From positions 1 through 33,170 of the IMG/VR virus record IMGVR_UViG_3300035698_001104: 33,170 nt of DNA. One strand, given 5' to 3'. The DNA is from a virus. The position numbers and the translations under genes are program-made. Positions within the stretch are counted from its first letter, which is position 1. Every line of letters begins with the position of its first letter. This document shows, piece by piece, positions 1 through 33,170 of this stretch. The notes below the pieces were generated by a model. The model was not told where the DNA came from. It made no database searches and saw only the letters and a list, made by a program, of their open reading frames with translations.

Positions 1-115
1 AGGAGTTCCATCCAATACCCTTACTGAAAAACTCCAGCTCCTTCTGTGGATTCTCAGGATTCCTAAGCCGTGCCGCGTAAAACATATCAATCCGTTCTGC
101 TAGTGTTTGTGTCAT
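1..115 (-). CDS. Partial gene running off the left edge, function unknown
   Basis: An ATG at 115 opens a frame that stays open to base 1, giving at least 38 residues and beginning MTQTLAERIDMFYAARLRNP. It starts 3 bases after the Bet stop codon, so it continues the recombination operon and is probably co-translated with it. The visible part is charged and helical with no recognisable motif. Genes in this position in lambda-like operons are often single-strand-binding or nuclease accessory proteins, but nothing seen here supports a particular choice. Confidence 0.6.
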   Translation of the reverse strand, partial: MTQTLAERIDMFYAARLRNPENPQKELEFFSKGIGWNS

Positions 116-118
116 AGC

Positions 119-784
119 TCATTCCTCTGCTGCTGGCTCATCTTTGCCAAATATGTCATCGAGATCAAGCGACTCGATCTGCTTCTGCTCTAGGCTATCG
201 ACTGGGACCGACGCAACGATGTTGAACGCTTCGTCTTGATCGTAGATCCCTGAATAACCGAACGCTATTCGAGCCGCCTGTATCATCGCCTTATGGCGCA
301 TCATTCGCTTGGGATGCGACTGCCAAGGCCCGGGTTTCTTCTTGTTTCCGTCGGGATACTTATCGAGGGGCTTGTACAATTCGTTGATGTACTCGCGCAC
401 AGCAATAGGGTGCGTTCGATCTTTGCGAAACATTCGGCACTCGACCCATTCGTGACACTCAACCGAGTCGTCTGGGATCATGGTTTTCTCGCTGTAAACG
501 AAGTCCATGCCATCAAACTGTTTGTTCTCGTTGATAATACGTGCCCACCCGTCGACACCGACGACTGGAACGATGCCGCCCTTGTGCGGGAACGCGTAAA
601 TCTCCTTGGTAAACGGGTTAAGGCCATGCTGTTCTGCTACGATAAGCAGCGCTGCCATTTGCGCGTTAGTAACTTCATCAGAGAAGCATGTATGCCGAAG
701 CGTCGTCAGCAACTTATCGTCGTCAACACCGTATCGCTCGGCGAATCTCGAGACCAGTTTTTTGTTTTCGATTATCGCGCCCAT
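119..784 (-). CDS. bet: Bet/RecT-family single-strand annealing protein
   Basis: This 221-aa protein is predicted to coat single-stranded DNA and anneal complementary strands during phage recombination, as lambda Red-beta does. It carries the signature block LNPFTKEIYAFPHKGGIVPV followed by VGVDGWARIINE near residues 55-85, characteristic of the Bet branch of the RecT superfamily. Length is a little below lambda Bet (about 260 aa), the shortfall being at the C-terminus, which here is a short acidic tail (DDIFGKDEPAAEE) of the kind that contacts partner proteins. The start overlaps the stop of the exonuclease gene by 13 bases, indicating translational coupling of an exonuclease/annealase pair. 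The assignment rests on remembered motif similarity but is strong. Confidence 0.93.
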   Translation of the reverse strand: MGAIIENKKLVSRFAERYGVDDDKLLTTLRHTCFSDEVTNAQMAALLIVAEQHGLNPFTKEIYAFPHKGGIVPVVGVDGWARIINENKQFDGMDFVYSEKTMIPDDSVECHEWVECRMFRKDRTHPIAVREYINELYKPLDKYPDGNKKKPGPWQSHPKRMMRHKAMIQAARIAFGYSGIYDQDEAFNIVASVPVDSLEQKQIESLDLDDIFGKDEPAAEE

Positions 785-1587
785 CTTGGTGCCTCCAATG
801 TAATCATTTTCTCATCGTTATAGGAAGGCCAATGCCCAGACTTCAAGCAGTAATTAAGCTGGGACATGTGAGCCTTATTTTTGCGTCTGCCGAGATCGAC
901 AAGATCCTTTGAGAGTCGATAAACGGCAACTTGATACGGGGGTACCTTTTCTTGCGCGATAATCACGAAGCCTTTGACCTTGCGATTCCTTACGATTGCG
1001 TCGCCGTCGAGATACCATGCTGCCGATTCGTGATAACCGAAGTTGATAACAGATCGCTGAAAAGCGTCAGGCGATGCATTGATTGCAGTCTTGTAGTCGC
1101 AGATGATCGCGTCGCAAGCGGCGTCTGGGCGATACTTGCAATCGAGGCCAGTTCGTTCGTCTTGCCAGAATCCCGACCACTCTCGCTCGGTACACTCTCT
1201 GATTATTCGAGCGGCTACGTCGTGCTTGGCTAATGCGTCTCGCATAGCAGAGGCTGTGTCGAATGACTCTTGATCGATAACGCTTTTGCCGGATGCGCTT
1301 TTCTCGAATTCGGCCCATTCCTCGCGGCCTTCTTTAGTTCGGCGGTTGATATCGGTAGGCGCAATGACAAAGTCGTCATTAAAATCTTCTGGCTCGAGAA
1401 TCATCTTATGAGCCATTGTACCGAATAGCTGCGCAGGCGTCGGGCTACCGCCGTGCTCCCTATCTGGGTCATAGCACTTCGAGTAGCAATAAGCAGGACT
1501 GACGCCCATAGCCTTGACGACGCTGCTCGAGACTTCGTTGCCTTTGTGATAGGTATTGTTGTCGAGTTTTTCGATGACCTTAGGCAT
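772..1587 (-). CDS. RecE-type PD-(D/E)XK exonuclease (exodeoxyribonuclease VIII-like)
   Basis: This 271-aa protein is predicted to resect double-stranded DNA ends 5' to 3', generating the single strands used by the neighbouring Bet annealase. The N-terminus (NTYHKGNEVSSSVVKAM), the FGTMAHKMILEPEDF segment near residues 55-70 and INRRTKEGREEWAEF near 80-95 match the C-terminal nuclease domain of RecE proteins. The catalytic core is seen as CKYRPDAACDAIICDYKTA near residues 148-167, giving the D...D-x-K arrangement of the PD-(D/E)XK fold. It overlaps the ribbon-helix-helix gene by 8 bases and Bet by 13. The gene is complete and collinear with the family. A RecE/Bet mixed pairing is common in phages. 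Confidence 0.88.
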   Translation of the reverse strand: MPKVIEKLDNNTYHKGNEVSSSVVKAMGVSPAYCYSKCYDPDREHGGSPTPAQLFGTMAHKMILEPEDFNDDFVIAPTDINRRTKEGREEWAEFEKSASGKSVIDQESFDTASAMRDALAKHDVAARIIRECTEREWSGFWQDERTGLDCKYRPDAACDAIICDYKTAINASPDAFQRSVINFGYHESAAWYLDGDAIVRNRKVKGFVIIAQEKVPPYQVAVYRLSKDLVDLGRRKNKAHMSQLNYCLKSGHWPSYNDEKMITLEAPRWAR

Positions 1588-1747
1588 TTGCTTTTTTCAC
1601 CTTCTTTTGCATGTCAGCGGTAATCAAGTCGCGCACGAACTGGTTAACGCTGCGCACAGATCCGCTGTCAACGTGCTTCTGTATGTGAGCGCGCTCTTTC
1701 TCGCTCATGCGAATTGGGACCATTTTCATTTCTCGAACATTTGTCAC
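1580..1747 (-). CDS. Ribbon-helix-helix (Arc/MetJ-type) DNA-binding protein, 55 aa
   Basis: A GTG at 1747 overlaps the stop of the upstream gene (GTGA), and an alternative ATG lies in frame at 1729. The product reads KMVPIRMSEKERAHIQKHVD then SGSVRSVNQFVRDLITADMQ. That is a short beta strand with alternating residues (MVPIRM), helix A (SEKERAHIQKHVD) and a helix B beginning after a turn with S-V-N-Q-F-V-R-D-L-I, the classical RHH layout. Such dimers bind short operators and often autoregulate. It sits in the recombination operon driven by the promoter at 2336-2364, so it may regulate that operon or the shared GTGATATCAC sites (inference). It is too short to be called by length-filtered gene finders. 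Confidence 0.82.
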   Translation of the reverse strand: MTNVREMKMVPIRMSEKERAHIQKHVDSGSVRSVNQFVRDLITADMQKKVKKANA

Positions 1748-1992
1748 GTGACTTCCTTCTTTGATGGCCAGAATGATGCTTGATATCCGATGCAGACGAC
1801 TATAGTGCGTTGCTCGACGAACCCCACAACCCAGCTGTCAGTAAGCGACTGGGCGGGCTTCAACGGGCGCAGCTTCTGCTCGGATATGTTGAAATTGCTC
1901 GTGATATAACCAGCGTCGACGACTAACGGGCCAGCAACCTCGCCTTCTGGTTGCTTATGAGTCGTGAACACTGCATACAAATACTTGTCCAT
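1744..1992 (-). CDS. Hypothetical protein, 82 aa
   Basis: The start MDKYLYAVFTTHKQ is set by an ATG at 1992 preceded by the shared leader AAACTGGGAGA. The protein is mixed alpha/beta, soluble, with hydrophobic strands (GPLVVDAGYITSNF, WVVGFVEQRTIVVCIGY). I do not recognise a family. It lies between a basic 90-aa protein and the ribbon-helix-helix gene, overlapping the latter by 4 bases, and so belongs to the early recombination transcript. Having its own leader although it is not promoter-proximal suggests it is independently translated. Confidence 0.7.
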   Translation of the reverse strand: MDKYLYAVFTTHKQPEGEVAGPLVVDAGYITSNFNISEQKLRPLKPAQSLTDSWVVGFVEQRTIVVCIGYQASFWPSKKEVT

Positions 1993-1997
1993 GTGGG

Positions 1998-2008
1998 TCT
2001 CCCAGTTT
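1998..2008 (-). promoter_or_regulatory. Shared RBS leader AAACTGGGAGA
   Basis: On the minus strand this 11-mer ends 5 bases before the ATG at 1992. It supplies GGGAG as Shine-Dalgarno and belongs to the family of nearly identical leaders in this phage. The C-to-T variant keeps pairing with the candidate sRNA loop through a G-U wobble. Confidence 0.7.
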
Positions 2009-2019
2009 GGTAAGGCCGC

Positions 2020-2292
2020 TTACGCGGCACGCTTGATAGACTTAATTCGCTTTGACTTCGCGACTCGAGACCGAAGGTGCAGGGCGCGAGCGGGCTTGTT
2101 CTTGATGTAAGCCTTAAGGCGACGACGCGTAACTTGCGCGAATCGTCGAGCGATCTTCTTGTCGGCAACTTCGCCGTAGATGATGCCGATATCGCTATTG
2201 CCAGCAAGAGGCTCTTCGTGCGAAAAGTGAAGGTTGTACTTCGCGACGTTGGTGTATTCGCGACGGTCGATGATAGTCTTGACTGATTTCAT
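2020..2292 (-). CDS. Small basic hypothetical protein, 90 aa
   Basis: The start chosen is ATG at 2292 (MKSVKTIIDRREYTNVAKYN), 8 bases after the leader AAACCGGGAGC; an in-frame ATG farther upstream would place the start inside the promoter region. The C-terminal half is strikingly basic (RRFAQVTRRRLKAYIKNKPA then RALHLRSRVAKSKRIKSIKR), suggesting nucleic-acid binding. The N-terminal half is acidic to neutral with a possible beta strand (SDIGIIYGEVADKK). It is the first gene after the promoter at 2336-2364. No family recognised. Confidence 0.72.
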   Translation of the reverse strand: MKSVKTIIDRREYTNVAKYNLHFSHEEPLAGNSDIGIIYGEVADKKIARRFAQVTRRRLKAYIKNKPARALHLRSRVAKSKRIKSIKRAA

Positions 2293-2300
2293 TTCTTCGT

Positions 2301-2311
2301 GCTCCCGGTTT
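2301..2311 (-). promoter_or_regulatory. Shared RBS leader AAACCGGGAGC
   Basis: It lies 8 bases upstream of the ATG at 2292 on the minus strand and provides GGGAG as ribosome binding site. It matches the leaders of other early genes at 9-10 of 11 positions. Confidence 0.7.
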
Positions 2312-2335
2312 GTGTAGCCAATCGCTACAAGACAC

Positions 2336-2374
2336 ATCGTACCAAGGTGATATCATGATGTATAGTGATATCCC
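2336..2374 (-). promoter_or_regulatory. Minus-strand promoter with two GTGATATCAC-like operators
   Basis: On the minus strand a -35 TATACA (2359-2364) and a -10 TACGAT (2336-2341) are separated by 17 bp. The spacer contains ATGATATCAC (2347-2356), a one-mismatch copy of the palindrome found in three other promoters. A second copy, reading GGGATATCAC on the minus strand (2365-2374), sits immediately upstream of the -35 box. It points at the 2292 gene and, downstream, at the ribbon-helix-helix, exonuclease and Bet genes. Tandem sites suggest tighter repression of the recombination operon than of the others. Confidence 0.72.
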
Positions 2375-2389
2375 TAAAATAAATGAAAT

Positions 2390-2410
2390 AAAAAAGGGGC
2401 GCGAAGCCCC
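2390..2410 (-). terminator. Rho-independent terminator after the 208-aa gene
   Basis: On the minus strand GGGGC, loop TTCGC, GCCCC is followed directly by six T. It begins 18 bases after the stop of the 2428-3054 gene and precedes the next promoter, so that gene forms a single-gene transcription unit. Confidence 0.9.
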
Positions 2411-2427
2411 CGAGTGTTCCCAGTCTA

Positions 2428-3054
2428 TTAGTCGAGAAAGACGAAGCCGCCTTCCAGACTTTGCGCGAGGGCCGCGAGCGCGTCTTGCTTACTTACCGCC
2501 GAGTCGTTGATAAAGAATCGAACCTTATTATTCTTGACCCCGCAAACTATTACTGACTGAGGCGCGTCGTTCTCGTTGATGCGGTGAGTAAAGCTGACCT
2601 CCTGGTCTTCGCCAGACTTCGCGCAGTCGACTAGCTCTGCGACTATCTGCTCTGCGTGCTCTTCGCCTAGCGCAGGGTTGGCGTCGCGCCAAGCGTCCAA
2701 TTCTTCACGCGCTAGAATCCGACGACGCTCTCGCGAGGCTTCCTCTGCCGCCAGTAGCGCCTTGATCTCGGCAAAGTTCGTGTTCTCCCAGAATTCGAGC
2801 AGTGCTGATACCGCTGCCGATGCTTTTGAGAGATTGGCCAACGCTTTGTGATGCTTAACGTTGCGAACATTAAAGTTGAGCTGCGTCTCGACTGTGAACG
2901 TCTCAGGGGCTTCCCCCCATTCCTTGACGTCGGCATTGAGTCGAATAATCAAAGGCGAGCCAAAGCTATTGGATATGCCGCCGATATCGACGCAGACTTC
3001 TACTCGATCTGAAAAGGTTACTGCTGGGGCGTGGATCTCGAATTGCTGTTGCAT
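2428..3054 (-). CDS. Hypothetical early protein, 208 aa, monocistronic
   Basis: This gene has its own promoter (3104-3132), leader (3061-3071) and terminator (2390-2410). The protein begins MQQQFEIHAPAVTFSDRVEV and shows three parts: an N-terminal beta-rich region to about residue 65, a helical, possibly coiled-coil region at about 70-125 (SKASAAVSALLEFWEN, AAEEASRERRRILAREELDA), and a C-terminal alpha/beta part ending EGGFVFLD. It is acidic overall, with no signal peptide or membrane segment. I recognise no family. A private, operator-controlled transcription unit suggests an early takeover or host-interaction function, but that is inference. Confidence 0.78.
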   Translation of the reverse strand: MQQQFEIHAPAVTFSDRVEVCVDIGGISNSFGSPLIIRLNADVKEWGEAPETFTVETQLNFNVRNVKHHKALANLSKASAAVSALLEFWENTNFAEIKALLAAEEASRERRRILAREELDAWRDANPALGEEHAEQIVAELVDCAKSGEDQEVSFTHRINENDAPQSVIVCGVKNNKVRFFINDSAVSKQDALAALAQSLEGGFVFLD

Positions 3055-3060
3055 GATAAA

Positions 3061-3071
3061 TCTCCCGGTTT
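3061..3071 (-). promoter_or_regulatory. Shared RBS leader AAACCGGGAGA
   Basis: This exact consensus copy ends 6 bases before the ATG at 3054 on the minus strand and supplies its Shine-Dalgarno sequence. Confidence 0.75.
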
Positions 3072-3103
3072 AAGTTTGACTTGCTTTTCTTGACTACCCG
3101 AAC

Positions 3104-3132
3104 ATCATACCAATTGTGCTATCACTTGTAAA
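3104..3132 (-). promoter_or_regulatory. Minus-strand promoter with operator in the spacer
   Basis: On the minus strand -35 TTTACA (3127-3132), a 17-bp spacer and -10 TATGAT (3104-3109). The spacer holds GTGATAGCAC (3116-3125), one base from the palindrome GTGATATCAC. The start codon at 3054 lies 50 bases downstream, leaving a 5' UTR of roughly 40 nt that contains the shared leader. Confidence 0.82.
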
Positions 3133-3167
3133 GTGTTTTGTTTTCTAATTTCGGTTATCGAGTAAAC

Positions 3168-3189
3168 TTGACACGTCGAATAATCGACG
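3168..3189 (+). promoter_or_regulatory. TTGACA followed by a 6-bp inverted repeat (possible operator)
   Basis: TTGACA (3168-3173) abuts CGTCGA-ATAA-TCGACG (3174-3189), a perfect 6-bp inverted repeat with a 4-base centre. It lies 17 bases upstream of the ATG at 3207. A convincing -10 box at proper spacing is missing and the start codon is too close, so this may be an operator or mRNA hairpin rather than a promoter. Confidence 0.35.
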
Positions 3190-3206
3190 AACAAACGGAG
3201 AATCAG

Positions 3207-3596
3207 ATGCCTAAGCATTGTCTGCAGTGTAACAAAAAGATTGACCGCGATCTCTCGCAAGCAAGTATTCCAGCGACGACGAAGTATGACGAAATCCCTG
3301 AGATGATTTCTCGAGCAGTAGGCAAAGATGGCGGCACTCTTAAGATCGTCACGACGGGTAACCACTTCGAAAAATTAAGCAAGGCTGCGGGTGAGTCTGG
3401 TACCGTTACAGTTCGATTTTGGACAGGGAGCTACAAGGCCAATCATAATCACTTCTGCTCGGTAGGCTGTGCAGCATTTTACGGTCAAGAGAAAGCCGAT
3501 CAAGCCGATGAGATCGTTCTCGAAGTCGAGTGCGCTACACAGGAGCCAGAGGCCGAAGGTACAGAGGTCGCTACCGAAGAATCCGTGGCAGCCTGA
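3207..3596 (+). CDS. Cys-rich (zinc-ribbon-like) hypothetical protein, 129 aa
   Basis: The start is ATG 3207 (MPKHCLQCNKKIDRD), with CGGAG 6 bases upstream; earlier in-frame starts would read through the promoter region. An N-terminal C-x2-C (CLQC) and a later C-x3-C in NHNHFCSVGCAAFYG near residues 95-105 could jointly bind one zinc ion, with His residues nearby. Between them is a strand-rich region (GGTLKIVTTGN, GTVTVRFWTGSYK). The C-terminus is an acidic, low-complexity tail. The gene is divergent from the 208-aa gene and followed by the candidate antisense-oriented RNA gene. Role unknown; a nucleic-acid or protein-binding adaptor would fit. Confidence 0.78.
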   Translation: MPKHCLQCNKKIDRDLSQASIPATTKYDEIPEMISRAVGKDGGTLKIVTTGNHFEKLSKAAGESGTVTVRFWTGSYKANHNHFCSVGCAAFYGQEKADQADEIVLEVECATQEPEAEGTEVATEESVAA

Positions 3597-3599
3597 CAT

Positions 3600-3677
3600 A
3601 AAAAACGCCATTCGATTCAGTTCTGAAACCGGGAAGAAACAGAGCTAGCAGCCTTTGGGGATTGCATCGAATGGCGC
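3600..3677 (-). ncRNA. Candidate small RNA with anti-leader loop (~76 nt)
   Basis: On the minus strand CGCCATTCGAT (3676-3666) and ATCGAATGGCG (3616-3606) form a perfect 11-bp stem followed immediately by six T (3605-3600), i.e. an intrinsic terminator whose 49-nt loop is the body of the RNA. A perfect TATAAT lies at 3689-3684, placing transcription start about 7 bases later, at the base of the stem. The loop contains TTCCCGGTTT (3635-3626), complementary over 9-10 bases to the shared leader AAAC(C/T)GGGAG that precedes early genes. The simplest reading is a self-contained sRNA that pairs with and occludes those ribosome-binding sites. The -35 box is poor, and expression is unproven. It could alternatively be only a long-loop terminator. 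Confidence 0.55.
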
Positions 3678-3683
3678 ACCTCC

Positions 3684-3689
3684 ATTATA
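3684..3689 (-). promoter_or_regulatory. -10 box TATAAT of the candidate sRNA
   Basis: Perfect TATAAT on the minus strand. The hexamer 17 bp upstream reads GTATCA, a weak -35 match. None of the GTGATATCAC operators is present, so this promoter would be regulated differently from the early promoters. Confidence 0.5.
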
Positions 3690-3746
3690 CTTGACCCGAT
3701 TTTAAATGATACCGATAGCCTTTTTCCACCAAATATTGGCAAGCGT

Positions 3747-3775
3747 TTTACAGCGACTCGAATACACGATACTTT
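3747..3775 (+). promoter_or_regulatory. Possible plus-strand promoter for the replication/ninG genes
   Basis: TTTACA (3747-3752), 17 bp, TACTTT (3770-3775). The -10 is weak. It is the best-spaced pair I find in the 447-bp gap before the plus-strand genes at 4044 and 4409, and would give a leader of about 260 nt that includes the structured element at 3928-4024. Confidence 0.35.
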
Positions 3776-3927
3776 CAACTCACGGGAAGAATTACAGGGC
3801 TATCATTCGTAACATAGAATTACTGCCTCTGCTTCTTCGCGTCGAGTTCATTCGATGATGTGACTGTTTACACTCGATAAAACGAAACAGACGCCAAAAG
3901 CTATGCGCTGACCCACCGTCCGTCAAC

Positions 3928-4024
3928 ATAGTCCCCATTTTGGGACCCAACAGGGCTGCGATAATCGCAGAAGGATACCGAGTACCCGGGCTAAGGCTCC
4001 AATAGGGGAAAGGGGCGGGACTAT
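3928..4024 (+). promoter_or_regulatory. Structured RNA leader upstream of the 4044 gene
   Basis: ATAGTCCC (3928-3935) is perfectly complementary to GGGACTAT (4017-4024), closing an ~80-nt domain. GTCCC (3931-3935) can instead pair locally with GGGAC (3942-3946) around CATTTT, so two exclusive states exist. Inside is a 6-bp hairpin CTGCGA-TAA-TCGCAG (3956-3970). The closing stem ends about 20 bases before the start codon at 4044 and precedes its AAGGA ribosome-binding site. It could be a riboswitch-like or antitermination leader; I match it to no known family. Confidence 0.4.
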
Positions 4025-4043
4025 AGGTCAAGGATAAAAACAG

Positions 4044-4412
4044 ATGATACTCAAAGACAAATCGAACTGGGACGCTCAAGATGACGACGTTCTCGCATGG
4101 CAGCAAGCGTACCCGTCAGTTGATGTGTTTCAAGAATTACGGGCAATGGAGTCTTGGCTCGACGCGAACCCCGCAAAGCGTAAAACCAAAACGGGTATGA
4201 AGCGTTTTGTTAACAGCTGGCTATCTCGAGCGCAGCAGAACGGCGGGGCGTCTGGGCTGTCGTCGTCGTCTGATATCGTGGTCAAGACGCGAGACATGAC
4301 ACAGCTTGACGATCTCTCGCACGACTACACAAATTCAGAGGAAATGCGCGCCTTGTATCTTTCGAAGTACGGACAATATCTGTCGCACGAAGGCCGTAGG
4401 GTGACCGCTTGA
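4044..4412 (+). CDS. Phage replication-associated protein, WLxxNPxxRKTxxGMxRFxxxWLSRAQ type, 122 aa
   Basis: ATG 4044 follows AAGGA at 8 bases. Residues about 20-65 (YPSVDVFQELRAMESWLDAN then PAKRKTKTGMKRFVNSWLSR) match a small helical module found at the C-termini of many phage replication initiator or helicase-loader proteins, and sometimes alone next to ninG. The C-terminal half is Ser-rich then acidic (SGLSSSSD, DDLSHDYTNSEE), with no further domain. The stop overlaps the TTG start of ninG by 4 bases, so the two are coupled. The isolated module suggests an accessory to replication, not an initiator. The family match is from memory. Confidence 0.72.
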   Translation: MILKDKSNWDAQDDDVLAWQQAYPSVDVFQELRAMESWLDANPAKRKTKTGMKRFVNSWLSRAQQNGGASGLSSSSDIVVKTRDMTQLDDLSHDYTNSEEMRALYLSKYGQYLSHEGRRVTA

Positions 4413-4960
4413 CACGCCGCTGTCACGTATGCAGAGCGGTATTCGAGCCAACAAGTTCTTTGCAGACGTGGTGCACCGTTGAGTGTGGCATAAAGCTGAG
4501 TCAAACGCGGCTGGCTTTAAAAGCAAAGCGTGAGCGTAATCGTAAAGCTAAAAAGGTCAAGACGCGGGCCGAGGTGGTCTCAGAGGCGCAGGCAGCAGTC
4601 AATCGGTATATACGCGCTCGAGATATCGACAAAGGTTGCGTCAGCTGCGACACAAGCTTGAGAGTCGAGGGCAGAAAGGGAGGAAAATTCGACGCGGGTC
4701 ATTATCGCACTAGGGGTAGCGCCCCGCACATGAAGTTTCATTTGCTCAATATCTTCGGTCAATGCAAGAAGTGCAATCACAGGTACTCAGGTAACACAGT
4801 CGAGATGCGCAAAACTCTGTTAACCAGACTGGGAGCAGCAGTCGTCGAAGCAGTCGAGAATAACAACACGCGACCAGATTATGATATGCAGGGTCTTCAG
4901 CGAATCAAAAAGATCTTCAACGCTCGAGCCAAACACTTCGAAAAGCTGCGTGAGTTATAG
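4409..4960 (+). CDS. ninG: NinG-family recombination protein
   Basis: This 183-aa protein resembles lambda NinG (Rap), which acts in phage recombination by cleaving branched DNA intermediates. It shows an N-terminal zinc-finger-like region (RRCHVCRAVFEP, WCTVECGIKLSQ), a Lys/Arg-rich linker (ALKAKRERNRKAKKVKTRAE), and the family core with CVSC and FDAGHYRTRGS, then HLLNIFGQCKKCNHRYSGN. The H and C residues are arranged as in HNH-like metal sites. The start is TTG at 4409, overlapping the previous stop, with AGGGTG upstream. It converges on the small minus-strand gene at 4955-5098, overlapping it by 6 bases. Confidence 0.9.
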   Translation: MTRRCHVCRAVFEPTSSLQTWCTVECGIKLSQTRLALKAKRERNRKAKKVKTRAEVVSEAQAAVNRYIRARDIDKGCVSCDTSLRVEGRKGGKFDAGHYRTRGSAPHMKFHLLNIFGQCKKCNHRYSGNTVEMRKTLLTRLGAAVVEAVENNNTRPDYDMQGLQRIKKIFNARAKHFEKLREL

Positions 4961-5098
4961 CATCTTTGCGTCGACGTAAATCCAGCCGATAGTCGCTAGG
5001 CTACCCAGCGTGAAGTACGCAAACGGACCTTCGACGAACGTACCCAGCCCGAAGTAAGTCGCAATCATAGCAATGACGCCGTAAGCAATTCTGTCCAT
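4955..5098 (-). CDS. Small membrane protein, 47 aa
   Basis: ATG 5098 follows ACTGGAGAGATAAC, giving GGAG as ribosome-binding site. The product is MDRIAYGVIAMIATYFGLGT, FVEGPFAYFTLGSLATIGWI, YVDAKML. Two hydrophobic stretches, at about residues 5-20 and 25-42, are separated by a Glu-containing turn, so it may form a helical hairpin in the inner membrane. The size and two short segments would fit a holin-like or superinfection-exclusion peptide, but no lysis neighbours are present, so no function is assigned. It is the last gene of the four-gene transcript starting at 5730-5758. Confidence 0.68.
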   Translation of the reverse strand: MDRIAYGVIAMIATYFGLGTFVEGPFAYFTLGSLATIGWIYVDAKML

Positions 5099-5099
5099 G

Positions 5100-5270
5100 T
5101 TATCTCTCCAGTTCCCGCATCTCGAAAGTATCGCAAGGGCACGTCTTTTGCTCTTGAAATAGGGCTGACCAGTTCGGTGGCTGGTCGTGTTCGTCGGTGT
5201 ACCTAGTATCGTCAGCGAGAACGACGCAGATTGCTTTGCACGCCCCGCACTCATAGACTCGAGTCATCAT
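5100..5270 (-). CDS. Small Cys-rich zinc-finger-like protein, 56 aa
   Basis: ATG 5270 (or the adjacent ATG at 5267) overlaps the preceding stop codon as ATGA. The product reads MMTRVYECGACKAICVVLAD, followed by a charged middle, then EQKTCPCDTFEMRELER. The two pairs C-x2-C (CGAC) and C-x-C (CPC), about 35 residues apart, are likely to bind zinc. It lies 1 base from the next start (5098), so the genes are tightly coupled. No family recognised. Confidence 0.7.
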   Translation of the reverse strand: MMTRVYECGACKAICVVLADDTRYTDEHDQPPNWSALFQEQKTCPCDTFEMRELER

Positions 5271-5575
5271 CTTTCTGCACCCGACTGATAAGCCTTAACG
5301 AACGTCTCGGCGTCCGAGTCTACCGCAGCGCACTGATCGGCAAACTCTTTGCGCACTGCGAGTTTTTGATGGTAGCCAACGTCGACTCGACCACCGGGAA
5401 TCACGCGCAACTTGTAAGTGCAGAACGTGTGGTGCTCGAGTATCGTTGCGAACTGGCGACTGTGAACGCAGTACGTGATGTGCAACGTGCCGTTGTTGTA
5501 GTACGTCATTTTGCGAGTAAATCCCGCATCGACGTCCGTGTGTACCTTTTCCTGGAATTCGTGACGGGTAATCAT
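5267..5575 (-). CDS. Hypothetical protein, 102 aa
   Basis: ATG 5575 (MITRHEFQEKVHTDVDAG) has a very strong AGGAGGT 7 bases upstream and overlaps the stop of the 35-aa gene by 4 bases; a longer in-frame extension upstream runs through the promoter and is not credible. The middle is strand-rich (RKMTYYNNGTLHITYCVHSR, FCTYKLRVIPGGRVDVGY), the C-terminus helical and acidic. I recognise no family. The strong RBS suggests high expression early in infection. Confidence 0.75.
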   Translation of the reverse strand: MITRHEFQEKVHTDVDAGFTRKMTYYNNGTLHITYCVHSRQFATILEHHTFCTYKLRVIPGGRVDVGYHQKLAVRKEFADQCAAVDSDAETFVKAYQSGAER

Positions 5576-5679
5576 TGTGCTACCTCCTTTTGGGCGCGAG
5601 ACTTGTACATTTTGCAAGGCTTCTTGGTCTCGGTAGCGCGTTGATCGATTCGCTGAGTGATTTCTTGTACTAGATGCAT
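5572..5679 (-). CDS. Short early peptide, 35 aa
   Basis: ATG 5679 follows the consensus leader AAACCGGGAGA by 6 bases and lies 51 bases downstream of the -10 box, so it is the first gene of its transcript. The sequence is MHLVQEITQRIDQRATETKK plus PCKMYKSRAQKEVAQ, basic and helical. Its stop overlaps the next start as ATGA, and its 3' end carries the strong RBS of the next gene. It may function as a peptide or as a leader controlling its neighbour by coupling. Confidence 0.68.
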   Translation of the reverse strand: MHLVQEITQRIDQRATETKKPCKMYKSRAQKEVAQ

Positions 5680-5685
5680 TGTCGT

Positions 5686-5696
5686 TCTCCCGGTTT
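5686..5696 (-). promoter_or_regulatory. Shared RBS leader AAACCGGGAGA
   Basis: Exact consensus copy ending 6 bases before the ATG at 5679 on the minus strand. Confidence 0.75.
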
Positions 5697-5729
5697 GGTT
5701 TGGTTTCGAAGTCTCTCGACCTTGAAGCC

Positions 5730-5758
5730 ATCATACAAAGTGTGATATCACTTGTAAA
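5730..5758 (-). promoter_or_regulatory. Minus-strand promoter with perfect GTGATATCAC operator
   Basis: On the minus strand -35 TTTACA (5753-5758), 17 bp, -10 TATGAT (5730-5735). The spacer contains the perfect 10-bp palindrome GTGATATCAC (5742-5751). This is the best-matching member of the four-promoter set and drives the four small genes down to 4955. Confidence 0.85.
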
Positions 5759-5786
5759 GCGGTTTAGCAAAAATAAATGCGATATT

Positions 5787-6752
5787 TTATGCGATCTCGA
5801 CGACAGCCTCATCGTCGGTCAGCGTTCGCTTATATAGGATCATTTCGTCCCCCATGTTTTTCAGTTCGAGTTTGTGCTTATCTTCTGTCAGCTTAATGTA
5901 CGTCATTCCGAATTCGTCGCGCCCAGTCGCCTCGCAATTTGGCCAGTGCTCGAGCAGCTGATGACGCCACGGGCGATAATTAACCTCGTGATGCCAGCGT
6001 CGATACTTCCAGACGACTCGCGCTACATCGGGATGCATCTTTGCGAGCATTTCGCTTTTCGGTTTCGTGCCCTCGCTCGCGTAGAACGCTTCAGAGTTCC
6101 CGCCCTTGACAGCTTGCGTGACGATCTTATCTTGCAGCGCGTGATTAAACTGGACCGTACACATGCCAGCCTTCATAACTCGAAGCGATAGGTCAGTGTC
6201 CTCGTTGTAGCGACCGCGCCACCGGAATGGGATATCATTGCGGATTAGCAAGCACGAATAAATGCGGGTATTCATAACGAACGGCGGTCGATACTGATAG
6301 GGAAAGCAGAACATCTTGTACTGGGGTCCGCTGATAGCGAGATTCTTGTACCGTTCGTGAAAAGCCTCGCAGCTTCGAAGTAAGCCGCCGCTGCGACACC
6401 TGACGCGAAAGTCATTGTTATAGCGCAAGAAGTCGAGAATGTTGTCATCCATTACCCAGTGCATCTGCGCGCCTAGTCTAATCGAGTGCTCCCATGCGAA
6501 GTTCCTTGCAGCGCCCGGTCCGACTGACTTCGACAACCCGAGATCGTCAAACGTGTCATACTGCTCTTGATACTTCGGGTCGAGTATGAGCAACCTTTCC
6601 CTGGGTATGACAGAGGCGTAGTCGCTAAACTGCGCCTCTTCAATGACCATGAAATAGTTGACGCGCATACTATCGAGCGCACGGGCGGTTAGTCTCGACT
6701 CCCACCGAGACTTTGACACGATGTAAATAGGGTACCGCGGATGATTAGACAC
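5787..6752 (-). CDS. TAGT-like glycosyltransferase (TET-associated glycosyltransferase type)
   Basis: This 321-aa protein starts at GTG 6752, overlapping the preceding gene by 8 bases. The N-terminus PRYPIYIVSKSRWESRLTAR is the nucleotide-sugar-binding opening seen in the TAGT family. HWVMDDNILDFLRYN near residues 117-130 supplies a D-D-N metal site, and WRGRYNEDTDLSLRVMKAGM near 180-200 supplies the E-D acid motif of GT-A enzymes. In phages such enzymes glycosylate oxidised or hydroxymethylated DNA bases made by TET/JBP dioxygenases. No TET gene or cytosine methyltransferase is in this window, so the DNA-modification role depends on genes outside; another acceptor is possible. Glycosyltransferase fold: high confidence; TAGT membership: moderate. 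Confidence 0.7.
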   Translation of the reverse strand: MSNHPRYPIYIVSKSRWESRLTARALDSMRVNYFMVIEEAQFSDYASVIPRERLLILDPKYQEQYDTFDDLGLSKSVGPGAARNFAWEHSIRLGAQMHWVMDDNILDFLRYNNDFRVRCRSGGLLRSCEAFHERYKNLAISGPQYKMFCFPYQYRPPFVMNTRIYSCLLIRNDIPFRWRGRYNEDTDLSLRVMKAGMCTVQFNHALQDKIVTQAVKGGNSEAFYASEGTKPKSEMLAKMHPDVARVVWKYRRWHHEVNYRPWRHQLLEHWPNCEATGRDEFGMTYIKLTEDKHKLELKNMGDEMILYKRTLTDDEAVVEIA

Positions 6753-7023
6753 GGGGAATTGACTCGCCCAGTCGACTGATCGCCTTGCGAAGCGTCGACT
6801 GACTTAATTCGGTCGGGAAAGCCGAATGAATGACAACTTCCTCGCCCCACATACCGTCGAAGTCGACGACGATCTGACATTCCAAGGACGCGCCTTTGTT
6901 ATACAGCTGACCTACATATCGCAGAAAGGCTTGATGCTGAACCAGTTCCCTGACCGTTAAATCTGGGCTGTGCATTTCTTGATAGTCGGCTACCGCTTGA
7001 TCTAATTCTTCACGTGTTCTCAT
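6745..7023 (-). CDS. Hypothetical protein, 92 aa
   Basis: ATG 7023 (MRTREELDQAVADYQEMHSP) has AAGGA 8 bases upstream, and an upstream in-frame ATG would overlap the preceding gene by more than 60 bases. The N-terminal half is helical and acidic; the C-terminal half has strands (LECQIVVDFDGMWGEEVVIH) and a helix with TELSQSTLRKAISRLGESI. It lies immediately upstream of the glycosyltransferase, overlapping it by 8 bases, which suggests stoichiometric co-expression. I recognise no family. Confidence 0.72.
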   Translation of the reverse strand: MRTREELDQAVADYQEMHSPDLTVRELVQHQAFLRYVGQLYNKGASLECQIVVDFDGMWGEEVVIHSAFPTELSQSTLRKAISRLGESIPRV

Positions 7024-7348
7024 TGTCAACATCCTTTTCGTCGACGACTCGCTGAAAGCGTTGTTCGTCATAACCCTTCTTCGGGTAATAGATTGATTTT
7101 GTGCCGAGGGTCATCGTCTGACCTACTGCCTCTTGAAACGCCTTGAAATCTTCTTCCGACTTGATCTTCACGATAAATTCGTGATAAGTACCGTCACTAA
7201 ATTCGTGTTCGTACTCGGGCATGCCTTTCCAGTGTTCGCTGTAGGCGTCCTCGAACATCGCAAGCTGGTCGACGTTATGCCGATCACTGATTTCTGCGTC
7301 GTCGTCGGGGGTACCGTCTGGGTTGAAGTAAGGGGTTTCGGTGCTCAT
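7010..7348 (-). CDS. Conserved phage protein with GQxMTxxTKSIYYP motif, 112 aa
   Basis: ATG 7348 overlaps the upstream stop by 4 bases. After an acidic N-terminal region, residues about 60-95 read FIVKIKSEEDFKAFQEAVGQ then TMTLGTKSIYYPKKGYDE. This pattern recalls a small phage family in which a strand and helix (F...ED...F...GQ) precede TKS-aromatic-aromatic-P. I recall it near DNA-modification and ParB-like genes, but its biochemical role is not known to me. It sits two genes upstream of the TAGT-like glycosyltransferase in the same transcript. The C-terminus is acidic. Confidence 0.7.
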   Translation of the reverse strand: MSTETPYFNPDGTPDDDAEISDRHNVDQLAMFEDAYSEHWKGMPEYEHEFSDGTYHEFIVKIKSEEDFKAFQEAVGQTMTLGTKSIYYPKKGYDEQRFQRVVDEKDVDNENT

Positions 7349-7710
7349 AGTTTTTCGGTCATCCATTGTCTGATTGATTGGCGGCCCTTCTCGGTTATGT
7401 ACCAAGTGCGGGCGCGTTTCCCAGTCTCGCTGCAGTCGCGCTCAGGCCCAGTCTCGACAAGCTCGAGTTTTTCGATCTCGTGAAGCCGTTTGCTCGGGGT
7501 CTGGACAGCTGTGACCATTCCCATTTCTGGATATACCCGATAGAACTGAACCGACAGCTCGCCAGCGGTAGCCCCGTCGACGAACACAAGTGAATAGAGC
7601 GTCTGCATTCGACGTTCGCTTTGAACCAATCGTTGATTGTCACCAGCAACTCTGCTTGTGCCCGGGTCGGTCGCTCGGTAGATAGGCGCTTCAATGTCCA
7701 TCTGTCTCAT
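7345..7710 (-). CDS. Winged-helix-like DNA-binding protein, 121 aa
   Basis: ATG 7710 (MRQMDIEAPIYRATDPGTSR) follows the leader AAACTGGGAGA by 5 bases; a longer in-frame extension would read through the terminator hairpin. Residues 35-105 look like a winged helix: helix 1 (QRLVQSERRMQTLYSLVFVD), helix 2 (GATAGELSVQFYRVYPEMG), recognition helix (VTAVQTPSKRLHEIEKLELV) and a wing (ETGPERDCSETGKRARTWYI). The pattern of GATAGEL...SKRLHEIEKLELVE...R..YITEKG resembles small phage and MarR-like regulators. It may control the operon it heads, but I see no matching operator. It overlaps the next gene by 4 bases. Confidence 0.78.
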   Translation of the reverse strand: MRQMDIEAPIYRATDPGTSRVAGDNQRLVQSERRMQTLYSLVFVDGATAGELSVQFYRVYPEMGMVTAVQTPSKRLHEIEKLELVETGPERDCSETGKRARTWYITEKGRQSIRQWMTEKL

Positions 7711-7715
7711 ATCTT

Positions 7716-7726
7716 TCTCCCAGTTT
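7716..7726 (-). promoter_or_regulatory. Shared RBS leader AAACTGGGAGA
   Basis: It follows directly on the T-tract of the terminator at 7727-7748 and ends 5 bases before ATG 7710. Same variant as at 1998-2008. No promoter lies between it and the terminator. Confidence 0.7.
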
Positions 7727-7748
7727 AAAAAAGCGCCCCGAAGGGCGC
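7727..7748 (-). terminator. Intrinsic terminator between the DUF932 gene and the winged-helix gene
   Basis: On the minus strand GCGCCC-TTCG-GGGCGC is followed by six T. The stem is perfect with a UUCG tetraloop. The next gene starts only 16 bases after the T-tract, so downstream genes 7710-5787 depend on read-through or antitermination unless a promoter lies inside the DUF932 gene. Confidence 0.92.
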
Positions 7749-7754
7749 GAAAGG

Positions 7755-8504
7755 TTATGCGATTGCTTCGAGAATGAAGCGGTCCGCTTTGTTCGTTCGC
7801 TCTGCGATGGTGAACATGTTGGTTCGAGCGCCGCGAGGCTTGACGGCCTCGGTGACTGAATTCCAGAGACGCCATGCGCTGAAGCCATCTTCGGCGTGTT
7901 CTTCGAAAGACGGGGTCAGCCATTCGTTAGCCGCGAAGCCAAGCTGAGCCCCCGATAGTACGTTTTGACGAAACATCTCGACCAGCATCGCGTCGCCATC
8001 TTTCTGGCTAATCTGCGCGAGTCGATACTTGTCCGCCTTTTCGTTCTCGAAGTTGGCGCGGATGGGAAGTTGCTCGACCGCTTGGTCGATGATGACAGGT
8101 AGTCTGGCATCTGCGTTTACAGTCTGACGGGTTGACATCGTGTGCAGTTCGCCGCCGAAGCAGAGATTGTCGCAAACGATAACCTTCGTGCCGATGCAGA
8201 TCCCTCGAGATACAGAGCGATCATGTGAGCCGCGAAGCCCGATGGTCAGTTCCATATCGTCGCGCTCGAAGCCGTCGAGGCTAATTCGCATTGCGCCGAA
8301 GAACTGCTGATCCTCATTGTGCGTGACGTATTCTTCTTGATCGATTCGAACACCTGCGTTGTCGAGGCGCATCTTGAGCATTTCGATAAACTCACCGAAG
8401 CCGACTGGCTGGTGATAGCGACCCATGGGCGCTGGAGTTTTGATGTAGCCCATCTGCTGGGCTGTTCTGATTTCTGCGTCGTTGTTGTAGAGTAAGCCTT
8501 TCAT
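7755..8504 (-). CDS. DUF932-family phage/plasmid protein, 249 aa
   Basis: ATG 8504 lies 6 bases after the shared leader and 41 bases from the -10 box. Residues about 88-125 (LTIGLRGSHDRSVSRGICIG, TKVIVCDNLCFGGELHTMST) carry the G-x-R-x-SHD and V-x-C-x-N-x-x-F signatures of DUF932, a family common in phages and plasmids and often very highly expressed but without established biochemistry. The protein is complete, and the C-terminal half (NEWLTPSFEEHAEDGFSAWR, LWNSVTEAVK) is also typical. It is promoter-proximal and followed at once by a terminator, so it is probably expressed well above the genes after it. Confidence 0.88.
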   Translation of the reverse strand: MKGLLYNNDAEIRTAQQMGYIKTPAPMGRYHQPVGFGEFIEMLKMRLDNAGVRIDQEEYVTHNEDQQFFGAMRISLDGFERDDMELTIGLRGSHDRSVSRGICIGTKVIVCDNLCFGGELHTMSTRQTVNADARLPVIIDQAVEQLPIRANFENEKADKYRLAQISQKDGDAMLVEMFRQNVLSGAQLGFAANEWLTPSFEEHAEDGFSAWRLWNSVTEAVKPRGARTNMFTIAERTNKADRFILEAIA

Positions 8505-8510
8505 TTTGTA

Positions 8511-8521
8511 TCTCCCGGTTA
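8511..8521 (-). promoter_or_regulatory. Shared RBS leader TAACCGGGAGA
   Basis: This copy ends 6 bases before ATG 8504 on the minus strand. It differs from consensus by A to T at its first position. Confidence 0.72.
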
Positions 8522-8544
8522 TGCACCTGATTGGTACGAATGAG

Positions 8545-8573
8545 ATCCTACCAAAGAGATATCACAATGTAAA
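8545..8573 (-). promoter_or_regulatory. Minus-strand promoter with operator in the spacer
   Basis: On the minus strand -35 TTTACA (8568-8573), 17 bp, -10 TAGGAT (8545-8550). The spacer contains GTGATATCTC (8556-8565), one mismatch from the GTGATATCAC palindrome. It drives the DUF932 gene. Confidence 0.8.
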
Positions 8574-8599
8574 GACTTTTTTCGGCAATCGGCAGACAT

Positions 8600-8632
8600 A
8601 AAAAAAGACCCACCCCCGCGAAGGGATGGGCC
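8600..8632 (-). terminator. Strong terminator at the end of the late operon
   Basis: On the minus strand GGCCCATCCC and GGGGTGGGTC pair over 10 positions, including G-U pairs, around a TTCGCG loop, followed by seven T. It lies 42 bases beyond the stop of the tail-tip gene at 8675, and insulates the early promoter at 8545-8573 from late transcription. Confidence 0.93.
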
Positions 8633-8674
8633 AATGCTCTGCAATCGCCTCTCACAACATTACAGAGCCTCCAC

Positions 8675-11600
8675 CTATGGCCAGTAAATCCTAAAGACTT
8701 CGAATTTTGCAAGCTCATAATTCAGAACGCACATGAGGTAATATCCGTTGCCTTCGTAGATAAACTTTGGCGCGGTTTGCTTTATGTTTATGGTCGACTT
8801 GCCCGCACTACCTATTGCAGTCCACTCTATACGACAAGGCGCAGACCATTCGGAAACATCCTTATTTTTATTGATAACTCGACGCAGGATCATGTACTTG
8901 GCACGATTATTAGGCGCATCGGCGAGGCCCGGCTGGCAAGTAAAAATCATTTGATTGGTACCGCATCGCGACCATGTACCTGTAGTCGCCTTTCCTGCCA
9001 GCGTCCTGTCATATGTTACTTCTGGGCTGCTGTTCATCGTTAAGCTGATATCAAAATCCGGCCAGTCTGTTACGTTCGCCGCGCTAGGTAGCCCAGTCGC
9101 ATATCCTTTGTCGTCCCACCATTCGCTGCCACCTTCAGGGTGTGTCAAAGTTCCATACCACTCGACGCCGCGAGGCGAGGTGCCCGTGATATCGACGAAG
9201 CCTTTTGATAGGCTAGTCGGGTCTGATACAAATTCGACGCCAATCGGATTCAAAGCCATTGGTGCTGCAGCTACAGCGCCGTTGTAGTCGGAATTAAACC
9301 CGTTTGAATCACTGTTCGAGGTTGCTACGCCGCCCAAGGGTACCCTGCTGTTGCCGTATACCAGTCGATACAGCAGGTTGTAGCTTACAGAAACATCGAT
9401 ACCTGCTTGCTGTAATACGTTTGGCGAACCGTCTGCACTAAGGGGCTGACCTCTGCCTTGAACCATGCACGTGCCGTTTCCTAGGCCCGTGAGTGTCCAG
9501 CAATAAGCTGGCCCTATGCTACTGGGCGCGTTGATGTGAAGATTGGTCCAAGTAACCCCATCGTCTCCCGACCTGTGTAAAACAGATTGTCTTGCCACAG
9601 TATCGCTACAAAGACAGAACCATACGCCCTCGCCAGCGTAAACGACCATGTGAGACTCAATTGCCTCCGTTCCTGTTAATGCGATTTGCGACCAAGTTTG
9701 ACCAAGATCAATCGACCTCTCAACAGACCCCTGTGTGTTCGAGTTAACAGAAGCGCCACCGTGTATGATCGTTTTCGTAGCCGGGTTTTGATCCATACCT
9801 TTGTTTGATATAGGCACCTGACCCAGATAGCTAACCCCATAGCTGCCGCCATCAGATACGTTTAACCGCTCGCCAGTAATGTTCACGCCCAGTCTCGAGA
9901 AGTTATCTTCCTCGACGTAATCGCATGTGTTCTGAAACTGGTTTGTGCTGTAGCTTGACCCTGACACTCGATACCGTCCGTAATCGACCATGTCCACAGA
10001 TTCGACCCATGCTCGAAGATCGACCCCGCGCAAGGCATTTGACACTTCGATGGCGTCACCTACCCGCTGCAAGATACCGGGATCTGTGGTCACGTAAGTT
10101 ATGTTGACGCGATTGAATAGGCGCGATAGTTTGGACGCTGCCTTATTGCCCGCCTCGCACCCGTTCTGCACACCCGGTAACGATACACGCGTTTCGATTA
10201 ACGGCTTGGTACCGTTTACGGCTGCTTCCAGTGTAGCTGTTCGCGTTCGCTCGGGCCAGTTCGGAGTATCGTCTTGCGGTGCAGTATAGGTAACCGTTAC
10301 CGAAGTCGGCGTGTTGGTATCGTCGGGGGCGCTTAATGACAGCGAGCCTTGTAGCCAGTTTTCTTCGAGATAGTACAGGCGCTTGATCGAGATACGGCTG
10401 AAAGATCCCGAGAAATCTTCGTCAGGTGTTAGCTCGAAAAATGCGGTGCTACCCGTGGCCGTAAACAAAGCAGATGTTGTTCCCACTCCAGACTGGGAAT
10501 CAATAACTGTATCACCACCGAGAGTCGCGCTATATGTGCCGCCTGCTGTTGTGTCGACAGTGACCGATACAGCGTACTGAACGCCTTCCTCTACATCGAC
10601 AGTTTGCGAGATCGTTCCAGCTTGTGGCGAACCACCCGTGACGTCAGCATTGCCGCTAGCAATAACCCATCCGTTACCGAGCGACCATGGCGACGGGGAA
10701 GTTGCCCCAACAAACGACCAGTCTTGCAACACTTCTTGACCGCTAGGCCTAAGCTCGTCAACAACATCGTCTCGACGAATAAACAGCTTGTCTGCTTCAG
10801 GAAACCATATGCAGTTTGCGTACTCAGCCATCGAGTCAAGCCAATAATCTGCCCGACGTGTAGCGGCTATCGTAATCCCAACCTCGCAACGCTTGGTCGT
10901 CTCGGGTGACACGCCTGTAGTGAGCAGCGTATCGCACCAGTCTGCAGCGTCGGTAACCCCGTCTGTTGTGGCGCTTAATCCGTAAATGTTGCTTTCTGCG
11001 ATATCAGCCCAGACTAACGCAGGGTTGGTCGAGTACGCCGCACCCGCAGGATATGAGCCAGAATCTGCAAACGGGATATTGGTAACCGCATGACCAGATC
11101 CGTATCGGTACTGCCCGATTGTTAGCCGCCATGCTCGAACGACGCCAGTCCACTGATCGCCAGAAAAGTCTGAAGCATTACCTACGCCCCAAGCACTGCT
11201 CGCATTGTACACGGACGCGCTCGAGAACACCTCGGCTGTCTCTACCCCATTGAGGTAAGCAATAAACTGACCACCAACGCGAGTCAGAGTGAAGTAAAAG
11301 GCCACATCTGCTTCGACAGTTCCCGCGTTGACGCCATCTGCTATGTCCCACGTTACGCCATCGCTCGATATGTACATTAGCAAGTCGGGTCCGTATCGCT
11401 CGATCAGCACAGATCGTTCTTCTGGCGAGGTAGTCGTGTAGTTTTGAAACAGCGTCCCTCGGGTGTAGTCCAATGAGACTGGGGATGACAATGGGCTTTC
11501 TGCGTCGACGTTATCTGTAATTGCTACAAACTCGAGCGCAAATTGTTCGTCTGAAAAATCAAGCTCCGTTGAATCGTTAATCGTCGCCACGCTGCCTGCC

Positions 11601-11719
11601 GAGTCGAATCGAAGCCTTGCTATTGCAACTGGCTCGACACTAATATCAAATGATAATGCAGAAATACTGTCTGCGCTAGCACTCGAGGGTGGAGGTGCAG
11701 TAGGTTTAGTGAAGCTCAT
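8675..11719 (-). CDS. Tail-tip protein, third part: LamG-like unit, J-type middle domain and Asp-box region
   Basis: This 1014-aa protein starts at ATG 11719, overlapping the previous stop by 4 bases (ATGA). Residues 1-220 complete or repeat a LamG-like lectin unit. Residues about 225-330 (YSTNPALVWADIAESNIYGL, TDAADWCDTLL, YWLDSMAEYANCIWFPEADK) match the middle of lambda-J-type central fibre proteins. A carbohydrate-binding-like insertion follows (WSFVGATSPSPWSLGNGW), then J-type ITYVTTDPGILQRVGDAIEV near 545-565. At about 667 and 715 are two Asp boxes, SIDLGQTW and SGDDGVTW, as in sialidase-type beta propellers. The C-terminus has no recognised fold. Role: host-surface recognition at the tail tip. 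Confidence 0.75.
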   Translation of the reverse strand: MSFTKPTAPPPSSASADSISALSFDISVEPVAIARLRFDSAGSVATINDSTELDFSDEQFALEFVAITDNVDAESPLSSPVSLDYTRGTLFQNYTTTSPEERSVLIERYGPDLLMYISSDGVTWDIADGVNAGTVEADVAFYFTLTRVGGQFIAYLNGVETAEVFSSASVYNASSAWGVGNASDFSGDQWTGVVRAWRLTIGQYRYGSGHAVTNIPFADSGSYPAGAAYSTNPALVWADIAESNIYGLSATTDGVTDAADWCDTLLTTGVSPETTKRCEVGITIAATRRADYWLDSMAEYANCIWFPEADKLFIRRDDVVDELRPSGQEVLQDWSFVGATSPSPWSLGNGWVIASGNADVTGGSPQAGTISQTVDVEEGVQYAVSVTVDTTAGGTYSATLGGDTVIDSQSGVGTTSALFTATGSTAFFELTPDEDFSGSFSRISIKRLYYLEENWLQGSLSLSAPDDTNTPTSVTVTYTAPQDDTPNWPERTRTATLEAAVNGTKPLIETRVSLPGVQNGCEAGNKAASKLSRLFNRVNITYVTTDPGILQRVGDAIEVSNALRGVDLRAWVESVDMVDYGRYRVSGSSYSTNQFQNTCDYVEEDNFSRLGVNITGERLNVSDGGSYGVSYLGQVPISNKGMDQNPATKTIIHGGASVNSNTQGSVERSIDLGQTWSQIALTGTEAIESHMVVYAGEGVWFCLCSDTVARQSVLHRSGDDGVTWTNLHINAPSSIGPAYCWTLTGLGNGTCMVQGRGQPLSADGSPNVLQQAGIDVSVSYNLLYRLVYGNSRVPLGGVATSNSDSNGFNSDYNGAVAAAPMALNPIGVEFVSDPTSLSKGFVDITGTSPRGVEWYGTLTHPEGGSEWWDDKGYATGLPSAANVTDWPDFDISLTMNSSPEVTYDRTLAGKATTGTWSRCGTNQMIFTCQPGLADAPNNRAKYMILRRVINKNKDVSEWSAPCRIEWTAIGSAGKSTINIKQTAPKFIYEGNGYYLMCVLNYELAKFEVFRIYWP

Positions 11720-14700
11720 GAGTACCGCCCGACATCTTGAGTAATTCTAAGTGCGTCGATATGACCATCAAAGAACTGTATGTATGCAACAACAAAAACA
11801 GCGCCAACTGCAAGCTGGTTAGGACCGTCGAATATCGCAGAGCTAATCGTTGCAGCCGCGTCAAGTTGAGTTCCATCGACAAAACACTTGAGACTTGTGC
11901 CGACTTTGCTTAATGCGATATGTGCCCATGTGCCCGACGTTAATCCCGAGTCAGCGAACACCTCTACAGTCGTGTTTGTGCCGTTCGTCGAGTACACGAA
12001 GCGAATGTCATAATTGCCTGCATTTTCTGCTATATCAAATATGAACCCCTGATCTCCAGCATCGCCCCATTTCGATATTAATGTTTGCTTTGCACCGCCA
12101 GTCGGTAGCGTATCAGGTCTAACCCACAGCTCCATCGTGAAATCGTCAGAGCCAAACGCCACCGAATCGCCAAGTCTGAGATAGTCGCCTGTTCCGTCGA
12201 GCAGTAAAGAGGCGCTACCGAATCGCTTTTGAGCCGTGTCAAGCTGGGCGTTACCGTCGGCTGTTATTACCGGGAGGGGAGAAAAGCCCGTGGCTTCGTT
12301 TTCTATTGTGGTCGACGCGTCAGCCCCGTTGAAGTTAAGGAGAAACCTAACGGTTGCGAAGTCGGAATCAATCGTTCGAGTAATGCCAAGCGGGGCGACT
12401 GGGACCGCAAAACCATTATAATCGAGCGCGACAGGTAACAGATTGAAGTCATCAACCCAGCCGCTGAAGCCATTAGCAAATCCCGAGCCAAAAATCTCGG
12501 CTCCAATAGCAAGCTTTGATAACCCAAGCACTGCCCCAGTATGAGTGACCTCAATGTCTTTCGTACCGTTTACCGCTACTCCAAACGTGTCGTCAACTCG
12601 AACAACTCGAACGTGTACGAAGCCAATAGGCGACGTTATGACGCTTGTAGCACCCTGGGTTTCAGACGTACCGTATACCAGAGACAGAATGTCGTTGTCT
12701 AGTACCAAGGAAAGGCCGTTTTCAGGCGAGGCGTCTGAGGGTAAATCTATGAGCGTTGATCGAGTCGCAGGTGATGTGACAGCGCCATCAAAGTACACCC
12801 ACATATCGAGCGTAAAGTCAGAATCGATTGGGAAGAAAGGGACGGGTTCAGGGTAGTCAGATGATGGGATCGTAAAGCCCAAAGGAGATGCGTTATATCG
12901 CGCTGCTCGAGTCAGCCGAATCGAGTCGATGTAACCTAAGCACGATCTGTCAGGGCTAGCCTGGCCTCCTATAATCGTCGTCTGACCAGTACCTTTGTAA
13001 AGGACCGAAGAGTAGGTTGTCGACCGAACCACCGAGCCGTCAACGTAAATCGTAACAGCGCTGCCTGCGCGCTCGATCACAATATGATTCCAAGCGGACA
13101 GTGTGAGCGCAAAAGCAGTTGTTAGGTAATCAAACCCAGAGCCGTTTGCGTCAAGCGCGACCTGCACATTGCTTGCGGTAGTGTGCGAGAGATATAGCCC
13201 TGGCACTACGTCGCCATCGCGTGATTGAAATATGCGGTCAGAAGCCCCAGCGGACCCAGTCGGGTAATACCATACCTCGAAGCAGAAGTCCCCAGTCCCA
13301 AAGCCCGTAGCAAACAGCGCGTCAGTCGACAGCGTTACTCTCCCTGTAGAAGGAAAAAATGCTGACGAAGAACCAAACTTTGCTTGGTCGGTCGAGATTT
13401 CTGAAGCCCCCGCCATCGTGATCGGTATTTTTAGAGGTCCCAGATCAGTTGCGACAGTCGACGCGTCAGCGCCCTCGAATTTAAGTAACAAGCAAACTGA
13501 GTTCCACATATCGTCGTCGTTCGATACTGCAGCAGTTGCCGCGCTGGACTCAGGTGTTGACGAATCGCTTTGCGCGAAAGGAGCCGTAGGCGCTGTAAAC
13601 GCAGATGTATACCTCGCTATGCCAGACGACCATCGAAAGTTAGCAAAGCTGGCGTTCATATGAGAAATCGTCGTGCCACCAATAAACAGACCCGCTGACG
13701 TTTCATGTAAAACAGTCGCAGCCGTAAACGTCAAAACAAGCGCGCCATCATAAAACAAGCGCCATGTAGAACCAGATCGTGAGACCGCATAATGATGCCA
13801 TGTATCTCGAGTCGGGTTCGTTACAAATCGCCGATCTAAAATCGCCCACGTTGAGGAGTTTGCAGAAGCATACAGCGCGACCTCCAACGAACCTCCAAAA
13901 AAGATGGCAAGTGAGCCTGTTGACGAAATACCCCACGTTCCTTTTGATATTACCGCCCTTGATGTTGCCGCGCCTGTTGGAATGTACATATGCCATTCCA
14001 TGGTGAAGTCATTACCTAATGGCTCGAGGCTCGTGTCGTCGTCGATTTCTACATAGTCGCCCACGCCATCGCACAGCAAAGTGTTAAAACCAAAGAGCGT
14101 GCGCGAGCTATCGCCTTGAGCGTTTCCGTTTGCGGTTACTGTTTTGGGGGTGCTGCTTTTGTCACTAAATGAAGTCGTCGCGTCTGCTTCGTCAAATGGC
14201 AGCAGAAGTCCTACGTCAGAGAAGAATGGGTCAATATTTGTATCAAGCGTCTCTGCGTAAGATAGCGTTGACGGCGTAAAGGCACTGATGTAACGAACAA
14301 CGCCATTGGTCAAACGAAAGTCGTCGATCCATCCTCTCATATATTGAGTTGTTGCACCGTAGACAAAGCCGCCAATTCTTAACGATTGATTTGATGCCGT
14401 ATTGAAAGTACCTGAAAGCGTGTTATTGGAATTTATGAGCACTCCATCGAGGTATGTTCTTATCGTCGCGCCGTCTCTTACAACTGCAAGATGATACCAA
14501 GTGTCGACCGATATGTCGCCTGCGGTACTATTTGCAAAATATTGAGTGCCACCCGTATTTCGAAATTGTATGTTTAATGTTCCGACGGTCGTTATATTAA
14601 AAAGGTAATAACCGTTAATCCCGCTACCGCCCGTGTTTGACACCAATGTAGTGTTTGCGGCCAGGCTCTCGACGCGAAACCAGAACTCAATAGTAAAAAC

Positions 14701-15045
14701 AGTTTGTGTCTGAAAAGCGGCATCTGCAACTGATATCTGGTTTGCGCCAGTGGAAGGGAAGTATGCAGATGATCCGCCAAACTTGCTTTGACTTGTATCG
14801 ACCTGCGCGCTTGCGCCGACCGTAAACGTAAACGCGTTGTCACTTAAATCAGTGAACGTCGTGCTTGCGTCTGCACCGTCAGCTTTCATTAAAACGGTTA
14901 CATCGTCAAAGTTCGGGTCTCCTGCAACCTCTGATAATTCGAGTTTTAAAGACCTAGAGCCAAACTTTGCTTGCTCGGTATTTTCCCCGTCAGCAGAGCC
15001 TTCTTCTACCCAGTCGGGTGAGCCCGTGTCATCTGTTATAGCCAT
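11716..15045 (-). CDS. Tail-tip protein, second part: array of about five LamG/concanavalin-A-like lectin units
   Basis: This 1109-aa protein is almost entirely repeats of about 200 residues. Each begins like FDDVTVLMKADGADASTTFT, contains KFG-x-S-x-x-x, then (F)T-x-E-(F/L)-W-(V/F), DTW-(Y/H)-H-(L/Y)-A-V, an Y-(L/V/Y)-DG turn and ends D-(D/A)-(F/L)-R-(L/I)-T...RY-x-x-x-F. I count units starting near residues 45, 275, 510, 740 and 900; the fourth lacks the first segment. These are beta-sandwich folds that typically bind carbohydrate. The last unit stops at GRYS, inside the expected motif, which continues in the next gene. There is no J-type sequence in this part. Likely role: a flexible polysaccharide-binding arm. 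Confidence 0.78.
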   Translation of the reverse strand: MAITDDTGSPDWVEEGSADGENTEQAKFGSRSLKLELSEVAGDPNFDDVTVLMKADGADASTTFTDLSDNAFTFTVGASAQVDTSQSKFGGSSAYFPSTGANQISVADAAFQTQTVFTIEFWFRVESLAANTTLVSNTGGSGINGYYLFNITTVGTLNIQFRNTGGTQYFANSTAGDISVDTWYHLAVVRDGATIRTYLDGVLINSNNTLSGTFNTASNQSLRIGGFVYGATTQYMRGWIDDFRLTNGVVRYISAFTPSTLSYAETLDTNIDPFFSDVGLLLPFDEADATTSFSDKSSTPKTVTANGNAQGDSSRTLFGFNTLLCDGVGDYVEIDDDTSLEPLGNDFTMEWHMYIPTGAATSRAVISKGTWGISSTGSLAIFFGGSLEVALYASANSSTWAILDRRFVTNPTRDTWHHYAVSRSGSTWRLFYDGALVLTFTAATVLHETSAGLFIGGTTISHMNASFANFRWSSGIARYTSAFTAPTAPFAQSDSSTPESSAATAAVSNDDDMWNSVCLLLKFEGADASTVATDLGPLKIPITMAGASEISTDQAKFGSSSAFFPSTGRVTLSTDALFATGFGTGDFCFEVWYYPTGSAGASDRIFQSRDGDVVPGLYLSHTTASNVQVALDANGSGFDYLTTAFALTLSAWNHIVIERAGSAVTIYVDGSVVRSTTYSSVLYKGTGQTTIIGGQASPDRSCLGYIDSIRLTRAARYNASPLGFTIPSSDYPEPVPFFPIDSDFTLDMWVYFDGAVTSPATRSTLIDLPSDASPENGLSLVLDNDILSLVYGTSETQGATSVITSPIGFVHVRVVRVDDTFGVAVNGTKDIEVTHTGAVLGLSKLAIGAEIFGSGFANGFSGWVDDFNLLPVALDYNGFAVPVAPLGITRTIDSDFATVRFLLNFNGADASTTIENEATGFSPLPVITADGNAQLDTAQKRFGSASLLLDGTGDYLRLGDSVAFGSDDFTMELWVRPDTLPTGGAKQTLISKWGDAGDQGFIFDIAENAGNYDIRFVYSTNGTNTTVEVFADSGLTSGTWAHIALSKVGTSLKCFVDGTQLDAAATISSAIFDGPNQLAVGAVFVVAYIQFFDGHIDALRITQDVGRYS

Positions 15046-15047
15046 AG

Positions 15048-16364
15048 TCAGTAAACCGGCGAGTCGGGTGGGGTGAAGCCTTCAGGGCTGGTCGTAGGAT
15101 ATACCGCGCCAGTCGATATCCTAAGTTCATCGTGATAACCATCAAGACTGCTAGCAAAAGAGCCATCGTCCAGAGAACCGAGGCAAAACCGAGACTGCAA
15201 TACAGAAGGGCTAGGCGAACTTGTCGAGCGGCCTTCGAGTACGCCATCCAAGTATATGCTGATCGACTCACCTTCCCGAACCATCGCCACATGATGCCAT
15301 GTGTCAAGCGTAAGCGAGGTTGTTCCCAAAGTCTCGCTACCGTTGTAGCTAAACGCCAGCTTCCAGCCTTTAATGTAAAACTCGAGCGCACCATTAGTGA
15401 CAGGGCTTGGCTGAGGAGACGCGTCATATACTGAGAAAATGTAGTCACGGTCGGATCCTCCTTCTGAGCCTGAGAAGGCTGCAAGGTTGATAAATTCTTC
15501 GACGGTAAAATCATCTACCTCTGGAATGATGGCAGTGTTACTTGTTACCGCGTCTCCATCGGACCCAGTCGTGCGCAGTGAGCCAGCGCCTGCTTTCTTC
15601 GGGCTGCCCGTTTGCGAAGCCGAACCTTGCGCGGTCCATGTGTAGGTGCCAATTTCGTCGGTGATCCCGCCACTTTCAATAAGGGTAAGGCCCGACGCGT
15701 CCACTGATGCGAGGCCTTCGAGCGATATCGTCCGAGCGTAGTTAGAAGTGTCTGTATTGGCAGTCTGCCAGTTAGCTCTCACGACGACCAGCGCAATGTA
15801 GGGATCGTCTCCTGTAATGCGAGGGTCAGTAATCAGCTTGCCGCGAAGATCCGCTTGAAACCTCGGGACGCCTGTAGACTGGCCGCTTGATACTCGAAAG
15901 ACCGAGTAGGCAACTCCAATCGTCTCAAAGTCTCGCGTCGTCAGTATCATCTTGTCATCGTAGCCGCCGATCACGCTGGTCAGCCAAGGATCTGGGGTTT
16001 GAGTCGTCGTGCCCTTGTAATGTCGAACCTCCACACCTGCTGGCAAAGGTTCGCCGTTCATGTAAACTTTGTCAATCGAGAATATTTCCCCATAACACCA
16101 TGCGACGCCCACATACAACTGACCACCGCTTTCGACTAACGCGAACAGCAGTCCGTTGACAGAGTCTCTGCCGTAAACAATAGGGATCGTAGCCGCAGCG
16201 CCCGAGATCAGTTCGCTACCGCGCTTAATCTTCGGGAAGGCGTTTGTATTGGTGACTGTATTTCTGCCACCGACAGCGTTACCGCCACCAGAGAAAGGGT
16301 TAGGCGTTGATACATCTCCGTCGCCTGGACCAGCACCGAGAAAGCCTCCAACGGGTAATGACAT
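15048..16364 (-). CDS. Tail-tip protein, first part: J-like N-terminal domain plus one LamG unit
   Basis: This 438-aa protein begins with a Gly-rich segment (SGGGNAVGGRNTVTN). Residues about 45-200 resemble the N-terminus of lambda-J-type tail-tip proteins: RGSELISGAAATIPIVYGRD, YGEIFSIDKVYMNGE, TRDFETIGVAYSVFRV, VPRFQADLRGKLITDPRI, YIALVVVRANWQTAN. In intact J proteins that block is followed by the NPA-x-x-(W/L) block, which here appears only two genes later. Residues 205-430 are a LamG unit (DDFTVEEFINLAAFSGS, LDTWHHVAMVREGESISIYL). The stop is 2 bases before the next start. It probably sits at the tail end and anchors the lectin array. Confidence 0.75.
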   Translation of the reverse strand: MSLPVGGFLGAGPGDGDVSTPNPFSGGGNAVGGRNTVTNTNAFPKIKRGSELISGAAATIPIVYGRDSVNGLLFALVESGGQLYVGVAWCYGEIFSIDKVYMNGEPLPAGVEVRHYKGTTTQTPDPWLTSVIGGYDDKMILTTRDFETIGVAYSVFRVSSGQSTGVPRFQADLRGKLITDPRITGDDPYIALVVVRANWQTANTDTSNYARTISLEGLASVDASGLTLIESGGITDEIGTYTWTAQGSASQTGSPKKAGAGSLRTTGSDGDAVTSNTAIIPEVDDFTVEEFINLAAFSGSEGGSDRDYIFSVYDASPQPSPVTNGALEFYIKGWKLAFSYNGSETLGTTSLTLDTWHHVAMVREGESISIYLDGVLEGRSTSSPSPSVLQSRFCLGSLDDGSFASSLDGYHDELRISTGAVYPTTSPEGFTPPDSPVY

Positions 16365-17341
16365 TACAGCGGCTTCCTATTTCTATCGAATCGTGAGCCA
16401 GCGCGACTCGAGCCTTGCCCAGCGCCAGAAGTCGTTGACCCAGAACCCGTCGACGTACTCGAAGCGGGAGCGGCTGGTGGTGGAGGCGGTGGTGGTGGAG
16501 ACGGGGGTGGGGGTGGTGGTGGAGCGGGAGGCGGTTTTGGTGGCACGACTTGTGTTGTTGCCTGCCTGCCATCGGCTCCCATACCTTGACCTACGCGAAC
16601 CCCTCCAGGATTATATCCATTCGCGCCAAACTTACCTCCAGCAGCAAGGAAGTTCGCTCGAGTTTCAGTATCCCCAGTCGCCCGAAGCTGGGCCTTTTGA
16701 AAGGCTGTAAGCCCGGGAGTGTTGATGTTCGTTCCTGGAGGCAGTGCGGCAACGCCTTGAGCGGCAGTCGTAATCTTGACAGATCTCGTCACGCGAGGTC
16801 GCGGGAAGCCGCTATTGACAATGTAGTCTTGGACGGGCTTCACTGAGACCTGCTGACTCTCCCAAGCCACGGTGGTACCGGGCGGCGGTATGAAGTCGGC
16901 TATCTCGTCAAGCGTATTCAGGGGCGCGAGTTTACCCGTCAGAAACTTGTTAGCACATTCGCTGGTGACGACTTGGCCACCGTATTGCGAACTGAGTATG
17001 ATCCCATCGCAGATTAGTATGCCATCGTCAGCATCGAACGTATTGCCATCAAACGGGTTTGCGGGTATGTAGATCAATATTGCCCGTTGGTATCTCCAAG
17101 AGCCGTTCTGCATTTCAGTGACTCGAGTAGCCGTTGCAGGCGTCTCGACAGTAAACGTCTCGTTGTTCTTTAAGCCCTTGAGATTCATAAAGCCAGAATA
17201 CAGCTGGCCATCATATGTTATTTCGCCGCAAGCACTAAGGTACTCGACGATGCCGCTATGATAGAACTGCACAAGATAGATCGGTCGAGTGACCGGGGCA
17301 CTCATGTTGTTGCGCTGTCGTTCGGTGCTGTCTCTAGGCAT
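16364..17341 (-). CDS. Minor tail protein with long polyproline tract, 325 aa
   Basis: ATG 17341 overlaps the previous stop by 1 base (TAATG); an internal start at MSAPVTRPIYLVQFYHSG is possible. Residues 14-195 form the folded part, resembling phage tail hub or assembly proteins placed between tape measure and J (YLSACGEITYDGQLYSGFMN, FDGNTFDADDGILICDGIIL). The C-terminal 130 residues are low complexity: Gly/Asn-rich, then a proline tract near 265-292 with runs of seven and eight Pro, then Ser/Thr/Gly-rich. Runs of this length normally need elongation factor P for translation. Its place in the operon fits a tail-tip component; the exact family is uncertain. Confidence 0.65.
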   Translation of the reverse strand: MPRDSTERQRNNMSAPVTRPIYLVQFYHSGIVEYLSACGEITYDGQLYSGFMNLKGLKNNETFTVETPATATRVTEMQNGSWRYQRAILIYIPANPFDGNTFDADDGILICDGIILSSQYGGQVVTSECANKFLTGKLAPLNTLDEIADFIPPPGTTVAWESQQVSVKPVQDYIVNSGFPRPRVTRSVKITTAAQGVAALPPGTNINTPGLTAFQKAQLRATGDTETRANFLAAGGKFGANGYNPGGVRVGQGMGADGRQATTQVVPPKPPPAPPPPPPPSPPPPPPPPAAPASSTSTGSGSTTSGAGQGSSRAGSRFDRNRKPL

Positions 17342-17676
17342 TACACCGCTACCTTTGCTCGATAAGTAAACGTGATATTGTATCTGTTTCCCACCATCGT
17401 TCTGCTAAACGGCCCTACGATGTAGCCCGTGTAGTCGATACCGTCGATTGTCCAAGTGATCTCGTTTGCCTTATTCGTATCGACGAATGACAGTAACGTC
17501 GCAAGCTCTGCCGAGTCTAGGAAACGGAGTTGCACTTGTATCGTTGTCCAAGTAACAGTGCCGAGTTGACGAAGCAGAGTTGAGCCATCGTCCATAACGT
17601 CGATCTGCGTATTGAGATCGTCAGAGATCTGAACGGGTCGAGCAAGCGGGTACCCACTGGGAAATGCTACAGCCAT
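17341..17676 (-). CDS. Minor tail protein, 111 aa
   Basis: ATG 17676 overlaps the tape measure stop by 1 base, and its stop overlaps the next start by 1 base. The protein is beta-rich: an N-terminal MAVAFPSGYPLARPVQISDD, then TVTWTTIQVQLRFLDSAELA, ITWTIDGIDYTGYIVGPFSR and NITFTYRAKVAV. Small beta proteins directly after the tape measure are commonly lambda gpM-like or distal-tail components. No diagnostic motif lets me choose. Position and compact beta architecture support a tail-tip role. Confidence 0.65.
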   Translation of the reverse strand: MAVAFPSGYPLARPVQISDDLNTQIDVMDDGSTLLRQLGTVTWTTIQVQLRFLDSAELATLLSFVDTNKANEITWTIDGIDYTGYIVGPFSRTMVGNRYNITFTYRAKVAV

Positions 17677-20600
17677 CAGTATCCGTATCCTATATTTTGA
17701 GCCGCGCTAAATGACGCAGAAGCGAATGAACTGGCAGCCGAGCTAATCGAGTTTGCAGCCCTGACCATCGTAGCCGCCGCTTGCTGTTGCTGCGCAGCTG
17801 CGTTGCGTAACACCGCCTCGATCTCGTTGTTTAATGCGCTTTGCTGTTGCTGTATCGCGGTCAAGCTTGCTTCGAGTTGACGCTGAGCAACTTCTTCAGT
17901 CTCACGAAGGAAGTCGATAGCCCGCTGAGCGCTTGCTTGCGTCTGGGCGCTCTTATCGAGGCCTTGGAACAAGCTCTGCGTCAAGCTATCGATCTCGCGA
18001 ACGATCTCTTGTATGCGTTCTGGCGATTGCGCGGTTTCTAGCTCTTGCCGTAGAGCGGCCCGACGCTGTTCGCTTCGAGCGGTGATCGCAGCCTCTGATA
18101 GGCCAATCTCCTCGAACTGCTGTATGCTCGATCCGATCACGCGATTGATTCCTTTGCCTACGGCCTGTATCGCAGTCGCGAAATCGTAAGCCGCTTGCCT
18201 GTTATTCGCCAACGCGCTACCGAGTGCCTGTATCGACTCCTGTGAGCCATCAAAGCCAGCAATGGCGTTGTTTAGCCCGTCGACGATCAGATCATAGTTC
18301 GAGCGCAGCGTGGAGCCACTGGCCTCTGTAGCCATTGCGAAATCTTCGATGGCCTGTGTTACGGGGTTACCCGAGCCAATCACGTCGGAGATCGAAAGAA
18401 GCTGCTGTACAAACTGTATGGTTTCTTCAGTCGTTCCGACGAACGAATCTGCAAGTTGCCGCATGACTGGGTCAAGTTTTTCGGCTTCTTTGAGAACCAG
18501 CGAAAATGCGCGCTCGAAGAACCCTTCAATGTCGTCGCCAAAATCTTCGCCAGCAAGTCGCAGCCCGTCTCGAGAACCGAACGCGAGTTCGAACGAAGCG
18601 GTTGAGCCACCGATTGCGTCTGCGAAGCCCTGCACCTGACGAATCAGATCTTCAACTACATCGACGTTGCCCTGCTTTCGCTTATCGCCTGTCAAGCCTG
18701 TGTAGTTTTGTGCGCCCGTCGCAAAGTCGACATTAAAGGCCGCAGTCTTGTCAGAGTTGCTACTACCGAATGCTGCGTCGACTAGCCCGCCAATACCAGC
18801 CCCGGCGAACGAACCCAGAGGCCCGAAAGCAGAACCGAGAACACCGCCAGCCGTTGCGCCCAGACTAGAACCGGGAGTTCGGTTGAATACACTTGATCCT
18901 ATGTTCGTACCTAGGTAGCCACCAGCCAATCCTGCGCCAGCAGACGCGAGAACTGACCCGCCAGTAGCAGTCATACCTTGCTCGAAGAAACCTTTGGACA
19001 GCGAGTCGAAACCCGGTATGCCCAAGTCTGCCAAGTATGACGCCCCAGTACCGAGGCCGTTGAACGCACCCGCGCCGAAGTTGCCGATGCTTGTGCCGAT
19101 CTTGCCGATGCCGCCTTTAAGGCCACTGAAGATGCTTGTAATTCCACCAGCCCCGCCGCTACCGCCCGCAGCAGCCCCACCCGCGCCGCCTAAGCCAAAC
19201 GCTCCAGTGATCGCTTGGGTAATAGGGCGACCAATCGCAAGGTTCGCCAGTTCCGCTACCAACTGCTTGAATGCATTCTTCATCGCACCCGCGAAGTCAG
19301 AGAAAGATTCGAACGCGCCTTGAAACGCTTGAACGAATACGCCATCAATGCGAGTGGCTACTCCCTCGAGGGCTTTGTCCCATGCGCTCTCTGTGCCTTT
19401 TGCGGCCTTCTCTGCAGCGTCCCACGCCTTCATCGTCTCTTTGACTTGAGTCTCTGAGACACGCTTGGCGGTAACCTCAATCTCCATTAACGCTTCGCCG
19501 CCTTCATCGGCAATGCGCTGGTTCGCGTCGATCCCAGTCTCGGCGTACTCATTAAACAGTGATGTCGCTTCGTCGACAAAGTTATCAATTGCCGTACTAG
19601 GTAGCTCTTGCATAACAAGGTTATCGAATTCCTGCTGCGCGAGTCGAACCTTATCAGTCAGGCTTGCGAGAAATTCGTTGTTTGATCTGTCGTACTCGAC
19701 CTTGTCGACCCACGGCAGCTTATTCCAGAGGTCGATTGCAGCCTCTTTGATCGTCTCGAAGCTACCCACCAAAAACTCTGCTGCTTTTAGGCCTACAAGA
19801 GATAAACCTGACCAGACTGCTTGCAGACCTCGAATTGCGTCGGCTACGTTACCAGCCGCCTTGATAACGAAGTTAAAAGCCTTGTCTGCCACTGTAGCAA
19901 CGCCGCCAGCTTCCTTTGCAGTAGCGAACAGCGCGTTGGCTACCGATTCGAGCACGGGTGCAAACTTGACCGCGAGCTGTTGACTGAGGCCAGTAAATGA
20001 CACCTTGACTCGAGCCACCGCGTCATTAGCTGCTTCGATCTTCGCAGCGTCAATGCGGGTAATCGCCAGACCAGCCAGTTCGGCTTCTTCCCCGAAGGCT
20101 GCAAGCCCGTTTCGCCCAGCCGCAAGCGTGTTGACAAGCGACACACCTTCGGAATCGAAGATCGAGAAAGCAAGCTGCACCTTCTTCGACTGATTCTCGA
20201 CTGTGCCCATCGTGTCAGCGATACGTCTGAACGCTTCGTCAGGTGAAGTGTTAACAAGCTCTTTGGCAGAAAGGCCCAGCGCCTCGAACGCCTTTACAGC
20301 CGGGCCTGAGCCTTCTGCTGCGTCAGCAATTCGTCGCGTCATTCTTTGCAGGGCAATATCGAGCGTCTTGGTGCCTACGCCCGTTTGCTGCGCCGCGAAT
20401 CGCAGCTTTGCTAATTCTTCGGTGGCGATCCCCAGTTTGTCAGAAGTCTTGGCGAGCACGTCGACTGACTCGAGTCCCGCCTTGACCAGACTAACAGTGA
20501 CAGCCGTACCCGCCAAGCCGATGGCCGTGCCGAATTTCGCTGCGTTCTTTGCTACGGTAGCGAACCCTGCGGCCGCTTTCTTCGAGAAATCCCCAATGCG

Positions 20601-20723
20601 ACTAGCACTGAGCATGGTCGATTTGTTAAGTTTTTCGACCTCATTCGAAGTGAGGTTGAGCGCCTTTACAGCGCCCTTACTGTCTCCAGTAATTAATACC
20701 CCAGCTTTATAGGTTCTCGCCAT
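17676..20723 (-). CDS. Tail tape measure protein, 1015 aa
   Basis: This is the longest helical gene of the tail block, starting 17 bases inside the GT chaperone. The N-terminus has MARTYKAGVLITGDSKGAVK and an Ala-rich helical region (AAAGFATVAKNAAKFGTAIG), then a segment with DVLAKTSDKLGIATEELAKL typical of tape measures. A Gly-rich stretch near 505-660 (GAGGAAAGGSGGAGG) includes hydrophobic segments that could insert into the host membrane during DNA entry. The C-terminus (from about 870) is Gln/Ala-rich coiled coil (ALRQELETAQSPERIQEIVR). Using about 0.15 nm per residue, known for this family, the tail would be near 150 nm. Confidence 0.9.
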   Translation of the reverse strand: MARTYKAGVLITGDSKGAVKALNLTSNEVEKLNKSTMLSASRIGDFSKKAAAGFATVAKNAAKFGTAIGLAGTAVTVSLVKAGLESVDVLAKTSDKLGIATEELAKLRFAAQQTGVGTKTLDIALQRMTRRIADAAEGSGPAVKAFEALGLSAKELVNTSPDEAFRRIADTMGTVENQSKKVQLAFSIFDSEGVSLVNTLAAGRNGLAAFGEEAELAGLAITRIDAAKIEAANDAVARVKVSFTGLSQQLAVKFAPVLESVANALFATAKEAGGVATVADKAFNFVIKAAGNVADAIRGLQAVWSGLSLVGLKAAEFLVGSFETIKEAAIDLWNKLPWVDKVEYDRSNNEFLASLTDKVRLAQQEFDNLVMQELPSTAIDNFVDEATSLFNEYAETGIDANQRIADEGGEALMEIEVTAKRVSETQVKETMKAWDAAEKAAKGTESAWDKALEGVATRIDGVFVQAFQGAFESFSDFAGAMKNAFKQLVAELANLAIGRPITQAITGAFGLGGAGGAAAGGSGGAGGITSIFSGLKGGIGKIGTSIGNFGAGAFNGLGTGASYLADLGIPGFDSLSKGFFEQGMTATGGSVLASAGAGLAGGYLGTNIGSSVFNRTPGSSLGATAGGVLGSAFGPLGSFAGAGIGGLVDAAFGSSNSDKTAAFNVDFATGAQNYTGLTGDKRKQGNVDVVEDLIRQVQGFADAIGGSTASFELAFGSRDGLRLAGEDFGDDIEGFFERAFSLVLKEAEKLDPVMRQLADSFVGTTEETIQFVQQLLSISDVIGSGNPVTQAIEDFAMATEASGSTLRSNYDLIVDGLNNAIAGFDGSQESIQALGSALANNRQAAYDFATAIQAVGKGINRVIGSSIQQFEEIGLSEAAITARSEQRRAALRQELETAQSPERIQEIVREIDSLTQSLFQGLDKSAQTQASAQRAIDFLRETEEVAQRQLEASLTAIQQQQSALNNEIEAVLRNAAAQQQQAAATMVRAANSISSAASSFASASFSAAQNIGYGY

Positions 20724-21422
20724 AAATCAGATCCTCTATGCTGCCGTCTTGCATAGCAGTCAGCGCACCCGTTTCAAGGTAGCGCAAATTCATTACAAAA
20801 TCTCTATCAATAGGGATCTCAAGAGCAGTCGCAACATCAAAGACAGCCGGGTATATCAGCCCGGCTCGAGTACCCATCGGAGTTATGTGCCACTGAGTAG
20901 CGCATAAGGTAAAGACTTCGAACAATGGCCAAACGTCGTCGTTGACTACAAAGTCATCGTCGCGGTCGTCATGTGTCCATGCGTCTGGGAGATTGAAATA
21001 AACCGTATCCTCGGCTAGCCCGTCGATACCTGCCTTTGGTGGCTTAAAGTATCTGAAGCCAGCCTCGATTAGTTTTTTGCGTTCACCGAGCCTCGCCCGA
21101 ACTGAACCTGCATAAAACCGTCGACCAATGCTGACCTGTACTCGCGCACCTGCATTGCTTCGGTTACGTTCTCGTCATTAAACTCGACAAGCTGGTCGTC
21201 GTTGCCTTTGAGTTCGCTCCAGTCGACCAGGTATTGCGCGATAACGTCATCATCTGTCATGCTGCCATCGCCGCATTTCGCAACAACGTCTTTTGCCTGA
21301 TTAACGTCCAGCTTGGTGTAAGTCGCCTTGAAAGGGACTCGAATCTTCTTTCCCAGATCAGAGTCGATTGAGACGTTTAGCTGCAGTGTGATTTGTTCTT
21401 TCTTGCCTTTTAAAAATGCCAT
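20707..21422 (-). CDS. Tail assembly chaperone fusion GT (programmed -1 frameshift product), 238 aa
   Basis: The G frame is followed by a -1 frame with no start codon of its own near its beginning. A slip at A AAA AAC (21078-21072) joins the full 117-residue G to 121 residues of T, starting LIEAGFRYFKPPKAGIDGLA. The T part contains DDVWPLFEVFTLCATQWHIT and GLIYPAVFDVA, which resembles the T-type DUF1799 family. The G/GT ratio is set by frameshifting and is needed for tape-measure chaperoning in lambda-like siphophages. The T frame ends 17 bases inside the tape measure gene. This conserved arrangement makes the call strong. Confidence 0.9.
21069..21422 (-). CDS. Tail assembly chaperone G
   Basis: This 117-aa protein begins MAFLKGKKEQITLQLNVSID and ends directly after the slippery heptamer (GCA AAA AAC TAA). 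Small, acidic-to-neutral, alpha/beta; it includes KDVVAKCGDGSMTDDDVIAQ. Position between tail tube and tape measure, and the frameshift architecture, define it as the unshifted chaperone, which binds the tape measure and recruits tail tube subunits. Confidence 0.88.
   Translation of the reverse strand: MAFLKGKKEQITLQLNVSIDSDLGKKIRVPFKATYTKLDVNQAKDVVAKCGDGSMTDDDVIAQYLVDWSELKGNDDQLVEFNDENVTEAMQVREYRSALVDGFMQVQFGRGSVNAKN
21072..21078 (-). other. Slippery heptamer A AAA AAC for the G/GT frameshift
   Basis: In the G frame the codons are GCA AAA AAC TAA; stepping back one base gives CTA ATC and opens the T frame. The UAA stop directly after the site would favour slippage by pausing. Confidence 0.9.
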
Positions 21423-21510
21423 GTTTTAAACCTCGACCGTTGAATGTATGACCGTTAGAAATAAGGACGCCGACACCACGGTCAACAGTATCGACGCCCA
21501 CCCCTAAGGG

Positions 21511-22458
21511 TTAGGACACCGTAATGGTGATTTCGTCGTTGCCGACCAACGGTGTGATAGCTAGCCCCATGTTGTAGACTATAAGCTCGTCACTGTTTTC
21601 TTGCGACATACTTGTAATCTGCGCCGCTGGGCAATCGAACCGAACGATGTTACCAGCAACTGTCCCATGAACAAGTTCGAGCGTCAGAAGTGTAATGCTG
21701 TTATTACTTTCTGCATCTGCGAACCAGTTTTTGCTCGCTATCGAAGGCGCTTCGATAACCATGCCGCCCGTCGAGTTTCGATCCGTGATCATAATTTCCT
21801 CGTTGTTGATCACGTTTCGTGGCACGACGTTGTTACCCACATCGAGGGTAAACGACTCGGCGTATACCTCGGTGAGAGGCGACGAACTGCCAACATTAAA
21901 GACTGGCGTGTTCGAATTGGTCACAGGTACGGGGGCGATAAAATCGCTGATATCTGTGCTAGCAGGCGTTGCCGCAGTCGGGCGTGTGTACGTACCCGTC
22001 ATCGTGAAGCTCATGCGAGGAATCTCTCCCCGTGTAAGCGATACGCTCATGTTGCCTCGAGCGCCGATGACTTTATGCAGCTGCCCATCGTGATAGAAAT
22101 ACAAAGTGACCGACTCGAAAGCCGACGACACTGGAGTATAGGCGTGCCCAGTCGCGGGTGACGCGTCAGAAGCCCCAGCGATACCGCAAGCACGAACAAC
22201 CGAGTCCCAAGCAGGAACCCCGCCAGCCGAACCAGCGCCAGCAACTTCTACGTCAAACGTCAAGATCACTTGCGGGTTAGTGTTTATCGAGGTTTCGGAC
22301 CCCAATGTTTCGCGATCAAGATTCCTTGAAACTACCGGGCCAGCGTAAGGCTGCACCGTAAGGTTCTGGGTCAAGATAGCGTCTGTTCCAGTTGGCGTCG
22401 GATCAGTACCGTAAGTCGATTCGATCTTAGCCAGCAGTGTTTTCGCTCGAAAAAGCAT
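21511..22458 (-). CDS. Major tail tube protein, 315 aa
   Basis: The N-terminus MLFRAKTLLAKIESTYGTDP followed by TPTGTDAILTQNLTVQPYAG is typical of siphophage tail tube proteins. A beta-rich core includes NPQVILTFDVEVAGAGSAGG, AWDSVVRACGIAG and YTPVSSAFESVTLYFYHDGQ; residues 140-160 hold the MSVSLTRGEIPRMSFTMTGT strand pair. Length is within the usual range, somewhat long because of a C-terminal strand-rich extension. It lies between the tail terminator and the chaperones, as expected. It should be one of the most abundant virion proteins. The 88 bases after its stop hold no gene. Confidence 0.86.
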   Translation of the reverse strand: MLFRAKTLLAKIESTYGTDPTPTGTDAILTQNLTVQPYAGPVVSRNLDRETLGSETSINTNPQVILTFDVEVAGAGSAGGVPAWDSVVRACGIAGASDASPATGHAYTPVSSAFESVTLYFYHDGQLHKVIGARGNMSVSLTRGEIPRMSFTMTGTYTRPTAATPASTDISDFIAPVPVTNSNTPVFNVGSSSPLTEVYAESFTLDVGNNVVPRNVINNEEIMITDRNSTGGMVIEAPSIASKNWFADAESNNSITLLTLELVHGTVAGNIVRFDCPAAQITSMSQENSDELIVYNMGLAITPLVGNDEITITVS

Positions 22459-22468
22459 AATATTTTCC

Positions 22469-23209
22469 TCAACTGCCCGTTTGGGTTAAGTAATACGCGT
22501 CACGGTATGTTTCACGCCACATCTCCATGCCACCCACACCCTCGATGCTATTGCCAGCGCCGTATTCCATTTCATGGTATTCGACACCGCGTTGCCACCC
22601 GAGTAGAGCCGCTTGGATTTCTTCTAGTAAGTCAGGGATGTTGCCATCGTCTGTAATTACCAAAATTGCATAATCTCCGCTGGTCAGCTGCTTCGTGTAG
22701 TTATCATAAGTGCTAGGCTGCGCTGATCGAGCAAGCGGGTAAACAAACGCCGCGGGCTTCGTCTGTAGCGCAGCAGTCAGATAACTATAGCTGACCTCGA
22801 GACTGATTCTGTACAAATTCTCTTGCTGATCGTAGTCGTGGCTGATATCGGTAATCTCTACCGTCTCACCCGATAACGCTGCGATCATAGTATTGACGAT
22901 GCCTATCAAAGCATCATAGTCTGGGCCTCTTACCTGCACGACGAACAGATCGCTGTAGCTAACATCGTAGCCTTCGAATGTGCCTGGGTTGCTCGAGACT
23001 AAAGCGTAAACGGCCGAAGGATGCACAGGGTTCTCGGGAAGCTGCAGTGGATACATTCTACCACCAACAGCGGTGCTCAGTAGCGTATAGATCGCCGCCT
23101 GACTCGCTACAGGCGTCTGGGTACCGCCCGTCTTTGCTTCAATGATCTGCTCGAACGTAGGGCATTCCAATGCGAGTCTCGCAACGATATCGCTGACATC
23201 AATACTCAT
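22469..23209 (-). CDS. Tail terminator/completion-like protein, 246 aa
   Basis: ATG 23209 overlaps the gp10-like stop by 4 bases. Residues 1-145 (ARLALECPTFEQIIEAKTGG, NPVHPSAVYALVSSNPGTFE, DLFVVQVRGPDYDALIGIVN) have the layout of tail terminator proteins that cap the tail tube and join it to the head. The C-terminal 100 residues (FVYPLARSAQPSTYDNYTKQ, ALLGWQRGVEYHEMEYGAGN) look like a second, similar domain, so the protein may be a tandem duplication; YSYLTAALQTKP marks the boundary. Family length is usually 120-150 aa, so this one is unusually long. Role by synteny. Confidence 0.74.
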   Translation of the reverse strand: MSIDVSDIVARLALECPTFEQIIEAKTGGTQTPVASQAAIYTLLSTAVGGRMYPLQLPENPVHPSAVYALVSSNPGTFEGYDVSYSDLFVVQVRGPDYDALIGIVNTMIAALSGETVEITDISHDYDQQENLYRISLEVSYSYLTAALQTKPAAFVYPLARSAQPSTYDNYTKQLTSGDYAILVITDDGNIPDLLEEIQAALLGWQRGVEYHEMEYGAGNSIEGVGGMEMWRETYRDAYYLTQTGS

Positions 23210-23742
23210 TTTTGTTTATCCAGAAAGTCTTGCAACCCGCGATAAAAGTCGGCTTCAAAACTAGCCGAGCCAGCAGTAAACGCGTTCGCCATAAAGTTCC
23301 TGCCCGAAAAGCCGGGATGCTTTACCCCGCCAATGAGCCACCTGTTACCGATTCGAATTCGAGAATTCGGCCCACCAATCTGGTGCGACTTTGCGCCTCC
23401 CTCGAGTAACGTCGCGAGCCATGTCCAACTGTTACCTTGAACCCGAGCGTTCGGACCAATCACGACGCCTTCCTCTCCAGCGCCCAGCTTGACCTCTCGG
23501 TTGCCCTGCCCAGTCGAGACGCCTTGATTCCTAGAGGCGTTCGTGATGTTGATCGATTTTCGAATTCTGCTACCAGAGGTAGAGGGATCGTCGGGCGATA
23601 GTCTCTGCATTGCCTTGCGAATCGGTAATGCTGACGAACGCAGAGCAGCGCGGACGCCTTTGTCCTGAAGTTTAAAGCCGAGGCTCTGCAACTCCTTGGA
23701 CATTTCCTGCATGCCCTGTACTTGTAATTCGATGCGGCTCAT
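23206..23742 (-). CDS. HK97 gp10-like head-tail joining protein, 178 aa
   Basis: The N-terminus MSRIELQVQGMQEMSKELQS then RAALRSSALPIRKAMQRLSP is the characteristic gp10 layout: a beta strand, helix and an Ala/Arg-rich amphipathic helix. The middle has R-rich loops (GSRIRKSINITNASRN) and the C-terminus ends GRNFMANAFTAGSASFEADF and a basic tail, also typical. Members connect the head-closure ring to the tail. It overlaps both neighbours by 4 bases. Confidence 0.86.
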   Translation of the reverse strand: MSRIELQVQGMQEMSKELQSLGFKLQDKGVRAALRSSALPIRKAMQRLSPDDPSTSGSRIRKSINITNASRNQGVSTGQGNREVKLGAGEEGVVIGPNARVQGNSWTWLATLLEGGAKSHQIGGPNSRIRIGNRWLIGGVKHPGFSGRNFMANAFTAGSASFEADFYRGLQDFLDKQK

Positions 23743-24062
23743 TTGACTCGGCGAAGCCTCAACATCAGTTCTCTGTTCATGAGGTTTACATTTTCAGGCG
23801 GTCCCGACACTTCGTAAACCAATCCGTCGATCAGCACTTGATCGTCAGCCGATACGTCAGTGCGATACCAAATGGTCAGCTCGACGGTAACCTCATTCGC
23901 AGTTTGTTCTTGCGCGTAATATCCCAGACCCATAACCGACTTCGCGAAGCCTCGAACAGAGGCGTATGTCGTGAAAGTCTTAACGGGCTGCCCAGTCGCA
24001 CTCTGAGAGATCGAGACACTTTTCAACTCGACCAGCTTTTGCTTGTGATTAGTTTTCAGCAC
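23739..24062 (-). CDS. Head closure protein (SPP1 gp16/HK97 gp9-like), 107 aa
   Basis: A small beta-barrel protein with TFTTYASVRGFAKSVMGLGY, TVELTIWYRTDVSADDQVLI and GLVYEVSGPPENVNLMNREL. These correspond to the family pattern W/F-x-R-(T/D)-D-(I/V)-x-x-D-x-x-(I/V), then D-G-x-x-Y-x-(I/V). It sits between the connector and gp10-like genes as in HK97 and seals the head after packaging. It overlaps the connector gene by 14 bases. Confidence 0.88.
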   Translation of the reverse strand: MLKTNHKQKLVELKSVSISQSATGQPVKTFTTYASVRGFAKSVMGLGYYAQEQTANEVTVELTIWYRTDVSADDQVLIDGLVYEVSGPPENVNLMNRELMLRLRRVK

Positions 24063-24657
24063 TTACAAACTTCCTATACGGGCTAGCAAGTCGCTCGAGC
24101 GTGTACTTGGTCGGCGTATAGTTCGTGCCGACGATTGACTCGCCTCGCGTCTGCCACATTTCGTAAACCATCGCCAAAATCGACAGCTTTAAATCCTCGG
24201 GGACGTTCGAGCGAACGACAGGGGAATCGCCTGTGCCCGAATATCCCGCAAGGAAGTGTATACGCACTTGGTCGGGTGCGCCAATATCGGTCGCAGGATA
24301 TGCACCTTTGACATAAATGTAAGGATCCATGCCAATCAAACTTGCCTGATAATTCTCGGCTGCCCACGTTTGTTCGTCGCCGTTTAGATCGTTATACACG
24401 ATTGACGTGATCTGGGAGACGGGGTACCGAGGTATCTTGACAATGACATCGCTGTATCGAAATGTATCGAGCGTCAAGGTCATTGCGCGCTCCATAATCA
24501 CGATGTTGCAGTATGACTCGACGCGTCTCGTTGCTGCGGCAATAAACCGCTGTAGCATATCGTCGTGCGACGTGTCGTCATACAGCGAGCACTGGGCGCG
24601 GGCTTCGACGATTGTTACAGGATAATCCGATAGTGCTACTTCTGTAATTTTATCCAT
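24049..24657 (-). CDS. Head-tail connector (gp6-like adaptor), 202 aa
   Basis: Residues 1-60 (PVTIVEARAQCSLYDDTSHD, QRFIAAATRRVESYCNIVIM) show the opening of gp6-type adaptors: P-(V/L)-x-(L/V)-xEA(K/R)x-x-(L/C)...DD-x-L, then AA-x-x-x-(V/I)-E-x-x. The middle has IPRYPVSQITSIVYNDLNGD and the C-terminus VPEDLKLSILAMVYEMWQTR (PEDLK-x-(A/S)-(I/L)-L-x-(M/L)-V). This protein forms the ring below the portal. It follows the sugar/methyltransferase cassette with a 22-base overlap, so it is translationally linked to it. Confidence 0.9.
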   Translation of the reverse strand: MDKITEVALSDYPVTIVEARAQCSLYDDTSHDDMLQRFIAAATRRVESYCNIVIMERAMTLTLDTFRYSDVIVKIPRYPVSQITSIVYNDLNGDEQTWAAENYQASLIGMDPYIYVKGAYPATDIGAPDQVRIHFLAGYSGTGDSPVVRSNVPEDLKLSILAMVYEMWQTRGESIVGTNYTPTKYTLERLASPYRKFVSAEN

Positions 24658-25289
24658 GAAAGCGCCTCGCCGCTCTGTATCTCGTCAAACGACCAATTGT
24701 GATGTGCTAGGTCGTTCATGCGTTGTTTTCTGTTCGTTATGCCATAAACAGGGCTGTTCTGGCTTCGAGTGACCACGTGTAACCCCTGAACCAGTGCTGC
24801 TACCAGCGCGGTTGAGTTCGAGCCATACGCTACATCAAACTCGGAAAGCTCTGCCTCCAGGTCCATGGTGGGCCGCTGTTCTGACGGGTGGCGTCGAATC
24901 TTATCGACTGGTTGGTCAACATGCTCTGCGTACCCAGCCAAATAGATCGACCTGCTACCCGTTTTCTGCTTTTTCAGTCTGGGGTAGGGCCGCTTCGTCG
25001 TGTTATTGAACACAAAACGCTTCAGACCGCTATCGAGCCAATGCAACGATACGCAGTCCGGGTCTCCCCAGTATGCGCGGTCAAGGTGCAGGTGACTCGA
25101 GTGCCCTTCCCACCGCTTCTTTGCATACCACGGTCCGAGCGTGACGTGAGTATTGCCCGGCTGGTTAATGTTATCGGTAATGACAACCGAGTCGCCCAGA
25201 CTAGAAAACCCAGCTTGAAACGCTTTCGCGTATCGTACTTGCTGTGCTAGGCGCGGGTTGTAGTGTATGACCGTGCTTTCTTGACCCAT
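24636..25289 (-). CDS. GT-B-like sugar-transfer protein of the virion cassette, 217 aa
   Basis: ATG 25289 overlaps the upstream glycosyltransferase by 43 bases; the next residues VIHYNPRLAQQVRYAKAFQA look like a true N-terminus. The C-terminal third (LSEFDVAYGSNSTALVAALV then QGLHVVTRSQNSPVYGI) is a nucleotide-sugar-binding pattern seen in GT-B glycosyltransferases, where S-N-S-T-A-x-x-A-A-x-x-x-G occupies the donor loop. Middle residues (SIYLAGYAEHVDQPV) are less informative. The acceptor is unknown. It may form one multistep pathway with the four genes upstream. The family name is not recalled, and an enzyme role is inferred from the C-terminal motif only. Confidence 0.62.
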   Translation of the reverse strand: MGQESTVIHYNPRLAQQVRYAKAFQAGFSSLGDSVVITDNINQPGNTHVTLGPWYAKKRWEGHSSHLHLDRAYWGDPDCVSLHWLDSGLKRFVFNNTTKRPYPRLKKQKTGSRSIYLAGYAEHVDQPVDKIRRHPSEQRPTMDLEAELSEFDVAYGSNSTALVAALVQGLHVVTRSQNSPVYGITNRKQRMNDLAHHNWSFDEIQSGEALSWIKLQK

Positions 25290-25912
25290 GCTTCGTCTAC
25301 CTCTTCTGGCTTGGGGTTACCGTGAAAGCATATCACTCTTGCGTCTGCTGGGTGCGTGCCGTTGTCGCGGCAATGATATTTGTAGCTGTAGATACCCTGC
25401 ATCTGCTCGATCACATCGCCACCGGGCGGGCCACACATCTCGGTGATGTACTCTTGGTCGCCCCATAACTTCTGCGGGCCATAATACCCGTAATTACCGT
25501 TCGCTGGCTTTGTCAATAGCTGCGGGTTAAAGTTTTCGGTGATGTAGCTATAGTCGCGCCCCCATGCCATGACTGACGACTGGCAGCCTCCGAAGCCGCT
25601 CTGAGCCCAGTTCGAGGGAAGCGAAAGCCTGTAATCAAGTAGATCGGCAAGACCACCGACTACAACCACGTCCAGATCAAGGTAAAGATTTAGCCCGTGT
25701 CGAGCGAAATGAAAAACCATCAGCTTCTGCCACCAGCCAGGCCAGCTATGCGGGGCAAGCACAGTCTCGACGCCCTTCACTCGAAGATTGCGGTCAGAGA
25801 TACATCGCATAATGAACGGCTGCGACAGGTGCTGCGAGACTTGATGATGAAGCATCGCGACATCTTTGCGCGTGTATTTCGTGCCTACGCAAACGCACCA
25901 AACTGCTAGCAT
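25247..25912 (-). CDS. GT-A-type glycosyltransferase (GT8-like), 221 aa
   Basis: The start chosen is ATG 25912 (MLAVWCVCVGTKYTRKDVAM), overlapping the methyltransferase stop by 7 bases; an earlier ATG at 25948 would add 12 unconserved-looking residues. WWQKLMVFHFARHGLNLYLD then LDVVVVGGLADLLDYR provides the D-x-D metal site (LDLD). Later SSVMAWGRDYSYI, WGDQEYITEMCGP (acid D/E) and VICFHGNPKPEEV with a conserved H-G-x-P-K-P give the classical GT8-like order. It should transfer a sugar from a nucleotide donor. Context suggests a virion protein or a previously attached glycan as acceptor. Confidence 0.82.
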   Translation of the reverse strand: MLAVWCVCVGTKYTRKDVAMLHHQVSQHLSQPFIMRCISDRNLRVKGVETVLAPHSWPGWWQKLMVFHFARHGLNLYLDLDVVVVGGLADLLDYRLSLPSNWAQSGFGGCQSSVMAWGRDYSYITENFNPQLLTKPANGNYGYYGPQKLWGDQEYITEMCGPPGGDVIEQMQGIYSYKYHCRDNGTHPADARVICFHGNPKPEEVDEAWVKKARSYTTTRA

Positions 25913-26556
25913 GTGTAAACGTAGTCCCATTTGATCTTCATTCGGCATTTGTAGCCGAGTGACTCGAGATACTTTCCAGCCTTCGCGGCGTTCCCAGTCG
26001 GGTCGGCATACTGGGGCAAAGGTTTCGCTTCGATAACGACCATTGGCTTGTCCCTTTCGAGCAGAAGATGCGCGCCCATCAGGGCCTGGTATTCGTGCCC
26101 TTCAATATCGAGGTAGATCAGATCGACGTTAACAAGCCCAAGGTTGTCGATTATCAAACACTGCGTCTCGCCGCCCAGTTGCGAGCCAAGGTACTTCGCG
26201 CCAGCATTGCCTTGTTCGCTTGGGGGTAGCGTCATCGACCTGTTGTGAGCAGTATTCGATAAGGCGGCAAGGGTGGCGGTGATGTTTTTAATGTCGTGCG
26301 TGTTTTCTAGCAAGCAATTGTAGTTGACGAAATCCGGCTCGAACGTGTATACCTGCTCGAACATCTGCGCGAGATAGGCTGGCCAGACACCACACGCACC
26401 ACCCGCTTGAATGCACGTCCGGTAATCGGGTAACAAGTGCAGAAACTTCTCGCAGTCGTGAACCATGCTGTTAATCTGTCGCAGCTTCGTGTCGTACTCG
26501 GGCCAAATCCAGTGCTTGGGACCAAACTTCTCATCGTTCGCAATCGTTTTAAACAT
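25906..26556 (-). CDS. FkbM-family methyltransferase, 216 aa
   Basis: Residues about 50-80 (YRTCIQAGGACGVWPAYLAQ, FEQVYTFEPDFVNYNCL) contain the SAM-binding G-x-G-x-x-G-like loop followed by the E-P motif. VDLIYLDIEGHEYQALMGAH near 140-160 matches the family block D-x-(I/L)-K/Y-x-D-(I/V)-E-G-x-E-x-x-(A/V)-L. FkbM enzymes usually O-methylate sugars or polyketides. The C-terminus has SLGYKCRMKIKWDYVYTC. Location between a glycosyltransferase and a Rossmann sugar protein suggests methylation of a transferred sugar. Confidence 0.88.
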   Translation of the reverse strand: MFKTIANDEKFGPKHWIWPEYDTKLRQINSMVHDCEKFLHLLPDYRTCIQAGGACGVWPAYLAQMFEQVYTFEPDFVNYNCLLENTHDIKNITATLAALSNTAHNRSMTLPPSEQGNAGAKYLGSQLGGETQCLIIDNLGLVNVDLIYLDIEGHEYQALMGAHLLLERDKPMVVIEAKPLPQYADPTGNAAKAGKYLESLGYKCRMKIKWDYVYTC

Positions 26557-27193
26557 AATCTTTAAGCTCCCCAGTTTCGAAGAAATCCAAAGCCGAGTCG
26601 GGTGAGCAGTTAATAATTCTGATGCCGTAGTCGGCTGGCGTAATCGTTCGATAGCACTCGAGCAAGCCGTTTAGCTCGCCCCCGTCGCCGATATCGTTCT
26701 TTGTCCAATGCTGTAGTCGTGCTGGGTACTCGCCAAAGTAATGTCGAGATCCTCCAGCCTGCTGCTTCTTGCCATCGTAGTCTGCTGGATAGCGCAGATC
26801 GTAACCGATCAAAACAAACTCTTGCACCCCATAGTGCAGCGCGAGGTTTATGAGTTGATAGCCGCTAGAATGCCCGTAATGTATAACCGACGGATCAACA
26901 GAGAGACCTTTTTGCCAAGCCCCGCGAACGTACTTGAGATCATATTTTTTAACAGTGTCAACATCCCAGCTCCACTTCTCGCTCTTTGACTTTCGAAGGT
27001 GCACATCTGTAGGCCAGTAATAATCCCACCACTCGGGATTGCAGGCCAGCAACACGTCAAGATCGACGACCTGATAAGTGTTGTTGCACCCAAATACCAT
27101 TAGCTTTGATTCGTTGACCATCTTGCACGCTTCTCGAGTCAGCGAAGGCCCTGTGCCTACGATGATCGCCTTACCCGTTAATGTAGTCGTCAA
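26549..27193 (-). CDS. GPSL-motif Rossmann-type protein (DUF115/MptE-like), 214 aa
   Basis: The protein begins with a strand and glycine loop, GKAIIVGTGPSLTREACKMV, followed by MVFGCNNTYQVVDLDVLLAC, the order seen in DUF115/Maf-like and GT42-like nucleotide-sugar enzymes. Further blocks HYGHSSGYQLINLALHYGVQ, EFVLIGYDLRYPADYDGKKQ, RHYFGEYPARLQHW and RIINCSPDSALDFFE match phage proteins of this type. It shares most of these blocks with the -1 frame gene directly upstream (below), so the two are paralogues arranged in tandem. It overlaps that gene by 23 bases and the methyltransferase by 8. The precise reaction is not known. Confidence 0.7.
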   Translation of the reverse strand: MTTTLTGKAIIVGTGPSLTREACKMVNESKLMVFGCNNTYQVVDLDVLLACNPEWWDYYWPTDVHLRKSKSEKWSWDVDTVKKYDLKYVRGAWQKGLSVDPSVIHYGHSSGYQLINLALHYGVQEFVLIGYDLRYPADYDGKKQQAGGSRHYFGEYPARLQHWTKNDIGDGGELNGLLECYRTITPADYGIRIINCSPDSALDFFETGELKDYV

Positions 27194-27946
27194 GATTCAC
27201 CTTATCGAATTGAGGTAGCGCCGAAGTCGGCGTTGCGTTGACTACCTTAACAGATTCCCTCTCGAGATCGTTCGCAAGCCTGTCGAAGTTTCGAACATAC
27301 GATGCGTAGTTCCCCTGCCCAAATCCTTTCGGGTGGTTACCGAAGAAATGTGTGTTCCCAGTCGCCCCCATGTCAAAGCCCAGCAAGATGATCTCGGTAG
27401 CGCCAAATAGATATGCGAGGTTTATCGCTTGGTACCCCGAGTTCGAGCCGTGATGTAGTTTTTTCTTACCAAGACCTTTCTCGCCGATCCCGGTCATATA
27501 GTTGAGTTCGAATTCTTTGCAGAATTTAGTCGCTGCATCGTTATGCGATTGTGTCCATAGTTCGCCTTCAAAGCTGCGTCGAATAGCGTCGATATGAAAG
27601 CGCCACCATCGTTCGTCACACGCGTAAAGCCATTTGCTTTTAGGCGCGATGGACCATGCATCGTTGACCGCTATGCAGTCACAATAAGCCGTAAGCGTTA
27701 AGCAGTCTTGCTCTTTGAGGCTCGGCCCTGTCGCGATGACGCCGATGACTTTTTTGATTCTTTAATCTCTACTTTCGGCTCGACGATCTTCTTTTCGATC
27801 ACAGGATCGATCATTTTCTGCTCGAGTATAGCTGCCGCGCCAATATCCTCGAAATGGCTCCCAGTCGCATCTGCGACATTGTATTCTTGACCTGCGTAGA
27901 ACCACAGGCCGCCATGTAAAACACTGCCGTACATTTTGATGCGCAT
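27171..27946 (-). CDS. GPSL-motif sugar enzyme, predicted -1 frameshift fusion to the small capsid-adjacent protein (258 aa)
   Basis: The frame 27749-27171 encodes VIGVIATGPSLKEQDCLTLT, CIAVNDAWSIAPKSKWLYAC, DERWWRFHID, HHGSNSGYQAINLAYLFGAT, EIILLGFDMGATGNTHFFGN and VNATPTSALPQF, a complete paralogue of the 26549-27193 protein. It has no ATG, GTG or TTG before the GPSL loop. The first ATG (27497) would delete the whole N-terminal half. At its 5' end the upstream gene reads TCA AAA AAG, i.e. A AAA AAG (27755-27749), and a -1 slip continues exactly into GTC ATC GGC. The fusion has 66 residues of the small protein plus 192. An AUC start six codons upstream of GVIATGPSL is the alternative. Confidence 0.68.
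27698..27946 (-). CDS. Small capsid-adjacent protein, 82 aa (unshifted product)
   Basis: ATG 27946 (MRIKMYGSVLHGGLWFYAGQ) follows AAGGGG by 5 bases; an upstream TTG start would lie inside the TTCG hairpin and is rejected. Residues 5-42 match small phage proteins encoded just after the capsid gene (G-x-x-x-H-x-G-x-x-(Y/F)-x-x-G-x-x-(Y/V)-x-(V)...GAA). The C-terminal 40 residues are a Lys/Glu/Ser-rich linker (EKKIVEPKVEIKESKKSSAS). Possible roles are capsid decoration or head maturation. About 60 bases before its stop lies the A AAA AAG heptamer, so a share of ribosomes may instead make the enzyme fusion. Confidence 0.78.
   Translation of the reverse strand: MRIKMYGSVLHGGLWFYAGQEYNVADATGSHFEDIGAAAILEQKMIDPVIEKKIVEPKVEIKESKKSSASSRQGRASKSKTA
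27722..27745 (-). promoter_or_regulatory. Hairpin 3 nt downstream of the A AAA AAG heptamer
   Basis: On the minus strand TCGGC-GTC-ATCGC-GAC-AGG-GCCGA folds into 5 plus 3 bp around a 5-nt loop with one 3-nt bulge. Frameshift stimulators usually lie 5-9 nt downstream, so the 3-nt spacer is tight. Confidence 0.4.
27749..27755 (-). other. Candidate -1 frameshift heptamer A AAA AAG
   Basis: It is the heptamer used by E. coli dnaX, in the right phase for the small protein (TCA AAA AAG). A weak SD-like TAGAG lies about 11 nt upstream. Confidence 0.65.
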
Positions 27947-27965
27947 AAATTCCCCTTGAATAAAT

Positions 27966-27983
27966 GGGGGTCCGAAGACCCCC
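27966..27983 (-). terminator. TTCG hairpin after the major capsid gene (attenuator-like)
   Basis: On the minus strand GGGGGTC-TTCG-GACCCCC forms a 7-bp stem with a very stable tetraloop. It starts 8 bases after the capsid stop and is followed by ATTTATT, a poor U-tract. It would reduce rather than stop transcription, or protect the capsid mRNA 3' end. Confidence 0.65.
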
Positions 27984-27990
27984 GCCAAAC

Positions 27991-29202
27991 TTACAGGTCG
28001 CCAGTGATAAAGGCTTCAGTACGATAAACGCACAGGGCTAGACGCTCTTCGGCGAGAACAGTTACCATGTTCTTGGTAAAGTTGTTGCCATCTTCGCGTG
28101 ACACTTCGATAGCTGCCATCTCACGGTCCTTGATCTCACAAGCTCGAGACGTACCCAGCAAGAAAGTACCCGCTGCAATCGAGTTCGTAACGATCACAGG
28201 CAAGCCCCACAGACGATCTCCCATCAAGGCAGCAGGGTTGCCTATGACATAGCGGTCATCTGAAGTGCCGACTTTTCGAGTCTCGATATCGAACCAGTCA
28301 AGCGGATTCAATACCAACATGTCAGGCCGATACTCGCCAACGTGCGCTTGCTTGATAGCAGAGCGAATGATGTCGATCTCGTTTGAGATGTTAGGCGACT
28401 CTTGCGAGTATGCAGTTGCCTGCGTGATCAGCCCGTTCAACTGGTGGTTCGCACCAGTACCATTGAGCAGCTGGCTTTCTTCGTACAACTTCAGGCCATA
28501 CATCAAACGGTTGTCGATGTGTGCCGCGAGATCGTTCGAATCTTCCATGACCTGCTTCGACGCAGGGATGAAGTGAGCCAGCGTAACCACCGGAGTGTTT
28601 ACCAGAGTAAACGTGATCCCAGACTCGGGCTTGACCACGTTTTCGTATGCCTCTGGCGAGCCACCGATTTGAGGTCCCGCGTTATTCGTGAACGCGTTTT
28701 CTCGGGTGTACTCGATCAGGTTGCTTGACGTAGTGCTCGAGGGCAGCGCGTCGCGAACGGTGAACATCCGATTGGGAGTCGTCGCAATACCGCCCAGACG
28801 ATCAGACGGTACCAGCGGCTGGTTCTGCCCAGTCGCATTGATGATAGCTGCTTTCATTTCCATGCGCCCACGGCTTGATCGGCCGTTTGCCATTTCCTTG
28901 AACATATCGCTCTTGGCTACCATCTTGCCGACAGTCTCGGCTTCGGCGGCTTCGTAATTCTTGACGCCTTTCTGCTCGATACCCTGCACACGCTCATACA
29001 GTTCATCGTACTTTTCGACCATAGCCTTCATCTCGGCTTTGGTTTTGGTTCGCGCCTCTCCGAGTGTACGAATCTCTCCGTTGGCCTTCTCGGTCAGTTC
29101 TTTGATCTCGCCAAACTTCTCGACGATCATGCCCTGTACCGACTTTAAATCGACAAGGTTTTCTGCATTGTCGAGGTGTTCTTGCTTTTGCTTCTCGGTC
29201 AT
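27991..29202 (-). CDS. HK97-fold major capsid protein, 403 aa
   Basis: ATG 29202 has AGGAGGT 5 bases upstream, the strongest RBS in the region. Residues 1-105 are a charged helical delta domain (EIKELTEKANGEIRTLGEAR) acting as scaffold and expected to be removed by the adjacent protease. The mature part begins near residues 105-130 (ANGRSSRGRMEMKAAI). VVKPESGITFTLVNTPVVTL is the E-loop/P-domain start with a Lys in the position used for HK97 cross-linking, and DGNNFTKNMVTVLAEERLAL near the C-terminus is the conserved closing motif containing Asn. Complete and collinear with the family. Confidence 0.94.
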   Translation of the reverse strand: MTEKQKQEHLDNAENLVDLKSVQGMIVEKFGEIKELTEKANGEIRTLGEARTKTKAEMKAMVEKYDELYERVQGIEQKGVKNYEAAEAETVGKMVAKSDMFKEMANGRSSRGRMEMKAAIINATGQNQPLVPSDRLGGIATTPNRMFTVRDALPSSTTSSNLIEYTRENAFTNNAGPQIGGSPEAYENVVKPESGITFTLVNTPVVTLAHFIPASKQVMEDSNDLAAHIDNRLMYGLKLYEESQLLNGTGANHQLNGLITQATAYSQESPNISNEIDIIRSAIKQAHVGEYRPDMLVLNPLDWFDIETRKVGTSDDRYVIGNPAALMGDRLWGLPVIVTNSIAAGTFLLGTSRACEIKDREMAAIEVSREDGNNFTKNMVTVLAEERLALCVYRTEAFITGDL

Positions 29203-29210
29203 GTGACCTC

Positions 29211-29909
29211 CTAAAAGAATGCTTTCATCAGTAGTTGTGCGTTGAGACTACCTATCTGCTTGCGCAGCGAGGCAATCCTTGCTTCATACTCCTGTTTTAG
29301 TGTGTCGGCTTCGCGAGGATCTCCCTCGGTTACGGCTTTCACGCGGCTCAGGAATGTTTCAGCCGCTCCCTTACTGAATCCAACATCGCGAAGGATTCTG
29401 TCAAGTTCTTTAATGTTCATTGCTGACTCGACGTCACTCTTGACCGTCGTAATCTGTGCGCCAGAATCGGCAGGGTAATTGACAAGGCTAATCTCTTTCA
29501 GATTCGCTTTGTTGATCGTTCGCCCGCCGTCGTCTTTGCCTTCCCAACCGCCTTCTGGCAGGGTAAAGCCGACGCTCATGCCGCCCATTGCATTTCGTTT
29601 TAGTGCCGAATAAATCATCGGCCCGTCTCGGTGAGCCAAGTCGATCTGACCTTTGACGTACAGCCCGTGGTCATCCTCTTTCAACTCTACCCAGTCGCCT
29701 ACCGGGATATCGCTGTGATTGTGATTCACGAACATTCGTATTGATTCGCCCTTCTCGAGCGTATCAGCATATGCGCCCTTCGAGATCGTATCGTTTACAA
29801 CGTCATTGCCACCGAATATCGAAGCATACCCCGAGAACACACCCGTGGTTGCCTTATCGAATTTGAGGTCGCAGCCTAGTAACGGATTGATTGCCTTCTG
29901 TAACATCAT
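29211..29909 (-). CDS. HK97-type prohead protease (S78 family), 232 aa
   Basis: ATG 29909 (MMLQKAINPLLGCDLKFD) follows GAGGA by 6 bases; an upstream ATG at 29942 would lie in the acidic portal tail and read MTTTTTKTRTS, which looks like shadow coding. The fold motifs are FSGYASIFGGNDVVNDTISK, RMFVNHNHSDIPVGDW with the catalytic His, and KRNAMGGMSVGFTLPEGG with the catalytic Ser, then EISLVNYPADSGAQITTVKS. The C-terminal 60 residues are a helical region. The enzyme cleaves the capsid delta domain in the prohead. It overlaps the portal gene by 56 bases. Confidence 0.92.
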   Translation of the reverse strand: MMLQKAINPLLGCDLKFDKATTGVFSGYASIFGGNDVVNDTISKGAYADTLEKGESIRMFVNHNHSDIPVGDWVELKEDDHGLYVKGQIDLAHRDGPMIYSALKRNAMGGMSVGFTLPEGGWEGKDDGGRTINKANLKEISLVNYPADSGAQITTVKSDVESAMNIKELDRILRDVGFSKGAAETFLSRVKAVTEGDPREADTLKQEYEARIASLRKQIGSLNAQLLMKAFF

Positions 29910-31176
29910 CGATGTCCTCGTTTTCGTCGTCGTCGTCGTCATCTTCGGGTTCGTCCATTGGCTCGGTGGCTTCCTGCGCTTGACCCAATTTACCTAGCGG
30001 CGTCATATTAACTTGCACCGTCAGTTCGTTACCGTCCTCTACCTCTGGCAGATTAAGCCACTTGACCCGTGCTTCGTTGCGCGTAATCAAACCGTTCTGC
30101 GTTAGCGTGGACAGATACTTCGCCTTTGCCTGACTATCCATCTTGATAAGCGCAGTCGTGTCGTGGTCGACGAATATGTCAGGCTGCTTAACCAGCGACC
30201 ACTTTATAGCGGCCTCCCACTCGTCAATGTAAGGCTGTATCGTATGGGTCAGAAACGATAGCATCTGTTGCTCGAAGCTGGCAGGCCATGCTGCGCTCGA
30301 GTTCGCACCGCCACCGATCAGAACCTCGGGAACACCGAAGTACCTTGCAACGTCGCCCACGTTTTGTAGTCTAGCGCCGAGCATCTGCATTTGATCTGCA
30401 GAGAAGTCCAAGGTCTTGTACTGAACCCCGCCTTCGAGCACGTACATTTTAGCCGCCTGATCTGCACCACCGTGGACCTTCTGATACACGTCGCGCATAA
30501 TCTTTCGCTGATCGTCTGTCAACCACTCGGCTGTCTCGAGAACCCCTCCCGGTCGGCCTTCTGCAAATTGGCGAGCCGCGAACACGTCGGCAGATGCTGA
30601 CAGTCCGTAAGTCTCTCGAGCAAAGTTGTTTCTTTCGAGGCCCACGATACCGTCGGTACCAAAACCTTTCAGATGAAGGATCTCATCCTTCTCAAATCGC
30701 TTGATCCCAGACTCGATATGATAGTGATAAGTCAGCTTGCCAGTTTCGTCGATAAACGGCCGCATCCGATTCGGTCGCAAAGGCAGTAGCGCTACAAGCC
30801 GCTCGCCGTTGTAAATCTTATGCGCGTATGCGTTCGACCACAGGCACATCTGCACAGTCATCGCCATCTTGAAATCTCGAGGCTTCATAACCGCGTTCGG
30901 CGACTTCAGTAGAACGTCGACCAACGGGTGCTGCTTCGTGATTCTCTCGCGACCACCTTCTGTCTCGCGATAGACCTCCATAGGCAGAGCTGCTACAGAG
31001 TTCGCAATTAACTGTACACACGCCCAGACCGGAGAGATCTTGAGACTTGACTCATCGGTAATGGTAATGCCAGCTTTGGTGCTTGTTCGCTCTGTAGCTC
31101 CCAGCTGATAACCTCGGTCGGGATTCGATACCCCGGATCGATTAAACAGCCGACTGAAAGTTGTCCACACACTCAT
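29854..31176 (-). CDS. HK97-family portal protein, 440 aa
   Basis: It overlaps the terminase stop by 4 bases. Typical segments are SPVWACVQLIANSVAALPME near residue 48, HPLVDVLLKSPNAVMKPRDF, NAYAHKIYNGERLVALLPLR, YHIESGIKRFEKDEILHLKG, and IGGGANSSAAWPASFEQQML near 290. NGLITRNEARVKWLNLPEVE closes the core. The protein forms the dodecameric DNA channel at the capsid vertex. After a linker the C-terminus is strongly acidic with a run of Asp (residues 410-425), partly because the DNA contains a TCG trinucleotide run there, and overlaps the protease start. Confidence 0.94.
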   Translation of the reverse strand: MSVWTTFSRLFNRSGVSNPDRGYQLGATERTSTKAGITITDESSLKISPVWACVQLIANSVAALPMEVYRETEGGRERITKQHPLVDVLLKSPNAVMKPRDFKMAMTVQMCLWSNAYAHKIYNGERLVALLPLRPNRMRPFIDETGKLTYHYHIESGIKRFEKDEILHLKGFGTDGIVGLERNNFARETYGLSASADVFAARQFAEGRPGGVLETAEWLTDDQRKIMRDVYQKVHGGADQAAKMYVLEGGVQYKTLDFSADQMQMLGARLQNVGDVARYFGVPEVLIGGGANSSAAWPASFEQQMLSFLTHTIQPYIDEWEAAIKWSLVKQPDIFVDHDTTALIKMDSQAKAKYLSTLTQNGLITRNEARVKWLNLPEVEDGNELTVQVNMTPLGKLGQAQEATEPMDEPEDDDDDDENEDIDDVTEGNQSVTRLRPQIR

Positions 31177-32693
31177 ATCGCCACCATGTTATTCAAGAAC
31201 CCATCCAGACCACCTCGGTCGGCCTCAGTCGAGCCGCCGTACAGTGCCATGACAAGTGCGATCATGCCATCAATTCGCCCATTGCTTTTGACTTTCGATA
31301 GCTTTCTGTTCCCACTCGGGTCAGCTTGCACGATTGCGTTCGCTGCGTTCCACGTCAGAATGGGATTATTGCCGTGGCGCAACATGTTATTGATCAAGAC
31401 TTCCTCGGTCACGTTTAAGGCCGGTGTCATATCCTTGAAGCCCTGCCCGTGCGGCTCGAACGGTAGCCCTCGAGCGCCAAACTTTTCGAGATAAACCTCA
31501 AGCTCCTCGATGTTCCAGCGGTCAAACATAATCTTCGAGACCTTGTAACGCTCATATAGGTCGATCAAACGCTCTGCCACAAACGAATAGCCTACGGTTC
31601 GTCCCGGAGTAAGCGTGAGATGCCCCTCCGATGCCCAAAGGTCGTATGGTACTCGATCTGATATTGAGCGTTCTTCGACTCCATCGCGAGGCGCAAAGAA
31701 ATGCGACTTGCAATGCCAGACGCCATTCGAATCTTGCGCGACCATAATCAAAGCAGTCAGGTCGGTTCGTCTCGATAGGTCAAGGCCTAGGTAAACAGGG
31801 TTTTCTTCGAACACCGATTCGTCTGGCGCGCCGCCGTTATCGTTCCAGGTAGACTGGGGAATGAATGGTGTCTCCTGTGATACCCGCTGGTTTAAAACAA
31901 GGTTTCTGTATTGCGATTCCTGACTGGGCATCCTCTTTGCTGCTGCGGCTTGCTTCAGTATTTCGCCTTCATTTAAGAAGTCTCCAATGGCCGGGTTAGC
32001 CAACTTGATCGTCTCGATATCGAACGGGTCCATGTCCATCGGTGCGGTATGCATAAACAACTTGATCTCGGGATCGTGCGCAGCCTTCGCGTCGTCGATC
32101 AATACCGATAACAGGTCGCCATCGTTAGCCGCTTGCGTCGAGATAATTACCGACAGTGGGTGGTCGTGCGCGCCTGCTGCGGTCTCAATCGCGCTGTACA
32201 ACGGGTAGCGTGGTCCTACTACTTGCCCCAGTTCGTCGTGCACCGCAAAGATTGGCGAAAGACCAAAGGCTGTGCTCGATTCGCTCGAAAGGCTTTTGAA
32301 TGTTGTGCCTCGCTCGCGAACGTACAGCTCTTTTCCCGAGTCTCGAATGCCTACCGCTTCGTTAAGGGCCGACGATAGCCTGACGATCTTCGTCGCCAAG
32401 TTAAAAATCACAGCGGCCTGATCCCTAGACTGGGCAGCCGAGTACATCTGCGAGTTCGGCACGCTTTCTGGTCCGACTAGGTGCAGCAGAACCAAAAAGG
32501 CGATCAGAGTCGTCTTGGCGTTCTTGCGACCCATTGTAATGATAGCAGTTCGCGTTGGCGTATCGTAAATGCCGCATATGATCTTTCGCTGAAACGGGCG
32601 CAATACAACAGGCTGACCAACATACTTGCCTTCAGGAACCCGGCAATGCTTTTCGATCCAGTCGCAGTTTCTTTCGCCGCGAGTTTTATCCAT
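31173..32693 (-). CDS. terL: Terminase large subunit, 506 aa
   Basis: The ATPase has a variant Walker A near residues 55-64 (TMGRKNAKTTL) and Walker B with the catalytic Glu near 150 (PIFAVHDELGQ). The nuclease domain shows VYLGLDLSRRTDLTALIMVA (first Asp), SKIMFDRWNIEEL and GRIDGMIALVMALYGG with the closing Asp. This is the Terminase_1 type that goes with HK97 capsids, cleaving concatemeric DNA and translocating it into proheads. Length is typical. It overlaps the small subunit by 8 bases and the portal by 4. Confidence 0.95.
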   Translation of the reverse strand: MDKTRGERNCDWIEKHCRVPEGKYVGQPVVLRPFQRKIICGIYDTPTRTAIITMGRKNAKTTLIAFLVLLHLVGPESVPNSQMYSAAQSRDQAAVIFNLATKIVRLSSALNEAVGIRDSGKELYVRERGTTFKSLSSESSTAFGLSPIFAVHDELGQVVGPRYPLYSAIETAAGAHDHPLSVIISTQAANDGDLLSVLIDDAKAAHDPEIKLFMHTAPMDMDPFDIETIKLANPAIGDFLNEGEILKQAAAAKRMPSQESQYRNLVLNQRVSQETPFIPQSTWNDNGGAPDESVFEENPVYLGLDLSRRTDLTALIMVAQDSNGVWHCKSHFFAPRDGVEERSISDRVPYDLWASEGHLTLTPGRTVGYSFVAERLIDLYERYKVSKIMFDRWNIEELEVYLEKFGARGLPFEPHGQGFKDMTPALNVTEEVLINNMLRHGNNPILTWNAANAIVQADPSGNRKLSKVKSNGRIDGMIALVMALYGGSTEADRGGLDGFLNNMVAI

Positions 32694-33144
32694 GCGACCA
32701 AAGTTTTGATGATTTATCTCCTTGCTCTTTACGCTCGAGTCTGTTGCCCGTCCCGTGGCTCGAGGTCCTAGATAGGTTTGTGATTCGCATTGCTCGAGCG
32801 CATTGAAGCATGATCGCCGTTTCCTTGGCTCTCATATTTCGAAATTTCTCAACCACCTTCACTTCGTCGAGATCGACGCAAGCAAAGTTTTCTTCGAAAG
32901 CGTCTGCCTTTTCCTTGTATTTGCGAGCGAGTACGGCCGAGACGCAATACTGCCGAAGCTGCTCGAGCGAGTCGTCCTTAAACCACTCGGGTGGCATAGT
33001 CCCTGTAACCAATTTCCAAATCTCTGCTTCGAGTTCGGTCAAGTCGTCGGGTGGTTCTGGGCGTTCGAGTGCCGTAATCTCAATGGTTTCGCTACCGTCG
33101 ATGCTGACGACCCCGATGTTCTGTTTCCTTCCCCGCTGTTTCAT
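32686..33144 (-). CDS. terS: Terminase small subunit (P27-like), 152 aa
   Basis: ATG 33144 follows an AAACGGGAGT leader by 7 bases. The order (GRKQNIGVVSIDGSETIEIT, RPEPPDDLTELEAEIWKLVT, MPPEWFKDDSLEQLRQYCVS) is that of P27-type small terminases: a P-x-x-L-x-x-x-E-x-x-x-W opening followed by helices. The rest (KEKADAFEENFACVDLDEVK) is helical, ending with a basic tail. It recognises the packaging site and stimulates the large subunit. It is the first gene of the late block seen here, and the late promoter must lie upstream of the window or in the last 26 bases. Confidence 0.85.
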   Translation of the reverse strand: MKQRGRKQNIGVVSIDGSETIEITALERPEPPDDLTELEAEIWKLVTGTMPPEWFKDDSLEQLRQYCVSAVLARKYKEKADAFEENFACVDLDEVKVVEKFRNMRAKETAIMLQCARAMRITNLSRTSSHGTGNRLERKEQGDKSSKLWSHG

Positions 33145-33151
33145 GGATATG

Positions 33152-33162
33152 ACTCCCGTTTA
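33152..33162 (-). promoter_or_regulatory. Leader related to the shared RBS (TAAACGGGAGT)
   Basis: On the minus strand it ends 7 bases before ATG 33144. It lacks one C of the AAACCGGGAG consensus, so it would pair less well with the candidate sRNA. Confidence 0.5.
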
Positions 33163-33170
33163 ACGGATCA

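Follow-up and report, generated by a model that had tools for sequence, protein, structure and literature searches.

The phage antisense RNAs OOP, sar and C4 each act on one neighbouring gene. The C4 RNA of phages P1 and P7 (Rfam RF01695) is a compact RNA whose loops are complementary to a ribosome-binding region, and it acts on the ant mRNA. Lambda OOP, a short RNA of the antisense strand with its own promoter and terminator (pO-oop-tO), is flanked by a small early gene on one side and a gene for replication on the other, and acts on cII by antisense pairing with the mRNA (PMC5869508, PMC12197685). The P22 sar RNA and DicF of the Qin prophage are further antisense sRNAs of phage or prophage origin that block translation (PMC12197685). 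The alpha-r14 or 'cuckoo' sRNAs of alphaproteobacteria (NfeR1) form hairpins with unpaired C-rich anti-Shine-Dalgarno motifs (PMC10746234). Here we describe a viral locus that is best read as a gene for an antisense sRNA that resembles OOP in its position and C4 or alpha-r14 in its loop, and that may also act in trans on early leaders.

The locus was found in a virus record of 33,170 bases, analysed over its whole length (the window). The minus strand carries the late genes, which extend from the terminase gene (33144) to about 8675, and TerL shares 54% identity with TerL of Pseudomonas phage PAJU2. Early minus-strand genes include those for a RecT-like annealing protein, an exonuclease VIII-like protein and a TET-associated glycosyltransferase. 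The candidate RNA lies opposite a small plus-strand island of three genes, 3207, 4044 and ninG. The product of 3207 showed no family match to CII and no match among phages, and the replication role of 4044 is assigned by similarity only.

On the minus strand, TATAAT, GGAGGTG, CGCCATTCGAT, ATCGAATGGCG and TTTTTT follow one another in this order (Table 1), and the hexamer, the 11-bp inverted repeat and the T6 run of the preliminary description were all found in place. The repeat is the sole perfect one of at least 11 bp with a loop of at most 80 in the whole window. Such repeats by themselves are not rare (mean of 0.44 per dinucleotide shuffle), and a repeat followed by a run of T5 appeared in none of 200 dinucleotide shuffles. 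Perfect TATAAT hexamers occur just five times in the window, both strands included, and one of them stands 7 nt ahead of the stem. The earlier claim of a perfect TATAAT promoter holds for the -10 hexamer, which is exact, but not for the rest of the promoter: the best -35 candidate, GTATCA, has 3/6 matches and a TGn extension is lacking, which is why the promoter is absent from the consensus-scan list. The putative promoter-RNA-terminator unit is well supported statistically, and the locus is probably a genuine, very small RNA gene equipped with both a start and a stop signal. From the TATAAT promoter, transcription would yield an RNA of ~78 nt that ends at its own closing stem plus U6.

The minus-strand RNA has a fold z-score of -2.9. 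Its 49-nt loop is predicted not to be open but to fold into two arms inside the closing stem, the larger of which displays UUUCUUCCCGGUUU as a 14-nt apical loop that contains the anti-leader part. Most bases of this loop are predicted to be unpaired (0.92-1.00), with only a weak internal 2-bp clamp, so that the anti-leader sequence is predicted to be accessible.

Table 1 Features of the candidate RNA locus, the shared leaders and the compared loci (window coordinates unless a locus is named).
Feature	Position	Strand	Remark
Predicted small RNA, ~78 nt, closed by an 11-12 bp stem, with two arms inside and a T6 tail	3600..3677	-	
-10 hexamer TATAAT, perfect	3684..3689	-	
Best -35 candidate GTATCA, 3/6 matches, 17-bp spacer, weak	3707..3712	-	read from sequence, absent from consensus-scan list
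Closing stem, 5' arm CGCCATTCGAT	3666..3676	-	
Closing stem, 3' arm ATCGAATGGCG, then T6 (3605-3600), intrinsic terminator	3606..3616	-	
14-nt apical loop UUUCUUCCCGGUUU with anti-leader CUUCCCGGUUU	3626..3639	-	predicted fold, pairing
Second arm, C-rich loop AAUCCCCAAA, weak SD pairing	3654..3663	-	predicted fold, pairing
Leader AAACTGGGA, start 1992	2000..2008	-	
Leader AAACCGGGA, start 2292	2303..2311	-	own promoter TATACA 2364-2359, TACGAT 2341-2336
Leader AAACCGGGA, start 3054	3063..3071	-	own promoter 3132-3104
Leader AAACCGGGA, start 5679	5688..5696	-	own promoter 5758-5730
Leader AAACTGGGA, start 7710	7718..7726	-	directly downstream of terminator
Leader TAACCGGGAGA, 8-nt core, start 8504	8511..8521	-	own promoter 8573-8545
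129-aa ORF with CxxC motifs (3207)	3207..3596	+	stop codon 4 nt from sRNA 3' end
Small replisome-organiser-like protein (4044)	4044..4412	+	~200-370 relatives among viral contigs
NinG/Rap endonuclease	4409..4960	+	
Structured non-coding sequence	L178:4749-4997, L247:4330-4607, L268:724-971, L233:3370-3647, L216:2221-2489, L248:3712-3992		

The leader motif AAACYGGGA occurs six times in the window against 0.37 expected, a number reached in none of 100 shuffles. Counted relative to start codons, five copies precede minus-strand starts (1992, 2292, 3054, 5679 and 7710), and the sixth lies on the opposite strand, in the hairpin. Motif search and reading of the sequence confirmed the leader at these five starts and, as an 8-nt core, at 8504, just as first reported. 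A single chance copy somewhere in the window would be unsurprising at that expectation; its falling within the apical loop is unlikely. Leader-like sequences were also seen at two more minus-strand starts, 26556 and 5097 (AAACTGGGGAGC and AACTGGAGAGA).

Four of the leader genes (2292, 3054, 5679 and 8504) have minus-strand promoters of the form TTTACA/TATACA-17-TANGAT, whose spacer encloses a GTGATATCAC-like palindrome resembling an operator for an early repressor. At 1992 and 7710 the leader is present without this promoter type, and the stretch between promoter and leader, judged by eye, is unconserved. The leader is therefore not merely a by-product of promoter duplication and seems to be retained in its own right, the simplest role being that of a strong ribosome-binding site.

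Pairing was ranked with the 14-nt loop; a ranking of whole-RNA duplexes was dropped because it is blind to the RNA's own fold. Among 42 starts, the six leader starts ranked 1, 2, 3, 5, 6 and 8, and two others (26556 and 27497) equalled the weaker leaders in score. Outside the leaders, equal pairing was reached by 40 of ~66,000 14-mers, in 10 places of the window. Shuffled loops did as well in 14 of 5000 trials, and in 103 of 5000 when TTCCC was kept; TCCC-centred sites of the window did as well in 5 of 160 cases. The mean of the best five pairings was -15.0 with starts of the same phage, and -10.4 to -13.3 when the starts came from seven other phages. All these figures apply to a loop picked after its leader match had been noticed and are uncorrected for that choice. 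Part of this signal is accounted for by a generic anti-SD loop. The AAACC extension is the specific part, at about the 2-3% level, and the excess is modest. The preliminary claim that an sRNA silences several early genes draws partial support from the unit statistics, the accessible loop, the ranks of the six leaders and the phage specificity, but is weakened by the 2-3% of sequences that do equally well once the TTCCC core is granted.

We tentatively read the minus-strand segment 3677-3600 as a short phage antisense RNA gene whose loop lowers translation of the six leader genes. Its C-rich apical loop, by predicted fold and pairing an accessible seed complementary to the SD regions of several mRNAs, would pair with the AAACYGGGAGA leader and cover the Shine-Dalgarno sequence, so that translation would most likely be lowered. 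The RNA, if transcribed, stable and suitably timed, could plausibly shut off the six genes. By position within the plus-strand gene cluster it would also form an OOP-like antisense unit, perfectly antisense to any read-through mRNA there, and full-length pairing may in addition destabilise the 3207-4044 mRNA. The two modes of pairing are compatible; the loop match favours the first and the geometry the second. That this one 78-nt RNA switches off the whole early six-gene regulon post-transcriptionally, on top of the GTGATATCAC-like promoter operator shared by four of the genes, is a stronger claim that we regard as somewhat doubtful. If one RNA did recognise a leader that recurs before six genes, this would amount to a phage-made post-transcriptional regulon.

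The likeness to OOP is drawn from layout, not sequence. As in lambda, a short RNA with its own promoter and terminator would be encoded opposite the gap that separates a small early gene from a gene assigned to replication by similarity, and ninG belongs to the same early region. Unlike OOP, the candidate overlaps no ORF, ending 4 nt past the stop codon of 3207, its terminator stem closes the entire RNA, and its loop has an extra complementarity to leaders in trans. With C4 it shares compactness and loops complementary to a ribosome-binding region, but its partners are six scattered leaders and it carries its own terminator. No Rfam family, RF01695 included, matched the candidate at the gathering score or even at E up to 5. 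Like the alpha-r14/cuckoo sRNAs, it exposes a C-rich anti-SD motif in a hairpin loop; unlike them, it is phage-borne, and in place of several CCUCCUCCC loops it has the loops UUUCUUCCCGGUUU and AAUCCCCAAA, with UUCUUCCCGG and AAUCCCC and no copy of CCUCCUCCC. For sar and DicF, a leader common to several phage genes is not described in PMC12197685. The candidate is thus not a member of C4 or alpha-r14, nor an OOP by the defining overlap with the 3' part of cII. If real, it would work like the SD-blocking sRNAs of phages and bacteria (PMC12197685, PMC10746234).

A relative with the same leader or hairpin was not found among phages and viral contigs, nor was a close relative of the phage; records very near the window may be absent from both collections. 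A blastn search with positions 2200-5800 returned no match in phages, and two neighbouring proteins (208 and 129 aa) had none in phages or viral contigs. A scan of viral contigs for the exonuclease came back empty, and a DUF932 scan yielded matches of only 28%. In 50 records (46 of 80 TerL loci plus four DUF932 loci), the repeated leader was found in none, and the 208-aa gene was represented only by one weak match (G036), whose surroundings look unrelated. The sole contig with a match to the promoter-plus-leader pattern (L177) proved to be unrelated.

Two scans of viral contigs confirmed 202 and 368 relatives of the 4044 protein, and 80 from each scan were kept. An upstream gene adjoins the 4044 homologue in most of the kept loci, and several have a long stretch without long ORFs before it. 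Among the latter, seven loci (L178, L247, L233, L216, L248, L251 and L268) have a minus-strand intrinsic terminator shortly past the stop codon that ends the preceding plus gene, an arrangement shared with the window; under the same settings, L238, L239, L014 and L015 yielded none. The terminator loops are C-rich in five of the seven (L247, with GTTCCCTCCAGAT, L233, L216, L248 and L178), four of which (L247, L233, L216 and L248) are mutually related and hence not independent. The loops of L251 and L268 are TTAATT, and loops that are not C-rich were also seen in the related layouts of L239, L291, L293 and L304. Unrelated phages thus often have a terminator at the equivalent place, with a C-rich anti-SD loop about as often absent as present. 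In L247 and L233, and probably in L216, the loop pairs best with the HTH gene just downstream, and a loop match to a repeated leader was not seen in L178 and L247. When three of these phages were compared with the window as a whole, the 4044 gene alone was held in common, so these terminators are a positional parallel and not a covariation test. Beside these sites, within a conserved plus-strand promoter-like sequence, lies a small palindrome with a GGAGGG centre, which may be an operator.

In several other phages such terminators directly adjoin the stop codon with which the preceding plus gene ends, which would favour a purely cis-acting role. An OOP-like antisense RNA could pair perfectly with the 3207/4044 mRNA and act through interference or RNase III cleavage; the leader would then be matched by coincidence, aided by a C-rich loop. 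The action of OOP on cII is a precedent (PMC5869508, PMC12197685), and here the RNA would be fully complementary to the 3207/4044/ninG cluster in its intergenic part. It would end 4 nt from the stop codon of 3207; ninG and a replication-type gene follow, and no plus-strand terminator was listed between 3596 and 4044. We nevertheless consider this rather unlikely as the whole explanation: unlike OOP and cII there is no ORF overlap, 3207 and 4044 would have to be co-transcribed, and the match of an exposed loop to the sole repeated leader is left unexplained. If true, it would extend OOP-like antisense units to a phage type without close relatives in the collections searched.

Less probable still is that the hairpin is only a terminator, halting minus-strand transcription from the right, with an incidental TATAAT and no independent small RNA. 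The -35 is indeed weak, and at the corresponding place other phages have plain short terminators, of which some show AATTAA-type loops. However, it is unusual for a terminator to have a structured loop of 49 nt, a perfect TATAAT, of which there are only five in 33 kb, lies 7 nt ahead of the stem, and the nearest minus-strand gene on the right ends at 4955, past ninG. It is very improbable that the hairpin instead acts in the plus-strand mRNA as a decoy, exposing AAACCGGGAAGAAA to titrate a protein (or RNA) that binds early leaders. The plus strand folds equally well (z -3.35) and its loop repeats the leader, but it is the minus strand that carries T6 and TATAAT, the plus copy diverges from the leader past GGGA, and no leader-binding protein is known. 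A leader-peptide gene is hardly credible: GGAGGT (3683-3678) is a strong SD-like sequence 10 nt upstream of an ATG (3667-3665) that opens a 16-codon minus-strand ORF (MQSPKAASSVSSRFQN) within the hairpin, but it would lie upstream of the RNA start if TATAAT is the -10, and the ATG is locked within the stem.

Several observations were made beside the antisense RNA candidate. The 344 nt upstream of gene 4044 (3700-4043, plus strand) hold no convincing ORF and gave no Rfam match; their plus-strand fold beats 100 of 100 shuffles (z -3.0). In several other phages, an apparently structured, conserved non-coding sequence of ~250-280 nt lies upstream of the 4044 homologues (Table 1). For 15 of its 59 predicted pairs, one or more of the sequences differ at both pairing positions. 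It had no Rfam match at the gathering score in the loci tested, and a sequence profile of L178, L247 and L268 did not find it in the window. Vibrio phages 1.122 and 1.275 (L014:1717-2328 and L015:2064-2667) have ~600 bp without annotated genes or Rfam matches ahead of a C5 methylase gene and the 4044 homologue, and the two stretches are largely near-identical to each other. The TET-associated glycosyltransferase of the window (5787-6752, minus strand; Pfam PF20691, E 1.5e-35) shows ~55% identity to proteins of large Aeromonas phages, which suggests that the phage may carry modified DNA bases.
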